DNA of 62,075 nucleotides from the NCBI GenBank assembly GCA_902514095.1, contig CABXPS010000001.1, forward strand, positions 1 to 62,075, in the 5' to 3' direction. The position numbers were made by a program, and so were the translations under genes. The DNA comes from an uncultured marine group I thaumarchaeote (lineage in GTDB: Archaea > Thermoproteota > Nitrososphaeria > Nitrososphaerales > Nitrosopumilaceae). This document shows positions 1-62,075 of the stretch, piece after piece. Within the stretch, counting starts at the first letter, position 1, and every line of letters begins with the position of its first letter. A model generated the notes under the pieces. The model had not been told where the DNA came from. It was given only the letters and a program-made list of their open reading frames with translations, and searched no databases.

Positions 1-1
1 C

Positions 2-490
2 GATGCAAGAGTAGACCCATCTGAAGTAGAAACACTTGCAGGTGGAATCATTCATGAAATCAGTGAAATTCTAGGTGAAGAAAGCGAGGACGCAGAACTA
101 CAATCCTATGTAGATGAAATTCGTGAATTATTGACACAAGCAAAACAAGAATATCAAAATGGTGATTCTGATTTAGCACTAAGTCTTGCCACAAAAGCAT
201 ATCTTGACAACTATGAATTCTTAGAAGGTCCTCTAATTGAGGCCGGTGAAAGAGAACTCATGGAAGAAGTTGAGATTATGTTACGTGAAGAACTTCGTGG
301 TATGATGAAATCCGGTGCTTCAGTTTCAGAAGTTAATTCTCAAATTGATGCCATCTTGATTAAAATGGACACTGTTGAAGTAGTTGTACCAGAATTTGGT
401 ACAATTGCAATGATGATTCTTGCAGTTGCAATTATTGGTTCAATATTATTTGCATCCAAAAGTAAACTAATGACAATTAAACCATTTTAG
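2..490 (+). CDS. PEFG-CTERM surface protein, C-terminal part (5' end outside window)
   Basis: The reading frame is open from the first bases of the window, so only the last ~162 residues are seen. The visible part is acidic and probably helical. It ends with a sorting signal: VVPEFG, then a hydrophobic segment (TIAMMILAVAIIGSILF), then a short basic tail containing KSK. This is the PEFG-CTERM pattern recognised by archaeosortases in Thaumarchaeota, so the protein is probably exported, cleaved and attached at the cell surface. There is no recognisable enzymatic domain in the visible part. The class assignment is solid; the role is unknown. Confidence 0.85.
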   Translation, partial: DARVDPSEVETLAGGIIHEISEILGEESEDAELQSYVDEIRELLTQAKQEYQNGDSDLALSLATKAYLDNYEFLEGPLIEAGERELMEEVEIMLREELRGMMKSGASVSEVNSQIDAILIKMDTVEVVVPEFGTIAMMILAVAIIGSILFASKSKLMTIKPF

Positions 491-652
491 ATCAAAATCG
501 GTTATTGTTATTTTTTTTTATTTTTTTTATTTTTTTTATGTTGATAAAGTTGTAATATTTTCATACAAATATGTAAAAAATTTATTTTGATCTGTAATAA
601 TTACATAAAAAAATTATACTTAATTATGATAAGTGTCTATTGTAAATCATAG

Positions 653-726
653 GAATAAGTCCACCTTAACCCCCTGAGTGCAATGCTCTAAAGGAAACCA
701 AACGGGATTTTGCTCTGGGCTTATTC
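653..726 (+). ncRNA. candidate structured small RNA
   Basis: The 300-base gap between the PEFG gene and the next gene is AT-rich except for this GC-richer island. A 10-bp helix closes it: GAATAAGTCC at 653-662 pairs with GGGCTTATTC at 717-726 (one G-T wobble). Inside, CCTT 664-667 can pair with AAGG 691-694 around a small hairpin GAGTG-CAA-TGCTC at 676-688. A TATA-like box AATTATGA at 622-629 is the right distance upstream for transcription to begin at the helix. It does not match tRNA, and I see no clear C/D or H/ACA boxes or known riboswitch core. It could be a free sRNA or a leader of the gene at 790. Confidence 0.45.
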
Positions 727-789
727 ACCTTTAAATTAAAACTATTTTTCAAATAGAAAGCATTAATTTGAGATCTATGTACTTCAACT

Positions 790-1281
790 ATGTTGTTTGA
801 AATTACTTGGCATGAAAATTTTTATGGAATATCTTGGGCTTATGAAAAAGATAGACTGGTAGTATCTACGGTTTTTGAGGATAAATCCGAAGCAATACAG
901 ATAGCACAAGAAATAGAAGAATGGAGTGATAAATTTACTAGATTAACTATTGTTGAAAAAGTAAATGGTGAATTTTCAATTTGTTGTTATGAGGATCCTC
1001 AAATATCCAAAAGTTCTGAACATGTTGGACTTTTTAGAACTGGAATGATTCAAAGTGGAGGTTATGAGCAAGCAAAACCTATGATTCAAGAAAAACCCCC
1101 TCTCTTACAGATTGCTTATGCTGCTGATGTTAGGGATATGACTACTTATGAGCAAATATCTCGACTAGTCCCAATGAGGAAATGTAGAATTATTTCTGAA
1201 AAAGATTTGAAAAAGCAGGAATATTATTTTGAAAGAACTGCACATATAGAAAAAAAATCTGATGAAGATTCAAAAAAATAA
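790..1281 (+). CDS. hypothetical protein, 163 aa
   Basis: Not recognised. A soluble protein with no signal peptide or membrane segment; the C-terminus is rich in Lys, Glu and Asp and probably disordered. Codon use resembles the neighbours and ATG is the first start in frame. It follows the candidate structured RNA at 653-726 by about 60 bases, so the RNA might be part of its leader, though a separate gene is equally possible. Convergent with hsdS. Confidence 0.7.
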   Translation: MLFEITWHENFYGISWAYEKDRLVVSTVFEDKSEAIQIAQEIEEWSDKFTRLTIVEKVNGEFSICCYEDPQISKSSEHVGLFRTGMIQSGGYEQAKPMIQEKPPLLQIAYAADVRDMTTYEQISRLVPMRKCRIISEKDLKKQEYYFERTAHIEKKSDEDSKK

Positions 1282-1378
1282 AATCAATCATCATTTATGG
1301 CCAATTAAGCAAAATTATGCAAATTCAATTTAAAGAATCACTATCAACTTATTGCCTAATTTTGGTTAATGCTTTTTT

Positions 1379-2683
1379 CTAAATATTTACCCTGATTTGT
1401 CCTGTTACCAATTGTTCAATTAGTTCTTTTTTTAAATTTATAAAATTTAATTTTTGTTTTTTTACATTTCGTATTTGCTCATCTATGTTTCCAAGTATGG
1501 TTGCAATTTTCTTTTGTTCTGGTAATGGTGGTTTCAAAATAATTAAATTTTTAATTTGTGTTAAACTGAGATTAGGTTGATTGTTATCTGTTCCTTCAAC
1601 ATGGATTTGTTCTTTAACAAAATTACTTTTTAAAAAATAAAATAAAAAATGATGATCAAAATCAATGTTGTTTTTCAGCCTAATTATTGAAATAGCTTGA
1701 TTGGTATTACTTGGAATATTTTTCTTTTGAACTAATCCAATATATCCAAGAGTTCCAGCTATAGTTAGTAAAATATCATTTTCAAACAATTTAGATCTTG
1801 ATAATTTATCATGTGTTTCTTTTTCAATAAAATCGCAATCATTAGTATCAATATCTCCTTCATCATCAATATTTTGTATCTTAACAAATGGTATTCCTCT
1901 TTCTTTTTCACAATATGATGAGGGAGTGGTTCCTTTTGTAATGGGTTTACAGATGATTTCCAGCGTTGTAGTATCTTCCCATTCTCTAGGAATTTTTATT
2001 GTTTTTTTAAAATACCAATCTATTTTTGTGAATTGTGTATGATTTAATCCTGTTTTCATCAATTTTTGAAGTAAATTCTCTTTCAAAATTTGTATTTCTG
2101 ATATCAATCTATCAAGTTTTTGTTGTATCTGTTCTATGCTTGTAATTATAGTTACAATTTTTTTTTGTTCATTTTTATTTGGAACTGGGATCTTAAGTTG
2201 TTTTAATATGTCAAATTTTACTGATTTTCTTCTCTCTACACTACCGTTTCCCATTGATGAATAAAGATACAAAAATCGACGAGATTTCATCAGATATAAT
2301 AAAAATTCTTTTTCAATAGTTGAATCAATTTCAAAAACAGTATACATAGGACTGATGTACCCTTTTTCGTAATTTTTCAAAAGTGCAATAGCTCCTTCAT
2401 CAATATGAATTGTTGAATATGCAAAATTATCCTTTTTAACTAATTTGTATTTTTCAACATTTTTACTAAATACCTGTTTATTGAAATAATCCGAAGATTT
2501 AACAAATCCTTTTTTTTTAGAAATTGAAAAAATTACTGGATTAGGTTCTTCTGATAATTGTTGATTTATTTCAGTACTAAATGAGCCAATTTTTTTTATT
2601 TTCCAATCTTGAGGAATTAGATCATTTGATCTAAAAATATAATTAATTTCTTTAAATCCTGTTTTAGATTTATTTTGTTTCAA
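1379..2683 (-). CDS. hsdS: type I restriction-modification specificity subunit HsdS
   Basis: HsdS recognises the DNA target of a type I restriction-modification complex. The 434 residues show the standard two-half layout: target-recognition domain 1, a conserved helical spacer beginning near NEQKKI (about residue 170), recognition domain 2 starting near IPREWED, and a second spacer beginning PLPEQKKIATIL near the C-terminus. Each half opens with the typical (I)P..W. pattern. The start overlaps the end of hsdM by 14 bases, so translation is probably coupled and it is the last gene of the hsdR-hsdM-hsdS operon. The two recognition domains differ, so a bipartite asymmetric target is expected; the sequence of the target cannot be told from here. 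Confidence 0.93.
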   Translation of the reverse strand: MKQNKSKTGFKEINYIFRSNDLIPQDWKIKKIGSFSTEINQQLSEEPNPVIFSISKKKGFVKSSDYFNKQVFSKNVEKYKLVKKDNFAYSTIHIDEGAIALLKNYEKGYISPMYTVFEIDSTIEKEFLLYLMKSRRFLYLYSSMGNGSVERRKSVKFDILKQLKIPVPNKNEQKKIVTIITSIEQIQQKLDRLISEIQILKENLLQKLMKTGLNHTQFTKIDWYFKKTIKIPREWEDTTTLEIICKPITKGTTPSSYCEKERGIPFVKIQNIDDEGDIDTNDCDFIEKETHDKLSRSKLFENDILLTIAGTLGYIGLVQKKNIPSNTNQAISIIRLKNNIDFDHHFLFYFLKSNFVKEQIHVEGTDNNQPNLSLTQIKNLIILKPPLPEQKKIATILGNIDEQIRNVKKQKLNFINLKKELIEQLVTGQIRVNI

Positions 2684-4151
2684 ATTTTATTCCTTCTAAA
2701 TCTGATAATTCTTTTTTTAACACTTTTTCTGTTTTTTCATATTCCTTTTTAAAATCTGAAATATTCTGGATGATTTTTTTAATATTTATTGAAGGTTCTG
2801 TTACATAACTATCAATATATCGTTTAACATTCAAATTGTAATCATTTTCTTTTACATCATCTATTGTAATAGTAATTGATTTTTCTGTTTGTTTTTTCTT
2901 TGAAAATATATTTAAAATATCTGGAATATCATTTTCAGATACAGGATCTCGTTTATCATCAAGTGAAAAACCATCTGCAGATACATCATATAACCAAATC
3001 TTATCTGTTGTACCTCCTTTTGTAAAAAATAAAATCGCAGTCGAAACTCCAGAATATGGTTTGAATACTCCTGTAGGGAGATATATAATCGATTCAAGTT
3101 GACATTTTTCTAACAATAATTTTTTTATTGATAAATGAGCATTAGATACACTTGTTAAAACGGAGGATGGAACAATTACTGCTGCTTTACCCCCAATCAA
3201 TAATTTGTCATAAAATAACTCTACAAAAAGAAGTTCAGTTTTGGTAGTGGATATCGAAAAATCTTCATTAATCTCACTTTTATTCAATGTTCCTGCAAAA
3301 GGAGGATTTGCTAAAATTACATCATATTCCTCATGATGTTCAAATTGTTTTCCAACAGAATTTTCATATTCTATGTTTGGATGTTTAAATCCATGCAAAA
3401 TCATATTCATTTGAGAGAACTGAGTCATAGGTCTTTCAAAATCAAATCCAAATAACTGTTCATTTAGCAAAAATTCTCTTTGTTTATCTGTTAAATTATC
3501 TCCAAGTGCTCTATCTGAATCATTGGATTCTTTGCTATTGTATTTTTTTAGAATATGTAGATATGTATTTACTAAAAATCCCCCAGTTCCACATGCAGGA
3601 TCACAAATTTTTTGATTAATATCAGGATCTAATAATTCGACCATCATACGAATAATGTGTCTGGGAGTTCTAAATGCTCCATTTAATCCGGATTGAGTAA
3701 GTTTAGATGAAACATATTCGTAAATATCTCCTTGTGTATCTAAGTTTTGTTCAGAAATTTGTAACTTATCAATGACGTCGACAGCATCTTGTAGTAAAAT
3801 AGGACTAGAAATTTCAAAGTTTGAATCTGCTAAATCTAATTTTAATTTGCCCTTTAATTCGGAATTTTTCAAAAATGGAAATACATTATTTCTAACATGG
3901 GACAACATTTTTTCTCCTGGATAATTTTTCCATTCTGACCAACGCATTTCATCATGGCCATCAAAGACTGATTGATATTTTTTTTTGGCATGTTTTGCAG
4001 CTATTATTCGATCATTTTCATAATCTTCAAGTTTTTTCATAAATATCAAATATGATATATGTTTTAGAGCATTCATATGATCAGCCATTCCATTTGAAAA
4101 GAATTTTTGCCATAACGAGTCTATTTTTTGTTTTAAATCAGATGATAGCAT
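2670..4151 (-). CDS. hsdM: type I restriction-modification DNA methyltransferase HsdM
   Basis: N6-adenine methyltransferase subunit that protects the target site and, with HsdS, forms the methylase core. The N-terminal ~150 residues match the HsdM N-terminal helical domain (ALKHISYLIFMKKLED). The SAM-binding motif DPACGTGGF lies near residue 185 and the catalytic NPPF (N-P-P-F/Y, adenine type) near residue 282. Length 493 is normal for the family. The start overlaps hsdR by 14 bases and the end overlaps hsdS by 14 bases, giving a tightly coupled three-gene operon. The frame is open throughout and the motifs are intact, so it should be active. Confidence 0.95.
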   Translation of the reverse strand: MLSSDLKQKIDSLWQKFFSNGMADHMNALKHISYLIFMKKLEDYENDRIIAAKHAKKKYQSVFDGHDEMRWSEWKNYPGEKMLSHVRNNVFPFLKNSELKGKLKLDLADSNFEISSPILLQDAVDVIDKLQISEQNLDTQGDIYEYVSSKLTQSGLNGAFRTPRHIIRMMVELLDPDINQKICDPACGTGGFLVNTYLHILKKYNSKESNDSDRALGDNLTDKQREFLLNEQLFGFDFERPMTQFSQMNMILHGFKHPNIEYENSVGKQFEHHEEYDVILANPPFAGTLNKSEINEDFSISTTKTELLFVELFYDKLLIGGKAAVIVPSSVLTSVSNAHLSIKKLLLEKCQLESIIYLPTGVFKPYSGVSTAILFFTKGGTTDKIWLYDVSADGFSLDDKRDPVSENDIPDILNIFSKKKQTEKSITITIDDVKENDYNLNVKRYIDSYVTEPSINIKKIIQNISDFKKEYEKTEKVLKKELSDLEGIKFETK

Positions 4152-6942
4152 TATGCCTCTTTTCCAATGTTTTACATACCATCATTATATCCTCCATATC
4201 TGATTCTTTAAACAATTTGTTTGGAGTACCAATTCTGTCAAATGGGGCATTATACAAATCTGAAATCTCTACCTGACCTTTTTTGGATACAGTATTTTTT
4301 ACAGTTCTAACAAACAACACTTGATCTGCACTCCACTCTGAATGTTCTTTGATAAATGAATCAAATGCATTTGAGCATTCCTCTTCAAAGTTGGGAAACT
4401 TATACAATCCCAAAATATGCCTGATAAATTGACTAAATGAGCCTGTAGGCTGTTTGAAGTTTTTTCTGAATATGTCTATGGTAAAATCTGCATTAATTGA
4501 GAATAATGCATGCTCTAAATCCATTAATTCCTCATCATTAGGATCATCTCCTTTCATAATTCTGCCCAAAGTTGGGTTATCTTCTGCTAACTCTTTTACT
4601 GCACTTTCAATTTTTTTACGATATTCTAGTACAAATTCAGAACTAGTTGTTTGAGTTTTTTTAATAATTCTTCTTTCAGATATAATGTCGTCTAATTCTA
4701 ATTCAATTACTTCTCTTGATTTTTTTGTTCTCTGACTAATTACTGGTTTGAAAGTATTTTCAATATATTTTGAATCTTCATATTTTATTTCATCCCAGAA
4801 TTTTTTTGAAAGAACTTTTTTCTTATCTTCTATAATCTCTTTAACTGCATTGAGATTATCTGAAAGATTGTTGATGTCATTTGCTATTGTTTTTTGTACT
4901 CTTTTGAACACTTTTTCATCTCCTTCAAGAATTGCTAATCCTAATTGTTCTGTTTTTAATTCAAATGACATTTCATCAACATTGATGTTTCCTTGATGTT
5001 TGAATAATGGTGCTACTTGATCTTTAATGTAGTCTACAGGATCTTCTGCAATATTATCCCAGAAATTCTTTTCAAATACATGTTTTATTTTTAATTTATT
5101 TTCTTTAATTGAAATATTTTCTTTTGGCAAATGAGAAATCATAGTTTCAATTTCAGATTTTATTGTCTCTGCATTTTCTGTTTCATCTACAAACAAAAAG
5201 TGTTGTAATTTTTTTAATTTAGTTCTAAATACTCTAACAGGTAATGCTTCTGAAAGATACTCTTTTTTTCCTTCTGGATTCATGTTGAAAAATTGTAGAT
5301 TTTTCCAATGATCTATTATTAAGAAATGATCTTTGCCATTTTCAGGTAGTCTGTCTTGAAACTTACATGCGGCATTAGGTCTAGTTCCTCTTCCAATCAT
5401 TTGCCAAAATTTAATTTTTGAAAATACAGGTTTTGCAAAAACTAAATTACAAACCTCAGGCACATCCACGCCTGTATCTAACATGTCTACTGAAATTGCA
5501 ACTCTGGGCATGTCTTCTTTCATGAATTTTTCTATCAATCTTTGTGGTCTTTCCATGCCTGAGTAAATTGTTTCAGCAAGTTTTCCATCATATTCTGGGT
5601 ATAATCTATTGAATGCATCTAGTAATCCTTGTGCATGTTTTTTAGAAATAGCAAAAATTATGGTTTTTGCTGGTAATACTCCGTTCAAATCTTTGATTGA
5701 TTCATCCATAAATTCTTGAACTATGGCTTCATCTGTTCCCTTATTCATCACCTTTTTGCCTAATTCATGTCCTTCAAAATTAAGATCTTCTAATGGAATA
5801 CCTTCTTCAACTAATTTTTTTCTTACAGTTAATGGAATGTCTCCTGCTTTGATTCCTTTTAGTTGGAAATTTGTTCTTGCTTCAAACCCTCTAAATTCAC
5901 AAAGATATTTTGGAGTTGAATTAATTGCATCATCGTAACTGAAATTAAATGTGGGAGTTCCGTCATAGCATTCAAACTGTCTAAATGTATTCTTGTCAAG
6001 AGTTTCTGCAGGTGTGGCAGTTAATCCAATTTGTATGGCATCAAAGTATGATAATACATCATTCCATTTTCCATAAATTGAACGATGAGCTTCATCAGAT
6101 ATTATAAGATCAAAATAACCTGGGGAATATTCTTTGTATGTCTCAATCATTGTTTGAAGAGTTGATGCATAAAGTCTAGCAGGTTCAACTATTCCTCCTG
6201 TTACATACTTTTTAGATTCATTTGGAAAGAATTGTTTGAAGCCTGAATTTCCCAAATCTCCCATGGCTTGATCACGTAATGCATTTCTATCTGTTAAAAA
6301 TAAAACCCGATTTACTTTTCCTGCTTTCATTAAAAGATCAATTGTGGACATTGCAATTCGTGTTTTTCCTGTACCTGTTGCTAAAGTTAACAAGAATCTT
6401 CTTTTATTATCAGAAAGCCCTTGTGCTATTCGTTTTATGGCTTCAATTTGATATGGTCTATCTGTAATTGATGTGTTAATTTCCATAGTTCTAGGATCAG
6501 ATGAGGATTGCTTTTGTTGTCGTCTTTTCATTAATTCATCTTGACTAAAGAATCCCATTACCTTACGGGGAGCATTATCTGGAAAATCCCAAAAATAAAT
6601 GTCATCACCATTAGTCAAAAAGATAAAACATGTTTTGCCAAATTTTTGTTTAATATAATCTGTATATTCTTCGGCTTGTTGTTTTCCTTCGTATGCGTTT
6701 CTAGCATATTTTTTTGCTTCAACAACTGCTAAAGGATCACCAACATTATCAAATAGCAAATAATCTACAAATCTATCATTTACGGGATTTCCATTCTCAT
6801 CAATTCCCCAGTTAATTAGATATTCTGGTTCAACTTGTTTTTTGTCATTTACCTTCCAATCTCTTAACTCAATTGCTTTGTCAATGAGTTTTTTTCGTGT
6901 TTGCCACTCTGTAAGATTTTCATTACTCAATATTACTTTCAA
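4138..6942 (-). CDS. hsdR: type I restriction endonuclease and translocase subunit HsdR
   Basis: Motor and nuclease subunit that pulls in and cleaves unmodified DNA. At the N-terminus a PD-(D/E)xK nuclease core is visible (D in VDYLLFD, then VVEAKK at about residues 60-75). The helicase motor follows: Walker A ATGTGKTR near 186, DEAH near 282, LTATPAE near 305, and the motif VI region QMIGRGTRP in the second RecA domain. The C-terminal ~300 residues are helical and charged, as expected for the assembly domain. Length 934 is normal. It is first in the operon; upstream is the 420-base gap containing tiny genes. No frameshift is seen. Confidence 0.95.
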   Translation of the reverse strand: MKVILSNENLTEWQTRKKLIDKAIELRDWKVNDKKQVEPEYLINWGIDENGNPVNDRFVDYLLFDNVGDPLAVVEAKKYARNAYEGKQQAEEYTDYIKQKFGKTCFIFLTNGDDIYFWDFPDNAPRKVMGFFSQDELMKRRQQKQSSSDPRTMEINTSITDRPYQIEAIKRIAQGLSDNKRRFLLTLATGTGKTRIAMSTIDLLMKAGKVNRVLFLTDRNALRDQAMGDLGNSGFKQFFPNESKKYVTGGIVEPARLYASTLQTMIETYKEYSPGYFDLIISDEAHRSIYGKWNDVLSYFDAIQIGLTATPAETLDKNTFRQFECYDGTPTFNFSYDDAINSTPKYLCEFRGFEARTNFQLKGIKAGDIPLTVRKKLVEEGIPLEDLNFEGHELGKKVMNKGTDEAIVQEFMDESIKDLNGVLPAKTIIFAISKKHAQGLLDAFNRLYPEYDGKLAETIYSGMERPQRLIEKFMKEDMPRVAISVDMLDTGVDVPEVCNLVFAKPVFSKIKFWQMIGRGTRPNAACKFQDRLPENGKDHFLIIDHWKNLQFFNMNPEGKKEYLSEALPVRVFRTKLKKLQHFLFVDETENAETIKSEIETMISHLPKENISIKENKLKIKHVFEKNFWDNIAEDPVDYIKDQVAPLFKHQGNINVDEMSFELKTEQLGLAILEGDEKVFKRVQKTIANDINNLSDNLNAVKEIIEDKKKVLSKKFWDEIKYEDSKYIENTFKPVISQRTKKSREVIELELDDIISERRIIKKTQTTSSEFVLEYRKKIESAVKELAEDNPTLGRIMKGDDPNDEELMDLEHALFSINADFTIDIFRKNFKQPTGSFSQFIRHILGLYKFPNFEEECSNAFDSFIKEHSEWSADQVLFVRTVKNTVSKKGQVEISDLYNAPFDRIGTPNKLFKESDMEDIMMVCKTLEKRHNAII

Positions 6943-7189
6943 AAATATCTTATATTTATAAAATTTTTAAGGAAAAATTGTAACACATTGTATTAGATAA
7001 TTTTATTAGTCATTTTTTGTAATTTTGTGGATGATGATGATTAAACTCTCTAAATGTTTACTAATGTCTAAAGGGAATAAAACCCCGATATCATTAACCA
7101 ATTATAATACATCACTATCAAATCATTCATAGGATTACTACTGATCAATCGTTCATCTCTTTTAAATGCAAAATTGCTTTACTCTATCT
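6943..7189. other. AT-rich intergenic stretch, hsdR promoter side
   Basis: No gene is supported in this stretch. It should carry the hsdR promoter on the minus strand. On the plus strand a short GC run (GGG...CCCC around 7077-7087) could form a weak hairpin, but no extended helix was found. A TATA-like TTTAAATG occurs at 7161-7168, 26 bases before the tiny reading frame at 7190. Confidence 0.5.
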
Positions 7190-7261
7190 ATGAATGATAA
7201 TGATAACTCTACAACATGGGAAGATGCAATAGGTTCATCCTGGTTAATATCTGAAGAATAA
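7190..7261 (+). CDS. possible 23-aa microprotein with leaderless-type promoter
   Basis: A 24-codon frame beginning MNDNDNSTTWED and ending SEE. It is too short for coding statistics. Support comes from position: TTTAAATG at 7161-7168 is centred about 26 bases before the ATG, exactly the spacing of leaderless archaeal promoters seen elsewhere in this window. It may equally be a non-coding transcript or chance. Confidence 0.3.
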   Translation: MNDNDNSTTWEDAIGSSWLISEE

Positions 7262-7363
7262 TTCTTTTGAATTTAATCATTTGATAATTTGTAAATATAT
7301 TTTTTTATAACTTTATTTTATAGATGATCAAATTTCACAATATGTTGTTGGGTATTCAAATTG

Positions 7364-7489
7364 ATGGTTGATCATACCAAAGAATGCAAATATAGAATTG
7401 ATAATGATTTACCTCATACAAACTGTTATTGTAAATGTCATAAAATTGTCATGATGGAATCTACAAAAATGGAATCAAGAACGTTCTGA
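7364..7489 (+). CDS. small Cys/His-rich putative zinc-binding protein, 41 aa
   Basis: Short frame with Cys8, then Cys21-x-Cys23-x-Cys25-His26 (PHTNCYCKCHK), a plausible metal site. The length and composition resemble the many other Cys/His microproteins in this window. Its last 15 bases overlap the 3' end of the convergent gene 7475-7711. Function unknown. Confidence 0.5.
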   Translation: MVDHTKECKYRIDNDLPHTNCYCKCHKIVMMESTKMESRTF

Positions 7490-7711
7490 TTCTATTTTAG
7501 GCTCAAAATTATCCACAATTTCTGTCACTGTTTTGATAATTGCATTTTTGATTTGTTCTTGTTTCATTCCTGATTTACTCATAAGTTTCATTTGATCCAT
7601 TAATGCAAAATGTACTCTGCCTTGTAGATAATCTACAATTCCAAAATCATTTTTTGGGAATTCAGTAACAAATAGATCATGATCAGATGAATCACTGGAT
7701 GTTTCGGTCAT
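7475..7711 (-). CDS. hypothetical protein, 78 aa
   Basis: Small acidic protein with a serine-rich N-terminus and a predicted helical C-terminal half (MDQMKLMSKSGMKQEQI). No cysteines, membrane segment or known motif. It is divergent from the gene at 7782 with a 70-base AT-rich shared promoter region. Confidence 0.6.
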   Translation of the reverse strand: MTETSSDSSDHDLFVTEFPKNDFGIVDYLQGRVHFALMDQMKLMSKSGMKQEQIKNAIIKTVTEIVDNFEPKIESERS

Positions 7712-7781
7712 ATGTTAAATTAAAAAAATAACATTATAAAATTTTCATAATGTTCATTAATGTCAAAAAATAGGAATTTTC

Positions 7782-8132
7782 ATGACAGACTTTGAGCATA
7801 AACCGTATGATAAAATCTATGTTCGAGATATGATCAAACTTAGTCTTGATGATCTTATAGGTATGATGTCTTCATTGGAATCTGCTAATGCATACTGGGT
7901 TGATGGAGTGTTGTTTGCTAGCTTTGCTATGACTGAATCTGAAGAATTAGCTAAAAAAGAAATGAATAATGAAATGTTTCTGGATAAAGTTATTTTTGCA
8001 GTATATGACAATTATTCAAAAACAGTAAAATCCTCAACAAATCTTGAAATTGGTGTTTTAAACATGCAAAAAAGTAAACTGTACACTGATTTAATCAAAT
8101 GGCTAAAGACACAATCTATTTGGACTGAATAA
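7782..8132 (+). CDS. hypothetical protein, 116 aa
   Basis: Not recognised. A soluble protein with mixed helix and strand; the middle segment ANAYWVDGVLFASFAM looks like a buried strand-helix pair. No signal peptide. ATG start about 70 bases from the divergent gene; the frame is uninterrupted. Likely a lineage-specific thaumarchaeal family, but that is inference from lack of recognition. Confidence 0.6.
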   Translation: MTDFEHKPYDKIYVRDMIKLSLDDLIGMMSSLESANAYWVDGVLFASFAMTESEELAKKEMNNEMFLDKVIFAVYDNYSKTVKSSTNLEIGVLNMQKSKLYTDLIKWLKTQSIWTE

Positions 8133-8177
8133 AATCATCTACAATTTCAACATGGTTACTTTTGGTATAATCTTTTT

Positions 8178-8729
8178 ATGATGATCAATTTGATCTATTC
8201 TATGGCACTAAAATCTGAATCATCCTTTAAAGAATATTTAAAAAAATTACCTGATGACACTATAATCAAATACTATTCTGATGTGGAATATTCTCCATTT
8301 CCAGTAATATTAATTCAAGAATATACAAGACGATTTCAGCAAAAAAGTAAAAATGAAATTATTAAAGATCTAAAATATCAAACACGTTTAGCTCGTAAAA
8401 AAACTCAAGAAATTGGTAAAATGGCAAAAAAACATACTTCAGTTAATGATGTAACAAAACAAAAATCTCAAGAAATTATTAAACAGGCCAAACAAAAAGG
8501 ATACAGCATAAGTGAAAAAATATCTAATAAACGTCATAAAATAAGTTCAAAATTAAAAAATACTGCTAAATCTAAAATTCAAAAAACTGTTAATGCTGGT
8601 AAGAACTTAAAAACATCTAAAAAAGAAAATTTAGAATTATTAGAAAATTTGGCAAAATTAAAGGATGCTGGAATAATTACTGCAAAAGAGTTTCAAGAAA
8701 AGAAAAAGAAAATTTTATCAAAAATCTAA
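8178..8729 (+). CDS. basic helical protein with C-terminal SHOCT-like domain
   Basis: A 183-residue, very lysine-rich protein. The final ~30 residues (LLENLAKLKDAGIITAKEF, then the basic EKKKKIL end) fit the SHOCT short C-terminal helical pair, often found in oligomerising or membrane-associated proteins. The central part (about residues 70-150) is Lys/Gln/Ser-rich and probably coiled or disordered and could bind nucleic acid. An alternative start is the Met at residue 9 (MALKSES). No membrane segment is visible. Confidence 0.65.
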   Translation: MMINLIYSMALKSESSFKEYLKKLPDDTIIKYYSDVEYSPFPVILIQEYTRRFQQKSKNEIIKDLKYQTRLARKKTQEIGKMAKKHTSVNDVTKQKSQEIIKQAKQKGYSISEKISNKRHKISSKLKNTAKSKIQKTVNAGKNLKTSKKENLELLENLAKLKDAGIITAKEFQEKKKKILSKI

Positions 8730-8742
8730 TTTTAAAATATTT

Positions 8743-9159
8743 TTATTTATTCAATATTTTTTGAAATTTATCTAATTCTGATTTAGTTTTTACAAATTGA
8801 TCTGTTAAAATTTTACAAGAAAAAATTTGTTTCATTTTGTTATCTATGACAAAAATCATTTCATTAAGAATAACGGCATCTATGAATTCATCATTGGGGT
8901 ATACTGTATATTCTAATATCTCATTATTAATTTGAATTTTAAATTTGAACCCCATTAACAAACCGGCTTCTTCATGCTTGTTTAGGAATCCCCTGATACT
9001 TGCTTTTACATCTGATTTTTTTTTAATTAATGAAAATTTACTTTTATTTTCATTATTTTTTTCTATAATACATCCAACTGGATTATTTTTAATATGTAAA
9101 ATTAATGATTCATGAGTTTTAGCATATTCTTCTGTGTCTTCAATTTTATCTAAAGGCAT
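8743..9159 (-). CDS. hypothetical protein, 138 aa
   Basis: Not recognised. Mixed alpha/beta soluble protein; the middle (GFKFKIQINNEILEYTVYP) suggests a beta sheet, followed by FIDAVILNEMIFVID. No motif or signal peptide. Convergent with the SHOCT-like gene, 13 bases between the two stops. Confidence 0.6.
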   Translation of the reverse strand: MPLDKIEDTEEYAKTHESLILHIKNNPVGCIIEKNNENKSKFSLIKKKSDVKASIRGFLNKHEEAGLLMGFKFKIQINNEILEYTVYPNDEFIDAVILNEMIFVIDNKMKQIFSCKILTDQFVKTKSELDKFQKILNK

Positions 9160-9231
9160 ATTTTGACCATCAAAATTTAATTAATTAATTTTTATAATTC
9201 ATGCCTATGTTTTCTTTTTTAATGAAAAAAA

Positions 9232-9327
9232 AGTCAGTCTCCATCGCCTTGGAGACTCTGTAAGTGTATTAACTAGTTTATGTGAGCATTGGGCTCTTCC
9301 AGCTAACACCGTGAGATGTCTCTGACT
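9232..9327 (+). ncRNA. candidate structured small RNA
   Basis: A GC-richer island in the 290-base gap before the vWA operon end. Complementary segments: AGTCAG 9232-9237 with CTGACT 9322-9327 closing the element; a clean 6-bp hairpin TCTCCA 9238-9243 with TGGAGA 9250-9255; GTGT 9264-9267 with ACAC 9306-9309; GAGC 9284-9287 with GCTC 9293-9296. A TATA-like TTTTTATAA lies near 9190 and a T-rich stretch follows the element (9336-9355), favouring the plus strand. I cannot assign it to tRNA, SRP, RNase P or a known riboswitch. Confidence 0.5.
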
Positions 9328-9449
9328 CGATAATACTTTTAGAATTATCTTTTTGTTAAAAATTAAATTTAAAAAAAATTACATACAGGTTTAATTTTTT
9401 CACTATGAATAGATCGTATATATTTAATTTTTATAATTAATTATTTTTC

Positions 9450-10412
9450 TTACGCTGCAATTCTATATCTTCCATAAATTATGTAAAAATCTATTAGAAG
9501 AAAAATGATCGCTGCTCCAATAAACCAATCTCTGATTGTTGATAATTCTTGTTCATACTCTATGTTAGAACTGAGATCTAATAATATTTGATTAAGTACC
9601 TCTTCATCTAATGATTTAAAATAATTTCCACCCGTCATATCTGAAATATTTCTAAGTGTTACTTCATCTAATTCTGCATACTGTGGTTCACCATAAATGT
9701 CATCTCGAAGATAAATCGGTTTTTCAGAACCAATACCTATTGTATGAATTTGTACATTATTTCTTATTGCATATTGTATTGCTTGTTCTGGGGAAACTAA
9801 TCCTGAATTTTGTATGCCATCACTTAGAAGAATGATTACTCTTTTTTTATCCAGTATTGAGGATACCATATCAATTCCTAATGATAAGCCATCCCCAATT
9901 GCAGTTGCTCCAGTACCTTGTTGAATTGAAGAAATTGAACTTAATGTTTTTTCTTTTACAGGTGTAAGATATGATATTGTACCTGCTCCACTTTCAAATA
10001 AAATAACTCCTACATTATTTTTTTCACTAATTTTTGTAACTAGTGATTTAACTGCATTTTTTGCAGCCTCTAGACGTGTTGGTTCATAATCTGATGCTGC
10101 CATACTTTCTGAACCATCTAAAACTATGCCTAAATTGACCCCTTTTTCTACTCCTTTAGTAACAATTTGAGGATTTGCTAATGCAATAATTATCAGAGAA
10201 AGAACAATTACTATTAGTACAAATGGAAGATGTTTTCTAGTTGAATTTTTTTTTACATTTGTTTCTTTAATTATTTTTAATGAACTAAATTCTAAAATTG
10301 TTTCTTTTTTATTTGAATTGTATTTCCAGTATACAAAAATTAAAATTGGAATTAATAAAAAAAGAAATAATGAATTAATGAATCCAAATTCCATTAGTTT
10401 TTCATCTTCCAC
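9450..10412 (-). CDS. membrane-anchored von Willebrand factor A protein (BatA/BatB-like)
   Basis: 320 residues with two N-terminal membrane segments (about 10-28 and 62-82), an external vWA domain, and a C-terminal membrane segment (WFIGAAIIFLLIDFYIIYG). The metal-ion-dependent adhesion site is complete: DGSES near residue 100, the Thr in GATAIGDG, and LSDG further on. vWA proteins of this type work with MoxR ATPases and DUF58 proteins in chaperoning or assembling envelope or metalloprotein complexes. It is the last gene of the moxR-DUF58-vWA operon and overlaps the DUF58 gene by 19 bases. The Met at residue 7 is an alternative start. Confidence 0.9.
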   Translation of the reverse strand: MEDEKLMEFGFINSLFLFLLIPILIFVYWKYNSNKKETILEFSSLKIIKETNVKKNSTRKHLPFVLIVIVLSLIIIALANPQIVTKGVEKGVNLGIVLDGSESMAASDYEPTRLEAAKNAVKSLVTKISEKNNVGVILFESGAGTISYLTPVKEKTLSSISSIQQGTGATAIGDGLSLGIDMVSSILDKKRVIILLSDGIQNSGLVSPEQAIQYAIRNNVQIHTIGIGSEKPIYLRDDIYGEPQYAELDEVTLRNISDMTGGNYFKSLDEEVLNQILLDLSSNIEYEQELSTIRDWFIGAAIIFLLIDFYIIYGRYRIAA

Positions 10413-11272
10413 TTGTTTCTAAAATATTTATTAATTGTAATATCAAATGATTCTTCATTACTAAGATTTATCATATCGATTCCAATTTTATTCATATTTT
10501 TTTGATTATTTTTCATTTTTTCTTCTACGATTTCTTTATATTGTTTTTGAAAATTTTTATTTGAAGTATTAACGAGTATTTGTTCCCCTGTTTCTGCATC
10601 TTCTAGATATGCATAACCAATTTCAGGTATTTCTTTTTCTTTTAAATCTGAAATATTAATTAAAGTAACTTGATGATGTAATTTTAAAAATTTTAACGGT
10701 TTATCATATGAATCTGAAATAAAATCTGAAATAATGTATATAACACTTTTTCTTTTTAATTTATTATTTAATGTTGTCAATGATTCCATTATGTTTGTTT
10801 TTTTACTTTTTGGTTTATAATCTAGTAATTCTTTAATAATTTTTAATAATTGTTTTTTACCTTTTTTTGAGGGGATAAATTTTTCTAATTTATCTGTAAA
10901 TATTCCTAATCCTATTTTATCATTATTTTTTAATGCTAAAAACATTAATGACACTGCAACTTCAAAACTCAAATCAAGTTTTGATTTCATAAATCCAAAA
11001 TTATTACTTGCAGATAAATCTAAAATTAAGTATACATTTAATTCATTTTCTTCAACAAATTCTTTAACAAACAGGTTATTGTGCCTAGCTGATACATTCC
11101 AATCAATTCTTTTGACATCATCTCCCGGGATGTATTCTCTAACTTCTGAAAATTCTATCCCTCCTCCCCTAAATTTTGAATTATATGCACCTGATTCAAT
11201 TCCTTCTACAAGATCCTTTGTTTGAATTTGCAGATTTTTTATCTGTGCTAATAATTCTGAAATTTTACTCAT
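10394..11272 (-). CDS. DUF58 domain protein
   Basis: 292-residue cytoplasmic protein. The DUF58 hallmark is present near residues 35-65: SEVREYIPGDDVKRIDW followed by N-S-A-R. A vWA-like Rossmann region follows (VYLILDLSASN, IYIISDF). Together with the MoxR ATPase 2 bases upstream and the vWA protein overlapping downstream it forms a standard MoxR/DUF58/vWA cassette, thought to remodel or insert cofactors into partner proteins. The specific client is not known. Confidence 0.9.
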   Translation of the reverse strand: MSKISELLAQIKNLQIQTKDLVEGIESGAYNSKFRGGGIEFSEVREYIPGDDVKRIDWNVSARHNNLFVKEFVEENELNVYLILDLSASNNFGFMKSKLDLSFEVAVSLMFLALKNNDKIGLGIFTDKLEKFIPSKKGKKQLLKIIKELLDYKPKSKKTNIMESLTTLNNKLKRKSVIYIISDFISDSYDKPLKFLKLHHQVTLINISDLKEKEIPEIGYAYLEDAETGEQILVNTSNKNFQKQYKEIVEEKMKNNQKNMNKIGIDMINLSNEESFDITINKYFRNKWKMKN

Positions 11273-11274
11273 TT

Positions 11275-12282
11275 TTATGGTGAGGAAATTTTTTCAAGAA
11301 TTATATCAATGACTTTATCTGTGTTTATTTCATCTGCCTCCGCCTCAAATGTGAGAATTAATCTGTGACGTAGCACTTCATGAGCTATTTCCTTGATATC
11401 TTCTGGAATTACATACCCTCTTCCATTAATCATTGCATTTGCTTTAGCTGCTCTTATTAACCAAATTGAGGCTCTAGGTGATGCCCCAAATTCTATAATA
11501 TTATTTAAATCTAAATTATATTTATCTGGATTTCTTGTTGCATCTATGATACTAGCAACATATTTTAAAATTATATTATCGGCATAAATTTCTGCATTAA
11601 ATTTTTGCATTTCAAGTATTTCTTTTGATTGTAGTATGGGATTAATTTTAATTTCTAAATTTCCTGTGTTTCTTTCAATAATTTTTATTTCCTGTTCCTT
11701 TGTTGGATATGTGATTAGGATCTTTAGCGCAAATCGGTCAACTTGTGCTTCAGGAAGTTTGTACGTTCCTTCATTTTCAATTGGATTTTGAGTTGCAAGA
11801 ACTAAAAATGGTTTATTTAATTGAAAAGTTTCTCCATGGATACTTACCTGTTTTTCTTGCATTGCTTCTAACAATGCTGATTGAACTTTTGGTGGGGCCC
11901 TATTGATTTCATCAGCTAATATAAAATTATGAAAAATTGGTCCTTTTTGAATTTCAAATGTACCTGAATTACTTTTGTAAATTTTTGTACCTAGAATATC
12001 TGCTGGAAGTAAATCTGGTGTAAATTGTATTCTAACATTATTTACACTAAAAATTTCTGCCATTGTTTTTATCATTAGAGTTTTAGCTAATCCTGGAACA
12101 CTTTCTAGTAATACATGTCCATCAGAAATAATTGAAATAATAATTTTTTTAATTATATCATTTTGCCCTACAATATTTTTTTGTGCTTCATCTATTACTT
12201 TTGAAATTATTTGTGAATACTTTAAAGAAATTTCTGTTAATTCCTTAATTTTTTTATCTGAGAGCGTAAGATTTTGTTCCAA
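11275..12282 (-). CDS. MoxR-family AAA+ ATPase
   Basis: 335 residues. Walker A in the MoxR form (ESVPGLAKTLM, G-x-x-x-A-K-T), Walker B LADEINRAPPK, sensor 1 region LATQNPIENEGTY, and the arginine-containing PEAQVDRF segment are all visible; the C-terminal lid follows (GASPRASIWLI). MoxR ATPases act as chaperones for vWA-bearing partner complexes. It is first in the operon, with the DUF58 gene starting 2 bases after its stop. The gene diverges from 12460; the 177-base gap holds both promoters. Confidence 0.93.
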   Translation of the reverse strand: MEQNLTLSDKKIKELTEISLKYSQIISKVIDEAQKNIVGQNDIIKKIIISIISDGHVLLESVPGLAKTLMIKTMAEIFSVNNVRIQFTPDLLPADILGTKIYKSNSGTFEIQKGPIFHNFILADEINRAPPKVQSALLEAMQEKQVSIHGETFQLNKPFLVLATQNPIENEGTYKLPEAQVDRFALKILITYPTKEQEIKIIERNTGNLEIKINPILQSKEILEMQKFNAEIYADNIILKYVASIIDATRNPDKYNLDLNNIIEFGASPRASIWLIRAAKANAMINGRGYVIPEDIKEIAHEVLRHRLILTFEAEADEINTDKVIDIILEKISSP

Positions 12283-12459
12283 TTTAATTATTGTAAATAA
12301 TTCGGTTTTTTAAATTTTTGATTTAGTTAGTAAATATATGTTAGAATTCATTTTATGGTTATATTATATAAATCAAAAATGATTTTTCGATATTATTTTT
12401 ATATCTTCGACGAATGTACCAATGTTTATTTTATGGATTATCTGCTAAAAAATTAAGTA

Positions 12460-13779
12460 TTGACTCCTTATTGGATTTTTATTATATTTTTAATCTCATT
12501 TGGTTTAACGGATACTATTTTTGCAGAACCTGTAGATCTTGAAATTGATTGGATAATTGAAGGTCAGATTCCACCTACCCAATCTGAAATTAATACTGAA
12601 TCTGATATTGAAAATGATTCAATAATTGAAGAACAAATTAATAATTTTCTTTTTCCTCAAAATAAAATTTCTGAGAATGTTGCAGAAGATTTCATTACTG
12701 GTAGTGGATACATGATTGCTGGTCGTGAGATAAGTATTGATTCTAAAGAAGGTCAATTACTTAATCAAATTTTAATTGAACAAAGGGAAATAAACAAAGA
12801 TAATTTTTTTCATATGATAAAATATCTTGATCGATATTCTGATGGATATGTTGAACTTGCTGAAGCTCTTCTAGATCCTGTTAGACAACAAAATTATCAA
12901 CAGAATGGGTTGGTACGAGACTATAATATTAATTCCAATTTAGAATATTTCTTAATTGAACGTGGATATGATTTAGATGATTTAGAATCTATTCCTAACA
13001 ATGCCTTTTCTCCTACAAATTATGATGCAGTACGTATTGCTGCTGCAAATTCAGGTATTGATTCAATTGATCTTAGAGAGTTACTTCCTAACTATGTAAA
13101 ACCGGATTCAAAAGTTTTACATGATGAAATGATTCGTAAATTATCTGAACAAACAGCAAGTGTATATGATTCAATTTTATCTAGTAAATTTGAAATTTCT
13201 GTTAAGCAAAGTCCTGATTTAACAAATACTATTACTGATAATTTATTTGATGACTTTCAATTTGTGAATACTAAATTTGAAAATACTCAACATGTAATTG
13301 ATTCATTAGACAAATCTGAAATTTTCTTAGCAATTAATCCAACATATGAATATCCACTTTTAATTTTTATTTCAATAACTATAGTTATTGGATTAATTAT
13401 TTTTGGTTATTTATTATATAAAAAATCTTTAGTCAAAGATTCGTTAAATCTTGTAACCGTACCTACATCAATTAATTATATAGAAAATACACATAATATG
13501 ATCATCTCATCTAAAAAACTATTTAGAAACAATTCTCCCAAATATGCATTTGAAAAATTCAGTCAGGCAATTAGATATTATTATTCCCATAAATTACAAA
13601 TTAATCTAGATTTAACAACTAGTGATATGATATTTGAACTTGAAAAATCTAACATCAGTAATTTTGATGATGTTAGAAAATGGCTTTTATTATGTGGTCA
13701 AGTTGAATTTGTAAGGCACAAATCTACACAAAAAGAATTCTTAAATGCATTAGATTCATTTTCAAAATCTATTTCTTAA
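12460..13779 (+). CDS. exported single-pass membrane protein, DUF4129-like C-terminus
   Basis: 439 residues from a TTG start. TTG is preferred because ATTTTATGG near 12429-12437 is about 27 bases upstream, a leaderless-promoter spacing, and the protein then begins with a good signal peptide (IFIIFLISFGLTDTIFA). An acidic external domain runs to about residue 300, then one membrane helix (LLIFISITIVIGLIIFGYLL), then a cytoplasmic ~100-residue helical domain resembling the DUF4129 tails found near MoxR/vWA genes. It is divergent from the MoxR operon and probably part of the same envelope system. Its stop shares TTAA with the convergent gene. Confidence 0.75.
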   Translation: MTPYWIFIIFLISFGLTDTIFAEPVDLEIDWIIEGQIPPTQSEINTESDIENDSIIEEQINNFLFPQNKISENVAEDFITGSGYMIAGREISIDSKEGQLLNQILIEQREINKDNFFHMIKYLDRYSDGYVELAEALLDPVRQQNYQQNGLVRDYNINSNLEYFLIERGYDLDDLESIPNNAFSPTNYDAVRIAAANSGIDSIDLRELLPNYVKPDSKVLHDEMIRKLSEQTASVYDSILSSKFEISVKQSPDLTNTITDNLFDDFQFVNTKFENTQHVIDSLDKSEIFLAINPTYEYPLLIFISITIVIGLIIFGYLLYKKSLVKDSLNLVTVPTSINYIENTHNMIISSKKLFRNNSPKYAFEKFSQAIRYYYSHKLQINLDLTTSDMIFELEKSNISNFDDVRKWLLLCGQVEFVRHKSTQKEFLNALDSFSKSIS

Positions 13780-14906
13780 TTTTTCACTTTAATTGTACAC
13801 GTTGAAAATGATTCATCGATTTTTGTATTTCCTAAGAATCTTTTTGTTTCGAATTCATTTATTTCCAATAAATTTACAGTATTTTTAAAAATAATGTTTC
13901 GTTCATAATCTAAAAATAAAATTTCTAAAATAATTTTATCTTTTTTAATTTGATTGTTATTGAATTGACCTGAAATTGTGATTAATCCAAATTCATCTTT
14001 ATTGCATGCAAAATTTTGAATTCCATATTTTTTATCTTTCTCTATGTCTGGCAGTCTATTTTCAATGTGTTCTTTTTTGATATCTTTTTCAAGTTTTCTT
14101 TTATTTTCTTCCTTTTCTTTATTAGATTCTAAAATTTCAAATAATTGATAATCACTTTCTATTTCTTTCTTTTTTTCAATATTTTTCAATATTTCCTCTA
14201 CTATTCTTGTTGTCATCTCGTCTTGATTTATTTGAAGTTTTTTTGAGTCTGTTTTTAATTTATTGTAACTAAAATGTTCTTGATATTTATCATAAATTAC
14301 ACTTTGTACTACATATTCATCAGTTATACAAAGTGTAACTGCTCCCTCTGTAGAATAATTAAACATACAATCTACCTCTTTACTTGGTGATCCTATCAAG
14401 TACGCATTCTCAAAAATTTCTTCTATGGTGGAGCTTGTTATTTCATCCCAATAATTTTCTAATTCATACATGTCATCATATTTGATGATTTCAATTTGAA
14501 TTATAGGTATTTTGTATTTGTTATTTATTGGATCATACACTCTTGTTATGTCTCTAAGTACCGCAGTTGTTGTTTCAATGTCGACTTCTTCATCTAATGT
14601 AGATTGGGTATCCACATATTTCCAAATTGTTCTAAGTGTGATTTCTTCAAGTCTATTTTCTGTTGGTAATAATTTTATTAACTTATTTGATTTTTTTTTA
14701 ATTTTTGGCTCTTCCTCTATTTTCTCTTCCTCTATTTTCTCTTCCTCTTCAACTTCTTTCTCTATAATTTTTCTTTTGTAGTTTTCAGCTGCTTTTAGTA
14801 CTTCTTCCTCTCTTTTTTCTTTCTCATCTGCTTCTGCAAATACTATTTGTTGTAATGAAAATATAATTAAAAATGAAAAAATGAGAAATATTCCAAGTTT
14901 TTTCAT
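13776..14906 (-). CDS. exported Glu/Lys-rich coiled-coil protein
   Basis: 376 residues with a signal peptide (IFLIFSFLIIFSLQQIVFA). Residues ~25-75 are almost only Glu, Lys and Ile, with a short internal tandem repeat (EEEEKIEEEKIEEE), probably a charged coiled coil. A mixed alpha/beta domain follows; three or four cysteines late in the protein (DCMFNYS, LCITDE, FACNK, STCTIK) suggest disulfides outside the cell. The C-terminal ~80 residues look like a beta-sandwich. Family not recognised. The stop codon overlaps the convergent gene by 4 bases. Confidence 0.65.
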   Translation of the reverse strand: MKKLGIFLIFSFLIIFSLQQIVFAEADEKEKREEEVLKAAENYKRKIIEKEVEEEEKIEEEKIEEEPKIKKKSNKLIKLLPTENRLEEITLRTIWKYVDTQSTLDEEVDIETTTAVLRDITRVYDPINNKYKIPIIQIEIIKYDDMYELENYWDEITSSTIEEIFENAYLIGSPSKEVDCMFNYSTEGAVTLCITDEYVVQSVIYDKYQEHFSYNKLKTDSKKLQINQDEMTTRIVEEILKNIEKKKEIESDYQLFEILESNKEKEENKRKLEKDIKKEHIENRLPDIEKDKKYGIQNFACNKDEFGLITISGQFNNNQIKKDKIILEILFLDYERNIIFKNTVNLLEINEFETKRFLGNTKIDESFSTCTIKVKN

Positions 14907-15000
14907 AATGGTTTAATTATTTTTAAATATTAATATTAAATTGGTACAAATACCGAATGTACCATTTGTCTTTTATTACCCACTACTTGTTTTGAATTAA

Positions 15001-16530
15001 ATGAATAAATTTCAAATAATTACATTTGTACTGTTAACTGGTTTTGTATTATCTGTACCTCTAGCCGCAATTAGTGCTAATGCTACTCCTGATAACCCTT
15101 GGACAAGTACATACAAAACACCTGGTGTAATAATGAAATTTTGTCAAAATGCTGCAACAACAATGCAAGATTGTGATGAGAAATATGATGGATATACTTG
15201 GACTGATAGAATTTATGTTTTAATTTATGCTAATGGATATAATTATGATTCCGGTAAAATTGATACAATAGGCAAAGATCAAGGAAGTGGAAATATCAAA
15301 GTAACCACAAGAGATTCTTCTTCTACTAATGTGATATTTTCAGAAACTGGTCCTGACACTGGAGTATTTTTGGGAGTAGTCAAAATGACTGGGCAAATGA
15401 GCCATGCTGTACATGTTGAAAATGGTGTTACTGTAAAAGCAATGGGAATGAACATGGATAATTATACTCCTGGTAGTTGTACTCAAATGCAAATAAACAT
15501 GGGAATGTGTTCTGTTGGTATTGGAAATAGTTCACATGATTGGGCTGTGAAATTAAAAACAGACCTTCAAGATGGTGCAGTAACTGTTGCTTGGGAGGTC
15601 AATGAGGATATACATGTTGTAAAGAGTGCAACATGGGAATGGAGAATGGGAGAAATTGAATTTGACAAAGAACAATTTAGTATAGGCGAACCTATAACTT
15701 TCAAATTACATGATGCAGATTTATGGGTTCATCATGGAGACTTTCATACATACTACATACATGCTTGGTCTGACTCTGATGCTGCAGGAATTTATGTTCC
15801 TGTACAATTTACTGCTAATCATGATCACGGTGGTAGTTTAGGTGGTGGGGATACTAGTAATGTACAATTATCTGAACCTGCATCATCATCATTGATAAAA
15901 TATACTCCTGATGGTGAATACAAATTATACTTTTGGTGGCAACCTGGTGGAGTTATTGGGGTTGACAAAGATTATTCTATTAATTTAATGGTACATGATG
16001 GACTTACTGATATTATGCAAAGTAAGCTAACTTATGGTATGGAAATCTGGTTAAATGGCGAATTAATTGAGAAAAGAACTGAAAAATTTGCTGGAGATGG
16101 ACATGCAGTTGAACCAGTTCGTTTTGATCAGCGAGGAACTGCAAAAATTGTAATCACTAATATCTTTGATTCTGATGTTTCACAAGACTTTTCATTTCAA
16201 GTTGCCCCTGAAGCAATAGTCAAACAAGTAGTTGGTAAGCACTCTGCCTTTGCAGAGGGTAATATTCCTGAAGATTGGAAAGGTAGGATTCATGGACACT
16301 ATGTCGATGAATTAGTTGGTTCATTTGATGTAACATTTTCCAATCATTCATTTGATAAAAATAGTCTCAGAGTAAGTGATGGTGATGGCATTTATGTTGA
16401 ATATGAGGATAGAACATTGCCTGAAGATAATGAAGGATTACTTGGAGGTCCATATACTAGTGCTGATCAAATAGACATTAGAGCACACACATTCGTATTT
16501 GATCATCTGGTGGGAATGACTACTCCTTAA
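15001..16530 (+). CDS. secreted His-rich beta-sandwich protein, S-layer-like
   Basis: 509 residues with a signal peptide (cleavage probably after ISANA). The region FSETGPDTGVFLGVVKMTG resembles the Ig-like repeats of thaumarchaeal surface proteins. The middle is rich in His, Trp and Asp (LWVHHGDFHTYYIHAW, NHDHGG), consistent with metal binding, possibly copper; this is inference. No C-terminal anchor or PEFG signal is seen, so it may be released or bound to the envelope non-covalently. A TATA-like CTTTTATTA about 26 bases before the ATG indicates a leaderless transcript. The related secreted gene at 16560 follows after 30 bases and is probably co-transcribed. Confidence 0.75.
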   Translation: MNKFQIITFVLLTGFVLSVPLAAISANATPDNPWTSTYKTPGVIMKFCQNAATTMQDCDEKYDGYTWTDRIYVLIYANGYNYDSGKIDTIGKDQGSGNIKVTTRDSSSTNVIFSETGPDTGVFLGVVKMTGQMSHAVHVENGVTVKAMGMNMDNYTPGSCTQMQINMGMCSVGIGNSSHDWAVKLKTDLQDGAVTVAWEVNEDIHVVKSATWEWRMGEIEFDKEQFSIGEPITFKLHDADLWVHHGDFHTYYIHAWSDSDAAGIYVPVQFTANHDHGGSLGGGDTSNVQLSEPASSSLIKYTPDGEYKLYFWWQPGGVIGVDKDYSINLMVHDGLTDIMQSKLTYGMEIWLNGELIEKRTEKFAGDGHAVEPVRFDQRGTAKIVITNIFDSDVSQDFSFQVAPEAIVKQVVGKHSAFAEGNIPEDWKGRIHGHYVDELVGSFDVTFSNHSFDKNSLRVSDGDGIYVEYEDRTLPEDNEGLLGGPYTSADQIDIRAHTFVFDHLVGMTTP

Positions 16531-16559
16531 TCCTAATTTAATTAATGTATTTTTAAAAA

Positions 16560-18428
16560 ATGAATAATTTAAAATTATTTTCATTTTTATTTTTATTTAT
16601 TTTTATTTTAAGTTCATTCAGTTCTGCATATGCACATGGATTAGGTACTGTTGAAAGTGATATTCAATTCTTTAATGATAATTATTTTAAAGTTAAAGTT
16701 CAAACTACTCCCGATGTTTTAACTGGCGATGAATCTGAAATTGGATTTAAAATTATGACAATTAATCATGATCAGAATAACATTGTATCAAATATTGAAT
16801 ATTTCATAAATATATTAGATCCTAAGACTGGCAAATCTATTTTATCCTTTAATGGATATTCTCCTGATAATTCATTTAATGCAAAAATTATTCCTTCGTC
16901 CCAGGTATCCATATCTGGTGATGAAGCAGAAAATGACTTTTGGATTGGCTCAAATTCAAATCCGTTGATAATTGAGGCTCCTTTGTTTACTCAAGGCGGA
17001 TTGGTTCAGGTTAACATTGACATTTTGTCTATTAATTCAGAATCTATTCCTAGACCTCCATCATTTGAAACCTTGTTGACTATTGGAGAATACATCCCAT
17101 TTGAAATAACTATTGATAAAAAATATGATTTGATGTTTGCAACTTATTTTGATAAAATAGATGAATTTCATTATGATTCAAAAAATAAAAAATTAATTGC
17201 TGACATGCCATTTAATTGGGATCCGAATTTTATTAAAAAAATTCCATATGTTCATGCTGAATATTATATTCCAAAATCTATGGGTGTTTTTAATAATCAT
17301 GAAATATTGATGACTGTGAATGAAGTTTCTATTTTAGGAACTATTGATCGTTCTGGAGATGATGAAATTGTTGTTCATTTTTTAATACCTACAAAAAAAT
17401 TATTAAAATTATATAATGAAATTCCTTCTGATACTAATGATAGAATAATTTTTGGACTAACTTCTGGAAAAATACGTGATGTGCAAAAGGATAATGCATC
17501 ATTAGAATTAGGTGATAAAATGATTATATTGTCTTCTCAGGAAGATTGGAAATTTCATTTGACTTTAACTCCTGAAGGTAAAATAAACCCTAAAAATGAA
17601 ATTAATATTAATTTAGAATTTCGTGATCCTATAACTAACATCATTATTCCTCAAATTACATATGATCTTGACATACTTCTTAATGGAAAAGAAATAGAAT
17701 CATTTCGTAATTTAGAAACTCTTAGTGGTACAGATTCTGTTCCTGTAATTTTTGATAATACTGGATCTGTAATATTACAAATTTCAAATGTTAATAATTT
17801 TGATACGTCTGGCGAATTCTCATTTCAAGTTACTGAGCCTGCAACTGAAATTATTTTTGATAAAATCGTTGAAATTGCTCTAAATTCATCAATTCCTGGT
17901 TGTGAATTAAATGATTCATGTTATTCTCCATATACTCAAAAATTATCTGATGGCCAAATCATTTTATGGAAAAATAATGATTCAACTGCACATACAGTTA
18001 CTTCTGGTAATCCGCAAGCCGGTAAATCTAATATTTTTGATAGTGGGATAATATCTCCACAAAATAATTTTTTACATAAATTTAATGATTTGGGTTCATT
18101 TTCATATTACTGTGAATTACATCCTTGGATGATTGGAATTATTTCTGTAAGTGATTCTGAAGTTCCTTCATGGATTAAAAATAATGCAGGTTGGTGGGCT
18201 GAAGGAACAATTGACGATGATTCATTCATCACTGGATTAGAATACTTGATTGAAAATGATATTTTAATTATTTTATCCCAAACTAATTCCTCTAATTTTA
18301 TTGAAAATAAAATCCCTTCATGGATTAAAAATAATGCAGGTTGGTGGGCTGAAGGAACAATTGACGAAAATGATTTTCTAGTTGGAATTGAATGGTTAGT
18401 ATCAAATGGAATCATTCATATCAAATAA
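16560..18428 (+). CDS. secreted protein with plastocyanin-like copper domain and WWAEG repeats
   Basis: 622 residues. A signal peptide (to about AYA-H) precedes a ~410-residue region with beta-sandwich character sharing features with the upstream neighbour (an internal ILLNGKEIE segment, a terminal SFQV strand). A cupredoxin domain follows (about residues 450-540): HTVTSG supplies one His, and YYCELHPWMIG supplies Cys, His and Met, the four type 1 copper ligands. Two copies of a repeat PSWIKNNAGWWAEGTID end the protein; this repeat is typical of exported thaumarchaeal proteins. Likely an extracellular electron-transfer or copper-storage protein; blue copper proteins are abundant in ammonia oxidisers. 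Confidence 0.88.
   Translation: MNNLKLFSFLFLFIFILSSFSSAYAHGLGTVESDIQFFNDNYFKVKVQTTPDVLTGDESEIGFKIMTINHDQNNIVSNIEYFINILDPKTGKSILSFNGYSPDNSFNAKIIPSSQVSISGDEAENDFWIGSNSNPLIIEAPLFTQGGLVQVNIDILSINSESIPRPPSFETLLTIGEYIPFEITIDKKYDLMFATYFDKIDEFHYDSKNKKLIADMPFNWDPNFIKKIPYVHAEYYIPKSMGVFNNHEILMTVNEVSILGTIDRSGDDEIVVHFLIPTKKLLKLYNEIPSDTNDRIIFGLTSGKIRDVQKDNASLELGDKMIILSSQEDWKFHLTLTPEGKINPKNEININLEFRDPITNIIIPQITYDLDILLNGKEIESFRNLETLSGTDSVPVIFDNTGSVILQISNVNNFDTSGEFSFQVTEPATEIIFDKIVEIALNSSIPGCELNDSCYSPYTQKLSDGQIILWKNNDSTAHTVTSGNPQAGKSNIFDSGIISPQNNFLHKFNDLGSFSYYCELHPWMIGIISVSDSEVPSWIKNNAGWWAEGTIDDDSFITGLEYLIENDILIILSQTNSSNFIENKIPSWIKNNAGWWAEGTIDENDFLVGIEWLVSNGIIHIK
18165..18217 (+). repeat. 53-base direct repeat, copy 1, inside cupredoxin gene
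   Basis: Identical over 53 bases to 18315-18367, offset exactly 150 bases (50 codons). It encodes the PSWIKNNAGWW repeat. Identity includes silent positions, so the copies were recently duplicated or are kept alike by gene conversion. Confidence 0.95.
18315..18367 (+). repeat. 53-base direct repeat, copy 2, inside cupredoxin gene
   Basis: Second copy of the 18165-18217 repeat; the flanking bases diverge at once on both sides, so only the WWAEG core is identical at DNA level. Confidence 0.95.
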
Positions 18429-18431
18429 ATT

Positions 18432-18629
18432 CTAATCGTTACGTGAACAACCACATTTAACATAAACCACTTTGAATTCTCCACCTGTTTTGATGTTATG
18501 TGACATTGGTTTGTTACAATATTGACATTCTATTACACCATGATATTCTTCTACTGGAACCACTTCATATTCCCATGATTTTTTCTTACTATCCCAATAT
18601 ACTGAATTAATCTCAGTTGGTGTATCCAT
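18432..18629 (-). CDS. small zinc-binding protein, 65 aa
   Basis: Cys-x2-Cys (CQYCNKP) at about residue 35 and Cys-x-Cys (KCGCSRND) at the end form a likely zinc ribbon; aromatic residues in the N-terminal half suggest a small beta domain. No family recognised. It converges on the cupredoxin gene with only 3 bases between stops. Confidence 0.65.
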   Translation of the reverse strand: MDTPTEINSVYWDSKKKSWEYEVVPVEEYHGVIECQYCNKPMSHNIKTGGEFKVVYVKCGCSRND

Positions 18630-18742
18630 ACTATAAAATTACTACAAATTTGTTTAATTAATTTTTTGAACGAATTGATTTCCAAATAAATGTCTAAAAA
18701 TCATCAATTAACTCGTAAATAGGGCTATTTTATCAAGAAATT

Positions 18743-19351
18743 ATGAGGGATATTTCAATTTCAGCAATTTTAGATTCCATGAATGGTGATACTGCATATG
18801 CAACTGATATGTGGGAAAATTGTGTTGATGAAAAACGAAAAAGATACACTAGAAGTAAATTTTCTGATGTTTTAGACAAGATGGAAGAATTTGGATATTT
18901 AAAAAAACATGGGTACAAAAGTGAATCCACCTATACAAAATTAAAATTTATTGATACTGCAGATCAAATTGGATTTATTAATAATATAATTTTTACAAAT
19001 GAAACCAAAATAAAAAAAGCATTAGATAAATTAGACAGCAAGAAAATATTTATTGATATTTCTAAAGATCTAAACGCTCATAAATTTAACAAATATGCTT
19101 TAAAAGATTATGATTTATTTTTAGAATCTATTGTTAGTATGCTTGGTTTAATTTCCTCTATTTTATTTACTCTTCAAAATAATTCTAATCCTGAATTAAA
19201 AAAAGAATTAAAATCTTGTCTTAATCAAATTAAAGATTTTTTAGATGAATCCAATGAAATATTGATGCATTATCGAGGTTCAAATGAAAGAATTGTATTA
19301 CAACGAATTCTTAACAATAAAATTCCACAACCTGGATTTTTAAAAATTTAA
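18743..19351 (+). CDS. putative winged-helix regulator, 202 aa
   Basis: The N-terminal ~70 residues look like a winged helix (SISAILDSMNGDTAYATDMW, then a predicted recognition helix TRSKFSDVLDKMEEFGYLKK). The remainder is helical, with a hydrophobic stretch SIVSMLGLISSILFTLQ that could be a dimerisation helix rather than a membrane segment. Probably DNA-binding; the target is unknown. Confidence 0.55.
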   Translation: MRDISISAILDSMNGDTAYATDMWENCVDEKRKRYTRSKFSDVLDKMEEFGYLKKHGYKSESTYTKLKFIDTADQIGFINNIIFTNETKIKKALDKLDSKKIFIDISKDLNAHKFNKYALKDYDLFLESIVSMLGLISSILFTLQNNSNPELKKELKSCLNQIKDFLDESNEILMHYRGSNERIVLQRILNNKIPQPGFLKI

Positions 19352-19382
19352 ATTATATCTGAGTCTCTTGAAATAATATTTT

Positions 19383-19568
19383 TTATTGAATTGAATAGTG
19401 CACATTACAAAATAACACAATTCCATTTGCTAATGTTTTTGCTGATACACTGTGACCCTCTGCTAATCCTTTTCCACAAACATAACATTCAACTTTTGAA
19501 ACAGAAGATTGAATTTTGTGCTCTATTTTTGCATCTTGCATCATTGTTCTGCTGTCCATTTTCATCAT
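19383..19568 (-). CDS. small zinc-finger-like protein, 61 aa
   Basis: Cys-x2-Cys (CYVCGKG) and a later Cys-x2-His (FCNVHY) form a probable zinc site. The frame is open further upstream (to 19634) but the Met at 19568 is preferred: a TATA-like box on the minus strand (CTATAAAG read on the plus strand at 19591-19598) lies about 27 bases before it, giving a leaderless transcript. Function unknown. Confidence 0.65.
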   Translation of the reverse strand: MMKMDSRTMMQDAKIEHKIQSSVSKVECYVCGKGLAEGHSVSAKTLANGIVLFCNVHYSIQ

Positions 19569-19590
19569 GATTGTACAGCGATCAACTATG

Positions 19591-19598
19591 CTATAAAG
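19591..19598 (-). promoter_or_regulatory. TATA box for the zinc-finger-like gene at 19568
   Basis: CTTTATAG on the minus strand, centred about 27 bases before the chosen start codon. Confidence 0.5.
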
Positions 19599-19697
19599 GT
19601 ACCGTACTATACCGTAATTTGTAAAAATAAACAAAAATTGTTTCTATCTCAAATTAGGTCAATTATCACAATATCATGCCACAACATTGCCGATTAT

Positions 19698-19707
19698 CTT
19701 TAAATAT
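19698..19707 (+). promoter_or_regulatory. TATA box of the trp operon
   Basis: CTTTAAATA, centred about 30 bases before the GTG start of trpE. No attenuator-like leader with Trp codons fits in the space, so control is probably at transcription initiation. Confidence 0.6.
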
Positions 19708-19732
19708 TAAACAGTGAAAATTTTGTTTATGG

Positions 19733-21082
19733 GTGGACACCTTTGGAAATGCACATGCAAAAGTAATACCTCTAGATTTATCTGAAAATCAATTTCAAAT
19801 TTACAATAAAATATCTCGAAATTATTCTCATTCTTTTCTGTTTGAATCTCTATCTGGACCTGAGGTTTTAGCTGAAACATCTGTAATGGGATTTGATCCT
19901 AAAATTATTTTTAAAGGATATTCTGATAAAGTTGAAATTATTGAAAATGGCAATATTACAATAATTGAAACCAATGACCCATTTGTTGAATTAAAAAAAT
20001 TACTTGGAAAATCAAATGATCAAAAATATAGATATCTTGGTGGCGCTGTTGGGGTTGTAAATTATGATTCAATTAGATTAGTTGAAAATATTTCTGAGGA
20101 CAATAATTTGGTACAACCTATTATGGAATTTGGAATTTATGATGATGGGTTATTGTATGACAATGTTGATAAAAAATTATTTTATTTTTATCATGATGTA
20201 AATAGATTTGATAAATTGATAATGAGTGATGATTCTTTTGATGAATTTCATTCTAGTGAAGTAACTCCAAATATGGATAAAGAAAAATTTTCAAATATTG
20301 TTAACAAAGCAAAACAATACATTCATGATGGTGATATTTTTCAAGTAGTTTTATCTCGTAAATTTGAATTTGAAACTAGTGGTGATAATCTAACATTATA
20401 CAAAACATTAAGAAAATTAAATCCTTCCCCCTACATGTATCATTTAAAACAAGATTCAAAAACAATTATTGGAGCATCTCCTGAAATGTTAGTAAGAATT
20501 ACTGATGACAAAGTAGAAACTTTTCCAATTGCGGGAACTAGAAAGATTACCGATGATGAAGAAAAAAACAAAGCATTGTCTGATGAATTAATCCATGATG
20601 AAAAGGAATTAGCAGAACATACAATGCTTGTTGATTTAGGACGTAATGATATTGGACGTGTCTGTAAATATGGAACAGTCCATCCTGAATCTTTAATGCA
20701 AATTAAGCGATTTAGTCATGTTCAACATATTGTTAGTCATGTTGTTGGTAATTTGGACTCAAAAAATGACATGTTTGATGCATTTCAGGCAGTATTTCCT
20801 GCTGGAACTGTTTCAGGAGCTCCAAAAGTACGAGCAATGCAGATAATTGATGAGTTGGAAGCAGAAGAGAGGGGTCCATATGCTGGTGCAGTTGGATATT
20901 TTTCATATAATGGATGCTGTGATTTTGCAATTGCAATTAGAAGTATATTCATAGAAAATAACAAAGGATTTGTACAATCTGGTGCAGGAATTGTTTCAGA
21001 TTCTATTGCAGAAAATGAATTTAAAGAAACAGAACACAAAGCAGGTGCAATGCTTCAAGCATTAAAGGAGGCATCGGATTGA
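19733..21082 (+). CDS. trpE: anthranilate synthase component I
   Basis: Converts chorismate, with ammonia delivered by TrpG, to anthranilate, the first step of tryptophan synthesis. 449 residues. The Trp-feedback site motif near residue 35 is LFES (commonly LLES), and the chorismate-binding core is intact: SPYMYHLK, GASPEML, FPIAGTR, LVDLGRNDIGRV, and the C-terminal GAGIV. GTG is the only start compatible with the promoter; an ATG 4 bases upstream is out of frame and ends quickly. trpG overlaps its end by 4 bases. Confidence 0.96.
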   Translation: MDTFGNAHAKVIPLDLSENQFQIYNKISRNYSHSFLFESLSGPEVLAETSVMGFDPKIIFKGYSDKVEIIENGNITIIETNDPFVELKKLLGKSNDQKYRYLGGAVGVVNYDSIRLVENISEDNNLVQPIMEFGIYDDGLLYDNVDKKLFYFYHDVNRFDKLIMSDDSFDEFHSSEVTPNMDKEKFSNIVNKAKQYIHDGDIFQVVLSRKFEFETSGDNLTLYKTLRKLNPSPYMYHLKQDSKTIIGASPEMLVRITDDKVETFPIAGTRKITDDEEKNKALSDELIHDEKELAEHTMLVDLGRNDIGRVCKYGTVHPESLMQIKRFSHVQHIVSHVVGNLDSKNDMFDAFQAVFPAGTVSGAPKVRAMQIIDELEAEERGPYAGAVGYFSYNGCCDFAIAIRSIFIENNKGFVQSGAGIVSDSIAENEFKETEHKAGAMLQALKEASD

Positions 21083-21669
21083 AATTTTTAATTATAGATA
21101 ATTATGATTCATTTGTTTACAATATAGCACAATATCTTGGTGAGTTGGGAGTTGAGTGTGATGTAATTAGAAATGATAAAATTACAATTTCACAAATTAA
21201 AGAAAAAAATTATGCTGGAATAATTATTTCCCCTGGTCCTGGTACTCCAGAAGATAAAAAATATTTTGGAATTTGTAGTGATGTGATTAAAGATATTGGT
21301 CCAACAACTCCTATTTTGGGTGTGTGTCTTGGACATCAGGGTATAATTGCTGCATTTGGTGGTAAAGTAACTAATGCTGGATGTGTAAGACATGGGAAAA
21401 CTAGTCCAGTTAATCACACTGATTCTGAATTATTCCAAGATGTAAAAAATCCTTTTAGAGCCACTCGTTATCATAGTTTAGTTGGAGATAAAACAATAAT
21501 TCCTGATGTTCTAGAGATAATAGCTACTGCAAATGATGATGGTGAAATTATGGCAATTAAACATAAAGAATTTTTAATTCAAGGTGTACAATTTCATCCT
21601 GAATCAATTATGACTGAAGATGGGAAAAAAATTCTTGGTAATTTTATCAGACAGGTTGAAGAACAATGA
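21079..21669 (+). CDS. trpG: anthranilate synthase glutamine amidotransferase
   Basis: Class I glutamine amidotransferase that supplies ammonia to TrpE. 196 residues, with the oxyanion and nucleophile motif GVCLGHQ (Cys nucleophile) and the His/Glu of the triad in VQFHPES. The TTG start overlaps the trpE stop; GGAGG at 21067-21071, 7 bases upstream, is a strong ribosome-binding site that fixes this start. trpD overlaps its end by 4 bases. Confidence 0.95.
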   Translation: MKFLIIDNYDSFVYNIAQYLGELGVECDVIRNDKITISQIKEKNYAGIIISPGPGTPEDKKYFGICSDVIKDIGPTTPILGVCLGHQGIIAAFGGKVTNAGCVRHGKTSPVNHTDSELFQDVKNPFRATRYHSLVGDKTIIPDVLEIIATANDDGEIMAIKHKEFLIQGVQFHPESIMTEDGKKILGNFIRQVEEQ

Positions 21670-22712
21670 TTTCAGAATATATTTCCAAATTAGAACAAAA
21701 AATTGATCTAACGTATGATCAGATGAATGAAATCATGTCTGAAGTATTATCTGGTAAAACAAATGATGATCAAAATATGAGTATTTTATCTAATTTATCC
21801 AAAAAAGGTGAAACTGATGATGAATTACTTGGCATGCTGGACAAAATGCAAGAATTATCTCTAAAAATTACGCCTAAAAATCAAGGAACTATCATTGATA
21901 TGTGCGGTACTGGCGGTGACAAGTTACAAACTTTCAATATTTCTACTACTGCATCTTTTGTAGTTGCAGCTGCTGGAGGTATTGTTGCAAAACATGGTAA
22001 TAGATCAAGCTCTGGAATTTCTGGAAGTGCCGATATTTTTGAATACTTTGGTTATGATCTAAATGCTGAACCTTCTACTGTTGCAAATGTTTTGGAAATT
22101 CACAGAATTTGTTTTATGTTTGCACAAAAATTTCATCCTGCAATGAAAAATGTTTCTTCAGCTAGAAAACAATTGGCAAGTAGAACTGCATTTAATTTAC
22201 TTGGACCCCTATCAAATCCAGCCAATGTAAAAAATCAATTAATTGGTGTTTTTTCAAATGAATTTCTTACTAGATTACCTCAAATTCTTAAAAGAAAAGG
22301 AGTAGAAAATATAATGACTGTTCGTTCTAATGATGGAATGGATGAATTTTCTACTAGTTCAACAAATAGTGTTTGTATTTTAAAAAATAATGTCATTTCT
22401 GTAAATTCAATTGATCCTGAATTTCTTGGTTTACATAAATCATCACTTCATGATATTCAAATTGAAACTAAACAAAATGCAATTGAGTCTTTTGTTGGAG
22501 TCTTAAACAACACTGCTAATTCATCTATGATTGAAACTACTGCATTAAATGCAGCTGGGGGATTACTAGTTGGAAATATTGTAAATAGTTTTGAAGAGGG
22601 TGTTGAACTTGCATTAAATACAATTAATGATGGTAAGGCGATGAATTTATTGGAGAAATTTGTGGCTAATACTGGAGATATTGAAAAATTAAAGGAGATA
22701 ACTGATGGCTGA
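21666..22712 (+). CDS. trpD: anthranilate phosphoribosyltransferase
   Basis: Transfers phosphoribose from PRPP to anthranilate. 348 residues; PRPP and magnesium motif MCGTGGD near residue 80, followed by FNISTTASFV and KHGNRSSSG, and RTAFNLLGPLSNP in the middle, all as in the family. ATG overlaps the trpG stop (ATGA arrangement), and trpC starts before its end, indicating coupled translation. Confidence 0.96.
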   Translation: MISEYISKLEQKIDLTYDQMNEIMSEVLSGKTNDDQNMSILSNLSKKGETDDELLGMLDKMQELSLKITPKNQGTIIDMCGTGGDKLQTFNISTTASFVVAAAGGIVAKHGNRSSSGISGSADIFEYFGYDLNAEPSTVANVLEIHRICFMFAQKFHPAMKNVSSARKQLASRTAFNLLGPLSNPANVKNQLIGVFSNEFLTRLPQILKRKGVENIMTVRSNDGMDEFSTSSTNSVCILKNNVISVNSIDPEFLGLHKSSLHDIQIETKQNAIESFVGVLNNTANSSMIETTALNAAGGLLVGNIVNSFEEGVELALNTINDGKAMNLLEKFVANTGDIEKLKEITDG

Positions 22713-23481
22713 AAATATTTTAAAAAAATTAGTAAATAATTCTCAAATTGCAATTGATGATGGAGTTTATGATGTTGATGTAAATCTAAAAAAATCTGAT
22801 CAAGATTTCAAACAAATTATTGCATCCAATCCACATGCAACATTACTTACTGAAGTAAAATTTTCATCCCCATCTTTAGGTAAAATTAGAACTATTGATG
22901 ATCCTAGTAGTATTGCAAAGCAAATGATTGAAGGCGGTTCAAAGGCATTATCTGTTTTAACTCAACCGCATTTGTTTAATGGTTCTCCAGAGTATTTTAT
23001 TAAAGTAAGACAGGCAGTTGATGTTCCATTATTAATGAAGGATATCATGATTGATAAAATCCAAATTGACACTGCAAAAAAAATTGGTGCTGACTATATG
23101 TTGGTGATTCAATCTCTGTTTGATCAAAAATTTCTTAGTGATATTGACGAATTCATTGATTATGGACATAAGCAAGGATTGAATGTTTTACTTGAGGTTC
23201 ACACTAAAGAAGAATTTCAAAATGCATTAAAGACTGAAGCTGATATTATTGGAATTAATAATAGAAATTTGGATACACTAGATATTGATCTTAAGACAAC
23301 TGAATTAGTTTTATCTGGTTATGATAATTCTCGTATAATTTTATCTGAAAGTGGTATTAATACTTCAGAAGATATTCAATATTTAAAAAAGTGTGGAGCT
23401 GATGCTTTTTTGATAGGTTCAAGTATAATGAAAAGTGATAATATTGTAGAACAAGTAAGGAAATTGGTGAACTCATATTGA
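22705..23481 (+). CDS. trpC: indole-3-glycerol phosphate synthase
   Basis: TIM-barrel enzyme that closes the indole ring of CdRP. 258 residues; catalytic Lys in [13 protein letters not shown], the second Lys in LLMKDIM, Glu in LLEVHT, and the phosphate-binding ends GINNRNL and LSESGI are visible. GGAG at 22695-22698 precedes the ATG. It overlaps trpD by 8 bases and trpB by 4. The TrpF isomerase normally acting before it is not encoded here. Confidence 0.96.
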
Positions 23482-24665
23482 AATATCCTAAAAATGGTAA
23501 ATTTGGAGAATTTGGTGGGCAATTTATTCCTGAAACTCTTGTGCCTGCAATTGAGGAATTAGAAGAGAATTATTTAAAATTCAAAAATGACAAAAAATTC
23601 AAACAAGAATTAGACTACTATCTTAAAGTGTATGCTGGAAGACCAACTCCATTATACTATGCAAAGAATCTATCTGAAAAATTAGGTGGCGCTAAAATCT
23701 ATCTTAAAAGAGAAGATCTATTGCATGGGGGTGCTCATAAAATTAACAATACTTTAGGTCAAGCACTTTTGGCAAAAAAAATGAACAAGAAAAGAATTAT
23801 TGCAGAAACAGGTGCAGGGCAACATGGCGTTGCAACTGCAATGGCATGTGCTGCATTAGGATTAAAATCTGAAGTCTATATGGGATACAAAGATACTATC
23901 AGACAAAAACAAAATGTCTATCGTATGAATATGTTGGGTTCTAAAGTTCACCCAGTAAAATCTGGCTCTAAGACACTAAAAGATGCAATTAATGAAGCAA
24001 TAAGAGATTGGATTACAAATGTAGAAAATACATACTATTTGTTAGGTTCTGCAGTTGGTCCTCACCCTTATCCTGTTATGGTTAGAGATTTTCAAAGTGT
24101 AATTGGAAATGAAATTAAATCACAAATGAAAAAAATTAACAATAAGGATCCTGATGTTGTAATTGCATGTGTTGGTGGCGGTTCTAATGCTATTGGTACA
24201 TTTTATCCTCTAGTTGATACCAATGCTGAAATAATTGGAGTTGAAGCTGCAGGGAAAGGATTAAAATCAAAATTACATTCAGCTACATTATCTGCAGGAA
24301 GTAAGGGTGTACTCCATGGTATGATGACATACCTACTTCAAGATAGTGAAGGTCAAATTACTGAAACACATAGTATTTCTGCAGGACTTGATTATCCTGG
24401 TGTTGGACCTGAACATGCTTATTATAAAGACACTAAACGAGTAAAATATCATTCATCCACTGACAAGGAAGTCTTAGATGCATTTTTGACTCTTACTAGA
24501 ACTGAAGGCATTATTCCTGCGTTAGAATCTGCTCATGCTATTTCTGAAGCAATGAAAGTTGCAAAAAAAGGCAAAGCATCAGAATCCATAGTTGTAACTC
24601 TTTCAGGTAGAGGAGACAAGGATGTTGAAGAAGTTCAAAAATATTTGGATGCTAATATTAAATAA
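23478..24665 (+). CDS. trpB: tryptophan synthase beta chain (TrpB1 type)
   Basis: PLP enzyme joining indole and serine. 395 residues; PLP lysine in [19 protein letters not shown], the phosphate loop GGGSNAIG, and the C-terminal LSGRGDKD are intact. The compact sequence fits TrpB1, which normally needs TrpA, rather than the longer stand-alone TrpB2. TTG start overlapping trpC. No trpA follows; a gene on the other strand comes next. Confidence 0.96.
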
Positions 24666-24721
24666 ATAATAATTTAAAACTGGTCAATTTTGATTAGTTT
24701 TAACATAAGTCTAGGAACAAA

Positions 24722-24901
24722 TTATAATTTAGATAACTCTTCTGGATCTATTTTTGAAGGAGAGTAGATTTCCAACCATTTTTGAAATGATTCTTCATCT
24801 AGTTCTTCCTTTTTTTTAAAATATTCTTCTAATACTTCTTTGACAATATCTTCGACTTTACCATCCAGTTTTTCAATGACTTCTTCTCCTTCTTCTTTCA
24901 T
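24722..24901 (-). CDS. small acidic helical protein, 59 aa
   Basis: A 60-codon frame, very rich in Glu and Lys (starts MKEEGEEVIEKLDGKVEDIV), predicted all-helical, ending YSPSKIDPEELSKL. Strong amphipathic pattern and normal codon use support real coding. Function unknown. It converges on trpB. Confidence 0.6.
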   Translation of the reverse strand: MKEEGEEVIEKLDGKVEDIVKEVLEEYFKKKEELDEESFQKWLEIYSPSKIDPEELSKL

Positions 24902-25037
24902 TGATCATTATGGTTTTACAATCATATAATGATGATCTATTTTGTTAAATCAAGTTCTCTACTTGATAATTTAGGCCTAGACCAAGCTAAAACTTACCAA
25001 TAGGGGTCAATTTTTAATTTTGAATATTTTTTACTAT

Positions 25038-25751
25038 TTACTTGATTGATTGAGCAAACTCTTCAAGTTTTTGTTTCTTTTCTTCTGGTGATGCTGTTAG
25101 TAGTCCTTTCCATTTATCTTTCATTTCTGCTTTCTGTTCATCTTTTTGTTCCTCAGACATTGTGTCCCATTGTAATTTCATTTGCATAAAGTGAACAATC
25201 ATTGCAGCCTTATCTGGAATTGATAAAGATTTCCAGGCTTCTCCCATTTCTTTAAATTGTTTTTTCTTTTCAGCAATTTGCTCTGGAGTCATGTCTTTGT
25301 AATAGTCTCTCATTTTTTTATCGTGCTTGCTATCTTTTGTGTTTTCACTATGCTTTTTCTTTTTATTTTCAGCAAAAGATTTTGCATCTGTAACATAAAG
25401 TACATCTCCGGTACCTGCATCAACTAGAACTTTGCTGTATTCATGATTGTCATTTGTCATAACTACTTTGTAAACTAGATATCCATTAATTGGTGAAAGT
25501 TTTGCATACATGCTTTTGCTATCTTCTACGTTATTTTCAGCAATAGTCATTGCATCCACTAGTGTAATTTGAGAAAGTTCTGAGTAATCTTGGTTATTTT
25601 CAATTGGAATACTTCCTTCAATACTTGGATATTTTGTTTTATCCCAATCTGCAAATACGGGCGAAATTCCTAAGGTAGTAGCTAATGTCACAATTGCCAA
25701 TATTGCAATAATATTTTTTGAAACCAATTTGATCAATTTCAATTTTAGCAA
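25038..25751 (-). CDS. exported PepSY-domain protein with charged helical tail
   Basis: 237 residues. Signal peptide (IIAILAIVTLATTLGISPVFA). Residues ~55-110 fit a PepSY fold (LVDAMTIAENNV, GYLVYKVVMTND, KVLVDAGTGDVLYV). The C-terminal half is Lys/Glu/Met-rich and helical with repeated EEKK and EQK segments. PepSY domains often inhibit proteases or bind metals or envelope partners. Exported; partner unknown. Confidence 0.8.
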   Translation of the reverse strand: MLKLKLIKLVSKNIIAILAIVTLATTLGISPVFADWDKTKYPSIEGSIPIENNQDYSELSQITLVDAMTIAENNVEDSKSMYAKLSPINGYLVYKVVMTNDNHEYSKVLVDAGTGDVLYVTDAKSFAENKKKKHSENTKDSKHDKKMRDYYKDMTPEQIAEKKKQFKEMGEAWKSLSIPDKAAMIVHFMQMKLQWDTMSEEQKDEQKAEMKDKWKGLLTASPEEKKQKLEEFAQSIK

Positions 25752-25880
25752 TATAAAAGATAACCGTATAAATTATTCTAGTATGGCAAAATAATTGTCT
25801 GATTTATTCAGTATTTTTTATGATTTTTTTTACCACTAGTTTATTTTGTATGTAGTTTATAATTTTAAAAAATTCTAGTT

Positions 25881-26024
25881 TTACTTTTTTAGTAATGCTT
25901 CTTCTGGTGTTTTCTGATTATTTGATTCCCAATGCCAATTGTGATGTTTTTTCCAATGTGTTTCTAATTCTTCAGTTGTTGGTTCTTTGCCCAGAGGACT
26001 ACCGCATAATTTACACTGTTTCAT
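25881..26024 (-). CDS. zinc-finger-like microprotein, 47 aa
   Basis: Begins MKQCKLCGSPLGKE: Cys-x2-Cys, followed by an aromatic His-rich helix (THWKKHHNWHW), giving a plausible C2H2-type site. It overlaps the 29-aa frame upstream by 14 bases and appears to be the last gene of a five-gene unit (27359 down to 25881). Function unknown. Confidence 0.6.
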   Translation of the reverse strand: MKQCKLCGSPLGKEPTTEELETHWKKHHNWHWESNNQKTPEEALLKK

Positions 26025-26100
26025 TTTCTTTCTCTTCTACTTTTTTCTTTTTTGATTTAATTAATGGGTGGCATTGATCTGGAAAATTATCTTCATCCAT
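26011..26100 (-). CDS. possible 29-aa microprotein
   Basis: Begins MDEDNFPDQCHPLIKS and ends in a Lys/Glu tail. Located 41 bases after the 116-aa gene and overlapping the following zinc-finger-like frame by 14 bases, a layout suggesting translational coupling. Too short to judge by composition alone. Confidence 0.35.
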   Translation of the reverse strand: MDEDNFPDQCHPLIKSKKKKVEEKENETV

Positions 26101-26141
26101 TATGTTTATTCCTTTTTATGATAAATTAAGAGTTTTGCATT

Positions 26142-26492
26142 TTAGTTATTTTTCTTTTTATTTGATTTTGATGATAATTTTTTCTTATTTTTGTACTTTT
26201 CTCTATTTCTAATTCTTTCTAATTCCATTATCTGAAATGTTTTTTCATTTTCACATAATTTCATATCTCCTGTATTTTGATCATGTGTTGATTCTATGTT
26301 CCCATTGAATAATAATTCTCCAACTATTTCCCATGCTTTAGATTCTGAAATTTCAAATTTATAATTAATTGTAGATACTTTTGTAAAATATCCATTTTTT
26401 GAATTTCTTAAAACAAATTGTTCTATTTTTTGTTCTATTGTTAAAGATGGACCTGTATTCCGAAATTTTCTAAATGGTTTTCTTTCAGACAT
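26142..26492 (-). CDS. basic protein with winged-helix-like core, 116 aa
   Basis: Residues ~20-75 (IEQKIEQFVLRNSKNGYFTK ... SKAWEIVGELLFNGNIE) look like a small helix-turn-helix or winged-helix unit. The N- and C-terminal tails are strongly basic (KKKLSSKSNKKKNN) and could contact nucleic acid. Third gene of a closely spaced minus-strand cluster, 29 bases after its upstream partner. No family recognised. Confidence 0.6.
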   Translation of the reverse strand: MSERKPFRKFRNTGPSLTIEQKIEQFVLRNSKNGYFTKVSTINYKFEISESKAWEIVGELLFNGNIESTHDQNTGDMKLCENEKTFQIMELERIRNREKYKNKKKLSSKSNKKKNN

Positions 26493-26521
26493 ATTTCGTT
26501 CTTTATTTTCTTGTATTTTAT

Positions 26522-27115
26522 CTAATCCTTTGCATTAATTGTATCTGGATCATTATTTCCTGGCAAATACATATCTCCTAATTGGTCTTTCATTTTTTCA
26601 TCAAATTCTTCTTGTAATCTTGTGAGATACATTTCTGCCTCTGTTTCATCATCTGGAATTCCTGTATCTGTATCATAATTGAACCCCGTTGCTAAATGGT
26701 AAAATTCTTCAAAAAATTCTTTGCAATCAATTACATCTGCATTTCTATCTATGGATACCACTAAACAATTCTTATCTATTCTGAGGTTGAGGCAAACTTC
26801 CTCCTCAATCATAGTATCCACAATTGTTGCCATTAGATATGGGATAAATTTTTCATCTAACTGTTTTTCTCCTTTACTTGTTATCCATAATTCTTCATTA
26901 TCCAATAAATTATCAAATGTTCTAACTGTTACATCCCTGATATCTGAATCCAAATGGGTTGATTTTGATTTCCATGAATTTTCATTATATTCTCCTGGTT
27001 TTACATACAGCATATCAAATGTTAAATTTTCATTAATTTCTTCAAATTCCCATACTTGCTTATTTGTCCACATTGGTGAAAATTCATTAATTATTTTTCT
27101 TGTATTTTGATTCAA
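26522..27115 (-). CDS. hypothetical acidic protein, 197 aa
   Basis: Not recognised. Soluble, acidic, mixed alpha/beta; segments such as NLTFDMLYVKPGEYNEN and ENKCLVVSI-like strands (CLNLRIDKNCLVVSIDRNAD) suggest a compact domain. Between two small genes in a five-gene minus-strand unit with 29-31 base gaps. No signal peptide or membrane segment. Confidence 0.65.
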   Translation of the reverse strand: MNQNTRKIINEFSPMWTNKQVWEFEEINENLTFDMLYVKPGEYNENSWKSKSTHLDSDIRDVTVRTFDNLLDNEELWITSKGEKQLDEKFIPYLMATIVDTMIEEEVCLNLRIDKNCLVVSIDRNADVIDCKEFFEEFYHLATGFNYDTDTGIPDDETEAEMYLTRLQEEFDEKMKDQLGDMYLPGNNDPDTINAKD

Positions 27116-27146
27116 CGTAACTCCTCTTATCTTCTATTGTTTAATC

Positions 27147-27359
27147 TTATCTTGAACTATTAATTCCTGATTTTAAAAATTCTAATGTACATTCTGCTAA
27201 TTCTTTATCTGTGTGTTTTTTAATTTCATGTTTACAATTTGGACATATGCCTTCTTGCTCTTCTCCTAACTCCTCTCCCACTTGTTTCATACAACATTCC
27301 ATTAATTCTGCTGTTGAATGTGACTCCATAGATAACTTACATGTTGGGCATTCAGTCAT
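27147..27359 (-). CDS. duplicated zinc-finger-like protein, 70 aa
   Basis: Two related halves: CPTCKLSMESHSTAELMECC and CPNCKHEIKKHTDKELAEC. Each has Cys-x2-Cys, a His about 9 residues on, and a Cys at the end of a helix, so each half probably binds one zinc. An internal duplication of a ~35-residue module is evident. It heads the five-gene unit. Divergent from 27414. Confidence 0.7.
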   Translation of the reverse strand: MTECPTCKLSMESHSTAELMECCMKQVGEELGEEQEGICPNCKHEIKKHTDKELAECTLEFLKSGINSSR

Positions 27360-27413
27360 TTTCTAATTTTTAATTTATTTCATACCCATAAATAATATTT
27401 GATTTAACCTAAA

Positions 27414-27668
27414 ATGATGATAAATATAAAAAAATTTCAAAATAAACTGTCATGTGTTTGTAAAAATATTGTACTTTTTGAAATTATTCCTGAAATTGAA
27501 TGTGACTGGGGGTTTCATACTGTTATTCAATGTCCCAAGTGTAAAGAATTATTTTCCATTGATAAAAAATGCCCTGCATTTCAAACTATTGAAATATTGT
27601 TAAATGAAAATATTAAATTATACACTGATGAGGAACGATTTTCTTATTTGGCAAAATCTCACCCTTGA
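27414..27668 (+). CDS. small zinc-ribbon-like protein, 84 aa
   Basis: Cys-x-Cys (SCVCKN) near residue 14 and Cys-x2-Cys (QCPKCKE) near residue 41, plus a Cys at KKCPAF, suggest a zinc ribbon. Mixed strand and helix; no family recognised. It is divergent from the duplicated zinc-finger gene at 27147-27359. Confidence 0.6.
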   Translation: MMINIKKFQNKLSCVCKNIVLFEIIPEIECDWGFHTVIQCPKCKELFSIDKKCPAFQTIEILLNENIKLYTDEERFSYLAKSHP

Positions 27669-27682
27669 TAAAATTTTTAGTG

Positions 27683-27769
27683 TTAAGTAAATAGCACTAT
27701 AAATCCTATGGCTGATGCAACCAAGGAAATGCCCATACACACATAAAATTTCATAAATTTTACACTCAT
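27683..27769 (-). CDS. possible 28-aa single-pass membrane microprotein
   Basis: Frame MSVKFMKFYVCMG followed by ISLVASAIGFIVLFT: a basic start and one 18-20 residue hydrophobic helix, a typical small membrane protein. The hydrophobic pattern is unlikely in a random AT-rich frame. No ribosome-binding site is obvious. Confidence 0.45.
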   Translation of the reverse strand: MSVKFMKFYVCMGISLVASAIGFIVLFT

Positions 27770-28077
27770 ATGATATAGTCAAAACATCTAAAATTAATAG
27801 TTTAGAATTTTGAAAACAGGCAAATTTGATACATTTGTGCATCGACTCTTTGGGAGTTACGGTAAATGATCAAATAGGTTACCTTCCTGCTTCCAATTTT
27901 CTATTAATTTAGATTTTAAAAAATTCTTAAAATAAAACATGTCTATTAATTCATCAAAATAGGTGAAAAAAATTATTCTTTTTTGATTATTTTTAAAATT
28001 GAGCCTAATATCTAATTCCATTTAATTCTCTACTTTATTCCCAATAATTTTATTCTCTATTAAAAATACTTACAATT
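27770..28077. other. gene-free stretch with two small inverted repeats
   Basis: No protein gene is supported. Near 27840-27883 there are ACTC/GAGT (27845-27848 with 27854-27857) and GGTAA/TTACC (27861-27865 with 27879-27883), forming two short hairpins in a GC-richer patch; a small RNA is possible but weakly supported. The rest is AT-rich, with the promoter of the gene at 28078 at its end. Confidence 0.35.
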
Positions 28078-28530
28078 ATGAGTGAAAATGATGTTGTAAC
28101 ATGGTCTCAAAATTATTGTTTAAAATGGTCAGATTTTAAAGCTGAATCAAATCCTGCAATTTATGAGGATTCTCATAGTTTCATTAAATATGGATTTACT
28201 TGGGTAGTTAACTCTGATAAATTAAATGAAAATATTGTTTTTTTAATTGATCAAATAAAAACTTCGGTTGAATTTCATCCATTATTATCATGGGTTAGAA
28301 AATCTGAACTTGATGATACTTTATTAAATCATGAGCAGGGTCACTTTGATTTAGCTGAATTACTTCGTAGAGATTATGATGAAATATTAAAAAATAAATT
28401 TTATGAAAAAGTTTTTCCTACACGGGGTCAAAACGATGCACAACGAAAACAATTTGCAAAAGAAGATTCAGGTAAAATGATTTCTCTTGAAATTGATAAA
28501 CTAAGTGAAATTTTAAGAAAAAAAACGTGA
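28078..28530 (+). CDS. DUF922-like putative zinc protease, apparently frameshifted near its end
   Basis: 150 residues to the stop. The motif LNHEQGHFDLAE carries HExxH, the zincin metal-binding and catalytic site, and the overall pattern (WSDFKA near the start, HEQGHFD in the middle) fits the DUF922 family of putative metalloproteases. The frame ends just after an A8 run (28518-28525). One base earlier in frame, 28526-28615 continues with 29 more residues of the expected family ending. So either a base was lost or gained, or the ribosome slips at the A run. No signal peptide. Confidence 0.75.
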   Translation: MSENDVVTWSQNYCLKWSDFKAESNPAIYEDSHSFIKYGFTWVVNSDKLNENIVFLIDQIKTSVEFHPLLSWVRKSELDDTLLNHEQGHFDLAELLRRDYDEILKNKFYEKVFPTRGQNDAQRKQFAKEDSGKMISLEIDKLSEILRKKT

Positions 28531-28615
28531 AGATTATGATGGAGAGACAGAATATGGTCATAATGTCCCCAATCAAACTAAATATACTGAGATTTTTAAA
28601 AAACTTAAATTATAA
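28526..28615 (+). other. out-of-frame C-terminal continuation of the DUF922-like gene
   Basis: Read in the +1 frame relative to 28078-28530, these 30 codons give REDYDGETEYGHNVPNQTKY and a short tail ending in LKL before TAA. The YD-x-ET-x-x-G-x-N pattern matches the usual DUF922 ending. Joining needs removal of one A (or addition of two) in the A8 run. Confidence 0.6.
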
Positions 28616-28643
28616 TTTATAAAATAAATCTAAAATTTTTTAA

Positions 28644-28907
28644 TTAGTAATTACTAATAATTTTATTTTCTGGAATTGAATTGATATAATTTACTAAACT
28701 CCTATAATATTTTAAATGAAAATCAATGTCTTTGATCTCTGTTTGTTTTAATTCTTCTAACTCTGGACCAAAATCTCTTTTATCTGTTTGAATATGATTT
28801 AATGTTTTTTCATTAACTTCAATCATGTGAAATAAACTGTGTAACACTTCTCCTTTTTGAAGTGTTTTATTACAAGATTTTTGTAATAATAATTCAACCC
28901 AATCCAT
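28644..28907 (-). CDS. hypothetical helical protein, 87 aa
   Basis: Predicted all-helical, soluble, one Cys; begins MDWVELLLQKSCNKTLQ. No known motif. Next gene on the same strand upstream is the C2H2 microprotein at 28993, 85 bases away. Confidence 0.55.
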   Translation of the reverse strand: MDWVELLLQKSCNKTLQKGEVLHSLFHMIEVNEKTLNHIQTDKRDFGPELEELKQTEIKDIDFHLKYYRSLVNYINSIPENKIISNY

Positions 28908-28992
28908 GAATATTTTTATAAAATTATTATATCTCTTCTAAACTTGATTAATTCCAACTTCAACTCTATTTTTTTTTAGTTAGTTTATGAGC

Positions 28993-29124
28993 CTATTTTT
29001 TATTTAGTTTTTTTTGTCTGTCTGCAATTTCTTTATTTCTTTCAATATCTGAATGAATTTCAACATGTTGGAATAGGTCCTCTTTTGAATCAAATATTTG
29101 TTCACAGTAGTAACATTGATGCAT
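28993..29124 (-). CDS. C2H2 zinc-finger microprotein, 43 aa
   Basis: One classic finger: Cys4-x2-Cys7-x12-His20-x3-His24 with Phe and Leu at the core positions (CYYCEQIFDSKEDLFQHVEIH), followed by a basic helix. It would fold on its own around one zinc and could bind DNA, RNA or a protein. ATG start in AT-rich surroundings. Confidence 0.7.
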   Translation of the reverse strand: MHQCYYCEQIFDSKEDLFQHVEIHSDIERNKEIADRQKKLNKK

Positions 29125-29308
29125 TATCTAATTATGACATTATTGCTTTTATCACTTTCATTTTGTTTTATAAAGAAATTTAATTTATTTTTCTATTTTT
29201 AGTTTATTTTGATAAAAAATAATATTTTTTTAATATTTATTCTATTATTTTAGAATAAGTTTTTGTTTGTATTGATCAATTTATTTTAGTTTTATTTTTA
29301 ATTATTTT
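29125..29308. other. very AT-rich spacer
   Basis: About 180 bases of almost only A and T with long T runs. No frame or helix supported; probably terminator and promoter space. Confidence 0.4.
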
Positions 29309-29638
29309 TTATGATGTTTTAATTTCAATTTCAGAATTACATGATGGATATTTTCCTGTTTCATTTTTGAATTGTTTTATTAATTCTATTTGCTCTTGTT
29401 TTTGATTATTTGTAAAAACTCTTTGATATGTTGAAGTTTTTTGCATACATTCGTTTCCTTCAAATTCTGTGTCTACATATTTTGTAAATGTAGTTTCCAG
29501 ATTATTTGTCTCTCCAATAAATATTGGTTCTTTATTTCTGTTGTATAATACATAAACTCCTGGAATTGCTTTTACAAATTTAGCACTTTCTAACCAAACT
29601 CTCATCTTATCATCAAGTAGTTCCATAATGAGTATCAA
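29309..29638 (-). CDS. GIY-YIG-like domain protein, 109 aa
   Basis: The segment GVYVLYNRNKEPIFIGETNN near residues 27-46 fits the two-strand core of the GIY-YIG nuclease fold (G-V-Y ... F-I-G, followed by a helix). The expected catalytic Arg and Glu are not clearly placed, so this may be a binding rather than cutting version. The Met at residue 5 (MELLDDKM) is an alternative start. It is divergent from the helicase gene at 29726. Confidence 0.55.
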   Translation of the reverse strand: MILIMELLDDKMRVWLESAKFVKAIPGVYVLYNRNKEPIFIGETNNLETTFTKYVDTEFEGNECMQKTSTYQRVFTNNQKQEQIELIKQFKNETGKYPSCNSEIEIKTS

Positions 29639-29725
29639 TTTGACTAGATATTAAACGATATTAGAAAATCTTGTATATCACAAGAACCTTCATGCTTTTA
29701 ATACCTACAACAGAGATGATCAATC

Positions 29726-31405
29726 CTGCCTCTTTTAGAAAAATTTCCCGATCATTTTAGTCCTCGTCAAATTCAAAAAAATATTATCAATGAAATTGAA
29801 GAAAAATTAAAATCTGGATATAAGAAAATAATTATTTGTGCTCCTACTGGAGTTGGAAAATCATTAGTTGGTGCCACTGTTTCAAATTACTTTGATAGTT
29901 CTTTTACTGTAACTGCCTCAAAACATCTACAAGATCAATATATCAAAGATATTCCATTTTTAAAACCTGTTAAAGGCAAACAAAATTTTCCATGTTTAAA
30001 ATTAATGTCTGCTGAAAAAATTGAGAATGATCAAAGAGCTATGAAGGAGGGATTAACTTGTGATAAAGGTCAATGTCAAGAAAGGGTCAATAAAAATGGG
30101 AAAGAAATAGTAAAAATTTGTGATTTTAAGCCTACAATTAAGCAAGTTGAGGATAATGTACAAGATTCCTTATCTTGTCATTATTATTTACAAAAATATG
30201 ATGCGCTAGTTTCAAAGCATTCGTTGTGGAATTACCATGCATTTTTTACAATAATGAAATATAACAAAAAATTATTTGCTGATTATCTTGATAGAAAAGT
30301 TACTGTATTTGATGAAGCTCATAAAATTGAGGATCAAATAATACAATTTATTGGATTTGATATTTTTGCTGGGCAGGTTGATGAATGTAATCTGAATCCC
30401 GATAGATACAATTTTACCGATTTAGATTCAATGATTCAACTTACTGATGACATTGCATTTTCCTATGCAAAAAAAATTAAAGATATCAAAGAAAGCCCTG
30501 TATTTCAAAATAATCCTGATTTTGAATTAATTACAGGATTAGAAAGACGATATGATAGGGCTGCTCAGGCAAAAATTGACATTATTGCAGATAAAGATAA
30601 TTTCATTGTCAATGATCCTGTTAAAGACATCAATGGTAATTTTAGAACTATTTCTGTAAAACCTATTGATGTTTCAAAATTTGCACATGAATTTTTTGAT
30701 ACAGAATATCAAATATTCATGTCTGCAACAATTGATAAATCTAGTTTTTGTGAAAATATGGGTTTAGAAAAAGAGGATGTTGCATTTGTTGATACTAAAA
30801 AATCCCCTTTTCCAATGGAACACCGTAAAATTGATCTTCTAAATGTTCGAAGATTGAGTTATGGTTCCACTGAAGAAGATGAATTAGAAGTAATAAAAAC
30901 AATGGATAGAATTTTAGATGAGCATTCTGATGAACGTGGATTAATTTTAACTTCTTCTATTCCAAGATGTCATAAAATTATTCGATATTTATCTCCCAAA
31001 AACACTAAACGAATTAGACTTTGTCATAGTAAAAACAAAGACGATAAAACACAAGATGAAGTAATTTCTGAACATTCCTCTGATCCTACGAGTGTCTTAC
31101 TTTCATCATCTTTGTGGGAAGGAGTTGATTTGAAGGATGATCTATCTAGATTTCAAATTATTGCAAAAGTACCATACCCAAATTATACTGAAAAACGAAC
31201 AAAGGCAAAAATGAATAAATTTCCTCTATGGTATACTTCTCAAACCTTGACTAAATTATTACAGGGATTCGGACGTTCAATTAGAAGTGATGATGATTGG
31301 GCACAAACATATGTTCTTGATACTGCTGTAAATAATGTATTTTTTAAAGCCCAACAAATGATTCCTAAGGCTTACTATGATGTTTTAGGTATGGATGAAC
31401 TGTAG
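29726..31405 (+). CDS. DinG/XPD-type superfamily 2 DNA helicase, start codon unresolved
   Basis: ATP-dependent helicase of the Rad3/XPD/DinG group. From about 29735 the frame reads LLEKFPDHFSPRQIQ, then Walker A CAPTGVGKS near 29840; the first ATG in this frame (30005) lies after Walker A, so it cannot be the real start. Four cysteines between motifs I and II (PCLK, TCDKGQC, SCHYY) suit the 4Fe-4S cluster of XPD-like helicases. DEAH occurs in VFDEAHKIED, and the motif VI segment is QGFGRSIRS. The in-frame stop TGA just before 29726 leaves only CTG at 29726 (or a rarer codon) unless a base is wrong in the TTTT run near 29732. TATA-like CTTTTAATA at 29695-29703. Confidence 0.82.
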   Translation: MPLLEKFPDHFSPRQIQKNIINEIEEKLKSGYKKIIICAPTGVGKSLVGATVSNYFDSSFTVTASKHLQDQYIKDIPFLKPVKGKQNFPCLKLMSAEKIENDQRAMKEGLTCDKGQCQERVNKNGKEIVKICDFKPTIKQVEDNVQDSLSCHYYLQKYDALVSKHSLWNYHAFFTIMKYNKKLFADYLDRKVTVFDEAHKIEDQIIQFIGFDIFAGQVDECNLNPDRYNFTDLDSMIQLTDDIAFSYAKKIKDIKESPVFQNNPDFELITGLERRYDRAAQAKIDIIADKDNFIVNDPVKDINGNFRTISVKPIDVSKFAHEFFDTEYQIFMSATIDKSSFCENMGLEKEDVAFVDTKKSPFPMEHRKIDLLNVRRLSYGSTEEDELEVIKTMDRILDEHSDERGLILTSSIPRCHKIIRYLSPKNTKRIRLCHSKNKDDKTQDEVISEHSSDPTSVLLSSSLWEGVDLKDDLSRFQIIAKVPYPNYTEKRTKAKMNKFPLWYTSQTLTKLLQGFGRSIRSDDDWAQTYVLDTAVNNVFFKAQQMIPKAYYDVLGMDEL

Positions 31406-31499
31406 ATATTTTTTTAAAAAAAATTTTTGATTTTAATTATTTAATTTACATAAATTAATTCATCTTAATTATTCTGCACAGTAATTGTAAATGGAGTAA

Positions 31500-32006
31500 T
31501 TAATCCAAAATTTCTTGTAAATGTGGGTATTCTTCTATCCAAAATTTCTGATTTACGCATTCCCATTCCCATAATACAAATGGCTCATTGTCTAATTCCA
31601 AATTATTTTCATTTAATATTTGAATTTCATTTTTGATATTTTGAATTTCTGATTGTTGATCAGATAGATATTGTAAACGATGTTCTACCTCAAATATTCT
31701 TTCTTCTATAACAACTTCAAAATATGATTGAGGTCTTGACTCCATTGCACCTGCACATGTATATTCTATTATTTCGTTATATTGCAATTGTAATTCATCC
31801 ATTCTCAGATTTGCATCAAATTTGACAACTTCATCTAAATCTATAATTTCTTCCTCATCTAGTATTGCTATTTCCTCATCTGTTGGATTTTCAGTTTCTT
31901 CTATTTTATCATCAAAAATTACTGCAAAAACAACTCCAATACAGCTAATTATCGTTAATCCTAGGAGGGTATTTTTCTTCATTAAACGTTTTAATCTATT
32001 TGCCAA
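31500..32006 (-). CDS. single-pass membrane protein with external coiled coil
   Basis: 168 residues: basic N-terminus, one membrane helix (TLLGLTIISCIGVVFAVIF), an acidic linker (DDKIEETENPTDEEIAILDE), then a helical domain with two cysteines (EYTCAGAM, WECVNQ) that could be disulfide-linked outside. No family recognised. Convergent with the helicase gene. Confidence 0.6.
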   Translation of the reverse strand: MANRLKRLMKKNTLLGLTIISCIGVVFAVIFDDKIEETENPTDEEIAILDEEEIIDLDEVVKFDANLRMDELQLQYNEIIEYTCAGAMESRPQSYFEVVIEERIFEVEHRLQYLSDQQSEIQNIKNEIQILNENNLELDNEPFVLWEWECVNQKFWIEEYPHLQEILD

Positions 32007-32046
32007 CTTAAGGCTTTTCTAAACCTCTGTAATGATTTGATTATTT

Positions 32047-33720
32047 TTATGAATTAGCAGATGTGATTGCACCATGTGCAGCTGAACCTACAAGTGTTGC
32101 ATATTTTGCAAGAGCACCTGTTTTATAATTTGGTTCGGGTTTACTCCATTGGTTTCTTCTATTTTGTAATTCTTCTTCAGATACATAAAGATCAATAATG
32201 TTAGTTTCAGTATCAATTGTAATTTTATCTCCATTTTTGACTAATCCAATTGGACCGCCAACATATGCTTCTGGTGCAACATGTCCTACCATGAATCCCC
32301 TTGTGCCTCCAGAAAATCTACCATCTGTTACCATTGCCACTTTTTTTCCTAATCCTTGTCCTACTAATGCAGCAGTAGTTGCTAACATCTCCCTCATTCC
32401 AGGCCCTCCTTTTGGTCCTTCATATCTAATTACAACTACATCTCCTTCATCGATTTCACCTTTTGATACTGCATCAAATGCATATTCTTCTCTATCGTAA
32501 ACTTTTGCACTTCCAGTAAATTTTGTCATATCTACACCAGCTGTTTTAATTACAGCTCCTTCTGGTGCTAGACTTCCTTTTAGAACAACTGCAGTGCCAA
32601 CTTCATGTAGGGGATTTTCAATTGATCTAACAATATGCTGTTCTGTAGCTGGTAATTTTATTGAGTTGAGGTTTTCTTTTATTGTTTTTCCAGTAACTGT
32701 TATGCAATTTTCATTGAGTAACCCTTTTTCCAGTAATTTTTTTAATACAAATGGGATGCCTCCAATTTTATCTAATGAATTCATTACATAATTTCCACCT
32801 GGCTTCATATCTGCTAAATGGGGGGTTTTCTTCCTAATTCTTTCAAAATCATCATATGTTAAATCAATATTTACTTCATTTGCAAGTGCAAGTAAATGTA
32901 ATATGCCGTTAGTTGAACCTCCAACAGAGTTTAACATCATGATTGCATTTTCAAATGCTTCAAAAGTTAAGATTTCTTTAGGTCGGATATTCATTTCTAA
33001 AAGTTTAGCACATGCAATACCTGAATCATATACCATTTTATTTCGTCTTTCATCTTCTGCTGGTGGACTTGCACTTCCAGGTAATGCTAAGCCTATTGCT
33101 TCTGAAATTGAAGCCATTGTATTTGCAGTAAACATTCCTCCACATGATCCTGCATTTGGACATGCTACATTTTCAATATTTTTTAAATCCTCTAGTGATA
33201 ATTTCCCTGCATCGTAAGCGCCTACTGCTTCATAGACATCTACAACTGTGAGTTCTTTCCCATCTAACATTCCTGGCATAATTGTTCCACCGTAAACAAA
33301 CACTGATGGAATGTTTAATCTTGCCATTGCCATCATTGTTCCAGGTAAGCTTTTATCACATCCTGCAATTCCTACCAATGCATCGTATTGATGTGCTCTA
33401 ACCATTAATTCAATTGAATCTGCAATTACTTCTCTAGATATTAGAGATGATTTCATACCTTCATGCCCCATGGCTATTCCATCACTAACTGCAATCGTTG
33501 AAAATTCTCTAGGAGTTGCACCTCCATCTGTTACTCCTTTTTTAGCTTCTAAAGCTAATTGGGGTAGATGGATGTTACAAGGTGTTGCCTCATTACCTGT
33601 ATGACACACACCTATGAATTGTTTAGATAAATCATTATCATTTAATCCCATAGCCTTGTACATGGCTCTATGAGGTGATCTAGCAGTACCTTCTACAACA
33701 TTTCTACTAGATATTTCCAT
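32047..33720 (-). CDS. ilvD: dihydroxy-acid dehydratase
   Basis: Dehydrates dihydroxy acids in valine, leucine and isoleucine synthesis; iron-sulfur enzyme. 557 residues, normal length. Cluster-binding and signature segments are present: GCDKSLPG near residue 122, [16 protein letters not shown] near 190, and the C-terminal [15 protein letters not shown] start; the 460-base region before it holds the inverted repeats at 33901-34014, which might take part in its control or that of the opposite gene. No other ilv or leu genes are near. Confidence 0.97.
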
Positions 33721-33900
33721 AATAGATAATTTTCAAATTAGTATAATTTAGACTTTACAGATGAGTATGAGTGTTGATTGTTCAAACAGAATTAGAAATG
33801 ATTTAACAAATCCAAAAATAAAAAAACAAGCCTAAAATCAAAATACTATAAGTGCTCTATTTACTCACAGTATTTGTAATTTTTAGGAGTGTTTTGTATC

Positions 33901-34014
33901 CAATCAATTGTGATTGTATTGCAAAAAATTGAGGAAACATGACAATTTTTTGCATTTCTCTATTGATTCCAAGCATGAATTGTGTATCATAAACTACGAT
34001 CTAATGTAGATCGT
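33901..34014. repeat. cluster of three inverted repeats in intergenic space
   Basis: CAATCA/TGATTG at 33901-33916 (loop 4); TGCAAAAAATTG/CAATTTTTTGCA at 33920-33954 (12-bp perfect arms, loop 11); ACGATCTA/TAGATCGT at 33996-34014 (8-bp arms, loop 3). The gap 33721-34185 has no convincing gene. Could be operators, terminators or the ends of a small element. Confidence 0.6.
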
Positions 34015-34185
34015 TAATTTTGTTTGATTCTTTACATATTTCATATCGATCTGAAATGGTTAGAAATTATTCTAAATTTTCATTATCTAATTGAAAAATG
34101 TTCTTCTGTTGATTTTTTCTTTTGATTTTATCCATATTTTTTCTTATATCATAACCCTTAAGTTGAAATAAAATTTAGCTGTTTT

Positions 34186-34335
34186 ATGTTGTTTACAATT
34201 TATAAATTGAAATGTGATAATGGTCATGCTACAAATGCTGTTGTATTAGAGGGAGATACTCTTGAAGAAACATTGAAAAAATTTACGCTTAGAAGTAAGT
34301 GTAAGAGTTGCTGTTTACCTTTACACAAATCTTGA
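34186..34335 (+). CDS. small Cys-rich protein, 49 aa
   Basis: Begins MLFTIYKLKCDNGHATNAVV and ends with CKSCCLPLHKS: Cys10, His14 and the Cys-x2-Cys-Cys ... His end give enough ligands for one zinc. The amphipathic middle (EGDTLEETLKKF) supports real coding. Function unknown; another member of the microprotein set. Confidence 0.5.
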   Translation: MLFTIYKLKCDNGHATNAVVLEGDTLEETLKKFTLRSKCKSCCLPLHKS

Positions 34336-34367
34336 TTTTTTTAAAATAACTCTTAATTAAAAATTAA

Positions 34368-34445
34368 GAACGTCAAAAGATAGATAATTTTCATTTGAAA
34401 TTTCTGTGGTGTGCTAAAGTCCAACCAATTACCTATCTGAGGTTC
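34368..34445 (+). ncRNA. possible structured RNA
   Basis: GAAC 34368-34371 pairs with GTTC 34442-34445, and AGATAG 34378-34383 with CTATCT 34433-34438, forming an interrupted outer helix around a 49-base internal part containing TGGT...ACCA-like segments. TTTTAAAATA at 34337-34346 lies about 26 bases upstream. Weaker than the other RNA candidates because the arms are short and AT-rich. Confidence 0.3.
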
Positions 34446-34584
34446 TCATGACATAATATTTGATAAATAATAAAAATTGTTTGTACATTAAAATTAACAT
34501 TTGTTTGTTTTTTTCTTATTATTCTAATTATAATTAAGAAACTAATTCATCATAGTTATTTTCAATAATTTATTCATAAAATGG

Positions 34585-34842
34585 GTGGATGATGATATAA
34601 TTTACAATGATATTCTTAATTTAGAAAAGGATATTCTGCATATTGAAGAAACATTAGTTGAATTTCTTAACTTAAAATATGAAGAAGGAATTAAAAAATC
34701 ACTTCATCAATTAGAATCAAATTTAAGATATTTGAGTATCCTTGCTAATGGTGCTCCTATAAATAAAAATGAGGATAGAAAAATTATGGATTTTTTAAGA
34801 ACACATTATGATTATTTACAAAAATTATCTGTACCTGCATGA
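34585..34842 (+). CDS. hypothetical helical protein, 85 aa
   Basis: All-helical acidic protein from a GTG start; an ATG 4 bases upstream is out of frame. Heptad-like pattern (ILNLEKDILHIEETLVEFLNL) suggests a coiled coil or four-helix unit. No known family. Confidence 0.6.
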   Translation: MDDDIIYNDILNLEKDILHIEETLVEFLNLKYEEGIKKSLHQLESNLRYLSILANGAPINKNEDRKIMDFLRTHYDYLQKLSVPA

Positions 34843-34905
34843 TTTAAGATACTAGTTTCAAATAATCTCCCTTCAGTTTAAATTGAAAATATATCGTGAA
34901 AAAAT

Positions 34906-35121
34906 ATGGAAGAAAAATCAAAAATCGAACAAAAAGCTCTTGAATGCCCTGTTTGTAAAAGTAACAAAGCAATGATTGCAGGTGAGAATGTTAAACTTGG
35001 TGGAAAATTTGAAGATAAGGAATTTTTAACAACTGAATTAACTGTTTTAAAATGTACCAAATGTGGGTATTACATGTTCTTTGATAAAATGGCTCAGTTT
35101 ACTACAAAAGATAAATCTTAA
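34906..35121 (+). CDS. zinc-ribbon protein, 71 aa
   Basis: Two Cys-x2-Cys knuckles (ECPVCKS near residue 15, KCTKCGY near residue 51) separated by a beta-rich stretch: a standard zinc ribbon. Such short ribbons often act as nucleic-acid or protein adaptors. It is followed convergently by 35126-35722 with 4 bases between the stops. Confidence 0.7.
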   Translation: MEEKSKIEQKALECPVCKSNKAMIAGENVKLGGKFEDKEFLTTELTVLKCTKCGYYMFFDKMAQFTTKDKS

Positions 35122-35125
35122 GAAT

Positions 35126-35722
35126 TTATTTTCTGATTTCTTGATTATCTAATTGGTTTAAATATTCTTGAATTTGTTCATTTGTTTCTCCACCAAATGT
35201 GATTAAGATTTTATCATCTTCAACAATTTCATATTCTCTGATGTCCGAGACTGATTCACCATTGATAAAATATTTTAAAGAATATTCATCATTTGTACAG
35301 AATTGTTTTCCATCTGGGAATATGTAACATTGATCATCAAGTCCTATTGATAGTGAATTGAATAGGTATTCTAATTCAACACCTGTCGCATGTTTGTGAA
35401 TTGTTGACCCATCTCGGGATTCAAAATGTATCCAAGGGGATTTTATCTGATAAGCTGGTGCTGAGAAATCAAATTCATCGCCAAATATTTTTACTAAAAT
35501 TCCTGCATGTGAGTGTTCACTTCCCAATGCACCTGCATTTTCTGGTCCTCCTGGAGCTTCAACTGTCATTGTTAAAAACAAATATCCTGCATATCCTACA
35601 ATTACTGCAATTACTGCTAGTACACCTATTGCAATTAGAGTTTGTTTCCTTTTCTCAGCTGAGTGTTTTGTGGCATAACTGTCACGTTTAATTTCACGCT
35701 CTTTTCTATCTTTTCGACCCAT
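35126..35722 (-). CDS. membrane-anchored protein with His-containing external domain
   Basis: 198 residues: a basic start, one membrane helix (TLIAIGVLAVIAVIVGYAGYLF), then an external domain with HSHAGILVKIFG, IHFE, and IHKHATGVE. The spaced histidines may bind metal. A Cys pair (QCYIF, QFCTND) could be a disulfide. The end looks like a ubiquitin-like strand set (DKILITFGGE). Family conserved in my memory of thaumarchaeal proteomes but without a functional name. Confidence 0.65.
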   Translation of the reverse strand: MGRKDRKEREIKRDSYATKHSAEKRKQTLIAIGVLAVIAVIVGYAGYLFLTMTVEAPGGPENAGALGSEHSHAGILVKIFGDEFDFSAPAYQIKSPWIHFESRDGSTIHKHATGVELEYLFNSLSIGLDDQCYIFPDGKQFCTNDEYSLKYFINGESVSDIREYEIVEDDKILITFGGETNEQIQEYLNQLDNQEIRK

Positions 35723-35799
35723 GAACGTTCAAACTCTGAAATTACCCCTATTAAAGATATAATACAAACAATAAATAAAATTGAGAAATATGCTTCAAT

Positions 35800-36207
35800 A
35801 TGACTTGTATTTTTTGTGATATATTAGATGGAAACCGTGAAGCCCATATGATATATGAGGATGAAGATCATGTTGCCTTTTTAGACAAATATCCAATTGA
35901 TGATGGACATACTTTGGTAATTCCAAGAACACATCACGAAAGAATCACTGATATGGATTCAGATAATGTTGGAAAAATCTTTTCGCTAGTACCTAAAATT
36001 GCAAAAGCTGTATTGATAGGATCCGGTGCAGATGCGTTTAGTTTAGCACAAAATAATGGCAAAGCGGCCAAACAAATTATTCCTCATGTCCACATCCACA
36101 TTATTCCTAGATATAATAATAAAGGAACAGTATGGACAAAACGTCAAATTCCTAGTGATGATGTATTATCTGAATTAGCAGCAAAAATTAGATCTGCTCT
36201 TATTTAG
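35800..36207 (+). CDS. HIT-family nucleotide hydrolase or transferase
   Basis: 135 residues. The histidine triad is complete: HVHIHIIPRY (H-x-H-x-H). N-terminal CIFCDIL gives the usual Cys pair region, followed by YEDEDHVAFLDKYP. HIT proteins hydrolyse nucleotide phosphoramidates or dinucleoside polyphosphates; substrate unknown. Divergent from 35126-35722; its end overlaps the convergent aRF1 gene by 8 bases. Confidence 0.92.
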   Translation: MTCIFCDILDGNREAHMIYEDEDHVAFLDKYPIDDGHTLVIPRTHHERITDMDSDNVGKIFSLVPKIAKAVLIGSGADAFSLAQNNGKAAKQIIPHVHIHIIPRYNNKGTVWTKRQIPSDDVLSELAAKIRSALI

Positions 36208-37480
36208 TATGACCTGGATTATATCTCAAAATTGCACCAATTTTTCCCAGACTTGCAAGCATGTTTCCGTGTTCTGCACTACCCGAAATAACTTCTAACT
36301 GGGATCCTGCTTTTGCAGCAATAATTTGTAAATAATCTACAATATCTTGTTCATTAACTTCCATATCCATGGCTTTACATTCTGGACAAGGATTGTTTTT
36401 GTATTCTGTTTTTTTTGGAATTACAAGTGGTCTTTCTACAATATCTTCTTGAATGTGCTTACAGCGTCTACATGCAGCTTCTACTCTGTGTAAATTTGTA
36501 TTATCTGTAATGAGTAATGTTTTAACAACATTATTTTTTAAAAATTCTATTACTTCTTGTAATCCATATGCTCCCTTCCCTGTATTTGTATTAATTTCTC
36601 TAAACAAATCTTCAATCATTTTTTTCTCTTCAACTAATCTAAAACTTCCTAAGATGTCGGCTGATTTTGCAAATGCTTCTCGAATGCCTTCAGAACCTGA
36701 ATAACTAGCATCAATTGTATTGATAATGTTATTTTGTAATCTATACTCTAAATAATTTCCATTAATGAAATCTTCTTTGGTTGGGCCTGGACCTGATATT
36801 ATTAGTCCCTTTACAGGATAAATATCGATAAAATATTCTCTAGTTGTTTGAGCTACTCTGTTGTAAAAATAACTTAATTCCATTTCTCTTAATTTTTGGA
36901 ATCTTTTTGCAGATTGCCCACCTTGTCTATGTTTTCCTGCAACTCCTGAACCTGTTTGAGATAAAACTTCAATTTTATCCCCATGAAGTAAACCCCATCC
37001 TGCATCTTTGGCATCTATTGCTAAAAATCCAATTAAATTGTCATCTTTTAGCATATCTTTTAGAATGTCAACATGGAAATGATCATCACATCGATATAGA
37101 TATTGATTCAAATCTTTTGGAGGTTCAATTTCCCATGCAGTAACAACTTCGCTTCCTAAGGGACCTCCCTCTTCTTGCGGTAATGCTCCACAAAAAATAA
37201 CCAGTCCTTTTTCTGGTGTTTTTTTGTACATTTTTAATTTTTGAACAACTTTGCCTAGAGAATCAACAACATGTGATCTTGTCAAATCTGACTTTATGTT
37301 ATCTGCTGTTCCTTGTTCTTGTTGAAGTGAACCAATAATCTCATGAAGTTGTTTTCCTTTTGGAATATACACTGTAATTAGTTCAGTACCCCTGCCAGTT
37401 TTTTTGGATAACTCTTCTAATGTTTTTCTGATTTTATAGAGTTTAACTGAATCCTGTTTTTCTATATTGATCTTAACCAT
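36200..37480 (-). CDS. prf1: archaeal peptide chain release factor 1 (aRF1)
   Basis: Recognises all three stop codons and releases the finished protein. 426 residues, typical for archaea. Stop-codon recognition motif NIKS near residue 62 (TADNIKSDL), the catalytic GGQ near 188 (KHRQGGQSAKRF), and a C-terminal minidomain with a zinc-type Cys set (CRRCKH, CPECKA). All key residues are intact. Confidence 0.97.
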   Translation of the reverse strand: MVKINIEKQDSVKLYKIRKTLEELSKKTGRGTELITVYIPKGKQLHEIIGSLQQEQGTADNIKSDLTRSHVVDSLGKVVQKLKMYKKTPEKGLVIFCGALPQEEGGPLGSEVVTAWEIEPPKDLNQYLYRCDDHFHVDILKDMLKDDNLIGFLAIDAKDAGWGLLHGDKIEVLSQTGSGVAGKHRQGGQSAKRFQKLREMELSYFYNRVAQTTREYFIDIYPVKGLIISGPGPTKEDFINGNYLEYRLQNNIINTIDASYSGSEGIREAFAKSADILGSFRLVEEKKMIEDLFREINTNTGKGAYGLQEVIEFLKNNVVKTLLITDNTNLHRVEAACRRCKHIQEDIVERPLVIPKKTEYKNNPCPECKAMDMEVNEQDIVDYLQIIAAKAGSQLEVISGSAEHGNMLASLGKIGAILRYNPGHTK

Positions 37481-37540
37481 TCATTGATTGTCTTTATCAT
37501 CGGATATTAATCCATATTGATTCAATTTTTAGTCTTCAAA

Positions 37541-38182
37541 TTAGAATTCATCGAAAGTTTTTAAAAATACTTCTAATGGTTGATTTCCACGAATTTTAAT
37601 CATTTTTTGTTCATCGAATATTAAAAAAGATGGAGTTGCATCAATTCCAATTTCTTTTCCAAATTCATAAAGTAAATCTACTTTATTTTCATATTTATGA
37701 TCATCTAAACATTTGTTAAATTTTTTTAAATCTAGATCAACTGTTTCAGCAAATTTATCTAGTGATTCCCTTGTAATCCAACCTGTTCTTTCTCCTCCCC
37801 AATTCTTGAAAAGTTCGTCATGATATTTCCAATATTTCTTTTGATCCTGTGCACAATAAGATGCCTCAGCAGCTAATTTTGAATCCAACCCATTTAAGGG
37901 AAAATCTTTAAAAATTATTTTTACTTTTCCAGTTTTAATGAAATCTTCATTGATTATGTCTAGTGTATTTTGATGGAATTTGTAGCAAAATGTACATTGA
38001 TAATCTCCCCATTCTACGATTGTAATTGGTGCATTGATATTGCCCATAAATGGTGATCCATTTTCAATTAGTTTTGTTGATGTTAATTTTTCTGAATTAT
38101 TTGAATTAACTCCATATTCGCTAAGAACTCCTCCTACCAAAACTCCGATCATAATTGGTATTGTTAAATAGTATAATTTCAT
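37541..38182 (-). CDS. exported DsbA/DsbG-like thioredoxin-fold oxidoreductase
   Basis: 213 residues with an N-terminal membrane segment or uncleaved signal (YYLTIPIMIGVLVGGVL). Active site CTFC in WGDYQCTFCYKF, a thioredoxin-fold insertion, and the cis-proline region IDATPSFLIFD. Likely oxidises or isomerises disulfides in exported proteins, several of which in this window carry cysteine pairs. Confidence 0.9.
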   Translation of the reverse strand: MKLYYLTIPIMIGVLVGGVLSEYGVNSNNSEKLTSTKLIENGSPFMGNINAPITIVEWGDYQCTFCYKFHQNTLDIINEDFIKTGKVKIIFKDFPLNGLDSKLAAEASYCAQDQKKYWKYHDELFKNWGGERTGWITRESLDKFAETVDLDLKKFNKCLDDHKYENKVDLLYEFGKEIGIDATPSFLIFDEQKMIKIRGNQPLEVFLKTFDEF

Positions 38183-38330
38183 AATTTTTATTTCATTTCT
38201 AATTCTAAATATCTTCGTTAATTTTTATTTCTAAAATTTTAACTTTCAGTTTATAAATTATTTTGCTAACTCACATACCGATCAAAATAACAATTTCGAA
38301 TTAATTTTTAAAATAACGTTATCAAAGAAC

Positions 38331-38338
38331 ATAAATAC
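38331..38338 (+). promoter_or_regulatory. TATA box of cbtB
   Basis: ATAAATAC centred about 26 bases before the ATG at 38360; leaderless arrangement. It also argues for ATG at 38360 rather than the TTG one codon earlier. Confidence 0.5.
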
Positions 38339-38359
38339 ATTCAACAAAATGTAATTTTG

Positions 38360-38575
38360 ATGTCTAAAGTACAACAACTTAATGTATCGAAAACAAGCGT
38401 ATCAAAAATTGCGATTTTGGCATTAGCTATTGTATTTGCAATAGGATTATTCGTTGTAGGATTTGATCAAGGTCATATCTTTAGTTTAGTATATGGTGAA
38501 CAAGCATTCATTGATCTTACTATCCATGAACTAACTCATGATATGAGACATGCAGCAGGATTTCCGTGTCATTAA
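38360..38575 (+). CDS. cbtB: cobalt transporter subunit CbtB
   Basis: 71 residues: one membrane helix (IAILALAIVFAIGLFVVGF) and a metal-binding tail HELTHDMRHAAGFPCH, the CbtB signature. Works with CbtA in cobalt uptake for cobalamin synthesis. cbtA starts 71 bases downstream. No cobalamin riboswitch is seen in the 170 bases before it, so control is more likely by promoter-binding regulators. Confidence 0.93.
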   Translation: MSKVQQLNVSKTSVSKIAILALAIVFAIGLFVVGFDQGHIFSLVYGEQAFIDLTIHELTHDMRHAAGFPCH

Positions 38576-38646
38576 CATTAATTTTACTCTTCTAACTTTT
38601 TAAGATCAAAGTATTCTATTAATTACTAGAATATCATTCATAATTT

Positions 38647-39369
38647 ATGAAGAGTGTTCTCTTTATTGTAATTGTTTTAATTTCAGGCGCACTTGCAGGT
38701 ACAATTCATGGTGTAGTTAATTTTGCAATTGTTGAACCATACCTTGATCAGGCAATTGGTATTGAAAATCAGAATCTTTTTGCATCTGGTGAAGAAGAAG
38801 ATAATCCTCAATTTTGGGCCGAATATGAAAGTTATAGAATTTGGCAAAAAAGTGGTCAAGTTTTAGCTGGAATAGTTTTGGGAATTGCCATGGGTTCCTT
38901 ATTTGGAATTGTATATGTTTTATCTAGAAATTCTTTACCTGGAAAAAACGATGTATCTAAGTCATTAATTCTTGCAGGTATTATGTGGATTGTCATTTAC
39001 TTGATTCCATTTTTAAAATATCCTGCAAACCCTCCTACTGTAGGTGATGGTGAAACTGTTGTTCTTAGAGCGATTTTATACATTTCATTTATTTTAATTT
39101 CAGGGTTTGGAGCATTTATCTTTTACAAATTATCTAAGAAATTTCAAAATAATAAAAAATATTTGGGATTATTTGGTTACGTTATTTTTATTGTGATTAC
39201 ATTTTTTGTAATGCCAGAAAACCCAGATCAAATAACTGCTCCGATGAATTTGGTTAATGAATTTAGATTGATGTCTATTTTAGGTGTGTCCTCTTTTTGG
39301 GGTTCAATAGGAATTATCTTGGGAGTATTTTGGAAAAAATTTGGAAATACTAATATTCCTTCATCATAG
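38647..39369 (+). CDS. cbtA: cobalt transporter subunit CbtA
   Basis: 240 residues with about five or six membrane helices (for example FIVIVLISGALAGTIHGVVN at the start and GIVLGIAMGSLFGIVYVL near residue 80). The N-terminal G-A-L-A-G-x-x-H and EPYLDQAI segments fit the CbtA family. Pairs with CbtB for cobalt entry; a cobalamin adenosyltransferase gene lies at 57141. Confidence 0.92.
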   Translation: MKSVLFIVIVLISGALAGTIHGVVNFAIVEPYLDQAIGIENQNLFASGEEEDNPQFWAEYESYRIWQKSGQVLAGIVLGIAMGSLFGIVYVLSRNSLPGKNDVSKSLILAGIMWIVIYLIPFLKYPANPPTVGDGETVVLRAILYISFILISGFGAFIFYKLSKKFQNNKKYLGLFGYVIFIVITFFVMPENPDQITAPMNLVNEFRLMSILGVSSFWGSIGIILGVFWKKFGNTNIPSS

Positions 39370-39415
39370 ATTTATTATTCATTCTTGTTCTACAGAATCA
39401 GAATGAAATATCCTG

Positions 39416-39423
39416 TTTAAATA
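39416..39423 (+). promoter_or_regulatory. TATA box of the first tandem regulator
   Basis: TTTAAATA centred about 26 bases before the ATG at 39446; shows that the regulator pair has its own promoter, separate from cbtBA. Confidence 0.55.
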
Positions 39424-39445
39424 GATAAGATGTTTCATCAAATTC

Positions 39446-39775
39446 ATGTCAAGACGACTTACATTACCTCAATTAAAAAAATATGACATTGGTCAAAAAG
39501 TAATTGAAGCATTGGCTGATTCTGAATCACGTGCAATACTATTTTCAATTGTAAAAAAAGGTAGTACTGCAGCAGAACTCTCAGATAAACTAAAAATTCC
39601 CTTGAGTTCAGTTTACAAGAAATTATCTGATCTTGAAGAATTAACCTTGATTAAAGTAGAAAAATGGATGATTTCTGATAAAGGTAGAAAGTATAAGGTC
39701 TACAAAAGTAGAATAAAACAGGCTGAAATTTCTATAAAAAAGCCTGAACCAGTTTTAATATTGGTATCTAATTAG
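39446..39775 (+). CDS. winged-helix transcriptional regulator, tandem copy 1
   Basis: 109 residues: a winged helix-turn-helix of the ArsR/TrmB-like type (STAAELSDKLKIPLSSVYKKLSDL ... LIKVEKW), followed by a short basic wing and a C-terminal strand (EISIKKPEPVLILV). About 35-40% identical by eye to the next gene, so a tandem duplication. Located 76 bases after cbtA, which makes metal- or cobalamin-related control a reasonable guess, but nothing proves it. Confidence 0.8.
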   Translation: MSRRLTLPQLKKYDIGQKVIEALADSESRAILFSIVKKGSTAAELSDKLKIPLSSVYKKLSDLEELTLIKVEKWMISDKGRKYKVYKSRIKQAEISIKKPEPVLILVSN

Positions 39776-39782
39776 TTAGTTT

Positions 39783-40121
39783 GTGTCAAAACGAAATATA
39801 ATTCAATTATCTGAGTTCAATGTTACTCAAAAAATCATCGAATCATTAAGTAATGTATGTACACGTTCAGTCTTATTTTCAGTCAAAAATGAATCTAAAG
39901 ATGTCATGCAAATTGCAGATGAATTAAAAATATCAATTTCAACTGTTTACAAAACACTATCTACATTAGAAGATCTTGCATTGGCTGAAATTGACAGATA
40001 TGTAATTTCTCCAGAAGGCAAAAAAATTAAACTTTATCGTAGTAGAATTGGAAAAGTGGAAATAACATTGGATGATCTTGAACCAATTCTAATGTTACAT
40101 CCTAATGATTCTAAAAATTAA
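39783..40121 (+). CDS. winged-helix transcriptional regulator, tandem copy 2
   Basis: 112 residues from a GTG start 8 bases after copy 1. Same layout: N-terminal helix, winged helix (DVMQIADELKISISTVYKTL), and tail EITLDDLEPILML. The recognition-helix residues differ moderately from copy 1, so the pair may bind different sites or form heterodimers. The stop shares TTAA with the convergent gene. Confidence 0.8.
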   Translation: MSKRNIIQLSEFNVTQKIIESLSNVCTRSVLFSVKNESKDVMQIADELKISISTVYKTLSTLEDLALAEIDRYVISPEGKKIKLYRSRIGKVEITLDDLEPILMLHPNDSKN

Positions 40122-40345
40122 TTAGATTTTTTTTCAGACTTTAATGGTATTTGATTACAACTGCCACAACCATTCTTTCTTGTACCAAACCAAATTAATG
40201 CTGATGGTAATAATAGATAAAGTAGCATGGCATTTTCAAAACCTAATAATTCTTTATTTTCTAAAAGAATTCCTGAAAATATTATTACTGCAGATGAAAC
40301 TAATCCTACTGCTGAAATTTTATTAATTTTATCTTTTAATCCCAT
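40118..40345 (-). CDS. small two-helix membrane protein, 75 aa
   Basis: Two membrane helices (ISAVGLVSSAVIIFSGILL and ENAMLLYLLLPSALIWFG) and a C-terminal Cys-x2-Cys (GCGSCNQ). Function unknown. It follows purP by 12 bases on the same strand and may be co-transcribed. Confidence 0.65.
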   Translation of the reverse strand: MGLKDKINKISAVGLVSSAVIIFSGILLENKELLGFENAMLLYLLLPSALIWFGTRKNGCGSCNQIPLKSEKKSN

Positions 40346-40357
40346 TTCATATTCCTT

Positions 40358-41383
40358 CTATGTAGTAATTTCATCTAGTTGATTTTTTTCTGTTGCTATT
40401 TTTATTTCTCTTGCAATTCTTTTACCCATACTCATATTTTCATTAAATAATAATGAGTAGTAGGGAGAACCATCCATGTAGATGTTGGTTCCTGCAACAA
40501 TTCTTGCTGAAAATTCAAATGATGTAAATTTTGCATTTTCATCATACACCCCTTCTATACAAAATGGACCATTCATGCCTGGGGACACAACTCTTTTTGC
40601 AGCTTCAACAAAATTTTCACCCATCGTATATACTTCATCTAATAATGATTCTCTCAAAACTAGGGGGCTGTTCCCAATTACGTTAAACGATGGAACTTTT
40701 TTTGATTTTAATTGTTGCTCTGCTGGAATTCTTCCAAGACCTTCAATATCTGATTCATGTCTTTGATCAACTCCAAAGAATTCTAATTCGTTAGTTAACG
40801 GTGAGTAGAAGAATTGTAAATATGCTAAAACACCTGCAGCATATTCTTGAATGTATAGAGTTTCATCTTTTGAAATAACTCCTTCTGAAATTAATTGATT
40901 TCTTTTTGTATTGTAATCTTCTTCATTAGCTGCCATAAAGTATCCTTTACCGCCAGCTGCTCCTTGTCTTTTTACAATTACCAATTTTTCAATATCTTTT
41001 GGGTCTGTCACTGGTTTTGGCATTGGAAGATTTGCTTCTCTCATGAGTTTTTCTTTCATTTCTCTGTCTGATTCCCATCTGAGAATCCATTTGTTTCCAA
41101 ACATAGGAGTTTTGATAGATTCAATTTCTTCAGAATTCATTTGCGCAATCAATGTTCCATGAGGAATCAAAACTGCATTATTTTCTTCAAGAGTTTTTTG
41201 ACATTTTGCATCAAGAATTTCTTTAAAAGAATCCACCATAATTAATTCATCAATAAATGGAAATCTACGATATAATTTTTCACGTTTTTTTTCACAAACT
41301 AAAATTGTTTTAAGACCTTCATCTTTTGCACCTTTTAGAACCTGTAAGGAGCAGTGAGAACCCAAAGTTGCTATGGCTGTCAT
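40358..41383 (-). CDS. purP: FAICAR synthetase (formate-dependent), PurP
   Basis: ATP-grasp ligase that formylates AICAR using formate and ATP, the archaeal substitute for the folate-dependent step of purine synthesis. 341 residues; N-terminal ATLGSHCSLQVLKGAKDEG (the usual SHSALQI form), ATP-binding VKRQGAAGGKGYF, and the C-terminal FSARIVAGTNIYMDGSPY are family hallmarks. ATG start; other pur genes are not nearby. Confidence 0.95.
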   Translation of the reverse strand: MTAIATLGSHCSLQVLKGAKDEGLKTILVCEKKREKLYRRFPFIDELIMVDSFKEILDAKCQKTLEENNAVLIPHGTLIAQMNSEEIESIKTPMFGNKWILRWESDREMKEKLMREANLPMPKPVTDPKDIEKLVIVKRQGAAGGKGYFMAANEEDYNTKRNQLISEGVISKDETLYIQEYAAGVLAYLQFFYSPLTNELEFFGVDQRHESDIEGLGRIPAEQQLKSKKVPSFNVIGNSPLVLRESLLDEVYTMGENFVEAAKRVVSPGMNGPFCIEGVYDENAKFTSFEFSARIVAGTNIYMDGSPYYSLLFNENMSMGKRIAREIKIATEKNQLDEITT

Positions 41384-41523
41384 TTTCTTACTCTAAGTAT
41401 AATTTTGTACTTTATGAACTATACCCGTTCTGATATGTGCTAAAAATCACTTAATTGGAAAATTTGGAGTCCTGAAAAGATATGACGTATCGACGTTCTT
41501 TATCTCACCAAGACTCTAATTTA

Positions 41524-41553
41524 TTGTAGATCGCACTACTATTTGTAGATCGC
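41524..41553 (+). repeat. tandem TTGTAGATCGC motifs
   Basis: TTGTAGATCGC occurs at 41524-41534 and again at 41543-41553, 19 bases apart (about two helical turns). The core TAGATCG also occurs in the inverted repeat at 33996-34014. Just downstream of (and reading toward) the small gene ending at 41566. May be a regulator binding site. Confidence 0.4.
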
Positions 41554-41565
41554 TATTCTATTGAA

Positions 41566-41793
41566 TTAGCCATTTTTGGTGCCTGATGCCCCATGCGCAG
41601 ATGTAACATATTGAAAAACTTCATCAATTAATTCCACACTTAGTTCTGATTTAATGTCCTCAGGAATCACTTTTAAAACAAAATCATACATTGTTGTATT
41701 TTTAGGTAGTTCGTCTCTTTCTTGTAATAAAGAAAAAACTGCAATACCGTTTGAAATGATAGATATTATCTTCTCTTTATTGTTTAAAGGCAT
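41566..41793 (-). CDS. hypothetical protein, 75 aa
   Basis: Helical soluble protein (EKIISIISNGIAVFSLLQERDELP); ends in a flexible HGASGTKNG tail. Divergent from aspS with an 85-base shared promoter region. No known family. Confidence 0.6.
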   Translation of the reverse strand: MPLNNKEKIISIISNGIAVFSLLQERDELPKNTTMYDFVLKVIPEDIKSELSVELIDEVFQYVTSAHGASGTKNG

Positions 41794-41878
41794 GGTTGTA
41801 CTGAAATGTCCCAGCTAATTAATCTAAAACTACGTCAAAAAATTAATTATACCAGAAAATATGCAATAATTGTAAATT

Positions 41879-43189
41879 ATGATAGACACTGAATTAGGAA
41901 AATTACGCAGATCTCATTATTCTGATGAATTAAACTCATCCATGGATGGTATCAAGGTAACTGTAATGGGATGGGTCTTAACTGTAAGAGGTCATGGAAA
42001 TATCAGTTTTGCAACTATTCGAGATAAAAATGGATCTCTTTCAATTGTTGCAAAAAAAGGGGATTGTCCTGATGAAATACGTGAAAAAATCTCCTCTCTA
42101 AAAGCACACTCATCTATTGCAATAATTGGAACCATAAAAGCATCTGAAAAAGCACCAAGTGGATTTGAAATTATTCCCACAGAGTTACGGGTATTTTCTG
42201 AAGTAACCACAATTCCTCCATTTGAGCCAACTGCAAAAACTGTCAAAAATATTGATACTCGTTTAGAAGTAAGACCAATTGATCTTAGACGTAATATATT
42301 ACAACATGTTTTCAAAACTAGAAGTTTAGTTTTAAAAACAATTAGAGATTATTTCAATGATCAAAATTTTATTGAAATCAATACCCCAAAAATGATTGCA
42401 ACAGCTACTGAAGGTGGAGCTGCATTATTTCCAATATTTTACTATAACAAAGAAGCATTTTTGGCACAAAGTCCCCAATTGTATAAAGAACAATTAACTA
42501 TGAGTTTTGAAAAAGTTTTTGAAATCGCACCAATTTTTAGAGCAGAGCCTTCAAGAACAAATAGACATTTAGCTGAAGCAATATCAATAGATTTGGAAGA
42601 AGCTTTTGTAGATTACAATGATGTGATGAACAGAATAGAGGAAATCATAAAAGTTTCAATTATTGCAGTTAATGATTACATAAAAAATAACCCTGATTCA
42701 GAATTTACACCAACTCCAGTACCTGAAAGCATTCCCAGATACACATACGATGATCTTGTAGATAGAATGCAAAAAGCAGGAGCAAAAATAGAATGGGGTG
42801 ATGACTTGTATCCATCAAATCTTAAAAAAATTGGTTTAGACGGTTTTTACTTTATTACTGATTGGCCACTTGGACCAAAGCCATTTTACGTAAAAGATAG
42901 TAAGTCTAATCCAAAAATTTCAGAATCATTTGATTTGATGTTTGGAGATTTGGAATTGTCTTCCGGCAGTACAAGAATTGAAAAACGTGATGAGTTAGCT
43001 CAAAGAATGAGTAACAAAGGTATGAAAACAGACTCCTTCGAGTACCATCTTAATGCGTTTGATTACGGTGTCCCACCACACGCAGGTTGTGGTATTGGTC
43101 TTGAGAGATTAATCATGGCTTTAACTGGAACTGAAAATATTCGTGACACTACATTTTATCCAAGAGATGTTGATAGACTAACCCCATAA
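41879..43189 (+). CDS. aspS: aspartyl-tRNA synthetase, probably non-discriminating
   Basis: 436 residues, archaeal/eukaryal-type class II enzyme: N-terminal OB-fold for the anticodon, motif 2 IFRAEPSRTNRH, motif 3 GIGLERLIM. In the OB-fold, GWV is followed by Leu, and the later loop reads EKAPSGFE, with Pro where discriminating archaeal enzymes carry Lys. Those positions are known to control acceptance of tRNA-Asn. With gatCAB 2.5 kb downstream, this enzyme probably charges both tRNA-Asp and tRNA-Asn with aspartate, the latter then being amidated. Confidence 0.94.
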   Translation: MIDTELGKLRRSHYSDELNSSMDGIKVTVMGWVLTVRGHGNISFATIRDKNGSLSIVAKKGDCPDEIREKISSLKAHSSIAIIGTIKASEKAPSGFEIIPTELRVFSEVTTIPPFEPTAKTVKNIDTRLEVRPIDLRRNILQHVFKTRSLVLKTIRDYFNDQNFIEINTPKMIATATEGGAALFPIFYYNKEAFLAQSPQLYKEQLTMSFEKVFEIAPIFRAEPSRTNRHLAEAISIDLEEAFVDYNDVMNRIEEIIKVSIIAVNDYIKNNPDSEFTPTPVPESIPRYTYDDLVDRMQKAGAKIEWGDDLYPSNLKKIGLDGFYFITDWPLGPKPFYVKDSKSNPKISESFDLMFGDLELSSGSTRIEKRDELAQRMSNKGMKTDSFEYHLNAFDYGVPPHAGCGIGLERLIMALTGTENIRDTTFYPRDVDRLTP

Positions 43190-43195
43190 TCCTAT

Positions 43196-43405
43196 ATGCC
43201 GAATTCAGGAAATTTTCACTCGTCAAAATCTAATGCTAGAATATTTTGTGCATGGTGTCAGAAATGGAAAACTGGACACATAGTTTTAAAATTTACAAAG
43301 GGCGCAAATTGGAAAATTCACAAACATTTCAAAGGTGACAAAGCTTGCAAAGGTTCAGATAAAGTTGTCATGAAACCAAATTCTCCTACATCATCTGAAA
43401 AATAG
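43196..43405 (+). CDS. small zinc-finger-like protein, 69 aa
   Basis: Cys-x2-Cys (FCAWCQKW) near residue 19, His residues (WKIHKHFKG), and a final Cys (KACKGS) give one zinc site. Basic overall, possibly RNA-binding. It starts 6 bases after aspS and is probably co-transcribed. Confidence 0.65.
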   Translation: MPNSGNFHSSKSNARIFCAWCQKWKTGHIVLKFTKGANWKIHKHFKGDKACKGSDKVVMKPNSPTSSEK

Positions 43406-43499
43406 ACTAGTATCAATTCAATTGTTTTATGGTTTACTGAAAATCCTCAAAATAATGTTTTAATTTTAATACAGTAAAACAATTTTTCAATTCATACTT

Positions 43500-44768
43500 A
43501 TGATTGAGAGTTTATCAAAAATTATCAAAATTAGTGGTCCTGGACTACTATTTGCGAGTACTGCAATAGGGGTATCACATCTAATCCAATCAACTAGAGC
43601 AGGGGCAGATTTTGGATTGATGATAATTGGGTTTGTAGTATTAGTTAGTGTACTGAAATACCCATTTTTTGAATATGGTTCAAGATATGCAAACTCCACT
43701 CAAACAAGTATAATTGACGGATACAAAAAATTAGGAACTCCAATTTTAGTTTTGTATCTAATAATTACTGTATGTTCAATGTTTTTTGTAACAGGTGCCG
43801 TAGGGTTTGTAACTGCTGGATTTTTTGAGAATTTATTTAATTTAGAATTTTTGGGAGAATGGTCCATCATACTACTATTCATTTCATGTGTATTGATTTT
43901 AGGAATTGGTAAATTTCATTTGTTAGATAATTTGATCAAAATTATTGTAACTGTTTTAGTTGTATCCACTGTACTAGCATTTTCACTTACTGTAATTAAT
44001 GGACCAGTAGAACCTGTAGATGATTTTATTCCAAAAGAATTATGGACAACAACAGGAATTTTCTTTTTATTGGCCTTAATGGGTTGGATGCCAACTGCAA
44101 TAGATTTATCAAGTTGGAATAGCTTATGGACTTTAGAAAAAATAAAACAATCAAACTATAGACCCAAATTAAAAGAGACTCTTTTAGAATTTAGAATTTC
44201 TTATCTTCTTACAGGGATTTTAGCAATAATGTTTGTTACCCTAGGTACTTTCATCTTTTATGGTTCGGGTGAAGAACTTCCTAACAATAATTCCCAATTT
44301 GCGCATACAATTATTACAATGTATAGTGATGTGATGGGAAATTGGAGCTATATTGTAATTTCTGCATCAGCATTTACTGTGATGTTTGGAACAATTCTGG
44401 CTGTATTTGATGGATATTCTAGGGCACTTAACAGAACTGTGGAGTTATTATTTAGAAAAAATAATACAAATCAATCTACTAGTTCACGAAAATTATATTC
44501 TGTTTTTCTTGTTCTATTAGCCTCAGGTTCACTGATAATTGTACTCCAATTTGGAGATAATCTCAAGGAATTAGTTGATTTTGCAACAATTCTTTCATTT
44601 GTAATTGCTCCAGTTATTGCAATTTTTAATTATAGATTAGTGACTGGAAAATATTTGGAAAAATCTCATCAACCTTCAATATTGTTAAAAATTCTAAGCA
44701 TATCTGGAATTTTATTCTTATCTGGATTTGCTGTATATTTCATATTATTAAAATTCATTTTAAATTAA
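43500..44768 (+). CDS. Nramp-like divalent metal transporter, divergent metal site
   Basis: 422 residues with about 11 membrane helices. The N-terminus SGPGLLFASTAIGVSHLIQS matches Nramp helix 1, but the canonical DPGN metal-binding motif is replaced by an A-I-G-V-S-H segment, and the helix 6 MPH motif by GWMPTAIDLSSW. This is a recognised divergent branch of the family, so the ion carried (Mn, Fe, Mg or another) cannot be stated. Own promoter likely in the 94 bases before it. Confidence 0.85.
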   Translation: MIESLSKIIKISGPGLLFASTAIGVSHLIQSTRAGADFGLMIIGFVVLVSVLKYPFFEYGSRYANSTQTSIIDGYKKLGTPILVLYLIITVCSMFFVTGAVGFVTAGFFENLFNLEFLGEWSIILLFISCVLILGIGKFHLLDNLIKIIVTVLVVSTVLAFSLTVINGPVEPVDDFIPKELWTTTGIFFLLALMGWMPTAIDLSSWNSLWTLEKIKQSNYRPKLKETLLEFRISYLLTGILAIMFVTLGTFIFYGSGEELPNNNSQFAHTIITMYSDVMGNWSYIVISASAFTVMFGTILAVFDGYSRALNRTVELLFRKNNTNQSTSSRKLYSVFLVLLASGSLIIVLQFGDNLKELVDFATILSFVIAPVIAIFNYRLVTGKYLEKSHQPSILLKILSISGILFLSGFAVYFILLKFILN

Positions 44769-44800
44769 AAATTTTTATTTAATTCAAATTTTAACAACAT

Positions 44801-45328
44801 ATGCCATTTGTAAAAGAAGGCAATGAAACACATCCTGATGTTTTTTCATTGTATAAAGAAATTAATGATGAATTGCAAATTGGTAAAATTCCAAATATTT
44901 TAAAAACTACATCAATTGATCCACAGATAGCAAAATGGTTTTGGGATGGAGTAAAAATCATCCTACTTCGTGAATCATCTATTCCAAGAATTTTAAAAGA
45001 ATCTATTGCAGTTGTAGTTTCAAATGCAAATTCATGTAAATATTGTACACAAGCACATGGAATGTTACTACAATTAATGGGATTTACGGATCAACAAATT
45101 ATTGATCTTAAAAATAATTTTAAAAGTTTTTCAGATAAAGAAAAAGCTGCACTAAACTATGCATTAAAAATCAATGATTCCGCAAACAAAACTACATCTG
45201 ATGATCATAAAATTTTAAAAGATTTCGGATATGATGATAAACAAATTGTAGAAATTACATCTGTTGTTGCTGCTTTTAATTGGGCAAATATTATTGCAGA
45301 TGCATTAGGTACAGAAATGGAATCCTAA
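44801..45328 (+). CDS. carboxymuconolactone decarboxylase/AhpD-like protein
   Basis: 175 residues, all-helical. The motif NSCKYCTQAHG gives Cys-x2-Cys-x3-His, the redox centre of AhpD-like alkylhydroperoxidases. Probably a peroxide or thiol reductase; a different physiological partner is possible. It starts 32 bases after the Nramp-like gene. Confidence 0.88.
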   Translation: MPFVKEGNETHPDVFSLYKEINDELQIGKIPNILKTTSIDPQIAKWFWDGVKIILLRESSIPRILKESIAVVVSNANSCKYCTQAHGMLLQLMGFTDQQIIDLKNNFKSFSDKEKAALNYALKINDSANKTTSDDHKILKDFGYDDKQIVEITSVVAAFNWANIIADALGTEMES

Positions 45329-45363
45329 TGACATGATATTTTATGATATAATTTGATCATACA

Positions 45364-45403
45364 ATCAATTTTTTCATTGTTTTTTTATTTTATGAAAATT
45401 TAG
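45364..45403 (+). repeat. 40-base promoter-like repeat, copy 1
   Basis: Matches 45519-45558 at 38 of 40 positions (differences only C/T). Contains TTTTATGA at 45388-45395, about 26 bases before the start of the hairpin RNA at 45417. Confidence 0.9.
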
Positions 45404-45416
45404 AAATAGAAATCAA

Positions 45417-45485
45417 GCCAAGATTACAAAGGAACATGAAAAGAAAGGGGATTTGAACCGAACTGGAATTCATGTTAATCTAGGC
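45417..45485 (+). ncRNA. candidate small RNA, tandem copy A
   Basis: Nested inverted repeats: GCC 45417-45419 with GGC 45483-45485; AGATT 45421-45425 with AATCT 45477-45481; then a perfect 8-bp helix AACATGAA 45433-45440 with TTCATGTT 45469-45476 closing a loop that has CC-GAACT-GG. Starts where the upstream TTTTATGA box would place transcription. Not a tRNA. No coding frame covers it. Confidence 0.6.
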
Positions 45486-45518
45486 ATAAATTTTGTATAA
45501 ACCAAAATTACTGTTTAG

Positions 45519-45558
45519 ATCAATTTTTTTATTGTTTTTTTATTTTATGAAAATTCAG
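45519..45558 (+). repeat. 40-base promoter-like repeat, copy 2
   Basis: Second copy, offset 155 bases from 45364-45403. Contains TTTTATGA at 45543-45550, about 25 bases before the second structured RNA at 45569. Confidence 0.9.
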
Positions 45559-45568
45559 TAAAGCATAG

Positions 45569-45652
45569 TATTGCCATGGGTAATGCTGGGCTGCGATAAT
45601 TCAAACTAACGCATCTTTTGGGATTATCGCTCTACCTTGTGGCTAAACAATA
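45569..45652 (+). ncRNA. candidate small RNA, tandem copy B
   Basis: Four nested complementary pairs in register: TATTG 45569-45573 with CAATA 45648-45652; CCA 45574-45576 with TGG 45640-45642; GGTA 45579-45582 with TACC 45633-45636; and a perfect 8-bp helix GCGATAAT 45593-45600 with ATTATCGC 45623-45630, loop 22. Folds as one long interrupted hairpin, differing in sequence from copy A but behind the same promoter repeat. Ends ~70 bases before gatC. Confidence 0.65.
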
Positions 45653-45721
45653 AGATCAAAGTAATTTGTGCCTACCATTTTATAGTAAGATTGATAGATT
45701 AACCTCATAGGAGTATAGAAA

Positions 45722-45985
45722 ATGGTTACCGTTGAAGAAATTGAACATGTTTCAAAATTAATGAAAATAAATGTAGATGATCATAGTGAATACCTAGAAA
45801 AAGTTCAAACAATGATTAGTTATTTTGATATTTTAGATTCTGCAGGTGTTGAATCTGAAGAAATTTCTATGCCAGAAATCCCAATTGAACAATTACGAAA
45901 TGATGAACATATTCCATTTGGGGATAAATTAATTGAAAAAATGAACCATTACAAAGGAACATTCGTTAGAGCACCAAAGATGTAA
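45722..45985 (+). CDS. gatC: Asp/Glu-tRNA amidotransferase subunit C
   Basis: 87-residue linker subunit that holds GatA and GatB together; begins VTVEEIEHVSKLMKI and has the usual AGVESEEI segment and the FVRAPKM end. Unlike many genes here it has a leader: AGGAG at 45709-45713 lies 8 bases before the ATG. gatA follows after 2 bases. Confidence 0.94.
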   Translation: MVTVEEIEHVSKLMKINVDDHSEYLEKVQTMISYFDILDSAGVESEEISMPEIPIEQLRNDEHIPFGDKLIEKMNHYKGTFVRAPKM

Positions 45986-45987
45986 TT

Positions 45988-47433
45988 ATGAATCTAAAAA
46001 TCTCTGCCCTTGAATTTATTGAAGAAGCTAAAAACGGAAATATTTCTGTAGAAGAATTTGTCAGTACAACACTTGAAAGAATAAACTCTGTTGATGATAA
46101 ACTTCACGCATTTTTATCTGTAAATGATAATGTAATTGAACAAGCACATAATATTGATAAAAAAATTAAATCTGGTGAAAAAGTTGGAGATTGTTTTGGA
46201 ATGCCAATTTCAATTAAAGATAACATGTGTATTAAAGACACTAAAACTACATGTGCTTCAAAAATGCTTGAAAATTTTGTTGCACCTTATGATGCAACAG
46301 TAATTTCAAAATTAAAAAAACAAGATGCAATTTTCATCGGTAAGGTAAACATGGATGAATTTGCTATGGGTCTAACTACTGAATTCAGTGCTTTTGGTCC
46401 AAGTAAAAATCCGTGGAATATTGAACATGTTCCGGGAGGTTCATCTGGTGGCAGTGCAGTATCTGTTAGTTCCTACGAATGTATTGCATCGTTAGGTTCT
46501 GATACCGGAGGTTCTGTTAGAAACCCTGCTAGTTTTTGCTCAACTGTAGGGTACAAACCAACTTACGGATTAATCAGTAGATTTGGATTAATTTCATATG
46601 CAAATAGTATTGAGCAGATAGGACCACTAACTCGAACTGTTAAAGATACTGCATTCATGCTAAATCTAATTGCTGGAGTTGATCCTAATGATAATACCAC
46701 CGTAAACAACAACAATGAAAATTATCTGGAAAATATTGATTCAGGCATTGAGGGTAAAAAAATTGGAATAATTACTGAAATGGTTGGAGATGGAATTGAC
46801 CCTGAGGTAATGACTGCTACAAAAGAGGCAATTTCAAAACTTGAAGGGTTAGGAGCAACATGCGAAGAAGTATCTTTGGAAATGGTGAAATATTCTGTTG
46901 CAGCATATTATACCATTACTGCTACTGAAGCTGGAAGTAATTTAGCTAGATATGATAATTTGAGATATGGATATGAAATGCCTGTTGAAGGTTATGAATT
47001 TAATTCATACATATCAAAAGCTAGAAAAAAGTTTGGACCTGAAGTTACACGTAGAATGATCATTGGAGGCTTTGTCCCATCTGCAGGTCATGCTGGCAAG
47101 TATTTCCTTAAAGCTATGAAAGTAAAAAGTAAGTTAACTAAAGAAATCAATGAGGCATTTAAAAAATTTGATTTATTGATTGCTCCAACAGTGCCAATTT
47201 TACCATTTAAAATCGGAGAAAAAATTGATGATCCTGTTTCCTTATTTTTGGTAGATATCAATACTGTTACAGCTAATTTGACTGGTAAACCTGCCATTTC
47301 AATTCCATTTAAAATCGTTAATGGGTTACCAATTGGAATTCAACTAATGGCAAATTCAATGAATGATAAAATGCTATTGCAAGCAGCCCATGCATTGGAG
47401 AAATCTGTTACTTTACCGGAGGTGCCAATATGA
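45988..47433 (+). CDS. gatA: Asp/Glu-tRNA amidotransferase subunit A
   Basis: Amidase that releases ammonia from glutamine for Asn- (and Gln-) tRNA formation. 481 residues; Ser-Ser-Lys catalytic set in SIKDNM, PGGSSGGSAV and GSDTGGSVRNPAS. gatB overlaps the stop by 4 bases, so the subunits are made together. Confidence 0.96.
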   Translation: MNLKISALEFIEEAKNGNISVEEFVSTTLERINSVDDKLHAFLSVNDNVIEQAHNIDKKIKSGEKVGDCFGMPISIKDNMCIKDTKTTCASKMLENFVAPYDATVISKLKKQDAIFIGKVNMDEFAMGLTTEFSAFGPSKNPWNIEHVPGGSSGGSAVSVSSYECIASLGSDTGGSVRNPASFCSTVGYKPTYGLISRFGLISYANSIEQIGPLTRTVKDTAFMLNLIAGVDPNDNTTVNNNNENYLENIDSGIEGKKIGIITEMVGDGIDPEVMTATKEAISKLEGLGATCEEVSLEMVKYSVAAYYTITATEAGSNLARYDNLRYGYEMPVEGYEFNSYISKARKKFGPEVTRRMIIGGFVPSAGHAGKYFLKAMKVKSKLTKEINEAFKKFDLLIAPTVPILPFKIGEKIDDPVSLFLVDINTVTANLTGKPAISIPFKIVNGLPIGIQLMANSMNDKMLLQAAHALEKSVTLPEVPI

Positions 47434-48836
47434 CAAAAATTGGTTTAGAAATTCACTGTCAATTAACAAATTTAGAAAGTAAATTATTTTGTTCATGTAA
47501 AGCAAATTATCGTGAATTTGAACCAAATGAAAATATCTGTCCTGTATGTGCCGGAATGCCAGGAAGTTTACCTAGATTAAATCAAGAAGCAGTAAAGAAG
47601 GCAACAATAATTTCAATGGCTTTGAATTGTTCAACACCTGAAAAAATTGCATTTTTTAGAAAAAATTATTTTTATCCTGATTTACCTAAAAATTTTCAAA
47701 TTACACAATTGAATATTTATGGTGATACTAGTGTTGGAGGTTCTGGAATAATCACTGTTGGTGATAAAAAAATTCGAATAACTCGAATTCAATTAGAAGA
47801 AGATCCTGGAAGATTAATCTATGAAGGAAGTTCTTCAAAAAATCAAATTACATTGGTAGATTATAATCGTGCAGGCACACCCCTAGTGGAAATTGTGACT
47901 GAACCTGATTTTGAAACTCCAAAGGAAGTACGGGATTTCCTCAACATATTGTCAGATTTACTCAAAAACCTAGGTGTTGCAGACCCAAGTTTAGAAGGAG
48001 CAATGAGGGCAGATGCTAATGTGTCAATTGAGGGAGGGAATAAAGTTGAAATTAAGAACATAGGATCTTTTCATGATTTAGAAAAAGCAGCACATTTTGA
48101 AATTACAAGACAAGAAAGTTTGCATGATAGAGATATAGCAATTGTTCAAGAAACACGTCATTGGGATGATAGACGAAAAATAACCGTATCATCACGTTCA
48201 AAAGAAGAAGATTTGGATTATCGTTATTTTCTTGAAGGTGACATACCATGGGTAAAAATTAATCCTGAAATTAAAACAGAATTAAAATCAAAAATGCCTG
48301 AAAGTATTAGTTCTAAAAAAGAAAGATATGTTACAAAATATCAAATTCCAGAACAAGTTGCAGATGTTTTATCATCAGATAAATTTTATTCAGATTTATT
48401 TGAAGAATCCCATTCAGAATCAAATGCAAAGGAAGTAGCCAATATCATAACAACTGAATTAATGGGATTAGAAGATACTAGAGAAAAACGAGAATCTTCC
48501 AAACTTACTGCAACCCATTTAAAAGATTTAGCAGATGCAATTCAATCAGGAAAAGTCTCTCGTAATTCATCAAAGAATGCTTTACATGAAATTTTAAAAA
48601 CAGGCAAAACCGTATCACAAATAATTTCTGAATTGGATTTAGGTAATGTATCGGATGAAAGCGAATTACTAAAAATTATAGAAAAAATAATTTCTGATGA
48701 ATCTGAAGCGGTAGATCAGGCAAAATCTAATCCCCAAACAATCAATTATCTCGTAGGTAAAGTAATGCAGGCTACTAAAGGAAAAGCTGATCCTACATTA
48801 ACATTAAATTTATTGAAAAAGCAAATTGGCATATGA
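47430..48836 (+). CDS. gatB: Asp/Glu-tRNA amidotransferase subunit B
   Basis: Binds the mischarged tRNA, phosphorylates the aspartyl or glutamyl group and amidates it. 468 residues: IGLEIHCQL start, zinc-type Cys set (FCSCKAN, ICPVCAG), EEDPGRLIYEG, and the C-terminal YqeY/helical tail (AIQSGKVSRNSSK, VGKVMQATKGKADP). Coupled to gatA upstream and to the small gene downstream by 4-base overlaps. Confidence 0.96.
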   Translation: MTKIGLEIHCQLTNLESKLFCSCKANYREFEPNENICPVCAGMPGSLPRLNQEAVKKATIISMALNCSTPEKIAFFRKNYFYPDLPKNFQITQLNIYGDTSVGGSGIITVGDKKIRITRIQLEEDPGRLIYEGSSSKNQITLVDYNRAGTPLVEIVTEPDFETPKEVRDFLNILSDLLKNLGVADPSLEGAMRADANVSIEGGNKVEIKNIGSFHDLEKAAHFEITRQESLHDRDIAIVQETRHWDDRRKITVSSRSKEEDLDYRYFLEGDIPWVKINPEIKTELKSKMPESISSKKERYVTKYQIPEQVADVLSSDKFYSDLFEESHSESNAKEVANIITTELMGLEDTREKRESSKLTATHLKDLADAIQSGKVSRNSSKNALHEILKTGKTVSQIISELDLGNVSDESELLKIIEKIISDESEAVDQAKSNPQTINYLVGKVMQATKGKADPTLTLNLLKKQIGI

Positions 48837-49096
48837 TGGATTTATCCTTAGAAGATATTGAATTTATTAAAATTCTTGCCACATCAGACTCAACTATTTT
48901 ACAAACAGGCATGAATAATGCTACAAAAAAGAGATTAAATGACCGTGTAGGCATGATTTTAAGACAATATTATCAAGAACATACCCAAAATACAGGTACA
49001 CAATTGACTGAACAGTTAATGAAATATGGTATTACTGAAGATGATGGAAAATCTGCAATTGCATGTGCAAGACGTCTTGGAATAGACATATCATAA
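48833..49096 (+). CDS. small protein coupled to gatB, 87 aa
   Basis: ATGA overlap with the gatB stop, so it is translated with the amidotransferase. Helical, acidic start (LSLEDIEFIKILATSD), a middle likely DNA/RNA- or protein-binding helix (KKRLNDRVGMILRQYY), and LGIDIS end. No family recognised. Position suggests a role linked to GatCAB, for example assembly or tRNA handling, but this is only inference. Confidence 0.75.
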   Translation: MMDLSLEDIEFIKILATSDSTILQTGMNNATKKRLNDRVGMILRQYYQEHTQNTGTQLTEQLMKYGITEDDGKSAIACARRLGIDIS

Positions 49097-49142
49097 ATTA
49101 AAAAAATCTTTTTACGTTCTTGAACATTGAAAAAATTGAAAC

Positions 49143-51068
49143 TTGTCTAATTTTGAATTTATTCCAAATATAGATCAATTTAACAATTCAAATATTTTTC
49201 AATTTATGAAAAAACACAACATATCATCCTTAGATGAATTATCTATAAAATCTAAAAATAATTTAGAGTGGTTTTGGGAATCTGTTGATAAGGATATTGG
49301 AATAATTTGGGATGAACCATATACAAAAACATTGGATATGTCAAATGGAATTGCCTGGTCTAAATGGTTTGTTAATGGTAAAACAAATATGTATAAATCA
49401 TCTGTAGAAAAATTTACAAAACAAACTCCAAATAAAATCGTATATCATTTCATATCTGAAAATGGAATAGAAACTAAATTATCTTATTTTGAATTAAATT
49501 CAAAAGTTTCAAAACTTGCAAACGGTTTAAAATCATTGGGTGTAAAAAAAGGAGACATAATTGCAATTTATCTACCAATGATAGAAGAAGCAATTGTATC
49601 AATATTGGCAGCAGCTAAAATTGGTGCAATTCAAACTATTATTTTTTCTGGATATAGTTCAGAATCATTACAAATAAGATTGCAAGATTGTCATGCCAAA
49701 ATATTACTTACGTCAGATGGATTTAATCGAAAAGGAAAAGACGTGTCCCAAAAAACAACTATTGAATCTGCAATCATAGATACAGATATTGAAAAAATAA
49801 TCATGGTATCTTATATGGGAATTGATCAATATAAAAAATCAGAAAAAATTCAATTTTATGATGAATTGATATCTAATCAAAGTGATTCATGTGATACAGA
49901 AATTATGGATTCAGAAGATCCTTTATTCATTTTGTATACGTCTGGAACAACTGGAAAACCTAAAGGAGTTATTCATACACATGGTGGCTTTTCTGTTTTT
50001 GCAGGCCATCAGGCATCATATTTGGTAGATATTCATCAAAATGACACGTTATTCTGGCCTGCAGATATTGGTTGGATTACAGGGTTAGTTTGGAATGTCT
50101 ACGGGTTATTGATCATGGGAGCAAGTGCAATAATCTATGATGGTACTCTAGATTATCCAACTGAAGATAGAATATGGCAAATATTATCAAAACATAATGC
50201 AACAATATTTGGAATTTCACCAACAGCTGTAAGATTATTTAAAAAAAATAATGCTCAACCACTCAAAAAATACTCATTAGATAAATTACGAAATATTCCA
50301 ACAACTGGAGAGCCATTAGATGAGGATTCATGGTGGTGGCTTTTTGAAAAAGTTGGAAATAAAAAAATACCCATAATGAATTTATCTGGAGGGACAGAAA
50401 TTGGGGGCGCTATGCTATCTGTATTTCCAGGAATGAAATTAAAACCATCCACAGTTGGTATTCCAGTACCTGGAATGAATTTAGATATTGTTGATGATGA
50501 TGGAAATTCAGTACGTGAAAAAAATGGATATCTTGTGATTAAATCTCCATGGCCAGCAATGACTAGAGGATTATTACATGATGATGACAGATACATCCAA
50601 ACATACTGGTCAAGATTTGAAAATATATGGTTTCATGGCGATTATGTTTTTGCAGATTCAGATAATTTATGGTATATGCATGGCAGAACAGATGATGTGA
50701 TTAATGTGTCAGGTCACAGAATGAGTACATCTGAAATTGAACACATTGTAATTTCACATAAAAAAATATCAAATGCTGCATCAATTTCTATTCCAGATTC
50801 TATAACGGGGGAGGCAATTGTTGTATTTTTTGTTGCAGATAAGAAAAATTATACTGATTTAGAATTTGAAGTAATTGAGCATATTTCTAAAAGAATTGGA
50901 AAAATTGCAAAACCAAAATATGTTTTTCAATTATCAGATCTTCCAAAAACACGTACAGGAAAAATTATGCGTAGGTTATTAAAAGCAAAATTAATGGGAG
51001 AAGAATTGGGAGATGTATCATCATTAGAAAATCCAGAAATTTTAGAGGAAATAGGTAAACTAAATTAA
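49143..51068 (+). CDS. acyl-CoA synthetase (AMP-forming), acetyl-CoA synthetase-like
   Basis: Activates a short-chain acid with ATP and CoA. 641 residues. ATP/AMP motifs in order: YTSGTTGKPKGV near residue 265, WPADIGWITG, NLSGGTE, WFHGDYV, GRTDDVINVSGHR, and the catalytic Lys in TRTGKIMRR. TTG start. Substrate could be acetate, propionate or acetoacetate; the sequence does not settle it. Thaumarchaea use several such enzymes around the 3-hydroxypropionate/4-hydroxybutyrate cycle. Confidence 0.93.
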   Translation: MSNFEFIPNIDQFNNSNIFQFMKKHNISSLDELSIKSKNNLEWFWESVDKDIGIIWDEPYTKTLDMSNGIAWSKWFVNGKTNMYKSSVEKFTKQTPNKIVYHFISENGIETKLSYFELNSKVSKLANGLKSLGVKKGDIIAIYLPMIEEAIVSILAAAKIGAIQTIIFSGYSSESLQIRLQDCHAKILLTSDGFNRKGKDVSQKTTIESAIIDTDIEKIIMVSYMGIDQYKKSEKIQFYDELISNQSDSCDTEIMDSEDPLFILYTSGTTGKPKGVIHTHGGFSVFAGHQASYLVDIHQNDTLFWPADIGWITGLVWNVYGLLIMGASAIIYDGTLDYPTEDRIWQILSKHNATIFGISPTAVRLFKKNNAQPLKKYSLDKLRNIPTTGEPLDEDSWWWLFEKVGNKKIPIMNLSGGTEIGGAMLSVFPGMKLKPSTVGIPVPGMNLDIVDDDGNSVREKNGYLVIKSPWPAMTRGLLHDDDRYIQTYWSRFENIWFHGDYVFADSDNLWYMHGRTDDVINVSGHRMSTSEIEHIVISHKKISNAASISIPDSITGEAIVVFFVADKKNYTDLEFEVIEHISKRIGKIAKPKYVFQLSDLPKTRTGKIMRRLLKAKLMGEELGDVSSLENPEILEEIGKLN

Positions 51069-51097
51069 ATATTTTATGAATAATATTGATAGAAGAT

Positions 51098-51167
51098 CAA
51101 AACCACATGGTTACCAACGGGTAACGAAGCATAACGCCAGTTTCACAACCTACTGTGTTATGTTTTG
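51098..51167 (+). ncRNA. candidate three-way-junction small RNA
   Basis: CAAAA 51098-51102 with TTTTG 51163-51167 closes two hairpins: GTTACC 51110-51115 with GGTAAC 51120-51125 (loop AACG), and CATAAC 51130-51135 with GTTATG 51157-51162, extended by CAGT 51138-51141 with ACTG 51152-51155. TTTTATGA at 51072-51079 gives the right promoter spacing. It lies just after the acyl-CoA synthetase gene, so it could instead be its 3' end. Confidence 0.5.
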
Positions 51168-51322
51168 GAATTATTTGATTTCTATCTAAACATAGTATGG
51201 AATTATGGAATAAAAAGATGGTTTTAAAAAAATTAACAATTATTCAATTTTTTCGTTTAAATTTAATATTTGGCTAATTCTTCAATCATATAATTAATCA
51301 ATAATAAAAGACAATACATTTC

Positions 51323-51466
51323 ATGTCTGAAGAATCGCAAAAAGTTTGCAAGGACTGTAATCATGAAGAAAGTATACATGATGTACTTCGAGAACCATAT
51401 GGACGTCTATGTACTGGATGTTTAGATGGTGGCAACAATGATCCATGTAGAAATTTTTCTCAATGA
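51323..51466 (+). CDS. Cys-rich microprotein, 47 aa
   Basis: Five Cys: VCKDCNHE, LCTGCLDG, DPCRNF; two Cys-x2-Cys knuckles make a compact zinc ribbon. Regular spacing supports real coding. Function unknown. Confidence 0.6.
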   Translation: MSEESQKVCKDCNHEESIHDVLREPYGRLCTGCLDGGNNDPCRNFSQ

Positions 51467-51544
51467 TTACAGTTTTTTTTAATTGTAAATAGAAGGATTG
51501 AAAAATATTAGAAAAATTTTATATAATTTAGATGCTATTATGTT

Positions 51545-51700
51545 ATGATGATTTCATCGGTAGATAGTGAAAAAGTTATCACAGAATTTCAAAAAAAAAT
51601 TGAGACATTTAGTACAATGAAGCAATTAACATTTCTAGAGAGAAAAGAATTAATTTTGAAAGGAAATGAGACTCTAAAACGCCCTAGTTATCATTTGTAG
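51545..51700 (+). CDS. hypothetical helical microprotein, 51 aa
   Basis: Frame starts MMISSVDSEKVITEFQ and is predicted helical. TTTATATAA at 51518-51526 lies about 24-26 bases before the two adjacent ATGs, a clear leaderless promoter, which raises the chance that it is real. No known family. Confidence 0.5.
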   Translation: MMISSVDSEKVITEFQKKIETFSTMKQLTFLERKELILKGNETLKRPSYHL

Positions 51701-51852
51701 TGAGGACATTATTATGAAATATGATCATGGTTGATACATGGTTATTGGAAAATATGTTCAATAAGATATTGAATTTAGGTTTAGAAAATTCACCCCTTTG
51801 ATATCTTCTTTTTCACTTTGGAGCAATAATTAAAATTTCATGATCTGAAATA

Positions 51853-53211
51853 TTGAGATTCATTGTTGATCAACAAGTAGAAGACATTGAGATGCCTGAG
51901 AACCTTAAATTAAACACATTTTTACAAGAATTTCATTCAGATTGTACTCATTCTGAATGCAGATTTGGATTTTATGGTTTTGCCTTTGGTCAATCTCCAT
52001 TCCCCGTACCTAAATTAATTCAAGACGCATTAATCAAAAATGTAAACAAAGGACAATATGCAGCAGTTCCCGGCGTGCCTCAATTAAGAAATGCGATTTC
52101 AAAATACAACAAACATTATTTTGGAATTGATGTGGCACCTGAACGAATCTATGTAGGCCCTGGAACTAAAGAGTTGATTTTTAATCTTTTAGAAATTTTA
52201 CATGGAACCGTGATTTTACCAACACCTGCATGGCTTGGATATTTGCCGCAAATTAGATTTTTGAAGAAAAATTTTCATATGTTACCTTCACGTGCAAATG
52301 GAAAAATCGCTCCAAATGATCTTAAACGCTTAGCATTAAGATTACAAGACAGGCAAAAGATCCTAATTTTAAATAATCCCCATAACCCAACTGGAATGCT
52401 TTACAATAAATCAGAATTAGAAGAAATTGCAGATGTTTGTAGAGAATTAAACATTACAGTAATTTCTGATGAAATTTACGCTCAAACTACATATGATTTC
52501 TCAAAATTTGTCAGTATGGGAAAAATCTATCCTGAAGGAACTTTTGTTACAAATGGATTATCAAAATCTCATGCTGCAGGAGGATATCGATTGGGATATG
52601 TGGTATTTCCTCAACATGCAGTTGATCTTAAAGCTCAATTCAAAAAAATCCTTGCAACTGAATATACTGCAGTATCTACTCCAATTCAATATGCTGCAAT
52701 TGCAGGTTTTGAGATTAGTCATGAAATGGATGAGTATTTCAAAATTACAAGAAATATTCACAAAATTATGGGGGAATACACTTACAATAGATTGACTGCA
52801 ATTGATGGAATAAAAGCTACGAAACCGGAAGCAACATTTTATCTTTTAGCTGATTTTAATGCATATTCGCCTGAATTACAAACAGCAAAAATCACTACAT
52901 CTCAAAAATTATCTGAAGCCTTAATTGTTCATCCTTATCACACTGCAATAGTTGGGGGAGATAGTTTAGTTTTAGAAAGAACTGACTTTAGTGCAAGAAT
53001 AGCATATGTGGATTATGATGGTGCTAAAGTTTATGATGCATATCAGAAACAAACTCCAAAAACACATTCTGAAAGAATTGAATTTGTTCAAAACAATGCC
53101 CCTAAAATTGTTGCAGGATTAACAATGCTTGAAAAATTCTTTGAGGCTCTCAAAAAAGATGCAGTTGATGAATTAATGTTGTTAAAAAATAATATGAGAA
53201 TACCAAATTAA
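51853..53211 (+). CDS. class I/II PLP-dependent aminotransferase
   Basis: 452 residues, somewhat longer than usual, with a TTG start (an internal Met at residue 16 is an alternative). Fold-type I motifs: NNPHNPTGMLY near residue 175, SDEIYAQTTY, and the PLP lysine in GLSKSHAAGGYRLGY. Probably an aspartate- or alanine-type aminotransferase; substrate not determined. Confidence 0.92.
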   Translation: MRFIVDQQVEDIEMPENLKLNTFLQEFHSDCTHSECRFGFYGFAFGQSPFPVPKLIQDALIKNVNKGQYAAVPGVPQLRNAISKYNKHYFGIDVAPERIYVGPGTKELIFNLLEILHGTVILPTPAWLGYLPQIRFLKKNFHMLPSRANGKIAPNDLKRLALRLQDRQKILILNNPHNPTGMLYNKSELEEIADVCRELNITVISDEIYAQTTYDFSKFVSMGKIYPEGTFVTNGLSKSHAAGGYRLGYVVFPQHAVDLKAQFKKILATEYTAVSTPIQYAAIAGFEISHEMDEYFKITRNIHKIMGEYTYNRLTAIDGIKATKPEATFYLLADFNAYSPELQTAKITTSQKLSEALIVHPYHTAIVGGDSLVLERTDFSARIAYVDYDGAKVYDAYQKQTPKTHSERIEFVQNNAPKIVAGLTMLEKFFEALKKDAVDELMLLKNNMRIPN

Positions 53212-53222
53212 TAATTCAATTC

Positions 53223-53273
53223 CAGATAAACAATTACCGCCTTGGGTTACAAATCTAATTGTGTAGGTATCTG
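53223..53273. ncRNA. possible hairpin RNA
   Basis: CAGATA 53223-53228 with TATCTG 53268-53273 and CAATTA 53231-53236 with TAATTG 53256-53261 form an interrupted 12-bp helix around a GC-richer loop. No clear promoter; may belong to the 3' end of the aminotransferase message. Confidence 0.35.
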
Positions 53274-53336
53274 AATACAAAATTACACTAGATGACATGA
53301 TTGTCTCAATTGAGAATTTAATAAATAATTTTTTAA

Positions 53337-54569
53337 TTATTTAGATCTTTTTCTAATTTGTCGTGCAACCATTGGTAAAAAGGCACCAACATCAGATACA
53401 ATTCCAAGAGCTTGCCATGTGCCTCTATCCATCAATTTAGTTACTGTTGGTTGACTAATATCCACAACAATTACTTTCACACTAGCTGGTAACATATTTC
53501 CTGTTGCAATAGAATGAAGCATAGTGGAAATCATGATTACCATATCTGCATCTTTGAGAACTTTTTTGTATTGCCTTTGAGCTTCAGCCACATCAGTAAT
53601 TACATCAGGTAAAGGACCATCATCACGAATAGAACCTGCTAAAACAAATGGAATTTTATTTTTTACACATTCATACATTATGCCTTTTGTTAATTTTTTA
53701 CTTTTAACCATGTTGGCAATTGATCCTGCTTTAAACACCGCATTGATGGTATCCATATGATTTCGGTGACCATGATATGCCAATGTTGCATCTTTAACAT
53801 TCATTCCTAATGAAGTTCCAAGTGTTGCATATTCGATATCATGAACAGCTAAAGCATTACCTGCTAAGACTCCATCAATGTAACCTGATCTAATTAATTC
53901 AGATACTGAATCATCAGCACCAGTATGTACAATTGCAGGACCTCCAACAATTATGATTTTTCCACCTTTCTTTTTTGTATTAAAAATATCATCAGCTACT
54001 TGTTTCGCAATATGCTGAGTTGGTCTTTCACTAGAGCTAGAACTTCCCATGAATTCAAATACATTGACACCTTCTCTTGGACGTTCAGGAGGGGTAATTT
54101 TAATTCCATCCTCACCAACAATAATTTGATCATTCTTTTTTACATCACGTACTGGAACACAAAACGCTTTGTTTCCTTTTACAACAATACATTTGTCCAT
54201 CATCATATTTTCAACTGAAATCCATTTTCCTTTAACAAAAACTTGAGTATGATTATTTGTAGTGCTGTAAAAATTATCTGGCATAACAAAATTTTTTGGT
54301 GATTTTTTTAATTTAATTTCTTTTTGAATTTTTGATACTGCACCTTCTCGATATATGGTATTTAGAATTTCATCTAAATGAGATTGATTTCTTCCCGTAA
54401 CCGTTAATCTTGCATAAGAATGATCTTTTTTCTTTGTTCCGATATCCATTTCTTCAACATTAAATTCTCCTTTCAAATCCATGATTTTATCAAAAATTTT
54501 AGTGAGAATTGAAGAATCTATCAAATGACCACTAACTTCAATTTCCTGAGAAAATTTACTCATTTTCAT
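53337..54569 (-). CDS. LOR/SDH-family enzyme (TIGR00300-like), possible ornithine cyclodeaminase
   Basis: 410 residues. N-terminal ~100-residue LOR/SDH-type domain (SQEIEVSGHLIDSSIL ... YARLTVTG), then a Rossmann-like C-terminal domain (KIIIVGGPAIVHTGADD, AGNALAVHDIEYA). This family includes the archaeal ornithine cyclodeaminase that converts ornithine to proline, the best guess for its role here. The Met at residue 3 is an alternative start. Convergent with the aminotransferase gene. Confidence 0.85.
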   Translation of the reverse strand: MKMSKFSQEIEVSGHLIDSSILTKIFDKIMDLKGEFNVEEMDIGTKKKDHSYARLTVTGRNQSHLDEILNTIYREGAVSKIQKEIKLKKSPKNFVMPDNFYSTTNNHTQVFVKGKWISVENMMMDKCIVVKGNKAFCVPVRDVKKNDQIIVGEDGIKITPPERPREGVNVFEFMGSSSSSERPTQHIAKQVADDIFNTKKKGGKIIIVGGPAIVHTGADDSVSELIRSGYIDGVLAGNALAVHDIEYATLGTSLGMNVKDATLAYHGHRNHMDTINAVFKAGSIANMVKSKKLTKGIMYECVKNKIPFVLAGSIRDDGPLPDVITDVAEAQRQYKKVLKDADMVIMISTMLHSIATGNMLPASVKVIVVDISQPTVTKLMDRGTWQALGIVSDVGAFLPMVARQIRKRSK

Positions 54570-54660
54570 ACTATTTCATAATGATAACTAAAGGTTTTCT
54601 TTGTATGATTTTATTAGAATTGACTTCAAGCTCTAAAATCATGTGTCTAAATCATAAAAT

Positions 54661-55008
54661 TTACACTGGAAGTATTACTTTTCCTTCAAATTTTTGAATA
54701 TTATCTTTTTCAAATATTTTTTCTAAATTCTCTTTTTGTAATTTTGTGACCCCTTGAACTATTGTTTTTGAAGAACCTGATTTATCAACTAAAGCAAGAA
54801 TATATCCACTATTATCAGTTAAGATAAAACCTGCAGATTCATCTACAAATGCATACAAATTTTCTTCGCCTACAGCTTGCCAAACATTAGATTTTGTATC
54901 AATTAGGGCTAATGCGGGCATTGCTTTACCATCAGTTATGGTATTGAGATATTCTCTGGCGGCTGCAACTCGTTTTTGGCCTAATTTTAGCGCTTGAAAA
55001 TATTGCAT
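54661..55008 (-). CDS. hypothetical protein, 115 aa
   Basis: Soluble alpha/beta protein; repeated short strands (ALALIDTKSNVWQAVG, FILTDNSGYILALVDKSGSS) suggest a PAS-, roadblock- or profilin-like sheet. No cysteines or signal. Family not recognised. Divergent from 55075 with a 66-base gap. Confidence 0.6.
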   Translation of the reverse strand: MQYFQALKLGQKRVAAAREYLNTITDGKAMPALALIDTKSNVWQAVGEENLYAFVDESAGFILTDNSGYILALVDKSGSSKTIVQGVTKLQKENLEKIFEKDNIQKFEGKVILPV

Positions 55009-55074
55009 ATTAATCAGATTATCTAGTTGTTATAAAAACATCACAAAAGATAGTTATAGAAATTATACATCTAA

Positions 55075-55374
55075 ATGGTATTGCCCTTAACAAATCCAGT
55101 CATAATAAAATTAAATGAAATTACAACAATGGTACAGGATAAATCAAAACTTACGGAATCTGAAATTAATGAAATTAAAATTATTTTTAAAGAATTAGTT
55201 GAAAAAAATGAGCGTTATGATTTGGATGAAATTGAATTTTGGTTTGAAAATGAAGGTAGTTGGAAAATAAAAGGACCAAGAGTACGCATAACCAATCTTG
55301 CAAATTATGTTCAAGACAAATATCAGCAAACAGCTCATTTGAGAATTATTTCAGATGATAATTGTGGTTGTTAA
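55075..55374 (+). CDS. hypothetical protein, 99 aa
   Basis: Helical N-terminal half (SKLTESEINEIKIIFKELVE) and a beta-rich C-terminal half ending in CGC. Unknown family. The stop shares TTAA with the convergent gene 55371-55613. Confidence 0.6.
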   Translation: MVLPLTNPVIIKLNEITTMVQDKSKLTESEINEIKIIFKELVEKNERYDLDEIEFWFENEGSWKIKGPRVRITNLANYVQDKYQQTAHLRIISDDNCGC

Positions 55375-55613
55375 GTTTCTAATTGCTCTAATAATCTACC
55401 AACAATTTTAGAATTTTCTTCCCGTTCATTTATGATATCTTGAATTCTTTTGTTATTTTTATCATCTTTTTGTATAATTTCAAAATATTCTTCATCAAGA
55501 TCATTGTTTGTTTGAAGTCGTTTTATTACCTCAAACAAGATACCTATAACTTGCTTTTGTGCATCAATTAATTGATCTTTTTCAGATTCAGACATTTTTT
55601 TATTTTCAGACAT
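55371..55613 (-). CDS. coiled-coil protein, 80 aa
   Basis: Heptad-like helical pattern throughout (QLIDAQKQVIGILFEVIKRL), charged, no cysteines. Probably a dimeric coiled coil. Shares its stop region with 55075-55374. Confidence 0.6.
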   Translation of the reverse strand: MSENKKMSESEKDQLIDAQKQVIGILFEVIKRLQTNNDLDEEYFEIIQKDDKNNKRIQDIINEREENSKIVGRLLEQLET

Positions 55614-55746
55614 TGTAACTATTCTTCTTCAATAATCTTTGTAAATATTTCTTTTAATTTCAACACTTCCGACAAGATTAACACTTTTTTGTTGTTTAGA
55701 TTTATCGTGAAATGTTAATTACTGAAGGAAAAAATAATATTTTAAA

Positions 55747-56157
55747 ATGCAGATTTCTCATAGTGAACAGATAAATTCTACATTTGAAACATTATGGACT
55801 TTATTACTAGACAAAGTCCAACATCCAGATAGAACAATAAAAGAAGTTACTCACGTAGAGGTTTTAGAAAAATATGATGATGGTATTTTACGACAAATGC
55901 AAGCACTTGGTATAACCATTAAAGAAAGAATAACCATCGATAAACAAAATAAAATAGTAAGATTTGATCTGATTGAAAATTCTATGTTTACGGGTTATTT
56001 TCTCAACAAGGTAGAGGGTTATGATGGAAAATTGACCCTGATTTATGCGCAGAATTGGATTCCAATAACGCCCCAAGCCAGAGAACTAGAAACTAAATTT
56101 CCTCAAATTCTAATTAATGGAGTGCAAGAAATGAAAGAACTTGCAGAAAAACAATAG
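55747..56157 (+). CDS. SRPBCC-like (START-type) protein, 136 aa
   Basis: Pattern of the helix-grip fold: SHSEQINSTFETLWTLL at the start, strands in the middle (ERITIDKQNKIVRFDLI, KLTLIYAQNWIP), and a long C-terminal helix. Such domains bind hydrophobic ligands; resembles DUF1857-like members. Ligand unknown. Confidence 0.65.
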   Translation: MQISHSEQINSTFETLWTLLLDKVQHPDRTIKEVTHVEVLEKYDDGILRQMQALGITIKERITIDKQNKIVRFDLIENSMFTGYFLNKVEGYDGKLTLIYAQNWIPITPQARELETKFPQILINGVQEMKELAEKQ

Positions 56158-56215
56158 ATTAACAAAAAACGTCTATAGGGGGAATCAATATCAAGAACAA
56201 TTTACTTTATAGATC

Positions 56216-56527
56216 ATGGGTTCATTATTTGGAAAGAAGAAAGAAAAATGTCCTGCTTGTAAAAGAGAATTTAATGATCATGAAGAATTCATAGAACATA
56301 TCACAACAATACACCCAGAAGAACGACCTTGTCCTGATTGTAAAGGAACTATGCGTTGGGTTGATCTGACATCAGAGAATCATCCATACGATACTCCAGA
56401 ATTTACATGTGATACTTGTGGTTACACAAAATACTATCTTCCTTGGGATGAGTGGAATGGGGGATATGGTAAAAAGAAGATGAACTTCTATCCTAAACGA
56501 GAAAAAAATAAATTTAAAAAAAGTTAA
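56216..56527 (+). CDS. zinc-finger/zinc-ribbon protein, 103 aa
   Basis: A C2H2 finger near the N-terminus (CPACKREFNDHEEFIEHITT, then IH) followed by a four-Cys ribbon (CPDCKGT ... FTCDTCGY), so two zinc sites. Ends in a basic tail. Possibly nucleic-acid binding. TTAA stop shared with the convergent HD-domain gene. Confidence 0.75.
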   Translation: MGSLFGKKKEKCPACKREFNDHEEFIEHITTIHPEERPCPDCKGTMRWVDLTSENHPYDTPEFTCDTCGYTKYYLPWDEWNGGYGKKKMNFYPKREKNKFKKS

Positions 56528-57057
56528 TCAAGAACAATCTGATCAAACAGTTCTTTTAATTTTGGATGAGTGATCTCACTTTCTGCAGATTTAAAAAAAG
56601 ACTCAACTGCCTCTAACGATGCCCCTCTTTTTTGATACATTTTTGCTTGTAATACCATTTCTAATTTATCAATTTGATGAACAATTATAGATTCAGGAGA
56701 TTCTTGATTTTGATATTCTTCCCAAATTGTACCATATTGTAATTTTATGGAATCTGGTAACGTGTCAATTATTTCATTATATGCATTATTTTCAATTGTT
56801 ATTTTATTTTCTTTACTTATTTGTTGGGGAGTATAATCTCCGATTTTTGATTCAGCCAAATCATGTAATAATATCATTTTTAACATTTTTTCAGAATCAT
56901 AATTTTCTAAATCAGATATCACCATACCCATTATGGCCATAGAATAACTGTGGTCTGCCACAGATTCTGGATGCTCCATAGATAACTTATCTATCCATCC
57001 CTGCCTAGAGATATTTTTTAAATTTAATGCATTTTTGAAAAAATCCAAAATTACCAT
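56524..57057 (-). CDS. HD-domain hydrolase, probable 5'-deoxynucleotidase (HDDC2/YfbR-like)
   Basis: 177 residues. HD metal motif: HPESVADHSYSMA near residue 30 and LLHDLAESKIGDYTP near residue 65, then IVHQIDKLEMVLQA. The family hydrolyses deoxynucleoside monophosphates. ATG start; the 84-base gap to 57141 holds divergent promoters. Confidence 0.88.
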   Translation of the reverse strand: MVILDFFKNALNLKNISRQGWIDKLSMEHPESVADHSYSMAIMGMVISDLENYDSEKMLKMILLHDLAESKIGDYTPQQISKENKITIENNAYNEIIDTLPDSIKLQYGTIWEEYQNQESPESIIVHQIDKLEMVLQAKMYQKRGASLEAVESFFKSAESEITHPKLKELFDQIVLD

Positions 57058-57140
57058 AAGTGATCTATGTTATTTTCTCCTAATGAATTTTCAGTTTAAT
57101 TTTTCGAATTATATAATAGGTAAAGAAGACTAGGAAAAAT

Positions 57141-57677
57141 ATGAAAATTTACACAAAAACAGGAGATGATGGAAATACGGGATTACAAGGGGATTTTAAA
57201 ATTTCAAAATCTCATCCTAGGATTATTGCATATGGAACAGTTGATGAAGTAAATGCTGCAATTGGTGTTGTTTTAACTAATACATTAGATGATGATGTCA
57301 GTCAACTTTTAAATCAAATTCAAAATGATTTATTTTTACTAGGTTCTGATTTATCAAATCAAAATCTTAACGATCTAAAAAATAGAGTCACGTTAGAAAT
57401 GATTGAAAATTTAGAAGAATCCATAGATACATTTGAATCTGAATTATCTCCAATAACTAATTTTATCTTACCTGGAGGAAATATAGCTGCAGCTCAAATA
57501 CATCAAGTTAGAACAATTGTACGTAGAGCAGAAACTTTGGTAGTAAAATTAAGCGATAAAGATGAAATTAATTCTAATTCTATCAAATATCTCAATAGAC
57601 TATCAGATTTGATGTTTGTAATAGGTCGTTTAATCAATAAACGTAATGGTGTAGAAGATATTATTTGGAAACCATAA
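57141..57677 (+). CDS. cob(I)alamin adenosyltransferase (PduO type)
   Basis: 178 residues: KIYTKTGDDGNTGL at the start, the VDEVNAAIGV segment, and FILPGGNIAAAQIHQVRTIVRRAE, which carry the ATP and cobalamin contacts. Makes adenosylcobalamin, needed by mutases such as methylmalonyl-CoA mutase. Fits with cobalt transport at 38360-39369. Confidence 0.94.
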   Translation: MKIYTKTGDDGNTGLQGDFKISKSHPRIIAYGTVDEVNAAIGVVLTNTLDDDVSQLLNQIQNDLFLLGSDLSNQNLNDLKNRVTLEMIENLEESIDTFESELSPITNFILPGGNIAAAQIHQVRTIVRRAETLVVKLSDKDEINSNSIKYLNRLSDLMFVIGRLINKRNGVEDIIWKP

Positions 57678-57720
57678 AAAGACAAACTTTATTGCCTCAT
57701 CTAAAGTATTTTTTTTTAGT

Positions 57721-57794
57721 GCCAAGGTAGCTCAGCCTGGAAGAGCACTCGGCTGAAGACCGGGCTGTCGCTTGTTCAAATCATGCCCTTGGCA
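57721..57794 (+). tRNA. tRNA-Phe (GAA)
   Basis: Full cloverleaf: acceptor GCCAAGG with CCTTGGC (7 pairs), D arm GCTC/GAGC, anticodon arm CTCGG-CTGAAGA-CCGGG with anticodon GAA at 57755-57757, T arm GCTTG-TTCAAAT-CATGC with one T-T mismatch, discriminator A at 57794. CCA is not encoded, no intron is seen. A TATA-like CTTTATTG lies about 30 bases upstream. Confidence 0.95.
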
Positions 57795-57878
57795 CTCTTA
57801 TTTTAGTTCAAATCTGATCGGGATGTTTAACAAGACATAATCTTTAAAAGCCACTCCCTCCCAAGATTTTCGATATTA

Positions 57879-58106
57879 ATGGCAGAAAAAAAAGTTAGAA
57901 AGAAAACTAATGTAAAAAGTAAAAAAACATCCAAAACCACTAAGGCAAAATCAACGAAATCAAAGAAGAAGAAAATTAAAAATGAGCCTATGGGGGATGG
58001 TGGAATTGTAATTGTGGATGATGATATTGTCATTGACCAAGACAAGATAAATGAGGAACGAAGAGCATATCTGGAAGAAGCAAGATCACAAGAAGCAGTA
58101 GACTAG
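57879..58106 (+). CDS. lysine-rich small protein, 75 aa
   Basis: N-terminal ~36 residues are mostly Lys, Thr and Ser (disordered, histone-tail-like), followed by a short acidic strand (GDGGIVIVDDDIVID) and a helix. Probably nucleic-acid associated. Family not known to me. Confidence 0.65.
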   Translation: MAEKKVRKKTNVKSKKTSKTTKAKSTKSKKKKIKNEPMGDGGIVIVDDDIVIDQDKINEERRAYLEEARSQEAVD

Positions 58107-58140
58107 AAATCTTTAACACATTTAACAACATAATGGATTT

Positions 58141-58380
58141 ATGCACGCATTATGTCTGATTGCAGTTAAACCCGGAAAAGTAGATTCAGTTGTTGAAATA
58201 TTACAGAAAAAAAGAAAAATAGTCAAGCAAGTAATGGTAGTTACAGGTAGAGCCGATATCAGTGTAATTTTACAGGGCAATATGGAACAAATTAATCAAA
58301 TGGTAATTGATTTTAAGAAAATTAAGGATATTGTAACTACAGAAACTTTGATCGAAGTGGAGGTAGATTTGGGATGGTAA
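58141..58380 (+). CDS. stand-alone RAM/AsnC ligand-binding domain, copy 1
   Basis: 79 residues with the ferredoxin-like Lrp/AsnC effector domain: ALCLIAVKPGKVDSVVEIL, VVTGRADISVILQG, then VTTETLIEVE. No DNA-binding domain. RAM-only proteins can bind amino acids and modulate full-length Lrp partners. The second copy overlaps its end by 7 bases. Confidence 0.85.
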   Translation: MHALCLIAVKPGKVDSVVEILQKKRKIVKQVMVVTGRADISVILQGNMEQINQMVIDFKKIKDIVTTETLIEVEVDLGW

Positions 58381-58592
58381 GAGCAATAATTTTAGTAAAA
58401 TCTCCAAAAAAACTCATAGCTGCTAAACTGGGGAAACTATCAACTGTGACAAATTCATTTCCAACAAGTGGTCAATTTGATGCAGTGGCAATAATTGATG
58501 TCAAACAATTAGGGGAAATAAAGGAAATTACAAATCAAATTCAAAAAATTAGTGGAGTAGAACGAACTGAAACTATGGTTGAAGTTCAATAA
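58374..58592 (+). CDS. stand-alone RAM/AsnC ligand-binding domain, copy 2
   Basis: 72 residues, same fold: RAIILVKSPKK, the D-A-V-A-I-I-D segment, and GVERTETMVEVQ at the end. Overlap with copy 1 (7 bases) points to co-production and perhaps a heterodimer. Confidence 0.83.
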   Translation: MVRAIILVKSPKKLIAAKLGKLSTVTNSFPTSGQFDAVAIIDVKQLGEIKEITNQIQKISGVERTETMVEVQ

Positions 58593-58687
58593 AAAAAAGT
58601 TGCCACTTCATTGCAAAAAAATACAATAAGGAAAAAATTTAAAATTTTAATGGTAATTGATTTAAGCAACTTTAAGCTACATTCATT

Positions 58688-59101
58688 GTGAACATCAAAA
58701 AAGTTGGAAATGTGATATTGGCAGTCAAAGACTTAGAAAAGTCCACACAATTCTATAATGAAATAATTGGGCTTCCAATCAAAGACCAAAGAAAAACATG
58801 GGTAGATTTGGGAACATCCGGAGCTTTGTTGAGTTTACATCCTGCATCATCAAATGTAGATCATACTGACAGTTCTATAGATAATGGAGTCAGTATAGGA
58901 TTTCTAGTTGGAGATTTAAAATCTGCACTTGAAGAACTAAGAACAAAAGGTGTTACAATTCACCGAGACATTGTTGAAAAGGATGTAGGAAAAAATGCAG
59001 TGATTTTGGATCCAGACCAATACATGATTTCATTGTTTGAACCCATCTACGAGGACAAAGATCAACAAACTAGTGGATATCATGGATTTACACCCGCCTA
59101 G
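58688..59101 (+). CDS. VOC/glyoxalase superfamily protein
   Basis: 137 residues from a GTG start, with the beta-alpha-beta-beta-beta pattern: VGNVILAVKDLEKSTQFY near the start, NAVILDPDQYMISLFEP at the end. Metal ligands are not complete by eye, so glyoxalase activity is uncertain; a dioxygenase or binding role is possible. Shares CTAG with the convergent gene. Confidence 0.85.
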   Translation: MNIKKVGNVILAVKDLEKSTQFYNEIIGLPIKDQRKTWVDLGTSGALLSLHPASSNVDHTDSSIDNGVSIGFLVGDLKSALEELRTKGVTIHRDIVEKDVGKNAVILDPDQYMISLFEPIYEDKDQQTSGYHGFTPA

Positions 59102-59484
59102 ATTTTCTTTTTTATTAAAGAGATAATCTTATCCAAACTTTTTTCTTTTGAATTAATTGAGACATAAAATGTAATATCCCTTTTCTGAAAGACAACAACA
59201 TTTACTTTAGAATGTTTTAAAATTATGTGATCTAATTTACCAAGAGAATTTGCACCATCTTTTCGTAATGAAAATAAAGTAGAAATTATAAAAAACTCTT
59301 GTTTCATTTCTTCAGATTTTAACAATGGTTTGAGATTAGGTTTGATTATGCCAGTTAACGTTCTGCCATAATTATTGATAACACCAACATATCTAATATT
59401 ATTAGATATTTGGATAATAGATTGACATTGTTTTTTATATTTTAATATGGATTTTTTCCATTTATCTGATGGACTTTTAATCAT
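59098..59484 (-). CDS. thaumarchaeal uncharacterised protein, 128 aa (DUF6659-like)
   Basis: Segment YVGVINNYGRTLTGIIKPNL looks like the conserved strand pair of a roadblock/PAS-like family I associate with DUF6659 in Thaumarchaeota; this name is from memory and should be checked. Soluble, basic ends. Confidence 0.6.
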   Translation of the reverse strand: MIKSPSDKWKKSILKYKKQCQSIIQISNNIRYVGVINNYGRTLTGIIKPNLKPLLKSEEMKQEFFIISTLFSLRKDGANSLGKLDHIILKHSKVNVVVFQKRDITFYVSINSKEKSLDKIISLIKKKI

Positions 59485-59548
59485 ACCAAAAAATAAAATC
59501 AGATTGTAATAAGGCTTATCACTTTTTTAAAAAACTAGAAAATTTTCT

Positions 59549-59929
59549 TTATGGATTATGTTTACTTGAAGGTCTACTTTCTAATTTTTTTCTTAATTCT
59601 AAATTTTCTTTAACTAATTTATCATTTTGAGTTTTTAATGTCTGAACAGAATTTTTACTACTAAATAATGGATGTCCTGGAGGAATTACTGGAGAATTTT
59701 TAGACAGTAATCCCGAAGCATATTCTTGATACATTGTTTGAAATCCTTGAAGTTTTTGATTTAGTGTTTCGTTATGTTGTGTCAATTGTGGTTTCATTTG
59801 ATTTTGATGAACTGGAGATAAAGGATGAGTTAATCCTGGAGGCAATCTTGGAAATTGAAATGCCATATGAGGTATGTTTGGATTCAATCCATAGAGGTCT
59901 TGTAAATGTCTCATTACCGTATTATCCAT
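59549..59929 (-). CDS. Pro/Gln-rich protein with C-terminal coiled coil, 126 aa
   Basis: Residues 15-60 are rich in Pro, His, Gln and Leu (PRLPPGLTHPLSPVHQNQM), likely disordered; residues 95-118 form a short coiled coil (LKTQNDKLVKENLELRKKL). Could be a scaffold or cell-division-associated adaptor; unknown. Confidence 0.6.
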   Translation of the reverse strand: MDNTVMRHLQDLYGLNPNIPHMAFQFPRLPPGLTHPLSPVHQNQMKPQLTQHNETLNQKLQGFQTMYQEYASGLLSKNSPVIPPGHPLFSSKNSVQTLKTQNDKLVKENLELRKKLESRPSSKHNP

Positions 59930-60066
59930 GATATCTGTCTAAATTTGGCATATTTGTGGCTTACTTTAGTCATTTGATATACTCTTTAGTCTAATCTCAG
60001 TCATTTTTGATCAATTTGAGTTGATCGCAGATCCTTATAGTTCACTATTTTTGATCGAAATTAATC

Positions 60067-60213
60067 ATGGCGGAATCAAAAAAATCCTGTTTAAAATGTA
60101 AAAAGGATATCAAAGAAGAGGAATTACACAAAATTGTAATGTATGTCGTTCAAGAAAAATTTACAGAGCACCACTATGAGCATGTTGAATGTCCAGAAAA
60201 ATTTACAGTTTAA
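60067..60213 (+). CDS. zinc-binding microprotein, 48 aa
   Basis: Cys-x2-Cys (CLKCKKD), then HHYEHVEC provides His and Cys, so one zinc site. Begins MAESKKSC. Regular amphipathic layout. Function unknown. Confidence 0.6.
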   Translation: MAESKKSCLKCKKDIKEEELHKIVMYVVQEKFTEHHYEHVECPEKFTV

Positions 60214-60234
60214 CTAGAAAATTGAAAAATATAC

Positions 60235-61014
60235 TTATCCCTTAAATCCAAACACTTCATAAATTTCTCCAGTTAAACGAGAACGATATTTCCATTCATC
60301 ATTTTTCCAAACTATTTGTTTAAAATTATTTTTTAAAGTTGGATGTATGCGACTGCAGACATCACCACCAATTAAAATTTGATTAGGTTTTGCCATATTT
60401 TGAATTTTTGCTGCAATATTCATTGCAGGACCCATTAAATCTACATGAGAATTTTTTTCATCAGAACCATATCTGACAACAATATTTTGACCAAAATCAA
60501 CGCCAATTTTTACCATTAAATCAGGATAATCGTATTGATTTAGTATAGGGTTAATCCCTTTTTGAATAACTGTATTCATAGATTTTGCACAATTGACTGC
60601 ATTATCTGCGGTAAGTAAGGAATTACCTTCTGCAACAAAATAACCAATAACTGCATCTCCAACAAATTTTAAAACATATCCATGGTGTTGTCTGATTACT
60701 GCAGCCATTTCTTGTGCAAAAGAACTCATAATAATTGCAATTTTTTCTGAAGGCAATTCTAAAGCCATTGTTGTTGAACCAACTAAATCCACATACAAAA
60801 CAACCATGTCCAATTTAGAAAAAACATGTTTTCTAAGATACTCATCAGATTCGTCTACAACCCCTGAATATTCATATCCTTTTTTCAAAGCCCCCCAAAC
60901 TCTTTTTTGAGTTTCTAAAATCATAGTTTCAGAATCCATCGATTCTTCAACATTCCTACTAAGTAGCATGTCCACAACTGCATTATCTTTTTTATCATTA
61001 ATTTCTTCAGTCAT
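60235..61014 (-). CDS. class III adenylate/guanylate cyclase
   Basis: 259 residues with the class III catalytic domain: metal Asp in YVDLVGSTT near residue 75, the second Asp in FVGDAVIGYF near 120, and a transition-state Asn/Arg region in VDLMGPAMNIAAKIQN. N-terminal ~60 residues are helical without a known sensor. Substrate-choosing residues were not resolved, so ATP or GTP is open. Probably makes a cyclic nucleotide signal. Confidence 0.88.
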   Translation of the reverse strand: MTEEINDKKDNAVVDMLLSRNVEESMDSETMILETQKRVWGALKKGYEYSGVVDESDEYLRKHVFSKLDMVVLYVDLVGSTTMALELPSEKIAIIMSSFAQEMAAVIRQHHGYVLKFVGDAVIGYFVAEGNSLLTADNAVNCAKSMNTVIQKGINPILNQYDYPDLMVKIGVDFGQNIVVRYGSDEKNSHVDLMGPAMNIAAKIQNMAKPNQILIGGDVCSRIHPTLKNNFKQIVWKNDEWKYRSRLTGEIYEVFGFKG

Positions 61015-61024
61015 TTTTGTTCAA

Positions 61025-61147
61025 TCACTCCAACGGAAAATCAACGTTACAAACGATACATTTACCTCTATTGCCCCTATATCCATCGTCATAATACTCA
61101 ATAATCACATTATTACAATTATCACACATAATTTTTGATTTTTCCAT
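61025..61147 (-). CDS. zinc-ribbon microprotein, 40 aa
   Basis: Cys8-x2-Cys11 (MCDNCNN) and Cys32-x2-Cys35 (KCIVCNV) make a minimal zinc ribbon. ATG start. It sits 10 bases before the cyclase start on the same strand and may be co-transcribed with it. Confidence 0.65.
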   Translation of the reverse strand: MEKSKIMCDNCNNVIIEYYDDGYRGNRGKCIVCNVDFPLE

Positions 61148-61271
61148 GCCTATAGAAATAGTAATGAATCTATTTAGACATTGTTGAACATTATTGAAAG
61201 TGCCAAAATTATTAAAATTTAGAATACTTTTGATAATGAAGGTTTAAGGAGAGTAGTATCTTGGAATTTTT

Positions 61272-62075
61272 GTGCGATTAGATTCAAGATCACAAGATGA
61301 TTTCATTCAAATATTAAATAAAAAAAATGAAAATATTCAACAAGAATTACTGTCAAAAATTTTAGAATTAACAAAAACAGTAGAAATCAAAGTCATGATG
61401 GGAGATTCAACAATTACGGAACAAAAAACATTTGATCCTAAACAAATTATGAATTATCTTGAAAAAATAAGTCAAAAATTAACAGATTGGTCATTGCATG
61501 ATGTATCAGTTACTAACAATGAAGATCTTAGAAGAATATTTACAAAGTTTGAAATTACTGAAGGGAATTATTTAATATCCGGACACATATCATTACAATT
61601 TCATGTATTATTATTTTATAAACCACTTCAAAGAGTAATTGATTGTCAAAAAGAACTAGCAGAAATTGTTGATAAAACAAAAAATAAAGAAACAGAATTA
61701 TCGAATAATAGTGATCAACATGTATTAGATAAATTAAAAGAAATGGGATACAAAGATTTTGATCATCAAAAATTATTTGAAGTATTTTATGAAAATGAAG
61801 AATTTAGTAAAAAAGTGTATGAAGAGATCGAAAAAGATGCAGGAGAAGAGTTTAAAAAATTAACAGAAAAAAAGAACGAATTATTCAAAGAATTAGATTC
61901 ATTGTTAGTTGAAACATATCAAACAAGTTCTGTACTTATTGATGATACCAGATTAGTTGCAGGAGAAGAAGGTTGTTTATGTACATTAGATATAGAATTT
62001 ATTAAAAATAATAATAGGGAAGGTCTGTTTGACCCAAGAAAAATGTCAAATACAGTAAAAGAAAATATTTTAAAA
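61272..62075 (+). CDS. hypothetical coiled-coil protein (3' end outside window)
   Basis: The frame stays open to the last base, giving at least 268 residues from a GTG start. GGTTTAAGG at 61241-61249 is about 27 bases before the GTG, supporting a leaderless start there. Mostly charged helical sequence with long Glu/Lys stretches (coiled coil) and a beta-rich middle. Not recognised. Confidence 0.65.
   Translation, partial: MRLDSRSQDDFIQILNKKNENIQQELLSKILELTKTVEIKVMMGDSTITEQKTFDPKQIMNYLEKISQKLTDWSLHDVSVTNNEDLRRIFTKFEITEGNYLISGHISLQFHVLLFYKPLQRVIDCQKELAEIVDKTKNKETELSNNSDQHVLDKLKEMGYKDFDHQKLFEVFYENEEFSKKVYEEIEKDAGEEFKKLTEKKNELFKELDSLLVETYQTSSVLIDDTRLVAGEEGCLCTLDIEFIKNNNREGLFDPRKMSNTVKENILK

Follow-up and report, generated by a model that had tools for sequence, protein, structure and literature searches.

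Two putative small RNA genes behind duplicated promoters in Nitrosopumilus-like archaea, one of them from a conserved structured RNA family

Introduction

Archaea of the Nitrosopumilus type rank among the ocean's most abundant microbes, and in the open-access literature we found no described regulatory RNA from this group. The window analyzed here, a 62,075-nucleotide stretch of DNA from an uncultured marine group I thaumarchaeote (contig CABXPS010000001.1), is Nitrosopumilus-like, with Candidatus Nitrosopumilus limneticus and Nitrosopumilus sp. Nsub among its near relatives. Upstream of gatC it carries two hairpins, each preceded by a copy of the same short sequence, an arrangement read in an earlier note as two small RNA genes behind duplicated promoters. 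What are these hairpins, and would they act on the adjacent gatCAB operon or elsewhere?

Results

A duplicated promoter in a gene-free stretch upstream of gatC

The stretch between a carboxymuconolactone-decarboxylase-like gene (44801-45328) and gatC (from 45722) was described as gene-free, and indeed no open reading frame of at least 40 aa was found in 45329-45721. Within it, the claimed 40-base duplication was readily recovered (45364-45403 and 45519-45558, 38/40 identical), with each copy preceding a hairpin. The repeat can be extended to 43 nt at 93% identity with a spacing of 155, while in 300 dinucleotide-shuffled versions of the intergenic region the best 40-mer pair reached 28/40. The motif TTTTATGA, also said to precede each hairpin, was located once in each copy, at 45388 and 45543. 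The features of the locus are as follows.

45364..45403, + strand: promoter copy 1 (before RNA1), with a TATA-like TTTATTTTATG at 45384-45394; the motif is conserved upstream of RNA1 in relatives
45413..45490, + strand: RNA1, predicted ends approximate; conserved in 15 genomes
45417-45426 / 45476-45485, + strand: RNA1 P1, inverted repeat
45433-45440 / 45469-45476, + strand: RNA1 P2, with a large apical loop
45519..45558, + strand: promoter copy 2 (before RNA2), spacing conserved in most of 57 RNA2 homologues
45570..45650, + strand: RNA2, predicted ends approximate; backed by covariance models and alignments
45573-45580 / 45635-45643, + strand: RNA2 P1, inverted repeat
45585-45589, + strand: RNA2 internal loop, conserved stretch GCUGG
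45593-45602 / 45621-45630, + strand: RNA2 P2, inverted repeat, with the apical loop

Relative to the conserved AUUGCC of the RNA2 homologues, ATTTTA starts 28 nt upstream in 40/57 and ATCAA 51 nt upstream in 43/57. Such rigid spacing fits an archaeal TATA box that would set the 5' end at the hairpin foot. When nine genomes were searched with a 30-base promoter pattern (at most three mismatches), matches were found solely before RNA1 or RNA2; at the same stringency, genome G007 gave no match. Within single genomes, the RNA1 and RNA2 promoters are 95–100% identical in five cases (G000, G053, G117, G014, and G023) and 71–74% identical in four others (G129, G024, G006, and G049). Both copies carry identical changes in G117 and G014, a hint of gene conversion or recent copying.

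RNA2 belongs to a conserved, covarying RNA family

Single-sequence folding of the RNA1 and RNA2 hairpins was just moderately better than that of shuffles (z of -2.2 and -2.45), so the support for them is mainly comparative. A DNA search of relatives recovered RNA2 homologues from distant as well as close members of the genus, at 76–80% identity in the distant ones. The covariance search and the compensatory changes that the earlier note had put forward as a check both gave a positive result for RNA2. A covariance model built from 15 sequences matched 59/250 family genomes (E ≤0.01), including genera outside the model's input (g34 at 4e-12 and g42 at about 1e-6), and a model built from 57 sequences matched 63/250 (E ≤0.05), with the extra matches partly weak and the E-values of both models rough. 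Genome counts throughout refer to one representative per species, and because many representatives are incomplete metagenome assemblies, absence from a single genome carries little weight. A search of 400 genomes from the class with the 57-sequence model, under strict filters, gave no RNA2 beyond the family. Weak matches in G037, G058, and G000 (contig C2) were discarded, as their stems are not kept and they lack the promoter. Viral contigs sharing an RNA2 16-mer were also considered; none of the 22 matches fits the covariance model, and they are therefore taken as chance.

There is one convincing copy of RNA2 per genome except in G009, where two copies with equal scores are on separate contigs. 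Both RNA2 and gatC occur twice in this genome (C1:268141 and C4:25142), and the doubling is probably an assembly duplication or contamination (reported at 9%).

In the 57-sequence alignment, which was fitted to the structure, 96.8% of cells are paired, compared with 32–41% for slid structures, and 73 two-sided changes fall in 9/18 pairs, a value reached by 0/500 shuffles; both helices covary. A MAFFT alignment made independently of the model gave 97.4% of cells paired and 29 two-sided changes in seven pairs. In this family, a lower stem of 8 bp leads through a lopsided internal loop, which usually contains GCUGG, to an upper stem of 10 bp, capped by an apical loop that usually contains CGACAUU. 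With some exceptions, its conserved stretches are AUUGCCAUAG, GCUGG, CGACAUUGAUUACC, and CUGUGGCC; the copy in G119 is at C1:783241-783335. No clear T-run terminator was seen at the 3' end. In Rfam 15, no family matched the locus at its gathering score and nothing convincing appeared at E values up to 10, nor did we find a prior report of RNA1 or RNA2 in the open-access literature. On this comparative evidence, the designation of RNA2 as a structured RNA is well supported, and it appears to define a previously undescribed, essentially single-copy Nitrosopumilaceae family absent from Rfam 15. The earlier reading of the second hairpin as a small RNA gene is thereby strongly reinforced, with its transcription predicted from the promoter.

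RNA1 is a separate and narrower family

A covariance model built from ten RNA1 sequences matched 15/250 genomes, all within the genus. Although 99% of cells conform to the RNA1 pairing, 12/16 pairs never vary, so the proposed shape is compatible with the alignment and not proven by it. Conservation in 15 genomes with mostly invariant pairs gives moderate backing to a small RNA gene here, presumably transcribed. Two genomes (G040 and G005) have a diverged RNA1 at another locus behind the same type of promoter, with no RNA2 alongside, and in G001 the two RNAs are on different contigs.

RNA1 and RNA2 have the promoter and general architecture in common; recognizable sequence they do not. The earlier note had proposed that promoter and hairpin shape rather than primary sequence are kept in a tandem, diverging locus. 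The first part did not hold within each RNA, since the sequence of either one is conserved across species. As for the second, the tandem arrangement is real but confined to the window's clade, and a diverging pair was not seen, each RNA standing alone elsewhere. RNA1 and RNA2 are two RNA families with a common promoter and not a visibly diverging tandem pair.

RNA2 has changed place and has been lost repeatedly

A convergent Zn-ribbon-like gene borders RNA2 in 40/57 genomes, where RNA2 immediately precedes the gene's 3' end at a distance of at most 27 bp (123 bp in G161); in most relatives, RNA2 sits between this gene and a tiny transmembrane (TM) ORF. Four more of the 57 have RNA2 beside other genes of the Zn-ribbon site, and three g42 genomes have it beside none of the Zn-ribbon-site or gatC neighbors. 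As the commonest location, and one common to genus g34, the Zn-ribbon site is taken as the probable ancestral one. Its counterpart in the window (27.4-27.9 kb) lacks RNA2.

27423..27682, no strand assigned: probable ancestral RNA2 site, empty in the window genome, from synteny with relatives
27423-27665, + strand: Zn-ribbon-like gene at that site

Pieces judged by eye to be degraded remnants of RNA2 are present at the ancestral site in G025, G010, G012, and G039. At the same site in G113 (C15:51400-52600), the promoter is kept above a hairpin of largely different sequence, possibly a fast-changing RNA2 orthologue. Judged from these comparisons of gene order, RNA2 is a gene that relocates, decays, and is dispensable.

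These observations bear directly on the suggestion that the RNAs regulate gatCAB. In the window, gatC starts about 75 bp past the end of RNA2, as might be expected if RNA2 acted in cis on the operon, as a leader or attenuator. However, RNA2 sits elsewhere in most relatives, and gatC in other genomes has neither RNA upstream. Only the window's clade has RNA2 near gatC, and even there the two are separated by anything from 72 bp to about 1.4 kb (0.6-1.4 kb in G014, G117, G121, G053, and G049). The synteny upstream of gatC that had been proposed as a check is thus not conserved, the Zn-ribbon site being occupied in most relatives. Relocation, decay, and dispensability argue against cis control, which we regard as extremely improbable; the regulatory link to gatCAB found no backing. 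On the other hand, the occurrence of RNA2 at three kinds of genomic site fits an action in trans.

Differences in site between lineages would also be expected of mobile elements, and the hairpins might be DNA structures (terminators or mobile-element ends) or short coding genes rather than RNA genes. Against the former, no multi-copy relatives were found in the genome, and G-U pairs along with compensatory changes fit a + strand RNA. Against the latter, most relatives have AUA in place of the AUG found in the window's RNA2, and no reading frame is common to the homologues. The conserved frame that the earlier note had named as evidence against RNA genes was looked for across the region and not found, with indels breaking the frames. 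We give these alternatives very little likelihood.

Neighbors of the ancestral RNA2 site

Another structured RNA, RNA3, is predicted beside the ancestral site (27810-27896, minus strand, core GUAACUCCCAAAGAGUCGAUG). In 21 sequences, 96.7% of cells are paired (slid controls, 27–46%) and 14/26 pairs have two-sided changes; no Rfam match was found. RNA3 resembles RNA2 in having a lower stem, a 5'-biased internal loop, an upper stem, a conserved apical part, and a similar TATA element, but it differs in sequence and is retained also where RNA2 is lost. In many Nitrosopumilus genomes, the tiny conserved ORF (27683-27769 in the window, minus strand) separates RNA3 from the ancestral RNA2 site; it encodes 28 aa with one transmembrane-like segment (MSVKFMKFYVCMGISLVASAIGFIVLFT).

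Could the RNAs pair with tRNAs?

The region 41879-48836 has a non-discriminating Asp-tRNA(Asn) ligase gene about 2.5 kb upstream of gatCAB, with an Nramp-like transporter gene in between, which places the genes for both steps of Asn-tRNA synthesis close together. NCBIfam confirms the gatA, gatB, and non-discriminating AspRS names; GatC scores below its cut-off, with a match that spans its whole length and a gene directly before gatA. This neighborhood is one reason to consider that the RNAs act on tRNAs by antisense pairing, perhaps in connection with the Asp-tRNA(Asn) pathway. Two segments are of interest here.

45443..45459, + strand: segment of the RNA1 apical loop, antisense to tRNA T-arms; 2/100 shuffles reach its score
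45628-45636: RNA2 segment antisense to the tRNA D-arm consensus, in the window's clade only

In G129, RNA1 pairs with the T-arms of Leu, Ser, and other tRNAs (2/100 shuffles as good) and RNA2 with D-arms (5/100), but the shuffle test was run after the match had been noticed. The T-arm core is present in 13 RNA1 copies of the window's clade and absent from the two distant homologues, those of G005 and G040 (98/100 shuffles as good in the latter), and the D-arm-matching segment is likewise confined to that clade. The tRNA pairing is therefore suggestive for the window's clade only, and as an account of both RNAs we think it very unlikely.

RNA2 and the archaeal guide RNAs

As the main rival to a trans-acting regulatory RNA, RNA2 may be an H/ACA-like guide of atypical form that directs pseudouridylation, its internal loop serving as the pocket. 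Archaeal H/ACA RNAs can consist of a single hairpin with a lower stem of 7-9 bp and an upper stem of about 10 layers, the latter separated by 14-16 nt from an ACA/ANA box (PMC4652768, PMC7991803). RNA2 is likewise a single hairpin with a covarying 8-bp lower stem and 10-layer upper stem, and in 44/57 sequences an ANA is found at this same 14-16 nt spacing (control positions, 7/57). The RNA2 tail is A-rich, and a strict ACA within 12-17 nt occurs in 9/57. Loss of a guide RNA in several lineages would be tolerable, in keeping with the losses of RNA2.

Other features do not fit this reading. No K-turn or K-loop was found in RNA2, where the expected tandem G:A layers are covarying Watson-Crick pairs, and only 11/57 have GA at both flanks of the apical loop. 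The pocket varies within the family, from GCUGG to GAAGG. Two-part matches to the 16S/23S rRNA of G119 and to the tRNAs of G129 are at chance level (40/100 column shuffles and 23/200 shuffles as good, respectively). One 16S site (idx 1527) was matched as well by 6/100 shuffles in a single species, and a family-wide match was not found. In RNA1, about 9 nt rather than 14-16 precede the AUA. Given the missing K-turn, the varying pocket, and the chance-level targets, RNA2 was not filed as H/ACA; it could work like such a guide, which we judge improbable overall.

Archaeal C/D box sRNAs were also considered and set aside. Boxes C (RUGAUGA) and D (CUGA) were not seen near the ends on inspection of the alignments by eye, and continuous antisense of the RNA to rRNA gave nothing above shuffles.

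Discussion

We favor an action of RNA1 and RNA2 in trans, and a trans-acting structured regulatory RNA appears to be the most likely function. On this model, the two would be independent small noncoding RNA genes of about 75-80 nt, each having a copy of the dedicated archaeal promoter to itself, with transcription starting at the hairpin foot. A protein would hold the conserved stems, while exposed loop segments would pair with target RNAs and tune their use; conservation of the stems suggests the former and conservation of the loops the latter. Resting as it does on comparative data, this combined account seems to us somewhat better than an even proposition. More tentatively, and with considerable doubt, RNA2, RNA3, and RNA1 may form one new architectural class of archaeal small RNAs with a common protein partner in marine ammonia-oxidizing archaea, its members relocating, decaying, and changing in sequence from species to species. 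The features of this putative class would be a lower stem, a 5'-biased internal loop, an upper stem, a conserved apical loop, and a TATA element at a fixed distance.

In any case, a conserved and covarying RNA2 with a dedicated promoter provides a directly testable entry point, and its repeated loss and relocation supply natural knock-outs for comparison.

Among known systems, archaeal box H/ACA sRNAs are like RNA2 in hairpin, stem lengths, and internal loop and, for 44/57 sequences, in ANA distance, but RNA2 differs in its lack of a K-turn/K-loop and of an above-chance target, and in its variable pocket. Methanosarcina sRNA154 and Haloferax s479 are archaeal trans-acting regulatory sRNAs. RNA1 and RNA2 are similarly intergenic, small, and lineage-specific, and apparently also alike in having a promoter of their own.
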